From: a virus | Strand: one strand, 5' to 3' | DNA: 46,632 nt | IMG/VR virus record: IMGVR_UViG_3300050019_000128 | Coordinates: 1-46,632 of that record | Shown here: positions 1-46,632 of the stretch, one piece after another | Layout: every line of letters starts with the position of its first letter | Numbering within the stretch: the stretch's first letter is position 1 | Notes under the pieces: model-generated | Told to the model about the DNA's origin: nothing | What the model saw: only the letters and a program-made list of their open reading frames with translations | The model's database searches: none | Position numbers and translations under genes: made by a program

Positions 1-28
1 CTGCTAGGTGACCAGTGGCCGAACCAAC
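1..28. repeat. terminal direct repeat, left copy
   Basis: The first 28 bases are identical to the last 28 bases of the window (46605-46632). The short exact overlap is what an assembler leaves when it closes a circular or terminally redundant phage genome. It also restores the ribosome site (AGGTGA) and full start context of the first gene. Confidence 0.95.
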
Positions 29-830
29 CCTATCAATCCAGTTCTCGGAACTCCAAGCGCGAGTCGGCAGCTTCATGGGTTGGGGCCGCGGCGCGAATGT
101 TTACGGTGATACAGCGTGGACCAATGACCAACAATTCCAGATCGACGGTATCGTCGCTTCAGGGCTCCGAAACTTCTATTATCCGTCTTCGGTCGATGGA
201 CAGCCAAGCAGCTACGACTGGTCCTTCTTGCATCCAACCGCGACGGCCGATTTCCCGGTTTCGGCGCAGTCTATCAACCTTCCTGACGACTTCGGGGGTT
301 TTGAAGGCCAAATCACCCTCCTCACAGTGACGTCCACGGCCCAGCCTTGGTGCATCCAGTGGCGGAACGAAGGCTCAATCCGGGAAATGTACGCTTGCAC
401 GCCGTCAATGAGCGGGCCGCCGATGTTCGCCTGCCAGATGGCGGTGAAGGGCACGACCGGCACGGCGGGGCAGAGGTTCAAGCTCTTGGTCTTCCCGGGT
501 GCGGATCAGGATTACACCCTCCAGTTCCAGTACTACATCAACCCGGATTACCTGTCCGGGGCCTTCCCATACGCTTACGGGGGCGCGCAGCACTCCGAAA
601 CGATCCTGGAATCATGCCTGGCGGTTGCAGAAGTGCGGCTCGATGACGCCATGAGCGTTCATTCGGCCAAGTTCCGCGAGCGGTTGCAGGCTTCAGTCAG
701 CGTGGACCGGAGGAACAAGCCTGCCAAGATCGGCCAAAACTTGGACCGTTCAGATTGGGTTTACGGGCAGAGGATCAACCCGCACATTTGGGCTGGGCCT
801 GCCACTTACAATGGCCAGGGGTTCGGTTAA
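15..830 (+). CDS. putative head-tail adaptor / connector protein
   Basis: A 271-residue protein beginning at GTG 15. An AGGTGA ribosome site lies just upstream and is also seen in the copy at the right end. The sequence has an N-terminal helical part (FSELQARVGSFMGWG), a DGIVASGLRNFYYP segment and a WSFLHPTA segment, a pattern I associate with small head-completion or adaptor proteins of uncultured podovirus-like phages. It starts 4 bases after the stop of the histidine-rich gene at 46276 across the circle junction, so it belongs to the capsid operon, and virion genes follow. The adaptor role is inferred from position and general resemblance. The last 81 bases are overlapped antisense by an HNH-type nuclease gene. 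Confidence 0.55.
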   Translation: MAEPTLSIQFSELQARVGSFMGWGRGANVYGDTAWTNDQQFQIDGIVASGLRNFYYPSSVDGQPSSYDWSFLHPTATADFPVSAQSINLPDDFGGFEGQITLLTVTSTAQPWCIQWRNEGSIREMYACTPSMSGPPMFACQMAVKGTTGTAGQRFKLLVFPGADQDYTLQFQYYINPDYLSGAFPYAYGGAQHSETILESCLAVAEVRLDDAMSVHSAKFRERLQASVSVDRRNKPAKIGQNLDRSDWVYGQRINPHIWAGPATYNGQGFG

Positions 831-1268
831 AGCTCTCTCGGGAGTCCAGCCAAGTTTGCCGAGTCGGTCACGCAAGCGTCCATAGGGGATGCCGGTTTCT
901 TCGGCCCAGGCGGCAAGACATTGAGTGCGGCCTTGAAAGGTGACGAGATGATTTCGGTTCGTGTTACGCATGTTCTGAGACTTGGTTGCCCAGCGGCAAT
1001 TGCCGGGGTCGTAATCGCCATCCTTGTCGGGATAGCGGTCCAGTTCGTGTTTTTCGGTGAGCGGCTCTCCCATGTCTGCCAAGAAGTTGCGGAAGTCGAG
1101 CCAGCGATCGCAGACCTTGATTCCTCGGCCGCCGTAATGCCGGAACGCGATGAACTTTGGATTTCGGCATCGACGGAGCATTTCTGCCCATGTTCGATAC
1201 ACCTTGGTTTGTCCCTTGGATTTTGTGGCGTGTCCATGTCGCCGATTTCGTACAACAACTTCAGCCAT
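750..1268 (-). CDS. HNH-like (AP2/HNH type) homing endonuclease
   Basis: A 172-residue protein on the strand opposite to all neighbours. The start at 1268 is chosen for its GAGAGAGG ribosome site; the open frame continues to a TTG at 1286. The core matches a widespread phage family of presumed HNH/homing nucleases: YRTWAEMLRRCRNP, then YGGRGIKVCDRW, then LDRYPDKDGDY and NCRWATKSQNMRNTNRN. The C-terminal part looks like a small DNA-binding region (WAEETGIPYGRLRDRLGKLGWTPERAL). It is wedged between two rightward virion genes and its last 27 codons run antisense through the end of the adaptor gene. That is typical of a selfish gene inserted into a structural operon. Its target is unknown. Confidence 0.75.
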   Translation of the reverse strand: MAEVVVRNRRHGHATKSKGQTKVYRTWAEMLRRCRNPKFIAFRHYGGRGIKVCDRWLDFRNFLADMGEPLTEKHELDRYPDKDGDYDPGNCRWATKSQNMRNTNRNHLVTFQGRTQCLAAWAEETGIPYGRLRDRLGKLGWTPERALTEPLAIVSGRPSPNVRVDPLPVNPI

Positions 1269-1363
1269 AACGTGAACCTCTCTCAAAGGTTTGCTTGTGG
1301 TCAGGGCCTCGTGAGATCACAACTCTCGCGCGGCTCGTTTCATTGTATGGAAGGGGCATCCAT

Positions 1364-1924
1364 ATGATGGACGTGATTCTCAACAACCGAAGCGAACCCC
1401 TCACGCAGGCCCTCCAGCTTGGCGATAGCCAGGCTAGCGCTTTCTCCCCGTTTCTTTTGTCAGCCTTCAGCCCGCTCGGAGATGGAGTTTGGCCCGCAGG
1501 TCATCAGGGCGCCTTTGCTCCTCAGCGTATCTTTCTGTTGCCATACTGCCTCGGAGCGGCTGGTTCCAGGTTCTCGGTTCGCCTCTATGGCTGGAGAAGC
1601 GTTGACAACAATAACCCCGCCGGTCTGACAGGCGCTAACTCCTGGGTCTTTGTGCCGTACCTCCTTGCGGAGTTGGCCTGCATCGCCTGCGCTCGGGTCG
1701 GTCCTAGCGGCACGGCCAGGATCGTTAAATCCAACGAGGCGATGTGCGACACGATCACGCTCACTCATGGAGCTGTTGGGCAGACTGGCGAGATCGTCTC
1801 GAACGGGGCGGGAACTAATCTTGTCGCCTTCGCCAACGTGGAATTGCGGGGCTGCCGGTATTTCCAGTTCGACTTCCAGCAAACAGACCCAGTGCCGATG
1901 AATTGTCTCTGGGCCAGGGCATAG
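1364..1924 (+). CDS. hypothetical virion protein
   Basis: A 186-residue protein. The open frame begins upstream at 1295, but the ATG at 1364 follows a good AAGGGG site. A second ATG is adjacent at 1367. I do not recognise the family. The sequence is rich in beta-strand-like hydrophobic and aromatic stretches with no signal peptide or transmembrane segment, as in small decoration or tail proteins. It follows the HNH insertion and precedes further small virion genes with 10-20 base gaps. A structural role is inferred from position only. Confidence 0.6.
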   Translation: MMDVILNNRSEPLTQALQLGDSQASAFSPFLLSAFSPLGDGVWPAGHQGAFAPQRIFLLPYCLGAAGSRFSVRLYGWRSVDNNNPAGLTGANSWVFVPYLLAELACIACARVGPSGTARIVKSNEAMCDTITLTHGAVGQTGEIVSNGAGTNLVAFANVELRGCRYFQFDFQQTDPVPMNCLWARA

Positions 1925-1936
1925 AAAGGAACTTCG

Positions 1937-2551
1937 ATGTTCGGACTACATTACAGTGACACACTGGCGGGCCAGGTCTTCACCCAGCAAACCAGCGTGG
2001 CCGCCATTGCTGGTCTGGCGATTCCGATCTTCTCGGCGACCGCCATAGCAGGCGGTGCTCCGCTCTGGAACCCTTCCAGCTCCAATCGCAACATCGAATT
2101 GATCTCTTACGATGCCGTCTATGTCAGCGGGACCGGCGCCGCGACGTTTGACGGCATCTACATGATGGCCGGGCAGGTGTCCGCAATTGGCACCGGCACC
2201 GGTTGCAGCGTCTTCACCAACGCGACTCCAACAAGCGGCTTGCTGCTGGGTGGCGTATCCGCGAAGGCTTTGTCTGGCAACGGCGGCACGGTGACGGTAA
2301 CGGCCGGCACGGCAACCCCGCCCGTCAATGGCATCGTCGGCGCCGGCGTTGTCCGCTCGCTCTTTTCGACCAACATCGAGGCGGCGACGGCGACGGCACA
2401 CGGCACGCTGGTTTGCAACTACTCCTTCAACGGGACCTGCATCATTCCGCCAGGCGTTCTGGTTTATCTGGCCAGCATTGTGGCGTCCGTGGCCCTTTAC
2501 AATCTCACGGTTACGTGGAAAGAAATTCCGATCAATATCGGTCAGGGGTAA
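1937..2551 (+). CDS. hypothetical virion protein, beta-rich
   Basis: A 204-residue protein starting with ATG after AAAGGAAC. It is rich in Gly, Ala, Thr and Val, and the middle (about residues 85-125) looks like successive beta-strands. It ends in VTWKEIPINIGQG. No enzyme motif is visible and I do not recognise the family. It lies 12 bases after the previous gene and 6 before the next, inside the virion-protein run, so a minor capsid, decoration or tail component is likely. Confidence 0.6.
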   Translation: MFGLHYSDTLAGQVFTQQTSVAAIAGLAIPIFSATAIAGGAPLWNPSSSNRNIELISYDAVYVSGTGAATFDGIYMMAGQVSAIGTGTGCSVFTNATPTSGLLLGGVSAKALSGNGGTVTVTAGTATPPVNGIVGAGVVRSLFSTNIEAATATAHGTLVCNYSFNGTCIIPPGVLVYLASIVASVALYNLTVTWKEIPINIGQG

Positions 2552-2557
2552 TAAGTC

Positions 2558-2806
2558 ATGGCTGATTCAAGACTCGATATCGATTCAGGCGTAGACCGGT
2601 TGTTGTTCATCAACAATTACGGTCACCTGATCGGCTTGCCTTCCCGACCAGGTACGTCCTCGGCGGCGACGACTGGGATTCCGACGAACGGGATAGCCGG
2701 GTACGCGCCGGGCGCCATGTTCCACAACTACAAGGGCACGGCGGGCTCCGCGCTGTACGTGAACGTCGGCACCAATGCGTCCGCGACCTGGCTCAACATA
2801 GCCTAA
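2558..2806 (+). CDS. small virion-associated protein
   Basis: An 82-residue protein. AGGGG lies about 10 bases before the ATG. The C-terminal half (GYAPGAMFHNYKGTAGSALY, then NVGTNASATW) resembles a motif common in small phage structural or tail-decoration proteins that form a compact beta domain. The N-terminus (DSRLDIDSGVD) is acidic and probably flexible. Its place in a series of small structural genes supports a virion role. The exact function is unknown. Confidence 0.6.
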   Translation: MADSRLDIDSGVDRLLFINNYGHLIGLPSRPGTSSAATTGIPTNGIAGYAPGAMFHNYKGTAGSALYVNVGTNASATWLNIA

Positions 2807-2819
2807 CGGAGTTTCTTCC

Positions 2820-3368
2820 ATGTCCATCGCAAGTATTTATTCATCGTTGACAGGTCAAACCGGCTTCATACCGCTTGACATCGACGACTGGCGTTTGATC
2901 GGCAGCAGCGACATCCCGGTCATAGCGGTAGCTTCCGGCAACGGCGGCAACATGGCCTCAGACACAAGCCCTAAGTTGAGACGTGTCAACGCCGCGACGG
3001 ACAAGTGTCTGCGCATCGAATGGGCGAATAGCACGTCCATCGAAATCACTCAGCCGTTCTTGTATCCGCCGAACATGGACGCGACCCAGACGTACACGCT
3101 GAATTTCTTGATCGGCAAGAACACGAACACTGACGCGACCTGCACGTTCACGGCAGACCTGTTCGAGGGTGTCGGCGACACGACACGCGGCGGTGCAACG
3201 GCAGTTTTGGCGACTGCGACGGTGACCCAATACACGCGGACGATCACTCCCACGGCCGGGTTCCCGAACTTTGCTTCGGTGTGCTTGACGCCTGGCACGC
3301 ACACGACCGACACGATTTATATGTACGCTGCCTGGGTAACTTACGCCTGTAAGTTGGTCAGCGTTTGA
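2820..3368 (+). CDS. hypothetical virion protein
   Basis: A 182-residue protein whose ATG follows ACGGAG. It has an N-terminal LTGQTGFIPLDIDDWRLIG segment and a central and C-terminal beta-sandwich-like region (SIEITQPFLYPPNM, then YTRTITPT). It looks like a carbohydrate-binding or jelly-roll decoration domain, but I do not recognise a named family. It is the last gene before a strong rightward terminator at 3452-3489, so it closes the capsid-proximal transcription unit. Confidence 0.6.
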   Translation: MSIASIYSSLTGQTGFIPLDIDDWRLIGSSDIPVIAVASGNGGNMASDTSPKLRRVNAATDKCLRIEWANSTSIEITQPFLYPPNMDATQTYTLNFLIGKNTNTDATCTFTADLFEGVGDTTRGGATAVLATATVTQYTRTITPTAGFPNFASVCLTPGTHTTDTIYMYAAWVTYACKLVSV

Positions 3369-3370
3369 TC

Positions 3371-3431
3371 TTCCGTCCCGCGGCCCTCCATTAATCATCT
3401 GGCGATGGATATGTTTGGCCGGCGGGACGGA
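3371..3431 (+). other. long imperfect hairpin after the 2820 gene
   Basis: TCCGTCCCGC (3371-3380) pairs perfectly with GCGGGACGGA (3422-3431) around a 41-base loop, and GGCC/GGCC within can extend the stem. It lies between a stop codon and the intrinsic terminator just downstream. It may protect the 3' end of the mRNA or be part of a tandem termination region. Confidence 0.5.
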
Positions 3432-3451
3432 TTTCTTCTCTGCTTCGCTCG

Positions 3452-3489
3452 GGCCGTCGCTCTTAACCAGGGGGCGGCGGCCTTTTTTT
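3452..3489 (+). terminator. strong rho-independent terminator
   Basis: An 11-pair GC-rich stem (GGCCGTCGCTC with GGGCGGCGGCC, two G-U pairs) has a 9-base loop and is followed directly by seven T. It splits the rightward late genes. No clear promoter lies in the 22 bases before the next start codon, so read-through or antitermination may supply the downstream genes. Confidence 0.85.
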
Positions 3490-3490
3490 A

Positions 3491-3507
3491 ATTCCTTCAT
3501 TTGACGG
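3491..3507. repeat. dispersed palindromic element, copy a (hybrid)
   Basis: ATTCCTTCATTTGACGG lies between a terminator and the start codon at 3512. One half-site is CCTTCA, the other TGACG, around a TT centre. It occupies the place where a ribosome site would be expected. Confidence 0.6.
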
Positions 3508-3511
3508 TATT

Positions 3512-4681
3512 ATGGCCAAACAACTGGCAATGCCTGAATCGCTCGAAGAAATGCCTTTCCCAATCCACGGCATCAGCCTGCTCACGGAGTTTGGAAGTCA
3601 GACGCCAGGCACCACGCCGATCGGCAAGAACGTCCGGGCCTTTGAGACTCTTACGCAGAGGAACCGTGGGGGCTCAAGGCCCGGACTTGCCGAGTACATC
3701 AACTCGCCGATCGATGGTGTCGGCGGGCACGTCATCCAGCATTTGAACGTCATCGTTGATCCCACGACGGATGCGGTGCTTGACGACTTCTCTGGGACGC
3801 CTTTCGTCACTGACCCATCGACCAACAACCTGTCCGTAAGGAACCCTCCACCGGCGCGGCATGTGCGGCCGGGCGGCGGGGCCGGTCAGCCGAACCGGAA
3901 CAAGAAGAAGCCGAAGACCCCCATCAAACTTGAGCAAACGGCATCTGACTTCAACGATGTGCAGGACGGGTCTCTTGCATTCGGAGTGAATGTTAAGGTC
4001 GGTGACTTGATAGTCGTCGTGGCGATGATCTATTCGCCGACAGCGAACACCACGAACGACCCCCTCGACGTAGCGATAACCGACTCTCAAGGGAACTCGT
4101 ACACCGAGATTGCCTCTGTGCATCGCGGCGGCCCGTTCACCTGGACCATCTTAGGGGTTGACAATGGCCCGTATCTGAACGGTGTCAGGATGTCCATGTT
4201 TTACGCCGTGGCAAAGGCTAGCGCGGCTTGCACGGTGAGTTGGCTCAATTTGAGCCCGGACAGTCCGTCCGTGAACATTATGATGGCCGAGTACAGCGGC
4301 ACTCACCCGACGTCTCCATTCAACAATTTCAACACAAATATCGTCAACAGGAATGACCTGCCAGCAAATATGTTTAACCTGCCGTACACCGGAACTTCGG
4401 TATCGGCTGGCGCCAACAACCTGGCAGTCATGGCCTTCTTTGATTGCGTAGGATCGACGGACGTTGGCCAGGGATTCAAGGATGAGTTCTCCAGCTTCCC
4501 GGCTGGGCTGTACATGGACAATATGAGCGTTCCTGGAGCAATAACCATCTCTGGGACGGCATCGTCGGCCTACGTCGAATTGGGGCCAAACAACACGAAT
4601 GGGACGGGTGGTATTCTGGCGACCGATTTCAGCTACTTTTTCATCGGGGCCAGCTTCAAACCTAAACCGGCGGGGCCATAA
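3512..4681 (+). CDS. tail protein: nozzle-like N-terminal motif fused to adhesion-type beta domain
   Basis: A 389-residue protein. Residues about 40-63 (NVRAFETLTQRNRGGSRPGL...) are nearly identical in pattern to residues 60-84 of the next gene, so the two share an N-terminal tail-docking segment. After a Lys/Pro-rich linker (residues about 118-142) comes a beta-sandwich-like domain with GDLIVVVAMI and ITDSQGNSYT. A similar pattern occurs in the 10214 gene. Inferred role: a tail-attached accessory or receptor-binding protein. The ATG lacks a clear ribosome site because element copy a fills that space. The stop overlaps the next start (TAATG). Confidence 0.6.
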   Translation: MAKQLAMPESLEEMPFPIHGISLLTEFGSQTPGTTPIGKNVRAFETLTQRNRGGSRPGLAEYINSPIDGVGGHVIQHLNVIVDPTTDAVLDDFSGTPFVTDPSTNNLSVRNPPPARHVRPGGGAGQPNRNKKKPKTPIKLEQTASDFNDVQDGSLAFGVNVKVGDLIVVVAMIYSPTANTTNDPLDVAITDSQGNSYTEIASVHRGGPFTWTILGVDNGPYLNGVRMSMFYAVAKASAACTVSWLNLSPDSPSVNIMMAEYSGTHPTSPFNNFNTNIVNRNDLPANMFNLPYTGTSVSAGANNLAVMAFFDCVGSTDVGQGFKDEFSSFPAGLYMDNMSVPGAITISGTASSAYVELGPNNTNGTGGILATDFSYFFIGASFKPKPAGP

Positions 4682-6393
4682 TGGCGGCGCCACTCACAAC
4701 CCAAGAGTCCTTCAAAGACCTGCACTTCCCCGCGGCCGGGATCGACCTGTCCTTGGCCTTCTGGCGCCAGCCGAACCGGCCCGTGGATGAGTTGCCCAAG
4801 CAACCTCAGCAGAACTTCGCGACCAAGATTTACGCCCGGTCTTGCGTTGTGGGGAACAACGTCCGGGCCTTCGAGACAGAGACCCAGCGGCGCCGAGGTG
4901 GATCAAGGCCGGGGCTGGCCAAGTATCTCCCGGTTCAGGCCGGCGGGGTTTTGTGGCTCAGCCAAGAACTTCAGCTTCTTGTCGGTACCTATCCGCCCCC
5001 TGGAGGACACATGCAGACCAGTCAATCAGGGCGGGTGGTAACCGTCGTCACGGTGTCTCAAGGGAACGTGTACGTCGCCAACTCCGGGGACACAGCCTGG
5101 ACGGCTGCCATCAACTCCTCGGGGGAGACGCCGCCACTCAACTTCACCGGGTTGATGTTCAGCGCGGCGAATAACCAGAAGCTTTGGTTTGCGGACGGGA
5201 CGAACTATGTCTACTATGACCCCTCAGTCAACACCGTTTTCCCATGGACCATCGGTTTATATCAACCTGGCGACACCGGCGGGGTCCCTGGAACTCCAAA
5301 GGGCATTCTGCCGGTCGATGAAGGAAACAATACGCCTCGTCTCATTTGCACTTGGCGTGGTAGAACTGTCCTTTCCGGTCTTCTACTCGACCCACAAAAC
5401 TGGTTCATGTCCGCCGTTTCCGACCCGCAGAACTTCGACTATGCCCCGCTCTCGATCTCCCCGACCCAGGCCATTGCCGGCAACAACGCCCCCCAAGGCT
5501 TCATCGGCGACGTCGTAACCTCGCTCTGCCCCTACACCGATGACATCATGGTCTTCTTCGGTGACCACTCGATCTACATGATGCGCGGCGACCCGATGGC
5601 CGGCGGCCAAATCGACCTCATCTCCGACTCCATCGGCGGCTCATGGGGCATCTGTTGGTGCAAAGACCCGCACGGGACGATCTATTTCGTCTCGAACCGG
5701 ACAGGCATCTACAGCTTGGTTCCCGGACAGCAGCCGGTCAGGATCAGCCAGGCCATTGAGCAGCTCTTGCTGCCGATCGACACGGGGCAGAACTCGATCC
5801 GGCTTATCTGGAACGACCGGTATCAGGGGCTCCATGTCTTCGTGACCAACCTGAACCAACCGCAGGCGAACCAGCACTTCTTTTATGAGGAGCGCACGGG
5901 GGCATGGTGGACGGACAGCTTTGGCAACTCAAACCATGATCCGCTCTGTTGTTGCGTGTTCGATGGCAACACGCCGGGGGATAGGGCGGTATTGATAGGT
6001 TCTTGGGATGGGTTTGTGCGTACCATAAGTCCAACGGCTGTTGATGACGACGGGACGCCGATTGCGAGCAAGGTCATAATTGGGCCGATCTTGACGGAGA
6101 ACTTGGATGACATGCTTTTGAAAGACCTTCAGGGCATACTCGGTCAAGCCAGCGGCCCTGTCACCTACTCGATATTGGTCGGACCAACGGCGGAGGCGGC
6201 TTTGGCGTCGTCGCCGGTTTTCTCCGGGATGTGGAAGGTGACCACGGAAACGGCGGGGAGAAATCTGACGAACTTCATCAGACGGTCGGGCCACGCGGTT
6301 TACATTGAGATTGACGCTATCGGTCAATGGGCGATCGAGCAGATCAGGGCAAGGATCGCCGGGCAAGGTAAGGTTCGAAGGAGAGGCAAATGA
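4681..6393 (+). CDS. tail nozzle / tubular protein B-like (T7 gp12- or P22 gp10-like)
   Basis: A 570-residue protein. It has an N-terminal NVRAFETETQRRRGGSRPGL segment and then long beta-rich repeats typical of phage tail-hub proteins with beta-propeller parts: FGDHSIYMMRGDP, GGSWGICWCKDPHGTIYFVS and TGIYSLVPGQQPVRIS. Length and composition fit the nozzle or stabilisation proteins that form the distal short tail of podoviruses. Start ATG 4681 overlaps the previous stop, indicating coupled translation. The assignment rests on remembered family features, not on an alignment. Confidence 0.65.
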   Translation: MAAPLTTQESFKDLHFPAAGIDLSLAFWRQPNRPVDELPKQPQQNFATKIYARSCVVGNNVRAFETETQRRRGGSRPGLAKYLPVQAGGVLWLSQELQLLVGTYPPPGGHMQTSQSGRVVTVVTVSQGNVYVANSGDTAWTAAINSSGETPPLNFTGLMFSAANNQKLWFADGTNYVYYDPSVNTVFPWTIGLYQPGDTGGVPGTPKGILPVDEGNNTPRLICTWRGRTVLSGLLLDPQNWFMSAVSDPQNFDYAPLSISPTQAIAGNNAPQGFIGDVVTSLCPYTDDIMVFFGDHSIYMMRGDPMAGGQIDLISDSIGGSWGICWCKDPHGTIYFVSNRTGIYSLVPGQQPVRISQAIEQLLLPIDTGQNSIRLIWNDRYQGLHVFVTNLNQPQANQHFFYEERTGAWWTDSFGNSNHDPLCCCVFDGNTPGDRAVLIGSWDGFVRTISPTAVDDDGTPIASKVIIGPILTENLDDMLLKDLQGILGQASGPVTYSILVGPTAEAALASSPVFSGMWKVTTETAGRNLTNFIRRSGHAVYIEIDAIGQWAIEQIRARIAGQGKVRRRGK

Positions 6394-7499
6394 GCCAGCT
6401 CGGATCATCAGGTATGCAGCTTCAAGCCTCGGGCAACCCGGCTAACCCCGGAGTCCAGGGCGGCGCCGCCATTGGTGGCAACCTCAACTTCGGCTCCGTC
6501 CCTTCGAGCACAACGGACTATGCCGGGGCCTACCAGAACGCCCTGGGGCTCAACCAGTCGAACTACGCAAACATCCTGGCTGGCTACCAGCAAACCGCCG
6601 GGCAACAGCAGACCGCCCAGCAAGCCATCGAAGGTGGGTACGGCAATTTGTACGGGGCCGTCCAGAACACGATCCAAGGCATCGGCGCCTCCCAATCCCA
6701 GGCCATCGCAGACACCTACGCCCAGCAGTCGGGCAATTCAGCCCAGGACATGATTAACCGCGGCCTCGGCAACACGACCGTTCAACAATCGGTCCAGCGC
6801 GGCAACCTCCTGGATGAGCAGAAGGCCCAGACAGGCCTGGCCAACCAAATGGCTCAGCTCCAGGCCGGCTATCAGTCGAACCTGGGGCAAGCCGGTCTGA
6901 ACTATGCGAACCAGGCCAACATGCAGAACACAGCCCTGTCCGGACAGCAGCTCAACTGGATGAACTCGGTCAACAGCCCCTATCCGAACGCGCAGGCTTA
7001 CGGCAACCTGGCCTTGCAGCAAGGCTATGCCCAACAAGCCAAGTTGCTGGCTGGACAAGCGCCAAGAGGCGGGGGTTATGCAGGCGGGGTGTCGATCAAT
7101 GATCCGGGCTTCGGCAACCCGAATCTGAAGGGGTTCGATCCCAATGCCGGCGGCGGGGGAGTTGTGCAAGGCCCTAGCGCTCCGGCTTCGGTTCCCAGCC
7201 CACAGCCTCAAGGGCAGCAATATGGCGGTGTGGCCCAAACATCGCCAGACACGTCGCCCACTCCTGGACAGGCCATTGCCGGTGGCGTCGAGGGCGCGGC
7301 TGGAGGAACCGCAAACGCAGGGGTCTCGCCAGGCGGCTCGCCTGGAGGAACCGCTTATTGGAGTCGCGCCAACTCCGACCAGGAACGTGCCCAGCATGGC
7401 GGCGGCATCATGATCCAAATGGGCGCTATCGACCTATCCCCAAGTCGAAAGAACAAGAAGCGGAAGGGACTTTCCCGCAAGGGACGGGCTCTGCCGTAA
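6390..7499 (+). CDS. Gln/Gly/Ala-rich internal virion (ejection) protein
   Basis: A 369-residue protein whose ATG overlaps the preceding stop by 4 bases (ATGA). Residues about 45-220 are Gln/Asn/Ala-rich and predicted helical (NYANILAGYQQTAGQQQTAQ...). They resemble small internal core or DNA-ejection proteins found beside the nozzle gene in podovirus-like phages. The C-terminal third is Gly/Pro-rich and disordered, ending in a basic tail (RKNKKRKGLSRKGRALP) that could bind DNA. There is no catalytic motif. The stop codon lies inside palindromic element copy b. Confidence 0.55.
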   Translation: MSQLGSSGMQLQASGNPANPGVQGGAAIGGNLNFGSVPSSTTDYAGAYQNALGLNQSNYANILAGYQQTAGQQQTAQQAIEGGYGNLYGAVQNTIQGIGASQSQAIADTYAQQSGNSAQDMINRGLGNTTVQQSVQRGNLLDEQKAQTGLANQMAQLQAGYQSNLGQAGLNYANQANMQNTALSGQQLNWMNSVNSPYPNAQAYGNLALQQGYAQQAKLLAGQAPRGGGYAGGVSINDPGFGNPNLKGFDPNAGGGGVVQGPSAPASVPSPQPQGQQYGGVAQTSPDTSPTPGQAIAGGVEGAAGGTANAGVSPGGSPGGTAYWSRANSDQERAQHGGGIMIQMGAIDLSPSRKNKKRKGLSRKGRALP

Positions 7500-7518
7500 T
7501 CCTTCATTTGAAGGATTA
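7497..7518. repeat. dispersed palindromic element, copy b (perfect)
   Basis: TAATCCTTCA-TT-TGAAGGATTA has two 10-base arms around TT. It begins with the stop codon of the 6390 gene. The 2-base centre is too small for an RNA hairpin loop and there is no T-run, so it is not a terminator. Confidence 0.75.
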
Positions 7519-7548
7519 GGTAATTGGACATACTTTTCAGGAGATGCG

Positions 7549-8112
7549 ATGCCGAACTATTCACAGCTCACGCCAGCCCAACAGACTGCAATCGACACGT
7601 ATGTGTCATCTGTTTCGCCTTCTGTTGGCCAGCTTTCCAGGTTGTTGACTTCCCTCAGCGCTGTTGATACGGAATACGTTTCCATCGCCAGTGCTGCCTT
7701 AGCCCTGTTGACTGCATCCGAGTATTCGTTCGCCAACTTCGCGGCCACTCTGGCAACAGGGTCGGCCCCATCCATAACCAGCGCCTCGCACAACTTCACT
7801 GCCGATGAGGTTGGCAACTTCTTCAACTTGACGGCGGGAACGAATTGGACGCCCGGCCTTTACGAGATCGCCAATGTGGTTGGCAATGCCGCCATTCTCG
7901 ACCGGGCGTGCGCAACGGTGGCTTCGCCCACAAGCGGGACGGCCAATGTCCTCGCCGCGGTCCCGAACAAGGTGGGACTTGCAGGCATCCAGCCAAGGCT
8001 TTCTAGGGCCGATATTGTTACCATGGCATTCCATCTTGAGACGGCTCTTGCGCTGATGACTTCAGCGAACAAGCAGATATGGATCAAGGCGTGCGGACCA
8101 AGCAACCTGTAG
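7549..8112 (+). CDS. hypothetical phage protein
   Basis: A 187-residue protein; AGGAG lies 7 bases before the ATG. The N-terminal third is helical (LTPAQQTAIDTYVSSV...). A middle NFTADEVGNFFNLTAGTNWTPGLYEI segment looks like a small beta domain seen in trimeric tail-spike stems. The spike gene follows 9 bases later. I do not recognise a family. A spike-assembly or spike-stem role is inferred from adjacency only. Confidence 0.55.
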   Translation: MPNYSQLTPAQQTAIDTYVSSVSPSVGQLSRLLTSLSAVDTEYVSIASAALALLTASEYSFANFAATLATGSAPSITSASHNFTADEVGNFFNLTAGTNWTPGLYEIANVVGNAAILDRACATVASPTSGTANVLAAVPNKVGLAGIQPRLSRADIVTMAFHLETALALMTSANKQIWIKACGPSNL

Positions 8113-8121
8113 GAGTGAGTC

Positions 8122-9666
8122 TTGGTTATTGCAGCGGCAAGTGTCTGGGAACTTCGCCCAACCAATGGAGCCGATTCCAACGGAGGATTCTACGTCGCTG
8201 GGTCTGGCACTACGGACTACTCTCAGCAGAACTCAGCGCAGGCCAGTGGCACCGATTTGGTCACCGGCACGGGAACGCAAGTAACTTCAGTATCAGCTTT
8301 GTTTACTGCCGCTATGGTTGGTAATGGCATGTGGATTCAGGGAGGAACGGGCTCGCTTACGGCAGACTACTATCAAATTACTGGATTCACCAACTCCACC
8401 ACTATCAACGTTGACAAATCACCTGCCGCTGGCACCGGGGCAAGCTGGAACGTCGGCGGCGCGATAAAGAATATAATCACGCTTGCTGCGAAGATGATCG
8501 GATCGAATAAGGCTTTCGTGAAGGCTGAGGCGACGATAACGACGACGGCAACGCTAACGTTTGTAGCGGCAGCGGTAACTCCAAGCGCTACAGTCCCTTC
8601 AACTCACTTAATTGGCTACACGACAACTCGTGGCGACGGTGGACAGGTTTCCTTAACACTTTCAACTAACACCGGCATCACCGCCATGAAGTTCAGTGCA
8701 GGCGGCTGGACTGTTGAGGGCTTCAACATAAATTGTTCGTCGCTTGCAACGTCGATAGGGGTAGACTGGAATTCCGGCAACTTGAACATCCTCCGCAATT
8801 GCAAGATAGCAAACTTCGCAAGCATGGGTATCAAGTACCAGCTCTCAAGTTCTTTGGAAGTGTCGTTCTGCGAAATCACAGGTGGCACTGGCGGCACAGG
8901 AGCAATTGACGGTAACTCCTCTAGCGGCCTAACTCTTATCGGAAATTGGATTCATGATAATGCCTGCCCCGGGGTCGGAGTCAATCCAATTGGTAGCAAG
9001 ATAATTGGCAATGTTATATCAAACAACAGTGGCGGGTCATCTGACGGACTAGCTATCAATGGCGGCGCCGCAAGCGGGTTTGCGGTTATTTGGGGAAATT
9101 CCATATACAAGAATGGTCGGCACGGAATATTGTTCTCGTCAGGTATTCCGCCGTTCATGAGAAACAACATCATCACCGATCACACTGCCGGCAGTGCCGC
9201 TGGTATAAAGTGCAGTACCGCAGCTCTCCCCGCCGATCCGAGATACGATGGCAACTTCTTCTACAACAACACGATTGACCGGGTGAACCTGGATGACTAC
9301 GGTACATCCACAAGTTCCGGAGCGTACAGCGCAACGCTTTCTTCAGGCATCGTAGTTAGCGGCTCGAATACAAACGCCGTTAATGTTGCAACGCCTTATG
9401 TGAGTGCGTTCGACGTAAAACTAACGGCCACGCCGTGGAACAACGCTGGCAGCAACGATTTTACGCTGAACACCACGGCGGGTGGCGGGGCGGCTGTCCG
9501 TGGCAAAGGCCAGCCAGGTGTAGGCGGAACGCTTTTCAGCGGGATACCTGGACTCACCACGCTGAATGGGTATCTCGACGGTGGGGTGTTTCAGCATCAG
9601 GACCCAGCGGGCGGCTCAGGACCGCCCAACCAAGTAACCGGGGCAAGATCAATAGGAACGTACTAA
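8122..9666 (+). CDS. tail spike with right-handed parallel beta-helix
   Basis: A 514-residue protein. The start is TTG 8122, chosen because a strong AGGAGTGAG site sits immediately upstream. Residues about 195-330 show stacked short repeats (NCKIANFASMGIKY, SFCEITGGTGGTGAIDG, NWIHDNACPGVG, NVISNNSGG, NSIYKNGRHGI, NNIITDHTAG). This is the pattern of pectate-lyase-like beta-helices in tail spikes that bind or cut surface polysaccharide. The N-terminal 100 residues are probably the stem and neck. Catalytic residues cannot be assigned, so it may bind only. Confidence 0.7.
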   Translation: MVIAAASVWELRPTNGADSNGGFYVAGSGTTDYSQQNSAQASGTDLVTGTGTQVTSVSALFTAAMVGNGMWIQGGTGSLTADYYQITGFTNSTTINVDKSPAAGTGASWNVGGAIKNIITLAAKMIGSNKAFVKAEATITTTATLTFVAAAVTPSATVPSTHLIGYTTTRGDGGQVSLTLSTNTGITAMKFSAGGWTVEGFNINCSSLATSIGVDWNSGNLNILRNCKIANFASMGIKYQLSSSLEVSFCEITGGTGGTGAIDGNSSSGLTLIGNWIHDNACPGVGVNPIGSKIIGNVISNNSGGSSDGLAINGGAASGFAVIWGNSIYKNGRHGILFSSGIPPFMRNNIITDHTAGSAAGIKCSTAALPADPRYDGNFFYNNTIDRVNLDDYGTSTSSGAYSATLSSGIVVSGSNTNAVNVATPYVSAFDVKLTATPWNNAGSNDFTLNTTAGGGAAVRGKGQPGVGGTLFSGIPGLTTLNGYLDGGVFQHQDPAGGSGPPNQVTGARSIGTY

Positions 9667-9682
9667 CTCAAGGAGACTGGAA

Positions 9683-10210
9683 ATGGCACTTCAATACCTC
9701 ATCGCCAACGGGGCGACTCAAACAACGGCCGGGTTCGTGAAGATGGCGACCTCGAACGCCATCAAGACCTTGCTGCAGCTCAAATTCGTGGCGACCGTCG
9801 TTGCCCGCATTATTGAGTGGGGGTTCTCGGCGGACGGCAGCGCGGCTGCAACTCCTGGCCTGGTCGAGTTGATCGAGACAGGCACCGTGCCGGCCACTGG
9901 CTTGACGGCCTACGCGACGGCGGACATCACGCGGTATAACGCCGATGCGGTTCTGGCAGGTGATCCGGTAACTGCCCTCATTACCGTGTCCACGTCAACT
10001 TCCGGGTTCAACACTTCCGGCGGTACGGAAGGGTCGATCACGGCCACTCGAAACCTGGACTCGCCTCAGTTGATCGCGCCGACGACACAGTTCATCAAAC
10101 AGTTCCCGCTCGGTCGAGAGCCGATCATCAGCCCCCTAAACTACATGCGCATCCGGACGACGTTTGGCACAACGGTAAACTGCGTGGCGTATGTCATTGT
10201 TGAGATTTAA
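9683..10210 (+). CDS. hypothetical virion protein
   Basis: A 175-residue protein with an AAGGAGA-type ribosome site. It is beta-rich with many Ala/Thr. It contains IIEWGFSADGSAAATPGLVELIETGTVPATG, an N-terminal jelly-roll-like pattern I associate with small phage decoration or tail proteins. It follows the spike gene closely and is 3 bases upstream of the next gene. A surface structural role is likely; the family is not recognised. Confidence 0.55.
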   Translation: MALQYLIANGATQTTAGFVKMATSNAIKTLLQLKFVATVVARIIEWGFSADGSAAATPGLVELIETGTVPATGLTAYATADITRYNADAVLAGDPVTALITVSTSTSGFNTSGGTEGSITATRNLDSPQLIAPTTQFIKQFPLGREPIISPLNYMRIRTTFGTTVNCVAYVIVEI

Positions 10211-10213
10211 CGC

Positions 10214-11731
10214 ATGGCGATCCTCGGCAGGCGGCAACCGTTCAAGCCGCAAATAATCAACCCGTTTGCCGGGGCTCAACCATCGGTCAACCGACTCGTC
10301 AAAATAGCGCCTGTCTCGCAGCGAGCGAGCAGGCGCCATTCCTTTCATACCCAAGTCATCAGTTCGATCAGGCCAACCGCCTGGGTTTATATCCAGTCGG
10401 CCAGCCAAGGGTTCGGCCAGTCCGTCTCGGCCCGGACCGTGGCTCTCCCTGGCAACTCGACCATTGGTGACTTGATCGTCGTCTTCGCCGATTGGTTCAA
10501 CACGGGCACGATCGCGATTACGGACACCCTGGGCAATACGTATACGCAGGTCGGCACAACGCAATCTGTAGCGGACGGCACGCTCGGGGCCTTCTACTTC
10601 ACCGTCTCCAAGGGCTCGGGGGCGAACAGCATCACCCTAACGCCGACCGGGAATGTTTACACCGGTCTGGCTATCGCCGAGTACCGGAACGCTAATCCAG
10701 GTAAGCCAGCCGTTGATGGGTTCTCGACGAACGATGTCAACAATACCACGACATTTGCCACGGGCTCGATCCCGGTCAACTTCCCCGGCGACCTGGTTGT
10801 TGGCACCTTCGGCCAGGCGGCCACGATCTCCTACACTCCTGGGGCTGGCTGGAACCTGCGCGAAGCGCAATTGACCGGCACGACGCAGTTGTCGGTCATT
10901 CTCCAGGATGAACTATCGGTCAGTTCGGCTATCAATTCTGTCGGCACGTCAACTGTAAGCACCGATGTCATCGGGATAGGTGTCAGCTTCTACCTTGCCA
11001 ATCCGCAGATTGGAAAGGCAACGATCAAGTCCCAGGTCGTTGAAATAGCCAGTCGGCAGCCTCGGTTCCGCTCGCAGGTCATCAACCAGATCAAGAACTA
11101 CCCGGCGCCAGTGGTCACGGGGCCGGTCGGGATAGTCGTCAAGGTTACCCTTCAGTCGAGGCTTGCCGGCCGGCCGAGGACCAAGACGACAGTTCACGAC
11201 CAGTTGGCAATCTCGAACAGGCAACCGTCGAAGGCGAAACTGACCTTCACGAACTTCGCGGGGATGCACCCTGGGCGCCCGGTCACGCGCAACCGGATCA
11301 CGAACCAGTTTGCCACGCGGTATGTCCCGCCGGTTGCGGCTGTTCTGAAGAGGGTTGTGCGGGCAACGTTCGTCGCCGACTTCTTCCCAGGGCGCCCGCA
11401 GACCAAGATCGAAGTCATCAACCAGTTGGCCAAGAGTTATCCGCAACCCTTGGTCAAACTCCTGGCCAGGAACATCCCGCTTATCGTGCGGATACCTTCC
11501 TCGGATCAGCGGATCAGGCGGTTCAGCGAAGTGGTGGCGAACATCGTGGACTCTTTGGCCGGTCAGGGCATCCTTGTGCAGACGGGGCCGGAGGATTACA
11601 CGCTCGCCATTCCCTTCCAGCCGTTGCAGTTGGATAATGTGCTGATAGCGAACAACACGGTCTTCTTCTCGACAACGCTTGGGAAGCTGGCGTACAAAGA
11701 CTCTTCGGGAGTTGTTCACCCCCTTTATTGA
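10214..11731 (+). CDS. modular tail/virion protein with adhesion-like domain and basic repeats
   Basis: A 505-residue protein. Residues about 55-260 form a beta-sandwich-like domain (TIGDLIVVFADWF, ITDTLGNTYTQVG, GLAIAEYRN) with the same motif order as the C-terminal domain of the 3512 gene. Flanking it are at least five to seven copies of a short Arg/Pro-led motif ending in an [IV]x[ND]Q-type tail, for example RRQPFKPQIINPF, RQPRFRSQVINQI, GRPVTRNRITNQF and GRPQTKIEVINQL. The C-terminal 70 residues (DYTLAIPFQPLQLDNVLI...) look like a separate small domain. The repeats may bind capsid, tail or DNA. No enzyme motif is visible. Confidence 0.55.
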   Translation: MAILGRRQPFKPQIINPFAGAQPSVNRLVKIAPVSQRASRRHSFHTQVISSIRPTAWVYIQSASQGFGQSVSARTVALPGNSTIGDLIVVFADWFNTGTIAITDTLGNTYTQVGTTQSVADGTLGAFYFTVSKGSGANSITLTPTGNVYTGLAIAEYRNANPGKPAVDGFSTNDVNNTTTFATGSIPVNFPGDLVVGTFGQAATISYTPGAGWNLREAQLTGTTQLSVILQDELSVSSAINSVGTSTVSTDVIGIGVSFYLANPQIGKATIKSQVVEIASRQPRFRSQVINQIKNYPAPVVTGPVGIVVKVTLQSRLAGRPRTKTTVHDQLAISNRQPSKAKLTFTNFAGMHPGRPVTRNRITNQFATRYVPPVAAVLKRVVRATFVADFFPGRPQTKIEVINQLAKSYPQPLVKLLARNIPLIVRIPSSDQRIRRFSEVVANIVDSLAGQGILVQTGPEDYTLAIPFQPLQLDNVLIANNTVFFSTTLGKLAYKDSSGVVHPLY

Positions 11732-11738
11732 GGTCATC

Positions 11739-11954
11739 ATGCACGAAGAAAAGTCTCCTATTGTCGTTCACGAACTTGACCAGCGACGGGCCGCTTTTAG
11801 AGCATTAGCTCACAAAATGGGTCGCGAAAACATGGTTAAAACAATCCACGCATTTCGCAATTGGATTGCGACGGGAGACTTTTCCAAACTGACTGAAGAC
11901 GATGTAATGCTGGTAGCACTGGGATTTGAACTTTCCGTTCATGAGGTTTGGTAA
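11739..11954 (+). CDS. small phage protein, paralogue of the 44353 product
   Basis: A 71-residue protein. ATG 11739 is chosen over the upstream frame start because GAGG precedes it. The C-terminal half (FRNWIATGDFSKLTEDDVMLVALGFE) lines up with FRKAIKTRDFSGLTDKQLTTIIDGFE of the small gene after the capsid gene, so the two are likely duplicates. It is probably all helical. Its last codons overlap the next start (TAATG). The function is unknown. Confidence 0.6.
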   Translation: MHEEKSPIVVHELDQRRAAFRALAHKMGRENMVKTIHAFRNWIATGDFSKLTEDDVMLVALGFELSVHEVW

Positions 11955-13534
11955 TGCCGATCACATTTGAACAAGCCGGCCCTTACGACAAGTCAATCTC
12001 CGAAGCTTATGGCAGCGCCCAGGCGATGAAGGACTTCCTGCCCTTCCTTCAAAAGTCCTACGGTGGCCGAGGCGGCGGCGGCGGTAGCACGATGGGCGGC
12101 GGACCTGGAGGCTCACGCGGCGGGGGTGGTGGCGGTGATGACGGCATTTCCGGGGGCGGCCGCTCCGACCCTTATCAGGACCGGGTAAATGCCGAACAAG
12201 CGTTCCGCAACCAGCAAGTCGCCGCTGTAAACCGGATGACGGTCGATCCGAACCAGTACGACAGCGACATTTCCGCCCTCCAGGATAGACAGGCCGGCGA
12301 TGCGGCGACAGACGACGCTGCCTGGCAGAGGGGAGATCAGGCAGCTCCGGATACTGTTGAACCATCGGACATGACCGACCAGCAATGGCAGCAAGCCGGC
12401 GGGGCCGCGGGCGTAAACCCTCAAGATCAATCTCAAACGCCCCAAGCGCCTCCGCGGCCTCCTCCCGAATTTACGCAGGCTGATGGGTTGCAGCTCTCAC
12501 GCCTTCAGGCCAGCAAGGCTGAAGTGCAGGCCCAATTGCGGAATGGGATGCTTGATCCAGGGACGGCGCGGCGGATGATCTCACAGATTCAGACCGGGAT
12601 AGACCCGATGAGGATGGCGCAACAAGCGGCAGCTACGCAGGGTCAGCAGGAGCAAACTCGGCAACTCCAAGATCAGAACGCCCGGCGAACTTCCATGCTT
12701 GGTATGGACGCTGAACACTTTGCCCAGATGGGACAGAGAAACACATTCACCACTCAAGGCGGCCATGAAATTTATGTCAGCCCAATCGACGGGCATCCTA
12801 CCAACCTCGGCAATCCAAGACAGGACGCCGCGGAGAATAGACAGCAGACTCAGCAGCAAGCAGCCGAGTCCGAAAGGCACGATCATGAAGGATTCACCAA
12901 AGCCTTAACCGAAGTCGAGAAGTCTGTTCTTGGTGTCAATCCAACGGCAGCGCCTACCGATGCTCAAAGGGAGCAAATCGATGAGGCGATGCGGCGCCGT
13001 GGCTATCATTCCGGCAATTATGGCACACACCTTACTGCTCGCCAGGACAATCAGCGTAGCGAACGAATAGCGGCTCAGGTCAGCAGCCAAATGGAGCAAG
13101 AAGCTCGTGGAACGAATCGCCCAGCTTGGGCAAGCTCTCCGGAAGCAAGACAAGAGGAAGCATGGAACCGAACCGAAGCTCGCAGGCGTGAAGCCGGTAT
13201 CCGGGGGGCGGCGCCAGCTCCCGAGCCGGTTCCAGCCAATCTAGCAGACGCCCCTGAACATCAACGAGTCGCCATGGGCCGGTTCAATGAAATAAGGCGG
13301 CGCCTGGATGAGGAAGGTTACGCGGGGGAGAAATTCAACCGTGCGATGAGCCTCTATCGGAAATACGGCAGCTCGGATGCGATGCCTCCCCAACAACGGG
13401 CTTTCTACAGAGAAATCATCGGGCAAATGGATAGAGCGTATGGACCTCAGATTGCTCCTCCGTCATCGCCTCCGCCTTCTCAATCAGGACTCGGCCCACG
13501 GTCACAAATTCTAGTCGATAATCCTGGGAGCTAA
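11954..13534 (+). CDS. Gln/Gly/Arg-rich internal virion protein
   Basis: A 526-residue protein from ATG 11954, which overlaps the preceding stop. A Gly-rich stretch at about residues 35-65 (GGRGGGGGST...GGGGGG) is followed by Gln-rich disordered and helical segments with QTQQQAAESERHDHEGF. The low-complexity hydrophilic composition and the place immediately before the giant protein fit an internal core or ejection protein. A half-element-like TCATGAAGGATT occurs at about 12882-12895. No enzyme motif is visible. Confidence 0.55.
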   Translation: MPITFEQAGPYDKSISEAYGSAQAMKDFLPFLQKSYGGRGGGGGSTMGGGPGGSRGGGGGGDDGISGGGRSDPYQDRVNAEQAFRNQQVAAVNRMTVDPNQYDSDISALQDRQAGDAATDDAAWQRGDQAAPDTVEPSDMTDQQWQQAGGAAGVNPQDQSQTPQAPPRPPPEFTQADGLQLSRLQASKAEVQAQLRNGMLDPGTARRMISQIQTGIDPMRMAQQAAATQGQQEQTRQLQDQNARRTSMLGMDAEHFAQMGQRNTFTTQGGHEIYVSPIDGHPTNLGNPRQDAAENRQQTQQQAAESERHDHEGFTKALTEVEKSVLGVNPTAAPTDAQREQIDEAMRRRGYHSGNYGTHLTARQDNQRSERIAAQVSSQMEQEARGTNRPAWASSPEARQEEAWNRTEARRREAGIRGAAPAPEPVPANLADAPEHQRVAMGRFNEIRRRLDEEGYAGEKFNRAMSLYRKYGSSDAMPPQQRAFYREIIGQMDRAYGPQIAPPSSPPPSQSGLGPRSQILVDNPGS

Positions 13535-13535
13535 A

Positions 13536-16500
13536 GTGGCTGACTCACTCTTAGAAATGACGGAACGGCCTCCCGAACAGGAGCAATCCCAGCAATCAAG
13601 CCCTTTGCTGGACCTTACCGCAAGTCCCGGAGGCGACGTTCAGCGCTATCAAGGCGAGACTGAGATTCGCGACTGGCACGCTCGCGTTGCCGACTCGCAG
13701 GAGCAAACTGGCTCATGGCTCGGCCGGCACGTCAACCCTCTCCTTCCAATCAAGAACGATGCTCTTTACGGCAGGGCAATGGAGCGGCGCCGACAGGGCA
13801 GGCTTGAATCCGGTGATGCCGAACTTATCGCCACACAGGACAGACTTCGCCAGTTGGACGAAGGGGCCGGCACGGGGGAAAAGATTGCCGCTGGGATCGC
13901 AGGCATACCGGCCCTAGTCGTCGAGGGGTACACAGGCGGACGTCTCCTTCGAGGGGCCGGCATGGCTTTGGGCGGCCTGACCGGTGAAGCGGCGGCTGCC
14001 GGCGGCGTTCAAGCTGCTGGGATGGGCGCAAGATTTGGAACCGCGCTAATCGGCGAAGCCGGTGGGGGAGGTTTGGCCGCTCGCGCGGGTGGCGTTGCTC
14101 TCCGGGGAAGTCTCTCGGCTCCGTTCATGCCCAGCCTTTATGGTCGAGATGCAATCCACAACAATATCGAAGCCGGGCGAGACCCGCTTGACCTCCGGGG
14201 CGTGCCTAGCGCCCTGGGCCTAGCGATGGTGCAAAATACCGTCCTAGGATCACTCGGCCACTATGCGGAGGGAGTTGGCCGCGGCGTTCCTGGATTCGTT
14301 GCTCGGCAAGGCATACGGGCCGGGGCAGGCATCCTCGAACAGCAAGCCGCTGACATCGTAACCTCTGCCGTTGGCCTGAATACAGGCTATGGGCTCATTG
14401 GGGACATGCTGAACGGCCACGGCGACCGGGCACTTTCGAACCTTGCCGTCCAGGCGGCCACGTTTGCCGCTTTCGGGGGCGTTCATGAGGCTCAACATGC
14501 CGGCGGGACGCCCGACACAAGCCGTATTCGTGGGGAAAGAGAGTATGGCAGGGAAGCGGAGCGGGAACCAGTCTTCTCAGCTTTCCAAGACGCGCTCGGA
14601 ACACTTCGGCGCCGTGGAATGAGCGAAGAAGCTGCCGGGAAGGAATTGAATCCTTCATTTGAAGGAATTAACCGCGCTCTTGCCAAGAATCCCGATCTAA
14701 GTCGAGAACAGGCAAGGCAAATCGCCGACAAGATGCCTGAAGGGCCTCGGCGGAGCATGGCAAGGGCCCTGGCAGACGAATTGCCGTCCAAAATCCCGCC
14801 AATCGAGCACGCTTCGGCTATGGGGCCGGAAACAGGCAACGAACCATACCTCCAGAACGCTCCAGGACATTCCCAGACCGCTCCGACCGCCCCGGAGGCA
14901 CAAACACCCGTCAAACCGGCTCCGGAAGCGGCAGCGGGGCAGCGTTGGCAGAATACCGGCACTCAATTCCGTGACATACCTGGCAAACCCATCGAATTTA
15001 CCGGGTCTGACGGCAAAACGTACCATATCCAGCATTTAAGGGACGTAGGAGTCCTGGATCATCGTGTTGCCATCCTCAATGAAAAAGGCGCCGAAGTAGC
15101 GCACGCAGGGTTCAACAAGAATGCTGTCGGCACCTATTCGGGCCATGTGTCAAACAAGGGCGGTCCAAAGGGAATGGGCAGGGCACTTTACGACTATGCC
15201 CACACCACGATAGGCGACCTCAAGAAGTCCGAAGCTACGGTTGCCGGCCAGAAGGTAGGGCTACAGACCAAGGAAGGCGATGCAATGTGGGCGAGGAACG
15301 CAAAGCAGGGAAAACCACCTGATACGTCAAATGAAGGTTTAGTGCCGCAACCTGCTAAACCTCCAGAGGTTGCACGCGCTCTTGTCGAAAATGTCCGCGG
15401 AGTAGCCAAGCAGCTCGGTATCGACGCCAGAGGTACGCAAGACGCGATTGAAGAAAGAATCCGTAAGGCCGGTGGACAAGGATTCCTGGATGCCTTGACG
15501 GTCGGGTCTAATCCAACAGACGCTCCGGCCCTTAAAGAGGCCGGTTCATCGGTGGAAGAAGTGAAACGGCTACCCATGGAGATCAACCATGAAATCGAAA
15601 AGTTATCCGCCAGTACAGGCCGGAGCGCGGCATCCATTCAACGTGAAATCCACCGCGGCCTATCAGAAGAGTCTTCGGTTCTTGAAGCTAATGCTCCGGG
15701 TCAAGGAAGCCCGCCAGGTCAACCTGGCCCGAGTGAAGGGCCAGCCGGCCTACATCGGCCCGGCACCGAAGCTGAGCGGGGCGCCGGTCCACCTTCCCCA
15801 GCCAACAGCGGTCAAGCCGGTGGTGACGTCGTAGTTGCCCATTCCAAGGAAAGCCCCAACAGAATGCAGTTGAGAGTCGGAGGTCAAAGCAAAGGAGAAA
15901 TCTCCTTCGGGAACAAGGGAGGAGAGGATGCGGTTGCCCGTCGAATGTTTCCTGGAATTGTTCAGGAAGGCCAGAGGGTTTCCCGCATTCACGGGATTGA
16001 TGTCGACGCGGCAGAGCGCGGCAAGGGCATGGGGCAAGTCCTTTACCTCGAAGGCATGGCGTCCCACGGGGCAGACTGGTATTACAACAGCCAGGCAGAG
16101 CCGGGCGCCACAAACGCTCTCAAGTCTCTCGCCTCCAAGGGGCTTATTGAGCTGCACTGGAAAGGTCCGGAACCAAGCTGGAATAGTGAAGGCGGCGTTC
16201 ACATTGTTCGACCGACAGAATCCGGCGTGGCTGAAATAGCCAATCGCAAAAGTCCGCAAGGCGACTTCCTGACCCAGGCCGCGCATCCTCCCGAACAGCC
16301 CAACAGCCTCTTCCATACTGGCAACCAAGGGCAGATTGTCAGGGGGATGCCGGAAGCTCCGTCCGCACCACTCTATGAGCCGAACAAGCTCAATCTCACC
16401 CCGGAACAAACGGAATGGGGTCAACATGCCGTCGACGGGGGGCTCGACCCCCATCGCCTGCACGCGGAGGCGGCGCAAATCCTACGCAACGACGCGCCAC

Positions 16501-19157
16501 TCAAGGAAGATGTCAACAACCTGCGCAAGGACCTGTTCAAGCAGTACCCGCAACTGAAGACCGTCCAGATACGCAACGCCAAGGGTAAGATCGACCAAAA
16601 CTCCATCCGGGGCCTGGACGACATCGCCCAACACGCCATCCCGCCGGAATACGAGCATCTTTTCCCTGAAGGTTCCGACCGGGAGAAAGTGCTGTTCGAC
16701 ATCCTGGTCGGCGGCGCGCAGAAACCCATGTCCATGGATGCGGCCTACCGGGAGGCATTCGCCAATCAGTGGTCGGAACGTCAACGACCAGAGATCGACC
16801 AACAACTTGCCAAGGAGCTTGCGCCAGATGTCAAAGAAGAAGTTCAAACCGGAGTCGCTCAGTCCGCGCCTGAAGAAGCTGTACACGAAGGCATTCAAGC
16901 GGGCCAAAGAGCTGGCGAAGCTGAAGCTCTCCGCGAAGCTCAAGAGGCTGCCGAGGGCCGGGGGGAAGCCGATGACAGCGGGGGCCGTCCCGGTGAACAC
17001 GGAACTTTCGACCCCGCCGAACTTGACCAGCTCGGGGCCGCCGGTCAGCACCCAACCGATCCAGGGCGCCCCGTCAGCGAATCAGAGCGAGCCGGACTCC
17101 CAGCCGGAGCCGAAACCGACGTCGGAGCCGGTGGAGGACGAAAGCAGCGATTAACGGCCCTGGCCAATCAAATAACCGATGCGGAACGAAAGCTCATGGG
17201 CATGGTTCCGCGCGAAGCGCCCGGAGGCATCACGAACCAAGAAACCTGGGATGCGGCGCGAGCAACCCTCGCCCGAGACCCCTTAGCTGCTCGCGACCTG
17301 GTTCAGGAACTCAAGATCAAGCCCCGCCCGACGACCGTGGAGGAAAACGCTCTCCTACTCCATCGCAAGATCGCTCTTGAGAACGAGCATGAGCGGACCA
17401 TGCTCCAGGTGATCGCCGATGGCAAGCCGGGGGCCGGGGTGGACGCGATTACCATGACGGCCAACGAGAACCGGGAAAGGGAGATGCACGACCGGGTTCA
17501 AGAGTTGTACGACGTTATCGCCAAGACAGGCACCGAATCAGGCCGCGCCTTCCAGTTCCGGGCTCAGCTTGCCGCCGAAGACTTCTCCTTGGCCGGTATG
17601 CTTCGCCGCGCGGAAGCTGCGAAGGAAAAGCCACTCACGCCGGAAGAACACGCCAAGATCATGGAGTTGAACCAGCAGATTACCGCACTCCAGGCCAAGC
17701 TGGCCGAAGCGGAGAAGGCTCTTGAGGCATCCGGCCAGGGCATCAAGTCACCGGACTTCAAAGACTGGCAGACGGCGGCGGCCGATGCGCGCCGCGCGCA
17801 ACAGGAATTCCTGGACCTCACAGGCGGTTATCGGCAGGGCGCCCAGCCGCTCGCCAACAGGATGGAAGACCTGCTCGTGAAGATTCGCCGGGCTTTCGTC
17901 ATCAGCTCTCCGAAGACAATGCTGAAGATCATTGCGGCCTCGGCTGAGCGCGTCGCCATCTCCCCCATGGAAGAGATTGCCGGCAAAGCCTGGGCGGCTA
18001 TCCCTGGAATCTCCAAGATAGCCGCCATGGCGCCTCGTGAAGGCCGCGGCCTCAGCCTCGAAGCGGAGAAGACTTCCCTGTACGACGGGTTTACTCAGGG
18101 GATGAAAGACGCCTGGGATAATGTTCGCCACGGCAAGAGCGAGTTGGATGTCCTCTACGGCAAGGATTACGGGCCTCGATCGTGGCTTGATTGGGTCGGC
18201 CAGCTCCATGCGGCCGGCAAGGCGCCGGCTGTCCGGGCAGAGTTTACCCGCTCCTTCCTCCAGCGGATCGACTCTGAGACGGCCGCGGGCAGGGATGCAA
18301 CGACGCCGGCCGCATTGCTCAGGATCGGCGCCGAGGCTTACAAGGACTCCCAGCGTGCCAAGTTCCAGCAAGACAACAAGGTCGTGGACGCCTGGAAGGC
18401 AGGTATCAACAAGCTCAAGGGGCCGGATGCTTCTTTCGGCTCACGCGCGATCGCCACTGGTATGCAGCTCGCCGTACCGGTCATCCGCATCCCGACGAAC
18501 ATCGTTGCCGAGTCGTTCCAGTATGCCTTCGGGACAGTCACGGGCGGCGTTCGAGCTGCCGCGGCCCTGGCCCGTGGCGTCGAGAACATGAAGCCCGAAC
18601 AGGCAGACCTTATCATGCGGTCCCTCAAGAAAGGCTCGATCGGGCTCGCCGCTCTTGGTGTCGGTTTCTTCAACCCGCAAATCTTCGGTGGTTTCTACTC
18701 TGGCCGGAGGGACGACAGGGAAGTTCAGGCCGGCGGTATCAGGGTCGGCAATATGACCATCCCATTCTGGCTCTTGCACAACCCGCTCTTGGAAGTCTTG
18801 CAAATGGGGGCTACTGTCCGCCGGGCGATGGACTCGACGCACCGTGGAGAGCATCCGGATTTCGCCACAGCGGCGGCCTCGGGCATCCTGGGCATTGGAG
18901 AAGAAGTTCCCATGGTCCGGGAAGCGATGGACCTGGGCAGGAAGGCATTCAGCCTTAATCCACGGACAAGGGGTCAGTATTTCGGAGAGTTGACTAAAAG
19001 CCTGGCCGTTCCCCAGCTTTTTCAGTGGCTCGCGGGCCGGTCAGATACTCCGGGCGGATTCTCCCTCCAGGCCGACACGATCAAGCGGCGTCCGGAGGGA
19101 GTTTGGCAGCATATCAAGACGGGGTTGCCGGGGTTGCGGCAGACAGTGCCTCAGTAA
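13536..19157 (+). CDS. giant polyvalent-type internal virion (ejection) protein with two GNAT-like domains
   Basis: An 1,873-residue protein from GTG 13536 after GGGAG. Residues about 110-330 are Gly/Ala-rich and hydrophobic, as in membrane-inserting ejection proteins. Residues about 485-590 and 775-887 each look like a GNAT acetyltransferase fold; the acetyl-CoA loops would be GGPKGMGRALYDYA and RGKGMGQVLYLEGM. Residues about 1210-1430 are helical and coiled. The C-terminal 430 residues (SSPKTMLKII..., VPVIRIPTNIVAESFQYAFG) resemble large-polyvalent-protein-associated (LPD38-like) domains. Residues 685-766 and 1098-1206 are low-complexity linkers overlapped in the +1 frame by gene-like ORFs. 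Two palindromic elements (14650, 15323) lie in linkers. Probably injected with the DNA to modify host proteins. Domain calls are from memory of motifs. Confidence 0.6.
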   Translation: MADSLLEMTERPPEQEQSQQSSPLLDLTASPGGDVQRYQGETEIRDWHARVADSQEQTGSWLGRHVNPLLPIKNDALYGRAMERRRQGRLESGDAELIATQDRLRQLDEGAGTGEKIAAGIAGIPALVVEGYTGGRLLRGAGMALGGLTGEAAAAGGVQAAGMGARFGTALIGEAGGGGLAARAGGVALRGSLSAPFMPSLYGRDAIHNNIEAGRDPLDLRGVPSALGLAMVQNTVLGSLGHYAEGVGRGVPGFVARQGIRAGAGILEQQAADIVTSAVGLNTGYGLIGDMLNGHGDRALSNLAVQAATFAAFGGVHEAQHAGGTPDTSRIRGEREYGREAEREPVFSAFQDALGTLRRRGMSEEAAGKELNPSFEGINRALAKNPDLSREQARQIADKMPEGPRRSMARALADELPSKIPPIEHASAMGPETGNEPYLQNAPGHSQTAPTAPEAQTPVKPAPEAAAGQRWQNTGTQFRDIPGKPIEFTGSDGKTYHIQHLRDVGVLDHRVAILNEKGAEVAHAGFNKNAVGTYSGHVSNKGGPKGMGRALYDYAHTTIGDLKKSEATVAGQKVGLQTKEGDAMWARNAKQGKPPDTSNEGLVPQPAKPPEVARALVENVRGVAKQLGIDARGTQDAIEERIRKAGGQGFLDALTVGSNPTDAPALKEAGSSVEEVKRLPMEINHEIEKLSASTGRSAASIQREIHRGLSEESSVLEANAPGQGSPPGQPGPSEGPAGLHRPGTEAERGAGPPSPANSGQAGGDVVVAHSKESPNRMQLRVGGQSKGEISFGNKGGEDAVARRMFPGIVQEGQRVSRIHGIDVDAAERGKGMGQVLYLEGMASHGADWYYNSQAEPGATNALKSLASKGLIELHWKGPEPSWNSEGGVHIVRPTESGVAEIANRKSPQGDFLTQAAHPPEQPNSLFHTGNQGQIVRGMPEAPSAPLYEPNKLNLTPEQTEWGQHAVDGGLDPHRLHAEAAQILRNDAPLKEDVNNLRKDLFKQYPQLKTVQIRNAKGKIDQNSIRGLDDIAQHAIPPEYEHLFPEGSDREKVLFDILVGGAQKPMSMDAAYREAFANQWSERQRPEIDQQLAKELAPDVKEEVQTGVAQSAPEEAVHEGIQAGQRAGEAEALREAQEAAEGRGEADDSGGRPGEHGTFDPAELDQLGAAGQHPTDPGRPVSESERAGLPAGAETDVGAGGGRKQRLTALANQITDAERKLMGMVPREAPGGITNQETWDAARATLARDPLAARDLVQELKIKPRPTTVEENALLLHRKIALENEHERTMLQVIADGKPGAGVDAITMTANENREREMHDRVQELYDVIAKTGTESGRAFQFRAQLAAEDFSLAGMLRRAEAAKEKPLTPEEHAKIMELNQQITALQAKLAEAEKALEASGQGIKSPDFKDWQTAAADARRAQQEFLDLTGGYRQGAQPLANRMEDLLVKIRRAFVISSPKTMLKIIAASAERVAISPMEEIAGKAWAAIPGISKIAAMAPREGRGLSLEAEKTSLYDGFTQGMKDAWDNVRHGKSELDVLYGKDYGPRSWLDWVGQLHAAGKAPAVRAEFTRSFLQRIDSETAAGRDATTPAALLRIGAEAYKDSQRAKFQQDNKVVDAWKAGINKLKGPDASFGSRAIATGMQLAVPVIRIPTNIVAESFQYAFGTVTGGVRAAAALARGVENMKPEQADLIMRSLKKGSIGLAALGVGFFNPQIFGGFYSGRRDDREVQAGGIRVGNMTIPFWLLHNPLLEVLQMGATVRRAMDSTHRGEHPDFATAAASGILGIGEEVPMVREAMDLGRKAFSLNPRTRGQYFGELTKSLAVPQLFQWLAGRSDTPGGFSLQADTIKRRPEGVWQHIKTGLPGLRQTVPQ
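14650..14670. repeat. dispersed palindromic element, copy c (within CDS)
   Basis: AATCCTTCATTTGAAGGAAT lies in frame inside the giant gene, encoding NPSFEGI. The 7-base arms TCCTTCA and TGAAGGA flank TT. Confidence 0.65.
15323..15342. repeat. dispersed palindromic element, copy d (hybrid, within CDS)
   Basis: TACGTCAAATGAAGGTTTAG lies in frame inside the giant gene, encoding TSNEGL. It has a CGTCA half-site and a TGAAGG half-site around AA. Confidence 0.65.
15589..15834 (+). CDS. possible nested gene A inside the giant virion gene (+1 frame)
   Basis: An 81-residue frame starting at ATG 15589, with GGAG 8 bases upstream. The product is basic in its first half (MKSKSYPPVQAG..., FLKLMLRVKEARQ) and Pro-rich in its second (YIGPAPKLSGAPVHLPQP). 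Codon choice (many CCG, AAG, GTC, GCC) looks normal for this phage. The main frame here is a Gly/Pro/Ala low-complexity linker, as expected when a second frame is the constrained one. It could be an embedded gene or a captured ancestral gene. Not proven; the function is unknown. Confidence 0.35.
   Translation: MKSKSYPPVQAGARHPFNVKSTAAYQKSLRFLKLMLRVKEARQVNLARVKGQPAYIGPAPKLSGAPVHLPQPTAVKPVVTS
16828..17154 (+). CDS. possible nested gene B inside the giant virion gene (+1 frame)
   Basis: A 108-residue frame from ATG 16828 with AAGGAG 10 bases upstream. The first 50 residues are strongly basic and helical (MSKKKFKPESLSPRLKKLYT, then AKELAKLKLSAKLKRLP). The rest is a Pro/Ser/Thr/Glu-rich tail ending in EPVEDESSD. 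Third-position GC and codon choice look like a genuine gene. The main frame opposite is an Ala/Gly/Glu linker without clear folding. It could be a nucleic-acid-binding protein or a separate cistron overprinted when flanking ORFs fused. It is the stronger of the two nested candidates. Confidence 0.45.
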   Translation: MSKKKFKPESLSPRLKKLYTKAFKRAKELAKLKLSAKLKRLPRAGGKPMTAGAVPVNTELSTPPNLTSSGPPVSTQPIQGAPSANQSEPDSQPEPKPTSEPVEDESSD

Positions 19158-19208
19158 AAAATGAACTTCTCAGGCAGATTTGCCGTCTATAATCCCAATA
19201 TGGGCGAC

Positions 19209-19544
19209 TTACCCCTTATCCGCCTGTTGCTTTCTCCAACGCTCCTCGTCAGTGAGGCTCGGCGATTCGCGCGTTGCCAGGCCAAAGTAAACCCGGTCAC
19301 ACCCAGAGCACGCACCCGCCCAAACGTAAAGGTCCTTCCCCGTCCGCGGAATGCGGATCACTCCTACGTCATTTAGATCGACGTGTCTGATTGGAAGCAA
19401 TCTGAGCGGTGTATTTTCGTGACCGCAATAACAAACCGTCACGACATGCCGGCGGTCATAGTGCCTGCCGATGGCAGCGCTAACCCATCGCTTCCCGAAC
19501 CCGAACCGCTTTATCAGCTCTATCCAGATCATCGTGAGCGGCAT
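19209..19544 (-). CDS. zinc-ribbon-like hypothetical protein
   Basis: A 111-residue protein, the last gene of the leftward operon. ATG 19544 overlaps the preceding stop (TGATG), which supports this start. CYCGHE in the middle and CSGCDRVYFG near the C-terminus give paired cysteines that could hold one zinc ion. The remainder is basic (GRHYDRRH). The function is unknown. Downstream, toward 19158, only a weak GGCA/TGCC hairpin precedes six T on this strand, so termination is unclear where the two operons converge. Confidence 0.6.
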   Translation of the reverse strand: MPLTMIWIELIKRFGFGKRWVSAAIGRHYDRRHVVTVCYCGHENTPLRLLPIRHVDLNDVGVIRIPRTGKDLYVWAGACSGCDRVYFGLATRESPSLTDEERWRKQQADKG

Positions 19545-19834
19545 CAGTCATCTTCTCCTTCCGCCAGTTCTTCCCAGTAGCGCCAATGTTCGTTGAAGAA
19601 TGATACGAAGGCTTGCAAAACCTTTTGGCCTTCTTGGGGAATCGTGCCTCCAAGAATCTCAAATGAGCATATAATTTTGGCAAGTCCGCTTGCTATATAT
19701 GACAATTCGTTGCGCCTTTGAGCTTGGTCAAATTCATCGTCTTCACCCTCGTTTCCTATGCTGTCCACTGCTGATACGCTACAGACTCTCCCGTCGTCAT
19801 CAGTGTGCTCCAAAGTTAATTTCCAACGGCTCAT
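19544..19834 (-). CDS. hypothetical acidic protein
   Basis: A 96-residue protein from ATG 19834 with GGGAG upstream. It is acidic (DDDGR, NEGEDDEFD, ELAEGEDD) with a helical central part (ASGLAKIICSFEILGG...). The family is not recognised. It is translationally coupled to the next gene by TGATG. It is the first gene after the 721-base gene-free structured region, and its ribosome site directly abuts a predicted H-type pseudoknot at 19846-19885. Confidence 0.6.
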   Translation of the reverse strand: MSRWKLTLEHTDDDGRVCSVSAVDSIGNEGEDDEFDQAQRRNELSYIASGLAKIICSFEILGGTIPQEGQKVLQAFVSFFNEHWRYWEELAEGEDD

Positions 19835-19845
19835 TTCTTTTCTCC

Positions 19846-19885
19846 CAAGGGCATTTCCCCGCGCCGCCCTTGCAAGGAGCGCGGG
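19846..19885 (-). promoter_or_regulatory. H-type pseudoknot abutting the ribosome site of the 19834 gene
   Basis: On the minus strand CCCGCGC (19885-19879) pairs with GCGCGGG (19864-19858). CAAGGGC (19872-19866), in that loop, pairs with GCCCTTG (19852-19846) just downstream. The two perfect 7-pair stems interlock as an H-type pseudoknot and end next to the GGGAG ribosome site. It could control translation of the 19834 gene or be one end of the larger structured RNA. Confidence 0.5.
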
Positions 19886-20502
19886 TCGTTAGTAGCGGGC
19901 AAGGGTGTCTCCATGTATTCCGGTCTTGCTGCGCTGCGCTTCGCAGACACCCTACGGGGTAGCATGAACCATCCCCCTTCCCCCTTCCAAGGTTTTTGGT
20001 TTGCGGATTCTTCGCCCATGGTTACGGTGGGAGTGTTCGATATTTCCGCCCAATGCCTGACCGCGGCTAAGCATCGAGGGGATTTACGACCTGAGTCCCG
20101 GACAAGTCCAGCCCCGTAACCACGGGAGAAGATTCCGTTGGTTTAGTTTGCGAAATAACTTTGGCTGGTTGCTCGCCGGTTGTCATCCCGGCTCCGGCGT
20201 TCACGGGAGTAGTCTCCCCCGCAAGTTACGGGTCCGTCGCCATGGGCTTCCCCATGCCGGCCTTGGTACAGGCTTTAGCAAAGCATCAGCAACCAACCAA
20301 AGATTTCGCCAGTCTACCGCGCCCATTACAGGCCACAAGGCCGCCGTTTGGCAGCTCCCGAGTGTTGCGGGACCGTCCTTTGTTTTTCGAGAGACCTACT
20401 ACTCTCGCCCCAAGACGTAAAAGGGGATTCGTTTGCGCGGTCACGAATGAGGGGTTGTCTTTGGCAGAAATGCCAGATAACATGCTCTCATCGTGGGCTT
20501 TG

Positions 20503-20541
20503 GGCCGCCAGTAACATTTCTCTGTGTGCTGGCGGCCTTTT
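20503..20541 (+). terminator. rho-independent terminator inside the leftward operon, rightward orientation
   Basis: GGCCGCCAG (20503-20511) pairs with CTGGCGGCC (20529-20537), followed by TTTT then C. There is no T-run on the other side, so it works only for a plus-strand transcript, although both neighbouring genes run leftward. It is the main evidence for a rightward transcript through 19.9-20.5 kb. Confidence 0.65.
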
Positions 20542-20555
20542 CACTTCTCAAGACT

Positions 20556-20843
20556 TTACTTCCCCGTCCAAGCTGCGTCAATAGGGACGAAGAACATCCA
20601 CCCGCCGTTGGGCTTGTAAATCCATCTCCCGCACGGCTTAATCCTGGAGGATGGCAGGAAGGCTCCCTTCCTGAACGCGGCGTCAAAAGCCTTCTTTGCT
20701 CCGAAGGTCCTCCTGATTATCGTCCAGGCTTGCTCCTTTGTTTCGTTGCCAACGAGCTGGAAGAGAAGGCGGAAACCTGGCGGGCAATGCTTCCCGAATG
20801 TGTTCTGGTCTGTAAAGTGAATGCCGTTGGTTTCTCCGGTCAT
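20556..20843 (-). CDS. hypothetical phage protein
   Basis: A 95-residue protein whose ATG overlaps the preceding nuclease stop (ATGA), so it is translated with it. The middle is basic (IIRRTFGAKKAFDAAFRKGAF) and the C-terminus holds an aromatic motif (CGRWIYKPNGGWMFFVP). No family is recognised. It is the last early gene before the structured gene-free region. Confidence 0.55.
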   Translation of the reverse strand: MTGETNGIHFTDQNTFGKHCPPGFRLLFQLVGNETKEQAWTIIRRTFGAKKAFDAAFRKGAFLPSSRIKPCGRWIYKPNGGWMFFVPIDAAWTGK

Positions 20844-21265
20844 TTCAAAACCCCCTTAATCGTGGGCCAGTCACTCGGGCGCCACAAATAGACGGCCTCC
20901 CCCGCCCACTCCAGGGCATTCAACCATTCCTGTTGATCTTTGGTAGGCTTTCCGGTCTCGGTCTTCAGCTCGGCGTAAACAACCACGCCGTTCATGCCTT
21001 GACCGCGGACCATGACCAAATCCGGGAAGCCTTTCTCGGATCGGTCGGAGCGGTAGGTGTGGTAAACCTTCCAGCCGCGCTCCTTGGCATACTTAATAAC
21101 CTCGTCCTTAAAGTCATCCTCGCTCATGTTTGGACCGAAGAAATGAATAGGATTGTCATTTGCCGTTTGAATGCAAGTCGGCTGTTCCAGGGCCAGCTCT
21201 GCGGCGCTCTTGCCTACCGTTCCCCCGCGTCTCAGGGCCTCGGCGGCGAATTCTTCATTGGTCAT
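20840..21265 (-). CDS. VRR-NUC domain nuclease
   Basis: A 141-residue protein. Start ATG 21265 is fixed by a 4-base ATGA overlap with the preceding gene; the frame itself stays open upstream to 21322. Residues about 51-128 are a VRR-NUC / PD-(D/E)XK restriction-like fold: FKDEVIKYAKERGWKVYHTY, GFPDLVMV (D82), AELK (E99, K101), then TKDQQEWLNAL. VRR-NUC proteins in phages are small structure-specific or Holliday-junction nucleases. With the helicase, exonuclease and annealing protein nearby it likely resolves recombination or replication intermediates. Confidence 0.8.
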   Translation of the reverse strand: MTNEEFAAEALRRGGTVGKSAAELALEQPTCIQTANDNPIHFFGPNMSEDDFKDEVIKYAKERGWKVYHTYRSDRSEKGFPDLVMVRGQGMNGVVVYAELKTETGKPTKDQQEWLNALEWAGEAVYLWRPSDWPTIKGVLK

Positions 21266-21519
21266 GATGCACCATCGGTGAAAGTTAGGTTTTTGGCAAG
21301 GAACTTGGCCAGGTCGCGGCATATTTCCTTTCGGACAGTTTGAGCGTGCTTTTTATCCGGACAAGAGTCGTCCCAGATCCCTTGGCCTTTCCCAAGTCCA
21401 ACCCTATCGATAGAAAGGTCAAGGCCAACCCACCAATCCCCACCTTTGCCATTATCAGGCTTTGAGATTACCCGAAAGACTTCCAGCAACGTCGATTCGA
21501 GTTGGTCTTTGATGCTCAT
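21262..21519 (-). CDS. hypothetical early protein
   Basis: An 85-residue protein, coupled downstream to the VRR nuclease by ATGA. It has an N-terminal helix (MSIKDQLESTLLEVFRVISK), a GDWWVGLDLSIDRVGLGKGQ centre and a C-terminal KEICRDLAKFLAKNLTF helix. The alternation suggests a small alpha-beta fold. I do not recognise it. The 24-base gap to the E2-like gene is the largest in this part of the operon. Confidence 0.55.
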   Translation of the reverse strand: MSIKDQLESTLLEVFRVISKPDNGKGGDWWVGLDLSIDRVGLGKGQGIWDDSCPDKKHAQTVRKEICRDLAKFLAKNLTFTDGAS

Positions 21520-21543
21520 GAGCGCCTCTGATGTAGATCTTGG

Positions 21544-21993
21544 TCAGACTGCCAGCTTAAAACGCTCTCGGACAACCATTGCCGACGTAAAAAGTGTTTC
21601 CTTGTTCGGATTAAACTCTTGTTGACGCCAGAGAAAAAGCCTCACGGATTTCCACGCCGGGAACCCAGGAACGCCGTCCCAGATTCCGCCACGGCAATAA
21701 GGCTTTGGGCAGCATTCTTCCTGGAAATAAGGTCCGGTGCAATCGTAGCTTCGTTTGGCAGGTTTTCCTGACGCCAAAAGAAGATCAGGAATGTCTACCC
21801 AAAACTCCGTTACCGGCGCCTCTACGCCGCTTTGGTGACAGCGTGCTAGAAAAAGCACGGTGCAAATCGTCTTGTTCCATCCATTAGGAAGCATGAATCC
21901 AGGGAGCAAGATGAGATGCCAGCCGTTCTTGTTTGGCCCTTCAAAATGAGCTTGCGCCCACCGGGTTCTAAGTAGATCAATCTGGTTTTTCAT
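21544..21993 (-). CDS. E2/UBC-like protein (prokaryotic E2 family E type)
   Basis: A 149-residue protein. ATG 21993 has a GGGAGG site and overlaps the previous stop. The motif order matches what I know of prokaryotic E2 family E: G24-W followed by LLPG, LPNGW (35-39), a hydrophobic strand TVLFL (45-49), FWVD (64-67), LLLASGKP (71-78), then W114, LFLWR (119-123) and FNPNKETLFT (127-136). That family is normally encoded beside multi-ubiquitin, E1 (ThiF) and JAB peptidase genes in bacterial ubiquitin-like systems. Here it stands alone. Cysteines 85, 94, 95 and 100 are candidates for an active site, but I cannot say one is catalytic. It may interfere with a host conjugation-type defence (inference). 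Confidence 0.55.
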   Translation of the reverse strand: MKNQIDLLRTRWAQAHFEGPNKNGWHLILLPGFMLPNGWNKTICTVLFLARCHQSGVEAPVTEFWVDIPDLLLASGKPAKRSYDCTGPYFQEECCPKPYCRGGIWDGVPGFPAWKSVRLFLWRQQEFNPNKETLFTSAMVVRERFKLAV

Positions 21994-22211
21994 GAATGCC
22001 TCCCATGGAGATCGTGGTAAAGCCGCGCTTGCTCGGGGGGAAGGCGGCGAACGATGCAAGTCCAAGTATCGTTATCGTATTGGTAGGGTCTCAGCGGAAC
22101 CCATCTTTGGTTAGCGTTCCATGAGAAAATCCATAGGCTTCCCGAAAACTCAGCGACTCGCCAAGGCCATCCGGTTTCGTCCAGGAACACGTAATCCATG
22201 GGGTCGTTCAT
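21990..22211 (-). CDS. hypothetical early protein next to the E2-like gene
   Basis: A 73-residue protein with 4-base overlaps on both sides. It is unusually rich in aromatic residues (GWPWRVAEFSGSLWIFSWNA, YQYDNDTWTC), with beta-strand periodicity. The family is not recognised. Constant coupling to the E2-like gene suggests they may act together, but nothing in the sequence proves it. Confidence 0.55.
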   Translation of the reverse strand: MNDPMDYVFLDETGWPWRVAEFSGSLWIFSWNANQRWVPLRPYQYDNDTWTCIVRRLPPEQARLYHDLHGRHS

Positions 22212-22558
22212 GGTATCCTCGGTTTGGCTTCGTCGGTTCCCTTGGCTAATTTATCCAGGGTGTAGAGGCGGTTGACTTCAGCCCAAATCGAGTCGGCAGT
22301 TTCTCCCGGATAGCGCTTGGCCACTTTGCCATACAGTTCTTCCTTGTCTATTTCGTTGCTCTGGGCCTTACGGTGGCAACCGCAATCCCACGGTCCACCC
22401 AGGTCGATCAGGTTGATCTCGATGTCCAACCGCTTGCCTCCTCCGTGCCCGCGGCAGAGGATGTGGTGGCGTTCAGTGGGCCGGCGGCAATACTTTCCGC
22501 ACCACTCGCAGCAAACGGCTCTGGGCGTTCCCATGGCCTTGGGGTCCTTGATTTTCAC
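22208..22558 (-). CDS. HNH-fold zinc-binding nuclease-like protein
   Basis: A 116-residue protein starting at GTG 22558, overlapping the preceding stop (GTGA). CEWCGKYC gives the zinc pair, followed by TERHHILCRGHGGG with a double-His motif, NLIDLGG, and CGCHRKAQ. This is the order of HNH and NinG-like phage nucleases in recombination operons. Unlike the other HNH genes here it lies in line with the early operon, so it is more likely a resident recombination or packaging-related nuclease than a homing gene. Confidence 0.65.
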   Translation of the reverse strand: MKIKDPKAMGTPRAVCCEWCGKYCRRPTERHHILCRGHGGGKRLDIEINLIDLGGPWDCGCHRKAQSNEIDKEELYGKVAKRYPGETADSIWAEVNRLYTLDKLAKGTDEAKPRIP

Positions 22559-22857
22559 TGGTTGACGCCTAAAAGGTAGTCTGACGTCAGGTCTAAAGCC
22601 CTGGCAATGGCGACGATTGTTTGGGCACCGGGTTCACTCTTACCCTTCTCGATTTGCCACAAGCCTGTTTTGCTCATTCCAGATCGGTTGGCCAACTCAT
22701 CCAGAGACATAGCCATTCGCAGTCTCTCGGAGCGTATCCGTTCTCCCAAAGCATCCAGGAATCCTACGGTAGGTTTACTCGCCAACGACCTGCAATTGCA
22801 CGGTTCGGCACGACGCCAAATCCACCCGTTGCAGCGCGGGCATTTTTCGTTAATCAC
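22555..22857 (-). CDS. XRE-family regulator with N-terminal zinc ribbon
   Basis: A 100-residue protein. Residues 1-22 hold CPRC and CNC (C6, C9, C20, C22), a likely zinc ribbon. Residues about 37-96 are a classical helix-turn-helix of the XRE/Cro type (LGERIRSERLRMAMSLDELA, then MSKTGLWQIEKGKSEP). It is embedded mid-operon rather than at a promoter. It could control early-late switching or bind the dispersed palindromes; neither is shown. It overlaps both neighbours by 4 bases. Confidence 0.8.
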   Translation of the reverse strand: MINEKCPRCNGWIWRRAEPCNCRSLASKPTVGFLDALGERIRSERLRMAMSLDELANRSGMSKTGLWQIEKGKSEPGAQTIVAIARALDLTSDYLLGVNQ

Positions 22858-23048
22858 GGCTTATCCTTCGGTTTGGCTGGCTGGGCATCGTCATAGAGCC
22901 GGTCCAGCAGCTTCAAGACCTCATCTGGGATGTCCATAGCCCTGGCGGCACGCTCCATGGTCCCTAACCGGGCCTCGCTGGCGGCTCCGAAGAGGGCCAG
23001 GCCGGCAAGGTGGTTCCTCCAGTGCTTGATGAACTCGGGTTTGGTCAT
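22854..23048 (-). CDS. small hypothetical early protein
   Basis: A 64-residue protein from ATG 23048, fixed by the ATGA overlap with the previous gene; the frame continues upstream to 23084. It is all helical in appearance: MTKPEFIKHWRNHLAGLALF, GTMERAARAM, EVLKLLDRLYDD, then a PAKPKDKP tail. The function is unknown. Its stop overlaps the XRE gene. Confidence 0.6.
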   Translation of the reverse strand: MTKPEFIKHWRNHLAGLALFGAASEARLGTMERAARAMDIPDEVLKLLDRLYDDAQPAKPKDKP

Positions 23049-23287
23049 TCGGCCGGCTTCCTGTGCTGCTTGGCGTTTGGGCAAGTTGCGAAGTGGGACT
23101 TGTAGAGCGGGATGCCAGGCAGCAGGAGATTTTCATCTTTGCCGAGCACGTGGGCCGTGCCGTTGCTGATGTTGATATTTCCGTCCGCGCTGGGCTCGGC
23201 GTCGATAGGCATAGCTTTGCTCTTGCCGGTCATCAACCACATAATCCTGGCGCCGCATGATCGGCATAATGATACTGTTTGGCTCAT
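23045..23287 (-). CDS. zinc-binding phage protein
   Basis: An 80-residue protein. ATG 23287 is fixed by a GGAG site and the ATGA overlap with the helicase stop. The N-terminal SLCRSCGARIMWLMTGKSKA then MPIDAEP is a conserved motif in a common family of small phage proteins with a treble-clef or zinc-ribbon half. HFATCPNA near the C-terminus supplies further ligands. Role unknown, usually found near replication genes. Confidence 0.65.
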   Translation of the reverse strand: MSQTVSLCRSCGARIMWLMTGKSKAMPIDAEPSADGNINISNGTAHVLGKDENLLLPGIPLYKSHFATCPNAKQHRKPAE

Positions 23288-24876
23288 CGCAATCTCTCCA
23301 TGGCTACTTCTGAAACATGACGGAAAAAGTCCATCTCGTTGAACGGCATGAACGGCCATTCCTGATTCGGCCATTGGAAATAATGCTCCTGGGCAAACAG
23401 GGCCATAGCGGCCATGAACGTCCTTCTTCCCTTAAAATTCTTCGACCGGTAGTACATCTTCTTCCAGTCGTCGGCGCCTGTCTTGGACTTGCAGACTGGC
23501 CTTTGCCTGAAGATGTCTCCACTCATTTCCCGGAGCGTTCCATCGGTCGAAACAACCGGTCTGGCCACTCGCCGGCTCCCAAGCTCATATCCGCATCCTC
23601 CGTACCTGGTGAGGCAAACCTTGCCCATCGCCCAGACTCGGCCGCACTTGGGGCAACGGAAAGGATCATCCTTTCCTTTGGCCTTGCGAAGCTTCTCGGC
23701 CCTGAGTCCGTAGGCCACTGAATCGGTAAGCTCCAGGTCCCAAATGCGGTCCACATTGATCGACCCATGCCTCCACCACGCGCCCCCGTGATCCTGGACG
23801 ATCAATTCATCCTTGCCTGGGCAGGCTCGCAAGCCGCGGCCAACGGTCTGGAGGTATGTCTGCAAGCTGCCGGCGACAAAGGCAAGGATGATATGCCCGA
23901 TCCATGGCCAATCAACTCCCTCGCGGAGGACGTAGCGATTGCAGACAACCCGGATGTCCCCGGACTTGTGCTTGTCTCGGACCATCTCGCGGGCGTCGTT
24001 GTCCGAAGCATAGAACTTGCCGTCACACCAAACGTCCATCCCGTCGACGTGCGCGGCCGGCACTCCCTGCTCGGTGAACTTCTGGGCGAACCAAAGGGAC
24101 TCTTCGACTCCTGGCCCGAATAGAACGGTGGGAACCTGCATGGGGTTCAACTTCTTGTACCACTCCCAGACTCGCCCGAAGATGCTGGGAGTCATGATGG
24201 CTTTTTTTTGGACCGTGGACGATGGGTCTTCGCCGGCTTGCGCTTTCTTAAAAGCACGCATGTCCGGTTCATCGGCACCATAATGGACCGCAGGTACGAG
24301 AGCGCCGCATTTCCGCAGCTCTGACATTGTCCCTGCTTGCACAAGATCGTCATAAAGCCCGCTAAGTCCAAGCGGAGTTGCCGTAACTCCGACGATGCAA
24401 GCCCCGTGTCCATAGTGTTCCCCCAATATCTTGATTGCCTGTGGTCCGGTCTGGATGTGCGCTTCGTCGATCATCACGAGATCGGCCTTGTGCAGTTGCC
24501 ATTTTTTCTTTTTGGTTACTTTGCTGTGCTCGGTCTGAATGCTGCTGACCTGGAAGGGATGGTCCAACTCTTCCTCATACCCGGCGGCTCTGACTCCGTG
24601 ATACTGGCCTGCCTCAGTCAAGGCTTCGCTGAGTTGCCCGACCATGTATTTCCGGTTCGAGTAGAGGATAACCTTGCCGCCCCGATCAAGGAATGTCTTG
24701 GCGAGCATCTGCATCATGAGGGTCTTGCCGCCCCCGGTCGGGGAAGTGAGGACTATTCGCCTCGCTCCCCGAACGGTGGCGTCGATAACGTCGCAGACTC
24801 CCTGGATTTGATGGGGCCATGGGTTAATTGTGAGGTTCCTTGATTCAAAAAACTGCCACCGTGCCAACCCCGGCAA
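23284..24876 (-). CDS. superfamily 2 DEAD/DEAH-type helicase
   Basis: A 530-residue protein. Walker A SPTGGGKTLMMQ (about residues 45-56), motif Ia LYSNRKYM, motif II MIDEAHI, motif III GVTATP and motif VI QTVGRGLR are intact. A four-Cys zinc site (CPKCGRVW, then CLTRYGGCGYE) follows the helicase core, with an extra C-terminal domain. It is likely the replication or recombination helicase of this phage, as no DnaB-like helicase is seen. The start is uncertain: TTG 24876 has no clear ribosome site. A 16-codon ORF at 24883-24933 stops 6 bases before it and could couple translation. Confidence 0.85.
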   Translation of the reverse strand: MPGLARWQFFESRNLTINPWPHQIQGVCDVIDATVRGARRIVLTSPTGGGKTLMMQMLAKTFLDRGGKVILYSNRKYMVGQLSEALTEAGQYHGVRAAGYEEELDHPFQVSSIQTEHSKVTKKKKWQLHKADLVMIDEAHIQTGPQAIKILGEHYGHGACIVGVTATPLGLSGLYDDLVQAGTMSELRKCGALVPAVHYGADEPDMRAFKKAQAGEDPSSTVQKKAIMTPSIFGRVWEWYKKLNPMQVPTVLFGPGVEESLWFAQKFTEQGVPAAHVDGMDVWCDGKFYASDNDAREMVRDKHKSGDIRVVCNRYVLREGVDWPWIGHIILAFVAGSLQTYLQTVGRGLRACPGKDELIVQDHGGAWWRHGSINVDRIWDLELTDSVAYGLRAEKLRKAKGKDDPFRCPKCGRVWAMGKVCLTRYGGCGYELGSRRVARPVVSTDGTLREMSGDIFRQRPVCKSKTGADDWKKMYYRSKNFKGRRTFMAAMALFAQEHYFQWPNQEWPFMPFNEMDFFRHVSEVAMERLR

Positions 24877-24882
24877 ATGGAT

Positions 24883-24933
24883 TTAGCAATCCAGGGAAAG
24901 CGTGAGAAGTATAACCAAGGCTTTCGCCTGCAT
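24883..24933 (-). CDS. possible leader peptide before the helicase
   Basis: ATG 24933 opens a 16-residue frame (MQAKALVILLTLSLDC) ending 6 bases before the TTG start of the helicase. The peptide is hydrophobic. It may serve only to bring ribosomes to a start that lacks its own site. Weak evidence. Confidence 0.25.
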   Translation of the reverse strand: MQAKALVILLTLSLDC

Positions 24934-24963
24934 CCCACGTAGCACGGCGGCAATAGCGGGGAA

Positions 24964-25278
24964 TTATTCTTCGAGGCTAGGCGCCTTCTCCTCTTTGGTC
25001 TTCTTGATCTTCACCTTTGACGTGCTAACCAGCATGACAACTTTGCCGTCATACTCGTAACGCTGAAGACTGTTGACGTTCATCTCGTTTATAAGGGCGT
25101 CCTTCGCCTGGTCTTCTTCCTTGGACAGCTTTACGCGGTCCATCATGACTTCGTAATAGTTCTCTGCGGCTTGGTCGATCGACGGGATCGAGGGCGGGGC
25201 CATGCCGTCCAGGTGGCCTTGCTTGGCCTTGTCGCGTGGTTTACGGGGTTTCTTTGCTGCTTTTGCCACTTTTGCCAC
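24964..25278 (-). CDS. conserved small phage protein, Lys-rich
   Basis: A 104-residue protein from GTG 25278 (GGAGAAAGACCA upstream). The N-terminus is very basic (AKVAKAAKKPRKPRDKAKQ). The middle is helical, and the end carries YEYDGKVVMLVSTSKVKIKK. I associate this pattern with small proteins accompanying recombination or replication genes in phages. Probably nucleic-acid-binding. It lies between the ParB-like gene and the helicase. Confidence 0.55.
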   Translation of the reverse strand: MAKVAKAAKKPRKPRDKAKQGHLDGMAPPSIPSIDQAAENYYEVMMDRVKLSKEEDQAKDALINEMNVNSLQRYEYDGKVVMLVSTSKVKIKKTKEEKAPSLEE

Positions 25279-25298
25279 TGGTCTTTCTCCTTTGGGGG

Positions 25299-26003
25299 TT
25301 AACGGTCACCTGGGAAAATCTTGGGCGCCTTCTCTTTGAATTGCATCTCGGCCCACTGCCGGAACTCGTGCATAAACTGGCCAAGGAACCGGCGGCACTT
25401 CTCGGCCGCATCGCATTTCGAGGAATTGGTTGCGGCGCCCAGCCTGTCCGGCCAGCGGACCATGCGGCCCAGGTCACGTCCAAACTCGCGCCAATCGAAT
25501 GCGGCTGAACCTGTCTTGGGCTTGCGTGGTTTCGCGGGCTTGCCGCCTCGGCGGGCTCGTTCGATGGATGACTTGGAAACATCGAATACCTTCGCTGCTT
25601 GCGAGGTAGACATTTCCCCTAAACCTTCATTTGACGCATCAGCCTTGTCTTTCTGAAATCCCCTCGAAAGCGTGGCATACGTTGCGGCCATTTTGGCTCG
25701 CTCTCCAACCGTCGTATGTTGGCGGAATAGCTTCTTGCTCACATAGGCCATGGCGTTCTTGCCCACAAATTCCCGGAATGTCGGGATGATGCCTGCCATC
25801 TTACAGGCGCTGACCTTGTGCCGGCCGTCCAGGATAAACCCCTCGAAGAGAATGATCGCCTCTTCTTCGTCGTACCCGTGGTCCTTCATGTGTTCGGCCA
25901 TGGCGGTGACGTCTACGCCCTTGCCGAACTCGGTAAGCTGGCTCAAAGGGTGGAAGGATAGCTCTTTCCAGTTTGGCGGCGTTTTGATTGGACGTGTTTT
26001 CAT
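25299..26003 (-). CDS. ParB/Sulfiredoxin-fold DNA-binding protein
   Basis: A 234-residue protein from ATG 26003; the frame is open upstream but the leader contains a hairpin and promoter. The N-terminal ParB-like domain has FHPLSQLTEF, AIILFEGFILDGRHKVSACK (the DGRH signature) and FRQHTTVGERAKMAA. A helix-turn-helix follows (STSQAAKVFDVSKSSIERARR). The C-terminus is basic and variable. Residues 121-128 are encoded by palindromic element copy e, in the linker between the two domains. Possible roles: transcription control or site-specific DNA binding. The dispersed palindromes are an attractive but unproven target. Confidence 0.7.
   Translation of the reverse strand: MKTRPIKTPPNWKELSFHPLSQLTEFGKGVDVTAMAEHMKDHGYDEEEAIILFEGFILDGRHKVSACKMAGIIPTFREFVGKNAMAYVSKKLFRQHTTVGERAKMAATYATLSRGFQKDKADASNEGLGEMSTSQAAKVFDVSKSSIERARRGGKPAKPRKPKTGSAAFDWREFGRDLGRMVRWPDRLGAATNSSKCDAAEKCRRFLGQFMHEFRQWAEMQFKEKAPKIFPGDR
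25619..25638. repeat. dispersed palindromic element, copy e (hybrid, within CDS)
   Basis: CTAAACCTTCATTTGACGCA lies inside the ParB-like gene. On the coding strand it reads TGCGTCAAATGAAGGTTTAG and encodes ASNEGL in an interdomain linker. Confidence 0.65.
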
Positions 26004-26019
26004 GGGTATTCCAGAAAGG

Positions 26020-26076
26020 CGCCATCCCCCCGGTACAAGTCCCGTCGCCCGACTAGAGATGCCGGGGCAGATGGCG
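26020..26076 (-). promoter_or_regulatory. structured 5' leader of the ParB-like gene
   Basis: CGCCATC/GATGGCG (26020-26026 with 26070-26076) and CCCCGG/CCGGGG (26028-26033 with 26062-26067) stack with a small internal loop. AGTC/GACT can close the apical part. The element lies between the promoter at 26120-26147 and the start codon at 26003. There is no T-run, so it is not a terminator; autoregulation or ribosome control is possible. Confidence 0.5.
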
Positions 26077-26119
26077 TTGACAAAGTTGTTTTGGTGATTC
26101 GGGCAACGGTCAGGGGATG

Positions 26120-26147
26120 ATGTTATCAAGCTGGTCCAGAGTGTCAA
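26120..26147 (-). promoter_or_regulatory. sigma70-like promoter for the ParB-like gene
   Basis: On the minus strand TTGACA (26147-26142) is followed after 16 bases by TAACAT (26125-26120). Spacing and -35 match the early promoter at 31481-31508. It sits at the end of the preceding gene and feeds the largest gap inside this operon. Confidence 0.5.
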
Positions 26148-26368
26148 GCCGGTTTCGCTTTTCTCTTCTCACTTTCGCGGATCATGGCCTCCCCAATGTC
26201 GAATGACATCTTTGCAGCGTAATCATTCACATCCCGTGGACTCCATAATTCTGAGCCATTGGGAGGAGCAGCGCTCAATACGATTGCCAGTGCTTGCCCA
26301 GCGTACCATTCGAGTAGCGTCATGCCGTGTTGAATCGGGTTCGGGAAAGCGTAATCTTCAGGGTTCAT
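26144..26368 (-). CDS. small conserved early protein
   Basis: A 74-residue protein from ATG 26368, fixed by an ATGA overlap with the exonuclease stop and AAGGA upstream. HGMTLLEWYAGQALAIVLSA followed by YAAKMSFDIGEAMIRESEKR is a pattern common in small phage proteins next to recombination genes. Helical, cytoplasmic; function unknown. Confidence 0.65.
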   Translation of the reverse strand: MNPEDYAFPNPIQHGMTLLEWYAGQALAIVLSAAPPNGSELWSPRDVNDYAAKMSFDIGEAMIRESEKRKAKPA

Positions 26369-26982
26369 AGGTTCTTGATCCTTTCCAGGGTTTGCATGTA
26401 CTGACGCCAAAAGATTTCAAGGCAGACCGCCAGTTCCGTGGTGAAGTCGTCCCGCACCACTCGAACTTTGACGGGCTCCAGGCCGGGACAATAAGACACG
26501 AAATCCCACCACGATAGCACGCCAGCCCCGCAGATAAGCCCTCCGTGGACCTGGGCCTTGTAATTTGCGGGCACGCCTCCGCGGCGAAGGTAGCTCATGT
26601 GGACTTTGGGGGTGGGACATTTAAGCTCCATCCCACCATCAGGTCCTACTAGCGCGTCTGGGCTGCCTCCGAAGCGGTGATCGTCGGTCGTGATGAATCC
26701 CACCTTGCGGACTTCGGCTTCCGTGTTGAGCTGATACCATCGCCGCGCCTCGTTCTCGGTCTCGACCCCGTAGGACATAGCGCGGCTCGTGTAGGACGGC
26801 GCCCCCTCGGGCTGGTGGATTGCCAGAGCCTCTCCTATCAATTCGTCAATGTAGCCCTCCATGCTTTTGGATGGCTTCATGCCCTTTCCGGTAATGATCC
26901 GGTGGAAGTTGCTTGCCGTGGGGCGGCCACGGCGCAACTTGTGCCACTCTGGGCTGCCTTGTTCGACGTCGTAAACGATCAT
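26365..26982 (-). CDS. YqaJ-family (lambda exonuclease-like) recombinase exonuclease
   Basis: A 205-residue protein. ATG 26982 has GGGAGGAAGG and overlaps the preceding stop. Motifs: QGSPEWHKLRRGRPTAS (8-24), an acidic GVETENEA helix (72-79), GSPDALVG (106-113, D109) and MELKCP (118-123, E119 and K121), the catalytic core of the PD-(D/E)XK YqaJ family. It would resect double-strand ends 5'-3' and hand single strands to the ERF annealing protein encoded upstream in the same operon. Replication or repair by strand annealing is the likely pathway. Confidence 0.9.
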   Translation of the reverse strand: MIVYDVEQGSPEWHKLRRGRPTASNFHRIITGKGMKPSKSMEGYIDELIGEALAIHQPEGAPSYTSRAMSYGVETENEARRWYQLNTEAEVRKVGFITTDDHRFGGSPDALVGPDGGMELKCPTPKVHMSYLRRGGVPANYKAQVHGGLICGAGVLSWWDFVSYCPGLEPVKVRVVRDDFTTELAVCLEIFWRQYMQTLERIKNL

Positions 26983-27206
26983 GGGCCTTCCTCCCAGTGA
27001 TTTGCAGGTGCAATACGGTTGCAAGGGTCTGGCAACAGGTAGGCTTGAACAAAGTTAATGTCCACCGTATACCCGCGAATCTGGCCGGATTGATCGGCAG
27101 GGAATTTGCCAACGAATTGATGTTGCGCCAGATAGGCCGGGCTGTACATCGATTCGTGAATTACTGTTGCCCCGTCGTCAGTGACAATCTGAATTCTGAG
27201 CATCAT
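26979..27206 (-). CDS. small hypothetical early protein
   Basis: A 75-residue protein from ATG 27206 (GGAGAAAGCCAG upstream); a second ATG is adjacent at 27203. MMLRIQIVTDDGATVIHESM suggests beta-strands at the N-terminus, followed by GQIRGYTVDINFVQAYLL. The stop overlaps the exonuclease start. No family recognised; proximity to the exonuclease might mean an accessory role. Confidence 0.6.
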   Translation of the reverse strand: MMLRIQIVTDDGATVIHESMYSPAYLAQHQFVGKFPADQSGQIRGYTVDINFVQAYLLPDPCNRIAPANHWEEGP

Positions 27207-27220
27207 CTGGCTTTCTCCGT

Positions 27221-27721
27221 TTATTCGAGCATGTCTGAAAGTTCCGCGGCTTGCTCGCTCAGGCTGTCCAGGCAATTGGAAACTGATCCAATGTCATTCT
27301 GCGCAACGGTAAGCCACGACACGCAGTTGGCGACTTGCGCGTCGCAATCGCTATACCTCTTGTCCAGGTAAGCCAGGTAGGCCAACTTGAAGGCAGCATC
27401 GAACGTCGAGAAATCAGTTTGAACCTCGTTCAGCCATCCCTGGGCGTTCCCGGTCAAAATAGCGGCGTTGCCACATCCTTGGGTGAATTCTGGGAACATG
27501 AACCCATTCGCAGAGTATTCGTCTTGCGAATCGGTGATCGAAAGCGTTAGTCCATAAAGACGCAATGATTGTGACTTGGCTTGCGCCGAAGCGCAAATCC
27601 TGTCATTGCGGAGGCGCTGAAGAACGTCCAGTCGTGACTTGTTTTGATTAGGTAGGACATCCACTGATACTTGCCCACAAGCGGCGGCGGCAACTACTAG
27701 CACAAGAGTTGCAGTTCTCAT
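27221..27721 (-). CDS. putative exported lipoprotein
   Basis: A 166-residue protein from ATG 27721 (GGGAGGAAACACG, overlaps previous stop). The first 15 residues MRTATLVLVVAAAAC form a short charged-then-hydrophobic signal ending in an AAAC lipobox-like site at C15. The mature part is helical with scattered cysteines (RICASAQ, QGCGN, SDCDAQVANC). An early phage lipoprotein often blocks superinfection or protects the cell envelope; that is inference here. The lipobox is not ideal at position -3. Confidence 0.5.
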   Translation of the reverse strand: MRTATLVLVVAAAACGQVSVDVLPNQNKSRLDVLQRLRNDRICASAQAKSQSLRLYGLTLSITDSQDEYSANGFMFPEFTQGCGNAAILTGNAQGWLNEVQTDFSTFDAAFKLAYLAYLDKRYSDCDAQVANCVSWLTVAQNDIGSVSNCLDSLSEQAAELSDMLE

Positions 27722-27921
27722 CGTGTTTCCTCCCAATAGTCGTCATCGAAATCACAGATGCGTCCACAAATTGCAGGGGCGTGTTCGCGAAGGTTGGGCT
27801 CGGGGCAACGCCAAACTTCATTCACGTCCTTCATTTGCCGGATGTACTCGGCCTGGGTCAAAAAGACCTGTCCGTGACGTGGGCAGATTAGAGCGGCGTA
27901 TTTGTCGGGTTCAGGGCTCAT
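27718..27921 (-). CDS. small zinc-binding early protein
   Basis: A 67-residue protein with AAGGAG upstream and 4-base overlaps at both ends. ALICPRHGQVFLTQAEYIRQ and VWRCPEP give a C..H..C pattern for one zinc. The C-terminus FDDDYWEETR is acidic. A weak relative of the dispersed palindrome (CCTTCATTTGCCG at 27828-27842) occurs here in a different frame. Confidence 0.6.
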   Translation of the reverse strand: MSPEPDKYAALICPRHGQVFLTQAEYIRQMKDVNEVWRCPEPNLREHAPAICGRICDFDDDYWEETR

Positions 27922-28169
27922 GCATCACTCCTTAGTACCATGGTTTTAAAAGCGAGGGCCTCTTGGAAACAAGCTTCAATCTGGGCGCTGGCTTCATCTT
28001 GCGTAAAGCTGTCTTCAGACATTTGCGAGAGGATTGTCAGCATAATCCAGGCTCCCGCGTAGAATGCACGCCTGGTTTCCTTTTGTTGGATTGGGAGCGC
28101 GTTTAGTGGCATCGCTTCTAACGCATACTCTAGCCACGCTTCGGATAGTGCGGCTGGGTTTATTTTCAT
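27918..28169 (-). CDS. small conserved early protein
   Basis: An 83-residue protein with ATGA overlap to the ERF stop. LEYALEAMPLNALPIQQKET followed by RRAFYAGAW is a motif I associate with small proteins near phage recombination genes. Helical with no membrane segment; function unknown. Confidence 0.65.
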   Translation of the reverse strand: MKINPAALSEAWLEYALEAMPLNALPIQQKETRRAFYAGAWIMLTILSQMSEDSFTQDEASAQIEACFQEALAFKTMVLRSDA

Positions 28170-28909
28170 GTCTTCTTCGCCTTTCTCTTGCGCTCCAATT
28201 CGAACTTAGCCAACTCGAACTTGGAAGCGGGGCATTCGTTCATCGACGCGCAACCGATGTACGTCCAAAACCGGGCGGCATCAACCTCATTGCCGGCCTT
28301 GCGGCAGTCGTCAAAGAGCGTGTTGAGTACCTGGACCTGCTCGGGCGATAGCATGGGATCGAGCTTGCTGGCGTCATTGTCCTCGCCCTTCACCTTCAGA
28401 TTGAGGGCAAGTATCACTGCGTAACGCTTGCCATAGGACAGGGCGCCGCCGGCCTGTTGGCTTATGTTGGAGTTGGGTATCTGTGGCAAGCCAAGGGTTA
28501 CGCTGCTGGGCTCGCAATGCGAACCAACACGCACGCGGCAAGTCGTCGTCATCAGAAGACCGGCCGTCGTGGCTTCGGTCTTGCTATCGAAGGTCAGCAC
28601 AATTCCGCAATCATCCAGGAACGGCTGAATTACTGTCTGGATTTCGTCATAGCTAGCGTAATAGTATTTGATGTTCCCTTGCTTGTCGGGAATGCCGGAT
28701 GTGCCGACTATCACGGGGCAAGTCCTTTGGAACCGTTCCAATGCCTTGCCGAATGTTTCCTCGGCTTTCTTGGCTTCCATGCGCTCATGCAAATCGAGGA
28801 GTTTGCCCATCTTGTCTGGGTCAACCCCCTTGATTATGGCCAAATGGAAGATTTCCAGTGGCGAATTGCGCTCGGCGGCCGGCTCGGCTAACTCAGTTGG
28901 CATCGGCAT
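28166..28909 (-). CDS. erf: ERF-family single-strand annealing protein
   Basis: About 247 residues from ATG 28909 (AAGGGA about 10 bases upstream); ATG 28903 is an alternative. YYYASYDEIQTVIQPFLDDC and GGALSYGKRYAVILALNLK are the two signature parts of the P22 Erf / ERF superfamily. It anneals complementary single strands made by the YqaJ exonuclease. The N-terminus overlaps the end of the coiled-coil gene upstream. Confidence 0.85.
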   Translation of the reverse strand: MPMPTELAEPAAERNSPLEIFHLAIIKGVDPDKMGKLLDLHERMEAKKAEETFGKALERFQRTCPVIVGTSGIPDKQGNIKYYYASYDEIQTVIQPFLDDCGIVLTFDSKTEATTAGLLMTTTCRVRVGSHCEPSSVTLGLPQIPNSNISQQAGGALSYGKRYAVILALNLKVKGEDNDASKLDPMLSPEQVQVLNTLFDDCRKAGNEVDAARFWTYIGCASMNECPASKFELAKFELERKRKAKKT

Positions 28910-30041
28910 TAGTCGGCTTTCCCTTCTTCTTCGGAGTTGCGTATCCACGACACAAGCGGGCGGCCCTCAAAACGTCTTCCTTCATGGTCAGAACGAAAGC
29001 CTGGGCTCCTGCGTCATTTGGCATCGGCCACTGGATTGCCTCCAGCGTATCTCCCATGGATCTGATCTTCTCCACATCCGGGCGCGCGGCCTCAATACGT
29101 TTGGCCTCCGCTACGTCCTCGGCGTGTTGGCGTTTGGCTTCTTCAATCGTTCTCTTGGCCCTTGCGGCGGCTTCCTGCTCAGCCTGCTCCTTGGCTGCCT
29201 TCTCGAATAGCTCGCGGTCTATGCGTTCCTGGGCCTCGCGTTTGGCCTGGTCAATGGAGGCCTGGGCGGCGTCAAGCTCGGCCTGCTTCTTGCGTTGTGC
29301 CTGGGCAATCCTCTCTTGCTCCTGGGCGATTTGCCAAGCGCGGTGCTCGCGCTCCTTTTCCGCCAGGCGGGCGGCCTCATCTTCCTTGGCTCGCCGTTCG
29401 CGTTCCTCCTTGGCTATGCGGGCTTGTTCCTCGTCTTGAATCTTGATTTTGCGAGCGCGTTCAGCCGCCTCGGCGGCGAATGCTTCACGGTCGGCCCTAA
29501 TCTTGGCGGCATACTCTTCATTGGCCTTGCGCCGCTCCGCTTCCATCTTGGCGCGCTCTTCTTCAAGCTTGCGGCGTTCCTCGGCCAAGCGGGCGTCCTC
29601 GGCGTACACCCTGGCCTTGAGCTCGGCTTCCTCCTGGTCGCGTTTGGCTTTCTCCTCGGCTGCAATCCTGTCCTGTTCGGCCTTGACCTTGGCTCGCGCT
29701 TCGGCCTCGCGAAGATCGTCAATCCTTTTCAATTCCTTGTCAAGGGGCGCCTCGACCTCGGCTACAAGGGCTTGTAGCTTCTTGGCGGCGCCATCGACCT
29801 TGCGCCCCCATTCAAGCGAATCCTCCTTCAGTTCCTTCCGGCGCTTTTCGATGGCAATGCGTGTCCCTGCAACCTCGCGCGCGGCAAGGCGGCACTTCTC
29901 GTATCCTTCCGAGTCGGCGATATCCACGATCTTCAAGCCGGTATACTTGGCTTTGAGCGTGGCAATCTCGGCCTCGGCGGGGCTGTACTTGATGATCGGA
30001 GTTTTACGTTCGTCGGGCTGGTCGTTATGGTCCCCATTCAT
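28893..30041 (-). CDS. DUF1351-like coiled-coil protein
   Basis: A 382-residue protein; ATG 30041 follows AAAGGACC. Residues about 28-125 (YTGLKIVDIADSEGYEKCR..., EVEAPLDKELKRIDDLREAE) match the DUF1351-type N-terminus common beside phage single-strand annealing proteins. Residues about 110-315 are an unbroken Ala/Glu/Lys/Arg coiled coil. The C-terminal tail may contact partners. Probably a recombination accessory factor. It has its own candidate promoter at 30064-30092 downstream of a leftward terminator. Confidence 0.7.
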   Translation of the reverse strand: MNGDHNDQPDERKTPIIKYSPAEAEIATLKAKYTGLKIVDIADSEGYEKCRLAAREVAGTRIAIEKRRKELKEDSLEWGRKVDGAAKKLQALVAEVEAPLDKELKRIDDLREAEARAKVKAEQDRIAAEEKAKRDQEEAELKARVYAEDARLAEERRKLEEERAKMEAERRKANEEYAAKIRADREAFAAEAAERARKIKIQDEEQARIAKEERERRAKEDEAARLAEKEREHRAWQIAQEQERIAQAQRKKQAELDAAQASIDQAKREAQERIDRELFEKAAKEQAEQEAAARAKRTIEEAKRQHAEDVAEAKRIEAARPDVEKIRSMGDTLEAIQWPMPNDAGAQAFVLTMKEDVLRAARLCRGYATPKKKGKPTNADAN

Positions 30042-30063
30042 CTGGCAGGTCCTTTCAAAGGCA

Positions 30064-30092
30064 TTTATATACTTGGCTCATCACGGAATAAA
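30064..30092 (-). promoter_or_regulatory. candidate promoter for the recombination genes
   Basis: On the minus strand TTTATT (30092-30087) and TATAAA (30069-30064) are 17 bases apart. The predicted start lies about 16 bases before the ATG at 30041, leaving room for GAAAGGACC. It would restart transcription after the terminator at 30187-30220. The -35 match is poor. Confidence 0.4.
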
Positions 30093-30152
30093 TTCCTTAA
30101 ACGCCACTTCGTAACGGTCAGGGCCGATATGTGTACTTTTCGGCTTCCACAT
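30081..30152 (-). CDS. possible 23-residue ORF in the 30042-30333 gap
   Basis: MWKPKSTHIGPDRYEVAFKE plus three residues, ending in TGA. In-frame codons upstream to the terminator also look protein-like (NGAWGQYDGR). It could be the tail of a decayed gene or a microprotein. No clear ribosome site is close to the ATG. The rest of this 292-base gap holds a terminator and a promoter candidate. Confidence 0.3.
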   Translation of the reverse strand: MWKPKSTHIGPDRYEVAFKEFIP

Positions 30153-30186
30153 ACGGCCGTCGTATTGGCCCCAAGCTCCGTTGTGC

Positions 30187-30220
30187 GTTAAAACACCCCG
30201 CCGGCAACAAGCCGGCGGGG
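30187..30220 (-). terminator. rho-independent terminator (leftward)
   Basis: CCCCGCCGGC and GCCGGCGGGG form a perfect 10-pair stem with a 5-base loop. On the minus strand it is followed by TGTTTT. It lies downstream of the 30334 gene and separates the first early genes from the recombination genes. Confidence 0.75.
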
Positions 30221-30333
30221 CTCACTTAGTGCCCGGGTTGGCAACGGGCATCCATCGAATAAGAACCGCGGGACGTTCGGAAGGCGCCCCGCGGCGACGG
30301 CGCGACAACAAGCCGCCCGTCCAGCGAAGTGCA

Positions 30334-30597
30334 TCAAGCGTGTCTGTACTCGCTGCCCTCGTCGTACGGGTATTTTTCGACTGGGCGCTGTGGCGGTTCC
30401 TCTCCGTCAAAGTGCAATAGCTCAAATTCCTTGCCAAACTGGCGGCGCCATTGCTCCTTGATATTGGCCAAACTGGCGGCGCCATCTGCATAGATAAAGC
30501 CAGGCATATTGACGCTAAAGACCATCGGGTAATAAGTGTCGTCCATGCCGCGGCGCCTAACGTGGGCTGTTATCTGGAATTTGCTTGGGGGAATCAT
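30334..30597 (-). CDS. hypothetical early protein
   Basis: An 87-residue protein from ATG 30597 (AGGAG upstream, overlap with the previous stop). It starts MIPPSKFQITAHVRRRGMDD and contains FSVNMPGFIYADGAASLANI, an alpha-beta pattern. The C-terminus PQRPVEKYPYDEGSEYRHA is charged. Family unknown. Confidence 0.55.
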   Translation of the reverse strand: MIPPSKFQITAHVRRRGMDDTYYPMVFSVNMPGFIYADGAASLANIKEQWRRQFGKEFELLHFDGEEPPQRPVEKYPYDEGSEYRHA

Positions 30598-30791
30598 GGC
30601 TGGGAAACTCCTACAGGCTCGACGCTGATCGTGTATGGCGGCAAGCACTGGAAGCGCTGGTAAATGTGATAGAGCATTAGTTCTCCTTCCATACCGATAT
30701 TAAGTGTAACCAGCATAGATTCTTCAAAAACGATCTCAAAGACAGGAGTTTCTAGGCCAGGCCTGCGCACGGTTAGCTGAAAAAACTTCAT
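30594..30791 (-). CDS. hypothetical early protein
   Basis: A 65-residue protein from ATG 30791 with GGAG upstream. MKFFQLTVRRPGLETPVFEI and VFEESMLVTLNIGME suggest a small beta-sheet. It overlaps the next gene by 4 bases. The leftward terminator at 30828-30859 lies just before it, so expression may depend on read-through. Confidence 0.55.
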   Translation of the reverse strand: MKFFQLTVRRPGLETPVFEIVFEESMLVTLNIGMEGELMLYHIYQRFQCLPPYTISVEPVGVSQP

Positions 30792-30827
30792 GTCGGGCGT
30801 CTCCAAATGTCGCCATTCTTCCGGTTC

Positions 30828-30859
30828 AAAAGGCGCCGCGGTTGCTGTCCCGCGGCGCC
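30828..30859 (-). terminator. rho-independent terminator/attenuator (leftward)
   Basis: GGCGCCGCGG and CCGCGGCGCC form a 10-pair stem (30832-30841 with 30850-30859) followed by TTTT on the minus strand. It sits between the second and third early genes. No obvious promoter follows, so it probably acts as an attenuator or antitermination target. Confidence 0.75.
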
Positions 30860-30870
30860 GGCCTGGGTTG

Positions 30871-31092
30871 TTACGCTACCAATGGGCGTTCCCACACAAA
30901 CACAACTATCCCGCCATCACGATAAGTTCTTTCTGAGGTGAATCCAGACTCTGCCGCGTAGTCCCGGCACTGGCACACCGACCAATCCCCCGCAGAAACC
31001 AGGGGCTGCCGCTTGCCGTCCGCCACTGCGTACAGGTAGCAGCCGATCCCCGGATAGTAGGCGCCTTCGTAACGCGGATCGTTCGGTTTCAT
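30871..31092 (-). CDS. hypothetical early protein
   Basis: A 73-residue protein; a weak GAAG site precedes the ATG. GAYYPGIGCYLYAVADGKRQ, SVCQCRDYAAESGF and GGIVVFVWERPL suggest a small mixed fold with possible Cys pair. Second gene of the early operon; unknown function, perhaps a host-takeover protein because of its position. Confidence 0.55.
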   Translation of the reverse strand: MKPNDPRYEGAYYPGIGCYLYAVADGKRQPLVSAGDWSVCQCRDYAAESGFTSERTYRDGGIVVFVWERPLVA

Positions 31093-31210
31093 GGTTGCAC
31101 TTCGCTTTCTTCATTAGAACTGGCACTGATCTCCCCGCCGATCCCCGCGCCACCGGGGAAGGGAGGGATGCCAGAGGGGGCCTACACCATTGTGCGTTGC
31201 GCTCCATCTC

Positions 31211-31438
31211 TCAGCCCTCCCTCGCCATGATCTCTTCCAACGTCCAGGCGGCGCCGCGCTCTTGAGCCGCTTTGCGGTGCCGGAGTAGGTTCAAGTCATA
31301 TTCAAGGGAAGCAATCTCTTCGTCAATGGTGAGGGCCGGCAATGGCTCGCCCCATGGCACTTGGCCTATAAAGTTTGCCTTGCTCTCTTCCAGCCCGCGG
31401 TAAAATGAGTCGTTCACAATGGAGATGATCGGGTTCAT
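31211..31438 (-). CDS. first early gene, hypothetical
   Basis: A 75-residue protein; AAGGACAGAGACA precedes ATG 31438. It begins MNPIISIVNDSFYRGLEESK and ends in a helix (DEEIASLEYDLNLLRHRKAA...). It is directly downstream of the leftward promoter at 31481-31508, so it is probably expressed first. No family recognised. Confidence 0.6.
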   Translation of the reverse strand: MNPIISIVNDSFYRGLEESKANFIGQVPWGEPLPALTIDEEIASLEYDLNLLRHRKAAQERGAAWTLEEIMAREG

Positions 31439-31480
31439 TGTCTCTGTCCTTTCGAAGCGTGGTTATTGCTCTGGTGACCA

Positions 31481-31508
31481 ACAATAGCTTGCAGCGTGCC
31501 GTTGTCAA
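31481..31508 (-). promoter_or_regulatory. early leftward sigma70-type promoter
   Basis: On the minus strand TTGACA (31508-31503) is followed after 16 bases by TATTGT (31486-31481). It lies 43 bases before the first early gene, in the divergent region separating leftward early from rightward late genes. Element copy f lies about 55 bases upstream of it. Confidence 0.65.
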
Positions 31509-31561
31509 ATAATAATCGGCACAATACGCAAGTGCCATAAAGGATAAAGACTTGTGTATGT

Positions 31562-31581
31562 AATCCTTCAAATGAAGGATT
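31562..31581. repeat. dispersed palindromic element, copy f (perfect, divergent control region)
   Basis: AATCCTTCA-AA-TGAAGGATT has 9-base arms and sits upstream of the early promoter, where an operator would be expected. Confidence 0.75.
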
Positions 31582-31676
31582 TGAATTCGTAAGCACAACT
31601 GAACACCAAGCGCAAGCACGCGCCAACAGACTCGAGCGCACAACCGAATAGTCTTGACCGGCTTGCAAGCCATGGT

Positions 31677-32132
31677 ATGATCTCGGCCATGTGTCGCATC
31701 GCCAGGCCAGTCCCATTGATTACTTGTGATGAGGTTGCGTGTCCACGCATGGGCACGCCTTGCCACGTACCACGCAAGGCGCCCAATCAATACGGCTACG
31801 TGATGATACGCTGGCAAGGCAAGATGATCGTTGATCACAAGTATCTGTGGCAACTGGAGAATGGGCCAATCCAGCAAGGCATGGTCTCGGATCACATCTG
31901 CCGTAACAGGCCCTGTTGCAATGTAGATCACCTTCGCATCGTCACCCAACGCACCAATTGCACTGAGAACCACGCGCGCAACTCGCCGACGCATTGCCCT
32001 CATGGGCATGCCAAGACACCGGAGAACTATCGGCCGCGCGTGAAAGAGCTTGGGCGGATATCTCATCAGTGCGTGGTCTGTCTGCGGATTCGCCAGCGTG
32101 CAATGCGGTCTGCCACTCGCAATGTGAGATAG
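31677..32132 (+). CDS. HNH endonuclease (zinc-stabilised)
   Basis: A 151-residue protein from ATG 31677 or 31689; neither has a strong ribosome site. VDHKYLWQLENGPIQQGMV, SDHICRNRPCCNVDHLRIVT and THCPHGHAKTPENY then CVVCLRIRQR form the DH...N...H fingerprint and Cys/His clusters of phage homing-type HNH enzymes. It lies at the divergent junction ahead of a second HNH gene and the terminase. It could be a homing gene or a packaging accessory. Confidence 0.75.
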   Translation: MISAMCRIARPVPLITCDEVACPRMGTPCHVPRKAPNQYGYVMIRWQGKMIVDHKYLWQLENGPIQQGMVSDHICRNRPCCNVDHLRIVTQRTNCTENHARNSPTHCPHGHAKTPENYRPRVKELGRISHQCVVCLRIRQRAMRSATRNVR

Positions 32133-32139
32133 TTCACAA

Positions 32140-32166
32140 TTGTTTGGGTCTGATAATCGCTATTAT
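32140..32166 (+). promoter_or_regulatory. weak candidate late promoter
   Basis: TTGTTT (32140-32145) and TATTAT (32161-32166) are 15 bases apart, a short spacing. The gap 32133-32479 otherwise holds element copy g and a doubtful ORF. A late promoter is expected hereabouts. Confidence 0.25.
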
Positions 32167-32229
32167 GTGTGGTGAATCACGCAACACATCGCCATAAGTC
32201 TATATCTTGAAAGGAAAAGGGAGAGCAAA

Positions 32230-32246
32230 GCGTCAAATGAAGGATT
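32230..32246. repeat. dispersed palindromic element, copy g (hybrid)
   Basis: GCGTCAAATGAAGGATT lies in the 32133-32479 intergenic region, with the CGTCA and TGAAGG half-sites around AA. Confidence 0.6.
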
Positions 32247-32470
32247 CCTCGCAGGGCAGGCTTTCTGGCCCAGGCTTGAGCCGCCACCCCACCCCTTTTG
32301 AGGGCGAGCCGGGGCGTCTTATCCCCTGCACCCGGATTCTGACGACAGTTTGTAGGCGAGGTTTGAGCCGCGGCCCCGGTGTTTCTCGAAATGGTACTTA
32401 CGTCGAATTGGATGTTATCGCCGTGCGAAGCCAAAACCTGCCTCTGTCACGTCCTGGCGTGATTTGGTAG
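32237..32470 (+). CDS. doubtful ORF in the 32133-32479 gap
   Basis: A 77-residue frame whose ATG lies inside element copy g. The product (MKDSSQGRLSGPGLSRHPTP...) is low in hydrophobic core residues and rich in Arg, Pro, Gly and Ser. GGGAGAG is about 13 bases upstream, too far for a good ribosome site. It may be non-coding leader of the late operon instead. Confidence 0.25.
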   Translation: MKDSSQGRLSGPGLSRHPTPFEGEPGRLIPCTRILTTVCRRGLSRGPGVSRNGTYVELDVIAVRSQNLPLSRPGVIW

Positions 32471-32479
32471 AATCAGGAA

Positions 32480-33004
32480 ATGCGAAAACTTGAAGAGTAC
32501 CATTTGGTGTGGTTGGCCCGTCATCCATGGAGAAGTGAGGATTGGCTTCGAGCCCATCTTCTTGACGGGTTCGACATACACCACATAGACGGCGACCATG
32601 GTAACAATGATGACGCAAACCTTGTTTTGATAGAGCATTCCGACCATTTCATGCTTCACGGCCTTTTCAGGATAGGGCGAATACAAAAGGTAAAACCGAA
32701 GAAAAAAGAGAAGGACCCGGAGTTGGAGAGGGCGGAAATGCATCTGGGCTGGGAGTTGTACCGGTTGAGGAGTAATGGTTCTTCTTGGCACGAGATTGCC
32801 AAAAGGTATCGAATGAAGATGGAAACTGCTATAAGGAAGGCCAGGAAGTATGCGAAGAAGGCGAAGATTCTGTGGCCTCCGGAAGTTCCCAGTAAACCTC
32901 GATCTATCGTCAAGTTGAAGATCAAAAAGAGTCATGCTGGCCGGGACAGGTCGTTCATCCATTCCAGGAGTTTAAGTGTGGATGAGATACCTTGGATCAA
33001 ATGA
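32480..33004 (+). CDS. HNH endonuclease with C-terminal helix-turn-helix
   Basis: A 174-residue protein. FDIHHIDGDHGNNDDANLVL then EHSDHFMLHG is a clear HNH core (double His, N, H). Residues about 100-127 (GSSWHEIAKRYRMKMETAIR KARKYAKK) look like a helix-turn-helix. AGGA is almost adjacent to the ATG, so the start is uncertain. HNH proteins next to terminase genes can be part of the packaging motor, or can be homing enzymes; position fits either. Confidence 0.75.
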   Translation: MRKLEEYHLVWLARHPWRSEDWLRAHLLDGFDIHHIDGDHGNNDDANLVLIEHSDHFMLHGLFRIGRIQKVKPKKKEKDPELERAEMHLGWELYRLRSNGSSWHEIAKRYRMKMETAIRKARKYAKKAKILWPPEVPSKPRSIVKLKIKKSHAGRDRSFIHSRSLSVDEIPWIK

Positions 33005-33018
33005 GGTAACTGTCAAAT
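32997..33018. repeat. degenerate tandem cores of the palindromic element
   Basis: TCAAATGA (32997-33004) and TGTCAAATGG (33011-33020) occur 7 bases apart at the stop of one gene and start of the next. They carry the core but not the full arms, so they may be chance or decayed copies. Confidence 0.3.
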
Positions 33019-33361
33019 GGCAACACGGGATCAGGTCCGCAAGTGGAAGGAGACACACCGGTTAAAGCCGAAGATGTTGCGGGATTACCAGTGGGTGTAC
33101 GAGCATCCGTTGGCAACTGAGGGTGAGGTAGTGACGCCAGTTCGGACGATGCTGCGGGGCCAGTTGTTGAAGGATGCCGGGAAATTTCTGGCGATGATGC
33201 AGCGGATGGAGGAGGAGCATCGAGTAGCGGTGGGGAAGAACCGGGCGGCGAGACTGGAGCGTGAGCGGGAGACGAGGACGGTGAACCGTGTTGATGATGA
33301 TGGGGGATTGGACTTGGTGGAAGAGTGGATTAATGAGCGGGAGAATCGGGCGGGTGCTTGA
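33017..33361 (+). CDS. possible small terminase subunit
   Basis: A 114-residue protein; GAGG lies about 10 bases before the ATG. It is basic and helical: RDQVRKWKETHRLKPKMLRD, MLRGQLLKDAGKFLAMMQRM, then KNRAARLERERETRTVNRV. It sits two genes upstream of the terminase large subunit. A DNA-recognition role in packaging is inferred from position, size and charge, not from a recognised domain. Confidence 0.4.
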   Translation: MATRDQVRKWKETHRLKPKMLRDYQWVYEHPLATEGEVVTPVRTMLRGQLLKDAGKFLAMMQRMEEEHRVAVGKNRAARLERERETRTVNRVDDDGGLDLVEEWINERENRAGA

Positions 33362-33542
33362 GGACTACTGGTGGCTTGCCCGGCAGTTGGAGATGTTGTG
33401 GGAGCAAGGCCAGGGCGAGAGCGAGTTGGCGGATGGGTTGCGGGGCAGGATGGACGGACCGTGGCGGGGGATGGTTCGGCGCGAGTGTTGGGAAGATTTG
33501 GAGGTCAAGCCAGATGTTATCGCCGGGCCAGTGGCATCTTAA
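33333..33542 (+). CDS. small hypothetical protein between terminase genes
   Basis: A 69-residue frame from ATG 33333; GTG 33354 after GGGAG is an alternative. VLEDYWWLARQLEMLWEQGQ, ADGLRGRMDGPWRGMV and WEDLEVKPDVIAGPV look like a true Trp-rich coding sequence, and the overlapping frame that extends the terminase upstream does not. It overlaps both neighbours. The function is unknown; a packaging accessory is possible. Confidence 0.5.
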   Translation: MSGRIGRVLEDYWWLARQLEMLWEQGQGESELADGLRGRMDGPWRGMVRRECWEDLEVKPDVIAGPVAS

Positions 33543-35340
33543 AGTCCCGACCGTGGAGATGGCGAACGTCAAGTACCGGCGGGACATCCGGGCGCGGGCG
33601 CTGGGGGACGTGAAGTTCCAGGCCGGGATCAAGCACATCTGCAAGAACGACATCATCTTTTTCATCAACGTGTTTGTGTGGCAGTACAACCCGAACAAGC
33701 TGGGGGACGAGGTTGGACCGTTCATCACCTGGGATTTTCAGGAGACATCGATCCTGAAGATGCTGGGGAATGTGGTGAGGCGGAAGGATATTTTGGTGGA
33801 GAAGAGTCGCGAGATGGGGGCGAGCTGGCTGATCTTGATTCTGTTTTTGTGGCTGTGGCTGTTCTGGCCGCGGCTGAAGTTTCTGTGCATGAGCAGGATG
33901 GAGGAGTTGGTTGAGTCGGACGATGAGGACAGTCTGTTTTGGAAGCTGGACTTCATGTTGGAGAGGTTGCCGGCGTGGCTGCGTCCCAAGATGAAGCGGC
34001 GGAAGAAATACTTTGGGAACCTGGAAAATGGATCGAGCATCACGGGAACGGCTACAACGGGCAAGGCTGGCGTGGGCGGTCGCGCAACTGCAATACTGCT
34101 TGACGAGTTTTCCCAAAACAAGGATGACTACGAAGTCTTGCACCGCACAAGCGATACTTCCAAGTGCCGAATTTTTAATGGAACGCATCTTGGCCTCGAC
34201 ACAGCGTTCTACGAATTGAGCCAGCGGGCGGACATGGATAAATTGGTGATGCATTGGACGGAGCACCCGGACAAAAGGAAGGGGATGTACCGCTATGACG
34301 CAGACGGAGGAAAAGTCGAAGTCCTCGACACGAGCTACGTTTACCCTGACGATTTCCGCTTCGTCATGGACGGGTCTCCTACGGGCGGCCCTTTGGCTGG
34401 TTTCCGCTCTCCCTGGTATGACGGTGAATGCATCCGGAAAGGGTCGTCGCGGGCAATCGCGATGGACCTGGACATTGACCCAAAAGGATCAGTCAGCCAA
34501 TTCTTCGACCGGCTCATGATTATGACGCTGGTTCGGTCCTACACCTGCGAGCCGTATTGGGAAGGGGAGTTGAACTACGATCGAAGCTCGGGGCGCTCTG
34601 GTCAGTTCGTTCCGCTCAAGGGCGGGGCAATGAAGCTGTGGCTCAGGCCGGACGGCACGGGGAAGCCGGCGCCGGGAATCTATGCCTTCGGGGTGGACGT
34701 GGCGACGGGGAATGGGGCAACGCCGTCGTGCATCGGCGGGTTCAATGCCATGACGGGGGAAAAGATTCTGGAGTATTCCAACTCGCACATTCTCCCGGAG
34801 AAGCTGGCCTACTTGCTGGTGGCGCTGTGCTGGCTATTCAAGAGCGAAGATGGTCAAGGGGCCATGCTGGGCTGGGAGACGCCTGGGCCTGGGCTGATGC
34901 TCGGGACGGTGATAATGAAGGACCTCGGCTATCGAAACGTGTACTACAACGCCAAGCAATACATCGGCGGGGAACCATCGGAAAGGCCGGGCTGGATCAA
35001 CAATCCAAGCAACCTTGAGCACCTATTGGAAGAGTACCGAGCCGGGCTGCATTCGAGGCAGTGTCTCAACCGGTCGAAGAAGTCACTGGAAGAATGCCTC
35101 GCTTTCGAGTATGACTCTAGAGGCGTGCCAAGTCACGGCAAGGCGACTTCGACGAACGATCCATCAGCGGCCAGGTTCAACCATGCCGACCAAGCAATTG
35201 CCGACGCCATTGGCTGGAAGTTGGTCAAGAGTCTCGGGGTCCAGCAGACGGTGAAGAAGGTCGAGCCGCCCCCCACGGTGTTAAGTCTTCAGGGCCGGCG
35301 TGATTGGCACAACCGGCGGGAACGAGAGGAGTTTGTCTGA
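33514..35340 (+). CDS. terL: terminase large subunit
   Basis: A 608-residue protein. ATG 33514 has a GGAGG site 9 bases upstream; the frame continues upstream only as an Arg/Trp-rich shadow. Residues 96-105 (EKSREMGASW) are the terminase-type variant Walker A, and ILLDEF (194-199) is Walker B. A GVDVATG segment and FNHADQAIADAIGW near the C-terminus fit the RNase H-like nuclease. It cuts and pumps DNA through the portal encoded next. Stop overlaps the next start (TGATG). Confidence 0.85.
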   Translation: MLSPGQWHLKVPTVEMANVKYRRDIRARALGDVKFQAGIKHICKNDIIFFINVFVWQYNPNKLGDEVGPFITWDFQETSILKMLGNVVRRKDILVEKSREMGASWLILILFLWLWLFWPRLKFLCMSRMEELVESDDEDSLFWKLDFMLERLPAWLRPKMKRRKKYFGNLENGSSITGTATTGKAGVGGRATAILLDEFSQNKDDYEVLHRTSDTSKCRIFNGTHLGLDTAFYELSQRADMDKLVMHWTEHPDKRKGMYRYDADGGKVEVLDTSYVYPDDFRFVMDGSPTGGPLAGFRSPWYDGECIRKGSSRAIAMDLDIDPKGSVSQFFDRLMIMTLVRSYTCEPYWEGELNYDRSSGRSGQFVPLKGGAMKLWLRPDGTGKPAPGIYAFGVDVATGNGATPSCIGGFNAMTGEKILEYSNSHILPEKLAYLLVALCWLFKSEDGQGAMLGWETPGPGLMLGTVIMKDLGYRNVYYNAKQYIGGEPSERPGWINNPSNLEHLLEEYRAGLHSRQCLNRSKKSLEECLAFEYDSRGVPSHGKATSTNDPSAARFNHADQAIADAIGWKLVKSLGVQQTVKKVEPPPTVLSLQGRRDWHNRREREEFV

Positions 35341-35543
35341 TGCCGATTCTCCAGCTCATCGCGTGGCTCATCATCCTGGGTGTCGGACTCTGGGCCATGA
35401 ACTTCCTCCTGGCGCCGTACATGGAGCCGTGGATACTGGCTCTCATCAACAAGATCGTGATCGTCCTCGTGGTCATCATGCTGCTCTGGTTCGTCCTGGA
35501 ACTGTTCGGCATGGCGCCCAACATTGCGCATCATCCCTTCTGA
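35340..35543 (+). CDS. small two-helix membrane protein, holin-like
   Basis: A 67-residue protein with its start overlapping the terminase stop. Two hydrophobic spans (LQLIAWLIILGVGLWAMNFL; then LINKIVIVLVVIMLLWFVLE) are separated by a short APYMEPW turn. Topology and size fit a class II-type holin; a similar small family is known as Thivi_2564-like membrane proteins. No lysozyme is adjacent, so the lysis role is tentative. Confidence 0.6.
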   Translation: MPILQLIAWLIILGVGLWAMNFLLAPYMEPWILALINKIVIVLVVIMLLWFVLELFGMAPNIAHHPF

Positions 35544-35567
35544 GCCAGATAGGAACGATCATGCAAA

Positions 35568-37406
35568 GTGGCTAACGACTTCGACATCGGCCGCCTCGCC
35601 CAGGCCATGCAGAACGCCCGGCTTGTCCTCCGCACCCCGCGCCAAAACCGTTTCGATATGGTCCGACAGTACGTGGGCCGCCGATGGAGCGAAGAGGGGT
35701 CTATCCAGACGGTCCCTTGCAACCTGCTCTCGGCCTACGTCGGCATCGTGGGTCGGAAGCTCATCGCCCACAACCCGCGGGTAATGCTCTCGACTTGGAA
35801 CCGATCGGCCAGGCCGGTTGTGACGGCCATGGAGACCTGGGCCAACCAAGAGATCGAGAGAATCAAGCTCCAGAACACTCTTCAAAGGATCGTCGTCGAT
35901 GCTCTTTTCTCAGTGGGTATCTGCAAGGTTGCGCTCGCAACGCCTGCCGATGCGGCGATTAGCGGATGGCGCTCCTCTGCCGGCCAGCCTGTGGCTGAAC
36001 GGGTGGATTTGGATGACCTTGTGTTCGACGTTCACGCCCGTGATTTCTCCGAGTGTGGGTTTATTGGACACCGTTTCCGGGCCCCTATGAGCGTTATCCG
36101 CAAGTCCAAGATTTACTCCCGCGACCGGAAGAACCTGGAGGTCGAGCCCGACCGCATCTACAACATGGAAGGTGATGAGCGGATTGGTCTGCTCGGCCGG
36201 ACAACGCTCGGCGGCGACCAAGAGGAATATGAGGACTTCGTTGACCTATGGGAAGTCTACTTGCCCCGCCACAAGGTAGTTCTGACTCTGAGGGACGACA
36301 ACCTGCTCGGCGCGAGTGGTGGCGACTCTGGCCCAGACCGGAACTATGGAAAGGCCCTGCGAATCCAGAAGTGGCTGGGACCGGACTCGGGGCCGTATCA
36401 CTTCCTGGGGTTCGGAGTGGTGCCGGGCAACCCGATGCCGAAAGCCCCCCTCCAGGACTTGTACGACCTGCACTTGTCGATCAATGCGATACTCCGGAAA
36501 ATCATCCGCCAATCTGAGCGGCAGAAGCAGGTCACCTTCATCCAGGGCGGCGCTGCCGAGGACGGCAGCCGGCTCATGGAATTGAACGACGGTGAGATAG
36601 GCCGCATCGACAACCCCGAGAAGATCAAGCAGGTCGACGTCGGCGGCCCGAACCAGCAGCTTTACATGATCTTCGAAGCGATGAAGACCCTCTTCTCTTG
36701 GCTGGCCGGCAACCTGGACGTGATGGGCGGCCTGTCTCCGCAGGGCGACACGGCGACCCAAGAAAAGCTACTCAATGCCAACTCGTCAGGCACCCTCTCG
36801 GAAATGCAGCAACGGACGGTCGAGTTCTCCGCGGATGTGGTGAAGTCCTTGACCTGGTATTGGCATCATCACCCGCAGACGGTCATGAAGTCCGAGTACC
36901 ACGCGCCTGGCCTGCACGGCATGAGTGTGACCAGAAGCATCCACCCGCCTGGCCGCGGCATCGGCCCGCGCGGCAAGAAGCGTCTCTCGCGCGACCACAA
37001 CTTCGACGACATGGACATCAAGGTGGATCCGTACTCGATGCAGGCCCAGACGCCGCAACAGCGGTTGCAAATGATGCAGCAGCTTGTCATGCAGGTCTAC
37101 CAGCCGATGGCACAGATTGCCCAGCAACAGGGCATCTCTCTGGACCTCAATGCCTTCTTCGAGAAGTGGGGCAAGTATGCGGACTTCCCCGACATTCAGG
37201 AGTTGCTTACCGTCCAGGAACCTCCGGAGCAGAAGGGAAGCTCGGGACCGTCAGATGATGCAGGTTCGGGCAAGCCTCCGGAAACGACGCGGAATTACAC
37301 GCGGCGGTCGATGGGCGCCCAGGGTCCGCAGAACCAAGTTCTGCAAATGTTGCAGGCCGGGGCCGGGCAGAAGAACGGGCAAACCTCAAACGGAATGGTG
37401 AAATGA
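35568..37406 (+). CDS. portal protein
   Basis: A 612-residue protein from GTG 35568; AGGA is rather distant upstream. It has features of podovirus-type portals: helical DIGRLAQAMQNARLVLRTPR N-terminus, a mixed domain, IGRIDNPEKIKQVDVGGPNQ, MKTLFSWLAGNLDVMGGLSP and QGDTATQEKLLNANSSGTLS. The C-terminus is Gln-rich and flexible. It lies between terminase and scaffold/capsid genes, as usual. It forms the DNA channel to which the adaptor and nozzle attach. Confidence 0.8.
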   Translation: MANDFDIGRLAQAMQNARLVLRTPRQNRFDMVRQYVGRRWSEEGSIQTVPCNLLSAYVGIVGRKLIAHNPRVMLSTWNRSARPVVTAMETWANQEIERIKLQNTLQRIVVDALFSVGICKVALATPADAAISGWRSSAGQPVAERVDLDDLVFDVHARDFSECGFIGHRFRAPMSVIRKSKIYSRDRKNLEVEPDRIYNMEGDERIGLLGRTTLGGDQEEYEDFVDLWEVYLPRHKVVLTLRDDNLLGASGGDSGPDRNYGKALRIQKWLGPDSGPYHFLGFGVVPGNPMPKAPLQDLYDLHLSINAILRKIIRQSERQKQVTFIQGGAAEDGSRLMELNDGEIGRIDNPEKIKQVDVGGPNQQLYMIFEAMKTLFSWLAGNLDVMGGLSPQGDTATQEKLLNANSSGTLSEMQQRTVEFSADVVKSLTWYWHHHPQTVMKSEYHAPGLHGMSVTRSIHPPGRGIGPRGKKRLSRDHNFDDMDIKVDPYSMQAQTPQQRLQMMQQLVMQVYQPMAQIAQQQGISLDLNAFFEKWGKYADFPDIQELLTVQEPPEQKGSSGPSDDAGSGKPPETTRNYTRRSMGAQGPQNQVLQMLQAGAGQKNGQTSNGMVK

Positions 37407-37726
37407 CCGGACGCATCATCGGCTCAGGTTCAAAGACCCGCTACCTCATCGACAACAAGGAAGTGACCGAAGCGGAGTTTGACCTTGCCTTCCCGCCGAA
37501 GCCGATCCACTCCGGGGATGATCTGGCCATCGGCTGGCACAAGCCGGTCTTGAGCGATGCACTGGCGGTCCACCCGAAGCAAATCCCAGAGGCAATGGCC
37601 CGCGACAAGAAGCACGGGCTCAACATCGAGTACACTCCGGACGGCAGGCCCATCTTGACGAGTCAGGCCCAGAAACGGAAGATGATCAGGTCGTTAAACT
37701 ACCACGAGAACAACTGCTACTCTTAG
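37403..37726 (+). CDS. conserved phage protein of unknown role
   Basis: A 107-residue protein overlapping the portal stop by 4 bases. IGWHKPVLSDALAVHPKQIP and EAMARDKKHGLNIEYTPDGR followed by LTSQAQKRKM match a small protein found beside portal genes in many environmental phages. Soluble with mixed fold. Possibly a portal or capsid assembly accessory. Confidence 0.6.
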   Translation: MTGRIIGSGSKTRYLIDNKEVTEAEFDLAFPPKPIHSGDDLAIGWHKPVLSDALAVHPKQIPEAMARDKKHGLNIEYTPDGRPILTSQAQKRKMIRSLNYHENNCYS

Positions 37727-37736
37727 GCAGAGCCAG

Positions 37737-38087
37737 ATGGACACCCCGTTCTACAAGCGCCGCAAGAGCGGCAAGTATCCACCCGGCGCGCCGCAATCAA
37801 AGGGACCGACAATGCCAGATGGAATCGAAACCGTGACTCACGACCTCATTCTCAAGTATGATCCAGTTAAGCAATGTGTTGGCGTCGTGTTCGACAACAC
37901 GCAATTCACGACCTGGGAATTGATGCTCGGCGTCCTGGAGATGGGCCGGCTGTTTCTGGAGACGCAGCGGCAAATGGCCATCTCCCAGAAGATGCAACAA
38001 GCTGCAATGAACCAAATGATGCAGCAACAACAGGCAGCGCAACAGGCTGCGCAAGTCGCCAAAGCAATCGAACTCGGAAGGCAATAG
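37737..38087 (+). CDS. hypothetical protein with Gln/Met-rich coiled end
   Basis: A 116-residue protein. A basic N-terminus (FYKRRKSGKYPPGAPQSKG) precedes a small beta part (DLILKYDPVKQCVGVVFDNT), then a Met/Gln helix (KMQQAAMNQMMQQQQAAQQA). ATG 37812 inside is a possible alternative start. Likely virion-associated or assembly-related; family unknown. Confidence 0.55.
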   Translation: MDTPFYKRRKSGKYPPGAPQSKGPTMPDGIETVTHDLILKYDPVKQCVGVVFDNTQFTTWELMLGVLEMGRLFLETQRQMAISQKMQQAAMNQMMQQQQAAQQAAQVAKAIELGRQ

Positions 38088-38089
38088 TT

Positions 38090-38356
38090 ATGATGAGTGA
38101 TGCAGCAATAGCAATCGTGGTTTCCGGCTCTATCACTATTGCAACAATGGTGGTAGGATTCCTGACGCTTTGGATCAAGCTCAAATACGGGGCAGAGAAG
38201 TTGGATTCGGTTGAAAAGAGAGTTGCTGTAGTTCAATACCAAACGGACGGATTGGCAAGGGCGCTGGCTGTTGAGTCCAAGGCAGCCGGGACCGCAGCCG
38301 GGTATGCAGCCGGGGTTGCCGACGAGAAAGGGAAGAACGGTCCAGAGATAAAATGA
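38090..38356 (+). CDS. single-span membrane protein (holin/spanin-like)
   Basis: An 88-residue protein; GGAAGG precedes ATG ATG at 38090/38093. One N-terminal membrane span (AIAIVVSGSITIATMVVGFL TLWI) is followed by a helical cytoplasmic or periplasmic part (KLDSVEKRVAVVQYQTDGLA). Small single-span proteins in this place often belong to lysis modules. Its stop overlaps the next short gene. Confidence 0.55.
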   Translation: MMSDAAIAIVVSGSITIATMVVGFLTLWIKLKYGAEKLDSVEKRVAVVQYQTDGLARALAVESKAAGTAAGYAAGVADEKGKNGPEIK

Positions 38357-38514
38357 CACCTGAAAACCAAGTCGGTCAGTTCAAAGCAATTCTCATTGCC
38401 TTCGCCCAGGGCACACAAGTTGATACCGAGACTCTTCGTAAAGCCGTACAATGGGCACTGTCCCAACTCAATCCCCAACCTAGATATGGGGATGTACTAC
38501 CTCTTCACTATTGA
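38353..38514 (+). CDS. small hypothetical protein (53 residues)
   Basis: ATG 38353 overlaps the preceding stop (ATGA). The product MTPENQVGQFKAILIAFAQG and TETLRKAVQWALSQLNPQPR is helical with normal codon use, so it is likely a true short gene coupled to the membrane protein. Function unknown. Confidence 0.6.
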   Translation: MTPENQVGQFKAILIAFAQGTQVDTETLRKAVQWALSQLNPQPRYGDVLPLHY

Positions 38515-38526
38515 AAGGATCATCCG

Positions 38527-39747
38527 ATGCCGACGACAACCGTTATGCTCAAAGACGGCCGCCAGGTAAAACTTGGCCGTATCCGCCCCAAGGTCCGCCC
38601 GCAAGCCCTCCGATTCTCCGCGTACTATGATGCGGCCAAGGACACAACTCCCCCGCCGGCCAGCGTTGACTATTCGGTCAAGTCCATGGCGGCTATCAAG
38701 CAAATGTACCTGAACGACCAGTACGGCGATTGCGTCATCGCCTCGGCCTACCACCAAGAGGGCATCTGGTCGGGCAACGAGACCGGCACGCCAGTCCTCG
38801 GGACGGACGCCGAAGTTTACGCCGCCTATCAAACCATTTGTGGTCCCGGCGACAATGGCTGCGACATCTCCGCGGTCCTCAACTACACGCGCGACAACGG
38901 CCTCAAGTTCAACGGGGTCACCAAGAAGATCGCCGGCTACGTCGCCATCGACTGGACCAACAAGACTGAAGTCCAGGTTGCCATCGACCTGTTCGGCAGT
39001 CTGAAGCTTGGCATCAATCTCCCCGGTGACTGGACCTGCACGAATTGCACCTGGGACATTACCAACAGCAGCATCGTCGGCGGCCACGACGTTCCCTGTG
39101 TTGGCTACACCGAAACCGGGGTTCAGATTTGCACCTGGGCTGGCATCGTCACGATCACCTGGGCGGCCTTTGCGAACACGACCTGGATCGAGGAATGTTA
39201 CTGCGTACTGTCGCCGGATTGGACGTCGAACGCCAATCTGTCTCCGAACGGTATCGACGTGGCTACTTTGACGGCGGACTTGGCCAAGCTGGGCGCCGGC
39301 ACAATTCCTCCGCTGGGACCTGGCCCGGTAAATCCTCCCCCGACCTGTCCGGCCGGTCAGCATCTTGACCCGGTAACGAATCAATGCGTGCCGGATGTTG
39401 GCCCACCACCGCCGCCGCCACCGCCTCCTCCTGGGCCGATCACGTCCACGGGAACGCTGACCATCCCCGCCCTGGCGGTTCCCGGCCTCCTCGGCCACGT
39501 CTCCTACACGACTCCGACGACGGTTCAGGTCACCGTTCAGAGCGGGGCGAGTCATGGGGACAGTCTGAACACCATCGTTATCCCGCCATGGCTCATGTCC
39601 CTCTTCCGTATATTCTGCTCGGGGATCATCCCCATCCCTCCGCAGTGGGCGCCGATCGTGGCCATCGTTTGCGGGTTCCTCCCTCCTCCAACGCCTGTCC
39701 CGGTGCCGGTTCCAGTTGGGGCGTCTCCTTGCGCCGGCTGCAAGTGA
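38527..39747 (+). CDS. papain-like (C39/C1-type) cysteine peptidase
   Basis: A 406-residue protein; GAAAGGA precedes ATG. The N-terminal domain carries QYGDCVIASAYH with nucleophile C69, SSIVGGHDVPCVGY with H187, and CTWAGIVTITWAAF (W204), as in papain-fold peptidases. A Pro-rich linker (ten prolines, about residues 290-300) leads to a hydrophobic C-terminal region (FCSGIIPIPPQWAPIVAIVC) and a CAGCK tail. It could mature virion or host proteins, or cut peptidoglycan cross-links. No other lysis enzyme is recognised in this genome, so a lysis role is worth testing. Confidence 0.65.
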   Translation: MPTTTVMLKDGRQVKLGRIRPKVRPQALRFSAYYDAAKDTTPPPASVDYSVKSMAAIKQMYLNDQYGDCVIASAYHQEGIWSGNETGTPVLGTDAEVYAAYQTICGPGDNGCDISAVLNYTRDNGLKFNGVTKKIAGYVAIDWTNKTEVQVAIDLFGSLKLGINLPGDWTCTNCTWDITNSSIVGGHDVPCVGYTETGVQICTWAGIVTITWAAFANTTWIEECYCVLSPDWTSNANLSPNGIDVATLTADLAKLGAGTIPPLGPGPVNPPPTCPAGQHLDPVTNQCVPDVGPPPPPPPPPPGPITSTGTLTIPALAVPGLLGHVSYTTPTTVQVTVQSGASHGDSLNTIVIPPWLMSLFRIFCSGIIPIPPQWAPIVAIVCGFLPPPTPVPVPVPVGASPCAGCK

Positions 39748-39768
39748 AGGGGTAAGATCGAGGAAAAG

Positions 39769-39876
39769 TTGGATGAAGTCCTTGACCTGCTCAGGGCTAA
39801 GGGCTTGGTAGAGGCGACCGCCGCCCTAAAACAACACACAGAATCTCTAAAAGCGGCTGTTGCCGCTAACACTTAA
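39769..39876 (+). CDS. possible small protein (35 residues)
   Basis: A TTG at 39769 after GAGGA opens LDEVLDLLRAKGLVEATAAL, ending in LKAAVAANT. The end resembles ALAAAVAANT of the next protein, so it may be a partial duplicate. Helical. The start is non-standard and the gene is uncertain, but codon use looks coding. Confidence 0.35.
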   Translation: MDEVLDLLRAKGLVEATAALKQHTESLKAAVAANT

Positions 39877-39894
39877 ACCAAGGAGTCTCTGTCC

Positions 39895-40218
39895 ATGCCG
39901 AATCCCATTGTTGACGCCGCTGTTGCCCAGATCACCGCCTCGGATAACGTCATTGATTCCGCCGTCGTGCTGGTCAACCAGATCGCCCAGATGATTACTG
40001 ATGCCGTGGCCGCCGCCATCGCCAACGGAGCGACACCAGCCGAGTTGCTGCCGGTTTCGGACCTGACCGTCACCCTGAAGACCAAGAGTGACGCGCTGGC
40101 TGCCGCCGTGGCCGCAAATACCCCAGCCCCGGCCCCGACGCCGGCCCAGGCGAAGAAGATCGCGCGACTTCGAAGGCAGCGTAAACCTTCATTTGACGTA
40201 TTAGATAAAATGAAGTAG
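39895..40218 (+). CDS. conserved helical phage protein
   Basis: A 107-residue protein; AAGGAG precedes ATG. VDAAVAQITASDNVIDSAVV and LVNQIAQMITDAVAAAIANG form a coiled-coil, followed by SDALAAAVAANTPAPAPTPA and a basic tail. This pattern recurs in small phage proteins near lysis or capsid genes. Element copy i encodes KPSFDVL within ten residues of the C-terminus. Confidence 0.6.
   Translation: MPNPIVDAAVAQITASDNVIDSAVVLVNQIAQMITDAVAAAIANGATPAELLPVSDLTVTLKTKSDALAAAVAANTPAPAPTPAQAKKIARLRRQRKPSFDVLDKMK
40182..40200. repeat. dispersed palindromic element, copy i (hybrid, within CDS)
   Basis: TAAACCTTCATTTGACGTA lies in frame near the 3' end of the 39895 gene. The reverse strand reads TACGTCAAATGAAGGTTTA, almost identical to copies d and e. 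Confidence 0.65.
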
Positions 40219-40280
40219 TATTTCCGCTACCTAGGCTCCCGTGTTGCAATAGATTGGTCACCTGTTTCTCTGGAGGTTTT

Positions 40281-40631
40281 ATGAAGCTGATTCTCGGAAT
40301 CTTTGCGTTGATCGTGGGCATCTTGCTCATGGTCAGTCCGTCCAGTGCCGGCCTGTTCAAGAACAAGAACCGGTCGGCTTCGTCTTGTGCGGGTGCAACC
40401 GCGGCCTGTGCAGGCGCCGTCGAGATGCAGGCGGCCTGTACAGCCGTGGTGGTTCAAACGGCCCCGGCTCCTATTCCGAAAGTTGCCGTTGCTCCTGTGG
40501 CCCAGGTTGCAGCTCCGGCCTGTGCAGGTGTAGCAGCGACGGCATGCGCACCGGCGGCTTCCGCATGCGCTCCGGCGGCGACTGCTTGTAGTGGGACTTC
40601 CGCGCGACGTGGCCTGTTCGGCAGACGTTAA
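40281..40631 (+). CDS. exported Ala/Cys-rich small protein
   Basis: A 116-residue protein; ATG 40281 has a GGAGG site. MKLILGIFALIVGILLMVSP then SSA|G is a clear signal peptide (cleavage near residue 23). The mature part is Ala-rich with seven Cys in short repeats (SCAGATAAC, PACAG, TACAP, SACAP, TACSG) and ends RRGLFGRR. It is followed by a strong terminator. Unknown function; it may form a disulfide-linked or metal-binding surface protein. A bacterial origin is possible. Confidence 0.65.
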   Translation: MKLILGIFALIVGILLMVSPSSAGLFKNKNRSASSCAGATAACAGAVEMQAACTAVVVQTAPAPIPKVAVAPVAQVAAPACAGVAATACAPAASACAPAATACSGTSARRGLFGRR

Positions 40632-40668
40632 TTCACGCGAGTTGGATGCTGTCATGGGCGGTCCAACG

Positions 40669-40702
40669 AGCCGGCTTCCTGTGTGGGAAGCCGGCTTTTT
40701 TT
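40669..40702 (+). terminator. strong rho-independent terminator
   Basis: AGCCGGCTTCC pairs with GGAAGCCGGCT around a 6-base loop, followed by a run of seven T. It ends the unit containing the peptidase and exported protein genes. Confidence 0.9.
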
Positions 40703-40716
40703 ATGGGAGAAGCCAG

Positions 40717-40989
40717 ATGAAAGTTGCCATTTACGATGCGGAGCATGAGGCGATTCTCGAAGCCTACAAAGAATGCATCAAGCAAGAATTTATGGCTCTG
40801 GACAACAGCGTTCTTTCCAACGATGCAAGCGGCAAGCAGAACTTCTCCTCGGCGATGGCAAGGCTTAGGCTTGTCTTGCATGGGGCAATTGGGGCTATCG
40901 AAACATTTTGGGAGGCTAACGATGCAGCTAACGATAAAATGCCCGGCAATGAAGGTCTACCACATCAGCGATACGCTGAAGCAGACTGA
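40717..40989 (+). CDS. hypothetical protein
   Basis: A 90-residue protein from ATG 40717 with GGGAG upstream. MKVAIYDAEHEAILEAYKEC, FMALDNSVLSNDASGKQNFS and MARLRLVLHGAIGAIETFWE form a helical bundle-like sequence. It overlaps the next gene by 68 bases. Family unknown. Confidence 0.6.
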   Translation: MKVAIYDAEHEAILEAYKECIKQEFMALDNSVLSNDASGKQNFSSAMARLRLVLHGAIGAIETFWEANDAANDKMPGNEGLPHQRYAEAD

Positions 40990-41335
40990 GAGAATCAAGT
41001 CCCCTGTCATCACATCGGACGGGCAGGAAGGTGAGCTGCTCTGGCCGGCTACAATGATTCGTAAGGACCGGTTCTGGATTTGGTGGGTTGACAAAACGCC
41101 GGCCACAAGCACTCCTGAAAGCGGTCTCAAGTGCGAAGTCGATCTTGAGCCAGAGTTGGTGTGGGGGCCATTCGCATTTCCGGTCAAGGCCAGCGGCTTC
41201 ATAATCCTGGGAGGTCAATCGTTCAAGTTGGTTGGCACCTTCCCCATGGCGACCGCTCTGCCTGTTGGTAAAGACCCTGCTGGATTTGAAATATGGGAAG
41301 TCCAGCCGGTAACTGCTACACTGGACATCCTATGA
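40922..41335 (+). CDS. hypothetical protein
   Basis: A 137-residue protein; ATG 40922 follows a strong GGGAGG site inside the preceding gene. MQLTIKCPAMKVYHISDTLK, RKDRFWIWWVDKTP and KASGFIILGGQSFKLVGTFP suggest a beta-rich fold. Its stop overlaps the phosphatase start, so the two are coupled; it might be a phosphatase partner, but nothing proves it. Confidence 0.6.
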   Translation: MQLTIKCPAMKVYHISDTLKQTERIKSPVITSDGQEGELLWPATMIRKDRFWIWWVDKTPATSTPESGLKCEVDLEPELVWGPFAFPVKASGFIILGGQSFKLVGTFPMATALPVGKDPAGFEIWEVQPVTATLDIL

Positions 41336-41727
41336 GCGACTTCACCGAAATCATTCCCAACTTGTGGATGGGTGGCGAGCAACTGCCGGCGATGCCTAGC
41401 GGGTTTGACGCGGTTGTTGACTGCCGGGAGTTGGGCGATTGGTCGTTAATCGGGCCTCCATACCTGCACATTCCGATGATCGATGGCCCTGTTCTTCCAA
41501 AAGAATGTCTCATCGAAATTGGCATTAGCTTTGTCTATAACGCTGTTTTGCCAGGACTGAAAACATTGGTCCATTGCGCAGAGGGCCATAATCGAAGTGG
41601 TTTGATAGTTGGAGCATTCTTGATCCGCTGCAATTGGGAGGCTCAAGACGCAATCGACCTGATCCGCTCAAAACGTCCAGGCGCCTTGACGAACCAGACC
41701 TTTGTTAACTACCTTCTACAGTTATAA
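41332..41727 (+). CDS. dual-specificity / tyrosine phosphatase
   Basis: A 131-residue protein; ATGA overlap with the previous gene. The catalytic loop HCAEGHNRSG has H81, C82, R88 and S89 in the exact HC(x5)RS arrangement, and D51 in the IPMIDGP segment is a plausible general acid. FTEIIPNLWMGGE is the usual family start. Length fits compact DSPs. In a phage it may reverse host protein phosphorylation or remove signals used by defence or cell cycle (inference). Confidence 0.85.
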   Translation: MSDFTEIIPNLWMGGEQLPAMPSGFDAVVDCRELGDWSLIGPPYLHIPMIDGPVLPKECLIEIGISFVYNAVLPGLKTLVHCAEGHNRSGLIVGAFLIRCNWEAQDAIDLIRSKRPGALTNQTFVNYLLQL

Positions 41728-41746
41728 ACGCTTCATGACGAGGCGG

Positions 41747-41794
41747 CCCACTGAGCCGGCGCTACGTGAGACGAGAGGGCCAGTGGGTACTTTT
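41747..41794 (+). promoter_or_regulatory. hairpin between phosphatase and next gene
   Basis: CCCACTG-A-GCC (41747-41757) pairs with GGC-CAGTGGG (41778-41787) with one bulge, followed by TACTTTTA. Possibly a weak terminator or processing site. Confidence 0.4.
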
Positions 41795-41810
41795 ATAAAG
41801 GGGTTGTGCG

Positions 41811-42191
41811 ATGGCGAATGAGATCAGCTTTACAGCTTCATTGACCTGCAACAAGCCGTCGATCATGTCCTCGGCTATCGCCAGGTCGATCACATCTTTG
41901 CTGCGAAACATGACCGGCGTGAACTACATTCAGGACACGCTTCTCGTCACGACAGCCGAAATGGCCATTCCCCTTGGACTCGTCACAAGCCCCCACTGGA
42001 GCTTTTGGTACAACTTGGACCCATCTAATTACGTCCAGATTTACGATGCAACCGGTCAGTCCGCGCATTGTTTAGTGAGGCTTTTGGCTGGAGACTGCGC
42101 GTTCATTCCGCTCGAAACAACCCTTACGGCGCCCTTCGCCAAAGCCAACACGGCATCTGTACAACTTGAGTACCTGATCCTCAGCTTGTAA
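41811..42191 (+). CDS. small virion-associated protein
   Basis: A 126-residue protein; AAGGGG precedes ATG. HWSFWYNLDPSNYVQIYDAT and CLVRLLAGDCAFIPLETTLT show alternating strands of a small beta-sandwich typical of minor phage structural proteins. It precedes the scaffold gene. Precise role unknown. Confidence 0.6.
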   Translation: MANEISFTASLTCNKPSIMSSAIARSITSLLRNMTGVNYIQDTLLVTTAEMAIPLGLVTSPHWSFWYNLDPSNYVQIYDATGQSAHCLVRLLAGDCAFIPLETTLTAPFAKANTASVQLEYLILSL

Positions 42192-42268
42192 ATCTCCTTG
42201 CTTATTTCCCAAGTCAGCTATAGACTCCCCTGCATGACACTCCATCGCCAGGGAAGTGGCAAAGCGCA

Positions 42269-43279
42269 ATGCCCGAACCCATTGCTCCCGTCAAGGAAGA
42301 AGATCAATACGAGATCGGCAATACCGATTACGTGATTGATGACGGTAAGACTAATCCTTCAAATGAAGGATTAGATCGCCCCCGCAATCCGGACGGAACC
42401 TTCGCTCCCATCAAGCCAGTCACCGTCGTAACAGCAGCAGCCGTCGCCACTCCCTCGCCCCCGGCCCCCGAACGAGCCCCTCAGTACCTCATCGAAGCGG
42501 CCAGAGACTTCGGCCTCACCGACGACGAAATCGACGCCATGCCGGTCAACGTCCTTCACAAGACGATGTTCCAAGCCCAACGTCGCATGGACATGGTTCG
42601 CCAGCAATCCACCCGCCAGCAGACCATTCAAGACGGCCAAGTCCGCAACCCCGAACCGGTCAAAGACGAACTCGACTTCGAGATCGACGAAGAGAACCTT
42701 CACCCGACCATCGCCAAGGGGCTCTCGACCCTCCGGACCCGCGCTAAAGCGGAACGCGATGAGAACCGCGCCCTTCGCAACGAAGTGCAGGCCCTCCGCA
42801 CCCGCGACGAACAGCGGGAGTTGAACCGGGCCGCCGCGATCTATGACGCCGCGTTCCAGGGCCTCGGCGAAGAGTTTGAGCCGATCATCGGCAAGGGCGC
42901 CGGCCGGGACATGGACAACAAGACTCCCGAATACAAACGCCGCATCGCCATCCTGACCGAAGCGGGCGCTGATCCGCGCACGCACACGCCGGCCCAGGTC
43001 AAAGCTAAGGTCAAGGCCGCGGCCGACACCCTCTTCCCGCGCACGACCAAGACGGCCGCCGCCGATGCTTACGCCGAGGTCACCGAGCCCAAGAAGAACG
43101 GCAAGGCCCCGCGCATCACTACCGAAGAGTGGAACGATGCCGCCTTAGTCCGTCCGACAGGCCGAAAAGTCGATGATGAGCCTCCTTCGGAGAAGAAGGC
43201 TGTTAGGAACTTGGCCGCGAAGATGCGGGAACAAGACGACGTGATAGCCGATTCCGAAGAACTCGAAGGTTTTCTATAA
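42269..43279 (+). CDS. capsid scaffold protein
   Basis: A 336-residue acidic protein directly before the capsid gene. The N-terminal 85 residues are disordered and hold element copy j (NPSNEGL, about residues 29-35). Then QYLIEAARDFGLTDDEIDAM, a coiled middle (ALRNEVQALRTRDEQRELNR) and a C-terminus ending in DDVIADSEELEGFL. Size, acidity, coil and position are typical of podovirus scaffolds. The ribosome site is weak. Confidence 0.7.
   Translation: MPEPIAPVKEEDQYEIGNTDYVIDDGKTNPSNEGLDRPRNPDGTFAPIKPVTVVTAAAVATPSPPAPERAPQYLIEAARDFGLTDDEIDAMPVNVLHKTMFQAQRRMDMVRQQSTRQQTIQDGQVRNPEPVKDELDFEIDEENLHPTIAKGLSTLRTRAKAERDENRALRNEVQALRTRDEQRELNRAAAIYDAAFQGLGEEFEPIIGKGAGRDMDNKTPEYKRRIAILTEAGADPRTHTPAQVKAKVKAAADTLFPRTTKTAAADAYAEVTEPKKNGKAPRITTEEWNDAALVRPTGRKVDDEPPSEKKAVRNLAAKMREQDDVIADSEELEGFL
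42351..42374. repeat. dispersed palindromic element, copy j (longest, within CDS)
   Basis: The arms CTAATCCTTCA and TGAAGGATTAG (11 bases each, perfect) flank AA. It is the longest copy, in frame in the disordered N-terminus of the scaffold. Confidence 0.8.
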
Positions 43280-43305
43280 ACGCCAGATGAGACAAGGAAC
43301 TTCTC

Positions 43306-44349
43306 GTGGCCGTCATTCAAGCCGAAAATGTCCTGGACTTCGTGAACGATACCCTGAAAGACCTGGGCAAGCCCAAGTTCACGGACATCAGCTCGAACCT
43401 GCAACGCCATCCGGCGGTAAAGCAGCTCATGCGCAAGAACCGGGTTGTGCTCGAATCCGGCTCGGGGATTCAGTTTAACGTGCTGGTTGCCCAGAGCAAC
43501 GCCTTCCGCAACGTGGCCCTGGCCGAGTCGGATAACGTCAACCTGGTTGACGGTATGGTCCAGGCTTCCACCTTCTGGCGGAACTCGAACACGTCGTACA
43601 TGCTGATCGGCCAGCTCATGGCGATGAACCGGGAACCGGCCCGGATCGTCGATTACGTGAAGCAACAGCGAATCATGTCGCTCATCAGTTTCGCGGACGG
43701 CATGGAAACCAACTTTTGGAACGCGCCGCCCTCGACCGATACGAAAACCCCTCTTGGCCTGCCCTACTGGATCACCAAGAACGCCACGACGGGTTTCAAT
43801 GGCGGCACGCTCACCGGGTACACGAACGTCGCCGGCCTTTCGCCCACGACCTATCCCCAGTGGAACAACTGGACGGCAGGCTATACCGCAGTCAGCCGCG
43901 ATGACTTCATTCGCGGAGTCCGCAAAGCGGCGACCTTCACGAGTTTCATGCCGCCCACGGACGGCATCCCGACCCCGAACACTGGTGATGACTACGGGTT
44001 CTACACCAACTACTCCGTTCTCCAGCCCCTCGAAGAGTCGGCTGAATCGCAGAATGACAACCTCGGCCCTGACCTGGCGAGCCAAGACGGCAAAGTCATC
44101 ATGCGGCGCATACCCGTGATCTGGGTTCCCTGGCTCGAACGCGACACGACGAACCCCTTCTACGGGATCAACTGGGGTTGGTTCAAGACCTACGTGCTGC
44201 GCGGTTGGTGGTTCAAGGAGACGGCAATCCCGTACACGCCGGGACAACATACGGTCGCAAGTCACTTCATAGATTGGACCTACCAGTTCGTCTCTAAAAA
44301 CAGACGTTGCCACTTCGTTTTGAGCAACGGCACCACGTACCCGAGTTGA
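43306..44349 (+). CDS. major capsid protein
   Basis: A 347-residue protein from GTG 43306 with AAGGAAC upstream. It begins with an N-arm and helical FVNDTLKDLGKPKFTDISSN, then SGIQFNVLVAQSNAFRNVAL, and ends in a core rich in Trp and aromatic strands (IPVIWVPWLERDTTNPFYGI). Size and place after the scaffold make it the HK97-fold shell protein. The capsid family cannot be named from sequence alone. Confidence 0.8.
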   Translation: MAVIQAENVLDFVNDTLKDLGKPKFTDISSNLQRHPAVKQLMRKNRVVLESGSGIQFNVLVAQSNAFRNVALAESDNVNLVDGMVQASTFWRNSNTSYMLIGQLMAMNREPARIVDYVKQQRIMSLISFADGMETNFWNAPPSTDTKTPLGLPYWITKNATTGFNGGTLTGYTNVAGLSPTTYPQWNNWTAGYTAVSRDDFIRGVRKAATFTSFMPPTDGIPTPNTGDDYGFYTNYSVLQPLEESAESQNDNLGPDLASQDGKVIMRRIPVIWVPWLERDTTNPFYGINWGWFKTYVLRGWWFKETAIPYTPGQHTVASHFIDWTYQFVSKNRRCHFVLSNGTTYPS

Positions 44350-44352
44350 GCC

Positions 44353-44550
44353 ATGGCAGAATTGAAAGCGGCCGACATTGCCGTCAACTGCAAGAAGGCC
44401 GCAAGAATGTTCAGGAAGGCAATTAAAACCCGTGATTTCAGCGGGTTAACTGATAAGCAGTTGACAACCATCATCGACGGATTTGAGTGTGCCTGCCGGA
44501 ACTATGATCGGATCATGGCATCCCTGAGAGCCGAAGAGAAAGTAGCTTGA
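44353..44550 (+). CDS. small phage protein, paralogue of the 11739 product
   Basis: A 65-residue helical protein 3 bases after the capsid stop. FRKAIKTRDFSGLTDKQLTT followed by IIDGFE aligns with the end of the 11739 product. Cys13, Cys47 and Cys49 are unique to this copy. It might be a capsid-associated factor; function unknown. Confidence 0.6.
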   Translation: MAELKAADIAVNCKKAARMFRKAIKTRDFSGLTDKQLTTIIDGFECACRNYDRIMASLRAEEKVA

Positions 44551-44551
44551 C

Positions 44552-45088
44552 ATGCCGACAGCCGAAGACATCCAGGACTTGAAAGCCGAGCGTGCCAACA
44601 TTCTTGGCGAGGTCTCGAACCACTGCCCCTTTGGCTGCGACAAGGGCGAGCTGGATGAGTACGGCTACTGCCAACATTTGGTCGGCTTCACGAACGACAA
44701 GAAGACGATGGAGACCTTGCAGCTCTGGAAGCGGCAGAACCAGAAGACCGGAGAATGGGCCGAGACGGGGGACAAGTTCGTTTCGGGCCAGCGCAAGCAC
44801 GTAAAGCCGGTCTTGGAGACCGACACCATCGTCAATCCGACTCGGGAGATGATCGACAAAGGCGTGAAGACAATGGTTCAAGCCTGGGTGTCAAGCCGGG
44901 TATATCGGAAGGCTTTACCGCTTGCGTCAAATGACGCACCATCGCCCCAAGTCAAAGAGAAGCCGCGGGTTCTGTGCGACCAGTGCGGGGCGGACTTCAA
45001 GAACGGCAACGGCTTGCGCCTGCACAAGAAGGCCAAGCACTCGGTCACAGCGCCGGTCGAACAGCTCGAAACGTCCGAAGCGATTTAA
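44552..45088 (+). CDS. zinc-binding protein with C2H2 finger
   Basis: A 178-residue protein. Residues 24-42 (HCPFGCDKGELDEYGYCQH) form an N-terminal zinc cluster that I recognise from small proteins after capsid genes in related phages. Residues 140-163 (VLCDQCGADFKNGNGLRLHK...) form a C2H2 finger: C142, C145, H158, H163. Element copy k lies at residues about 125-130, exactly in the linker before the finger, as if the finger was added there. The finger could bind nucleic acid or protein. Confidence 0.65.
   Translation: MPTAEDIQDLKAERANILGEVSNHCPFGCDKGELDEYGYCQHLVGFTNDKKTMETLQLWKRQNQKTGEWAETGDKFVSGQRKHVKPVLETDTIVNPTREMIDKGVKTMVQAWVSSRVYRKALPLASNDAPSPQVKEKPRVLCDQCGADFKNGNGLRLHKKAKHSVTAPVEQLETSEAI
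44923..44938. repeat. dispersed palindromic element, copy k (TGCGTCA arms, within CDS)
   Basis: TGCGTCA-AA-TGACGCA has perfect 7-base arms of the second arm type around AA. It is in frame (ASNDAP) in the linker before a C2H2 finger. Confidence 0.65.
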
Positions 45089-45103
45089 CACAAGGGGATT
45101 CCG

Positions 45104-46096
45104 ATGTCTGTAAAGACGAATCAATACATCAGCCAGACTTCGCAGGACACCGGCGGCGGCCCGAGCCAAGGTATTTGGGGCGACTGCCCGTTGGAAGACT
45201 TGATCCAGTCTTTTGGCGGCGGCATTGGCACCTTTGGCAACCTCATCCAGGATGACTTTTGCCCACTTGCCAGCCCTTCCAACACGACGCCGGCCATCGG
45301 CACCCTTGGCCAGTGGGCCTGCTGGCTCGCCAGCGGCATGACCGTGACCGATGGCGTCGAAGAAGGTGGCGTTGCCAAGTTCGACGGCACGACGGCCAAC
45401 AAGTCCTCAATCCTCACGTCGAACGCCGGTATGTTCCGGTTCATCGGACCAACACCAAACTTCGTCTATGCCGGCGGAAAGTTCTGGATGGAGGCTCGGA
45501 TCGCCCTGGGCTCCGTGGCCGCCTCTCAGCAAGGCGTGTTCTTCGGCCTGGCCGATAACACAAGCTCGCAAATCAACTCCTCGGATACCACGATCATCGC
45601 CTCGGGCGGCAACACGCTGACCACGACGAAGAACCTGCTCGGGTTCTTCAACCGCACCACGACTTCCCCGGCGGATTGGAGCGTCGTCTATCAGCCGGCG
45701 GCCGGCACGGCGGTCTACCCCACGGGACTCACGACCATCGTGAATGACGTGACGGGCGTGAACGAAGTGGCTTACGCGGCAAGCTCGCCGGTCGGGCATG
45801 GAACCGGTTTCGTGAAGATCGGCATGGTCTACGATCCAGGCCCAGCCAACCCTACGCTACAGGCGCCGTCGTCTCCCCCATCCGGTCAGACGGCTGGCAA
45901 TCTCTACCGGCCCATAATCAAGTTCTTCGTGAATGGCCAGTTGCATCCGAAGTTCTTGACAGGTGTGAACGTCCAGGCCACGACGTTTCCGACCAATTGC
46001 GTCTTCGCCCCGGTGTTCAATTACATGAACATTGCCGGGGCCACGGCGCCCGTGTACCTCGACTGGGTTCGGTTTGCCCAACTAGGAAGCTTCTAG
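45104..46096 (+). CDS. virion protein with lectin-like beta-sandwich
   Basis: A 330-residue protein; AAGGGG precedes ATG. After a flexible N-terminus, GGKFWMEARIALGSV, QQGVFFGLADNTSS, RPIIKFFVNGQLH and VYLDWVRFAQLGSF have the strand order of concanavalin-like decoration domains. It is probably attached to capsid. The sugar-binding role is not shown. Confidence 0.6.
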   Translation: MSVKTNQYISQTSQDTGGGPSQGIWGDCPLEDLIQSFGGGIGTFGNLIQDDFCPLASPSNTTPAIGTLGQWACWLASGMTVTDGVEEGGVAKFDGTTANKSSILTSNAGMFRFIGPTPNFVYAGGKFWMEARIALGSVAASQQGVFFGLADNTSSQINSSDTTIIASGGNTLTTTKNLLGFFNRTTTSPADWSVVYQPAAGTAVYPTGLTTIVNDVTGVNEVAYAASSPVGHGTGFVKIGMVYDPGPANPTLQAPSSPPSGQTAGNLYRPIIKFFVNGQLHPKFLTGVNVQATTFPTNCVFAPVFNYMNIAGATAPVYLDWVRFAQLGSF

Positions 46097-46111
46097 GCCT
46101 GGAGCCGGAAG

Positions 46112-46279
46112 ATGCCAGCAAAATCGGAAGCCCAGCGAAAGCTTCTTAACGCCAAGTTTGGGCACGCCTGGGTCAAGAAACACCACTTCGACAACAAGGG
46201 CAAACTTCCAGCCCATGTTAAACCGAAGGCGAAAGCAAAACCCAAGGCCCGCAAGGCCAAGAAAAGGGGAAAACGATGA
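46112..46279 (+). CDS. small Lys/His-rich basic protein (55 residues)
   Basis: ATG 46112 follows GGAGCCGG. The product includes FGHAWVKKHHFDNKGKLPAH and a Lys/Ala/Arg tail (KPKAKAKPKARKAKKRGK). Strongly basic, likely DNA-binding, in the capsid operon. Stop overlaps the next start (ATGA). Confidence 0.65.
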   Translation: MPAKSEAQRKLLNAKFGHAWVKKHHFDNKGKLPAHVKPKAKAKPKARKAKKRGKR

Positions 46280-46611
46280 GCAAGAAACACCACAAGAAAG
46301 AAGCCCATCACGCCCACTCCGACGCGCACCACAAGCGTGACGTAGCCGGTAATGACCACGGCAGGAATTCCGGCGACACGGACGGAAAAGAAGACCACAA
46401 GATGTCGGGCGGCTCGTTGTTCCACGATGGCATGGTTGCCTATCCGCATGGCCTGGGCTCCGATGACCCCATGGCCCATTCGAGCCATCACGAGGCGAAT
46501 AGGGCTCATGGAACTCCTCAAGGAACCAGCCCGCGCGGGGAAGGCTCCGATGGTAAGGGCGGGTCGAGTGAAGGCGGCGAAGGCATGGAAGGCAACGCGC
46601 ACTACTGCTAG
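46276..46611 (+). CDS. histidine-rich small protein
   Basis: A 111-residue protein with about 16 His, clustered at the start (KKHHKKEAHHAHSDAHHK) and spread through a Gly/Ser/Asp-rich chain, with a single C-terminal Cys (NAHYC). It is likely disordered and metal-binding. It is coupled upstream to the Lys/His-rich gene, and its stop is 4 bases before the adaptor start of the next turn of the genome (position 15). Confidence 0.65.
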   Translation: MSKKHHKKEAHHAHSDAHHKRDVAGNDHGRNSGDTDGKEDHKMSGGSLFHDGMVAYPHGLGSDDPMAHSSHHEANRAHGTPQGTSPRGEGSDGKGGSSEGGEGMEGNAHYC

Positions 46612-46632
46612 GTGACCAGTGGCCGAACCAAC
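46605..46632. repeat. terminal direct repeat, right copy
   Basis: Identical to bases 1-28. It shows where the contig closes and contains the stop of the histidine-rich gene and start of the adaptor gene. Confidence 0.95.

Follow-up and report, generated by a model that had tools for sequence, protein, structure and literature searches.

Genomic context of the 721-base interval

The virus record IMGVR_UViG_3300050019_000128 consists of 46,632 bases of G+C-rich DNA, which were analysed over their whole length and are referred to here as the window. Its late genes are carried by the plus strand and include the terminase (33358-35340), the portal (35568-37406), a probable capsid gene (43306-44349) and others up to 19157. 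The early genes occupy the minus strand between about 32,960 and 19,209, and their products include an ERF-type annealing protein, an exonuclease, a helicase, an HNH protein and a VRR-NUC protein. Near the end of this early cluster, positions 19835-20555 form the exact interval separating two minus-strand genes, an upstream one encoding 95 aa (20556-20843) and a downstream one encoding 96 aa (19544-19834). A preliminary description had designated these 721 bases as gene-free, and indeed no recognisable protein is encoded there: the interval is spanned only by overlapping ORFs of 62-117 aa without significant match in Pfam or PHROG, and the longest of these, a 117-aa ORF on the plus strand, had no relative among the phage records searched.

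Folding of the two strands

Both strands of the interval fold better than dinucleotide shuffles, the minus strand (-304.2 kcal/mol, z -6.15) more strongly than the plus strand (-292.6 kcal/mol, z -4.60), since G.U pairs of the minus strand turn into A.C mismatches on the plus strand. The interval is best read as a minus-strand RNA extending from about 20546 to 19900, the latter 3' end being a guess. When the early region was scanned in 250-nt windows, the lowest z scores were those of the windows starting at 20101, 19901 and 20301 (-5.68, -3.01 and -2.77, respectively), against a mean of -0.42 and a minimum of -2.47 for the 63 early-region windows outside the interval.

Two long-range stems dominate the minus-strand fold, with mean pair probabilities of about 0.95-0.99. 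P6 joins 20309-20288 to 20173-20150 through 22 pairs, with a two-base bulge and one G.U pair, and closes a domain at 20150-20309; P7 joins 20137-20112 to 20030-20004 through 24 pairs (mean probability 0.95) and forms a second long helix domain at 20004-20137. Both stems had been noticed previously and are longer than first described. The two-base bulge reported between 20150-20172 and 20289-20309 is present, whereas the accompanying mismatch is in fact the G.U pair of the minus strand. The earlier statement that such pairing is very unlikely by chance proved too strong for a single stem: a helix as strong as the long stem occurred in 2 of 400 shuffles and in 8 of 124 other 721-nt windows of the genome, so that folding alone would not settle whether an RNA is encoded. 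These other windows are what would speak for a chance structure in a G+C-rich spacer, a reading contradicted by the window z scores given above as well as by the homology, compensatory changes and shuffles described below, and which we consider extremely improbable.

A homologous region in a related phage

With the helicase protein as query, L002 was retrieved, which forms part of the record of a related phage (51,796 bases); the helicases of the two phages share 68% identity at the protein level and 69% at the DNA level. L002 carries a homologue of the proposed RNA at positions 12137-12470, downstream of relatives of the same genes. The RNA measures about 390 nt there, as compared to about 650 nt in the present phage, and folds as a whole with a z score of -3.39. 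Its positions 12240-12327 match 20435-20350 of our minus strand with 86% identity over 88 nt, and nhmmer assigned an E-value of about 1e-20 to the match, over a stretch longer than this conserved core (20350-20435, minus strand). Elsewhere, aligned segments of the two genomes have 65-76% identity, one small protein gene excepted, and inside coding genes only the best 88-base windows attain 85-88% identity.

The core contains two offset single-base indels, 20 bases apart, that break the reading frame, and its substitutions between the two phages hit all three frame positions; both features argue against a coding core. The comparably conserved other segment is a small protein gene without indels. 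With Pfam, PHROG, the phage records and the indels of the core all considered, no conserved protein was found across the region; such a protein had been named among the observations that would weigh against an RNA. At 46112-46276 of the window, a small basic protein gene shows 84-86% DNA identity between two related phages, most of the changes being silent, a conservation unusual for its size. A second stretch of 86% identity, at 46127-46220, proved on checking to be a small protein gene in which most changes are silent.

Recognisable elements of the core are the loops UUUUACGUCUU and UAGUARGU, the hairpin CGAGAG/CUCUCG and the sequence AAAGGACGGUYCCGC. A pseudoknot between CGUCUU and AGGACG is possible. 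The sequences of this pseudoknot and of helix H3 (CCCC/GGGG) are invariant in both phages and thus carry no covariation information, and H3 is not favoured thermodynamically in L002. One invariant loop in the core region carries the palindrome ACGU.

Helices maintained by compensatory changes

Covariation in homologues, whose absence had been named as evidence against a structured RNA, could be looked for in the one homologue found, L002, and compensatory changes were observed there. Helix H1 (20503-20537, minus strand; 20537-20529 with 20511-20503) has a pair probability of about 1 in both phages, and all nine of its pairs are intact in L002 with three of them changed on both sides. Helix H2, which encloses an inner hairpin (20442-20495, minus strand), likewise keeps 9/9 pairs of its outer part, six of them changed on both sides, its register and one bulged base having been placed by hand. 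H1 and H2 together display nine double compensatory changes and not a single broken pair in this comparison of two sequences. As a control independent of the register, the L002 flank was shuffled 20,000 times and helices of at least nine pairs at both places were scored: H1-like and H2-like helices were obtained singly in 129 and 260 shuffles and never together (0/20,000).

At the place matching P6, L002 contains a five-pair helix, GCAGC/GCUGC, with a pair probability of 0.96 and a sequence unlike that of the present phage, bounded by the same conserved words, ACUGGC before and AAACNAA after. By direct reading, three of these five L002 pairs are changed on both sides. No counterpart of P7 was found in L002, P7 thus being seen in this phage only. 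We do not claim helix P3 (ACCGCGC/GCGCGGU) as conserved, owing to mismatches in L002. On the strength of the homology, the nine double compensatory changes, the shuffles and the occurrence of P6 in both phages, we conclude that the interval very probably encodes a real, unclassified structured RNA belonging to a narrow phage lineage.

Promoter-like sites and neighbouring genes

A promoter-like site, TTGACG-17-TAAAGT, is located at 20553-20581 on the minus strand, predicts an RNA start at about 20546 and ends 15 bases before H1. Its L002 equivalent, TTGACA-18-TAGAAA (12108-12137), ends four bases before H1 and places the predicted transcript start at the very edge of this helix. The pattern TTGACR-N16-19-TANANW has a single match on both strands of the whole window, and the L002 pattern is matched only once in 15 kb; as both patterns were written after the sites had been seen, these counts are suggestive only. 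No terminator was found after the RNA in the present phage, and the RNA may therefore belong to a longer transcript. The upstream neighbour is the 95-aa protein gene here and a Mom-like gene in L002, and no similarity could be detected between the downstream genes of the two phages; that the neighbours differ on both sides favours a free-standing RNA and argues against the leader of one gene.

These observations bear on the possibility that the sequence is a cis-acting element of the early transcript, serving as a leader, in antitermination or stability, or to regulate the small genes downstream of it. Its position among successive genes of the same strand, the immediately following ribosome-binding site of the next gene (19834) and the lack of an intervening terminator would all suit such an element, whereas the unrelated genes after the RNA in the two phages, the few small genes that remain before the convergent late genes and the promoter-like site right ahead of the RNA do not. 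We regard a cis-acting role as unlikely, although it is the foremost of the alternatives, and consider that the minus strand from 20546 to about 19900 probably specifies a free-standing non-coding structured RNA with its own promoter.

In the opposite orientation (20503-20545, plus strand; L002:12142-12174, minus strand), H1 resembles an intrinsic terminator, being followed by TTTT here and by a T-rich stretch in both phages. Judging from this sequence, opposite-strand H1 could stop the convergent late transcript from reading through. An element acting at the DNA level might be envisaged, for instance an origin of replication or a packaging site containing inverted repeats, in which H1 would terminate convergent plus-strand late transcripts. 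The site does lie close to where early and late genes converge, and the T-rich stretch after H1 is shared by the two phages; however, the minus strand folds better than the plus strand because of its G.U pairs, and an inverted repeat in DNA would not be expected to have long conserved single-stranded loops. We find this explanation quite improbable.

A recurrent motif at helix ends

The motif GCAAACNAA occurs four times in the window (both strands, 93 kb), and three of these occurrences are inside the RNA on the sense strand, at 20436, 20151 and 20004, each at a predicted helix end. They correspond to the minus-strand sequences GCAAACGAA (20428-20436), GCAAACUAA at the end of P6 (20143-20151) and GCAAACCAA at the end of P7 (19996-20004), and are associated with the 5' strand of P3 and the 3' strands of P6 and P7. 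The L002 copy of the RNA contains CAAACGAA at 12240 and GCAAACCAA at 12432. A-rich strands following helices are typical docking strands, and we infer that the AAACNAA strands play this part here.

Distribution of the RNA

Further members of the family were sought with a covariance model (R1), which was applied to 56 records of related phages, many being fragments, and to all loci retrieved with DNA patterns, and by querying the viral collection for relatives with the helicase alone, a helicase alignment, the capsid and the terminase. The model recovered no third member in either set; the lack of a match in a fragmentary record is weak evidence. DNA patterns derived from the conserved core matched L002 only in the viral collection, and BLAST against phage and plasmid records gave no convincing match. 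Several candidates were discarded: 48 pattern matches in the genome collection were rejected by the covariance model and are due to chance, a match of the model in L011/L058 (E 0.003 under default filters, 0.02 once these were switched off) falls within protein-coding sequence, and weak matches in the related phage G008 share just one short helix or motif. Neither G008 nor another related phage, G005, has an equally strong structured region in its early part. Phages with 82% and 80% identical capsids have no detectable copy of the RNA, which indicates that it is not essential in this phage group.

Presence in two phages, absence from near relatives and dissimilar neighbours would also be compatible with a decayed intron or mobile element devoid of present function. 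Nevertheless, no Rfam intron or ribozyme matched, no associated enzyme gene was seen, and strong conservation together with compensatory change speaks for current selection, so that we give this origin very little credence. We consider the sequence to be, in all probability, a new, rare and lineage-restricted structured phage RNA, one that is probably free-standing. The finding suggests that rare large RNAs bound to a lineage escape covariation pipelines because they have too few relatives.

Comparison with known RNA families

None of the 4227 models of Rfam 15, self-splicing introns, RNase P, tmRNA and riboswitches included, provided a family match. No model, GOLLD and ROOL among them, reached its gathering score in the window, and at E-values up to 5 the region and L002 gave chance matches only, none of them to GOLLD or ROOL. 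The suspicion that the RNA is new, voiced on failure to assign it to a family, is consistent with this result, and it probably represents a new family. The initial reading as a large phage RNA holds in that the sequence is conserved, structured and apparently non-coding, the strand, left unstated at first, being the minus strand; the suggested kinship with GOLLD or ROOL finds no support, and the homologue reaches only about 390 nt.

To our knowledge, few large structured phage RNAs have been described. In lambdoid phages, put-type antiterminator RNAs comprise two hairpins in succession close to where a phage transcript begins. Consecutive hairpins are also found near the predicted transcript start here, although this RNA is much larger and lies near the end of the early cluster, not at its start; the comparison is one of description. 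OLE RNA resembles it in length (about 600 nt), ornate structure and conserved unpaired stretches, but is bacterial, has partner proteins and its model gives no match. With GOLLD it has in common a large and elaborate fold in a phage, long closing helices and conserved single-stranded stretches; it differs in lacking a match to the model and an internal tRNA, and in its L002 version of about 390 nt. ROOL is likewise a large non-coding RNA of phages and prophages, from which it is set apart by the Rfam result and by the smaller size of its homologue. GOLLD and ROOL form RNA-only cages of 14 and 8 subunits, respectively, and the functions of these two RNAs are still poorly understood (PMC12286853).

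Possible mode of action

Transcription would start at a promoter belonging to the RNA itself, towards the end of the early cluster on the minus strand, and produce a conserved 5' domain made of H1, H2 and the nearly invariant core, followed by the domain closed by P6. Once transcribed, the RNA would act in trans as a folded molecule, with the AAACNAA strands and the invariant loops, including the one with ACGU, as putative sites of docking, be it inside one molecule, from copy to copy or with a host protein. Its role may be guessed to be help in host takeover or protection during infection. It is conceivable, if rather doubtful, that this would be a new class of trans-acting phage RNA assembling an RNA-only particle through repeated docking strands, each a helix with AAACNAA, and a kissing loop at ACGU. 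That such a particle would be like GOLLD and ROOL in kind, unrelated to both and used during infection is an equally speculative proposal. Another family, unrelated to these two and offering both a natural version of about 390 nt and an invariant core of a size suited to probing, would be of use in asking whether large phage RNAs share a mechanism or merely a size.

Other structured elements in the related phage

L002 also contains an over-stable segment at 13501-13750 (z -4.07), after the last early genes and adjoining the convergent late genes. A tRNA-like sequence was noticed at approximately L002:3085-3175 (GCCCGCC...GGTTCGAATCC...GGCGGGC), where ARAGORN finds none. Two Mom-like DNA-modification genes are located at L002:8739-9350 and 11430-12134 (Pfam Mom, E about 1e-12), and two tRNA-like elements, at 8788-8859 and 11354-11472, directly precede or overlap them. 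Both elements have the T-loop GGTTCGAYTCC and a 7-pair acceptor stem; they score 23.5 and 27.2 bits with the Rfam tRNA-Sec model, below its cut-off, and ARAGORN calls no tRNA at either. This pairing of Mom-like genes with tRNA-like RNAs merits study.
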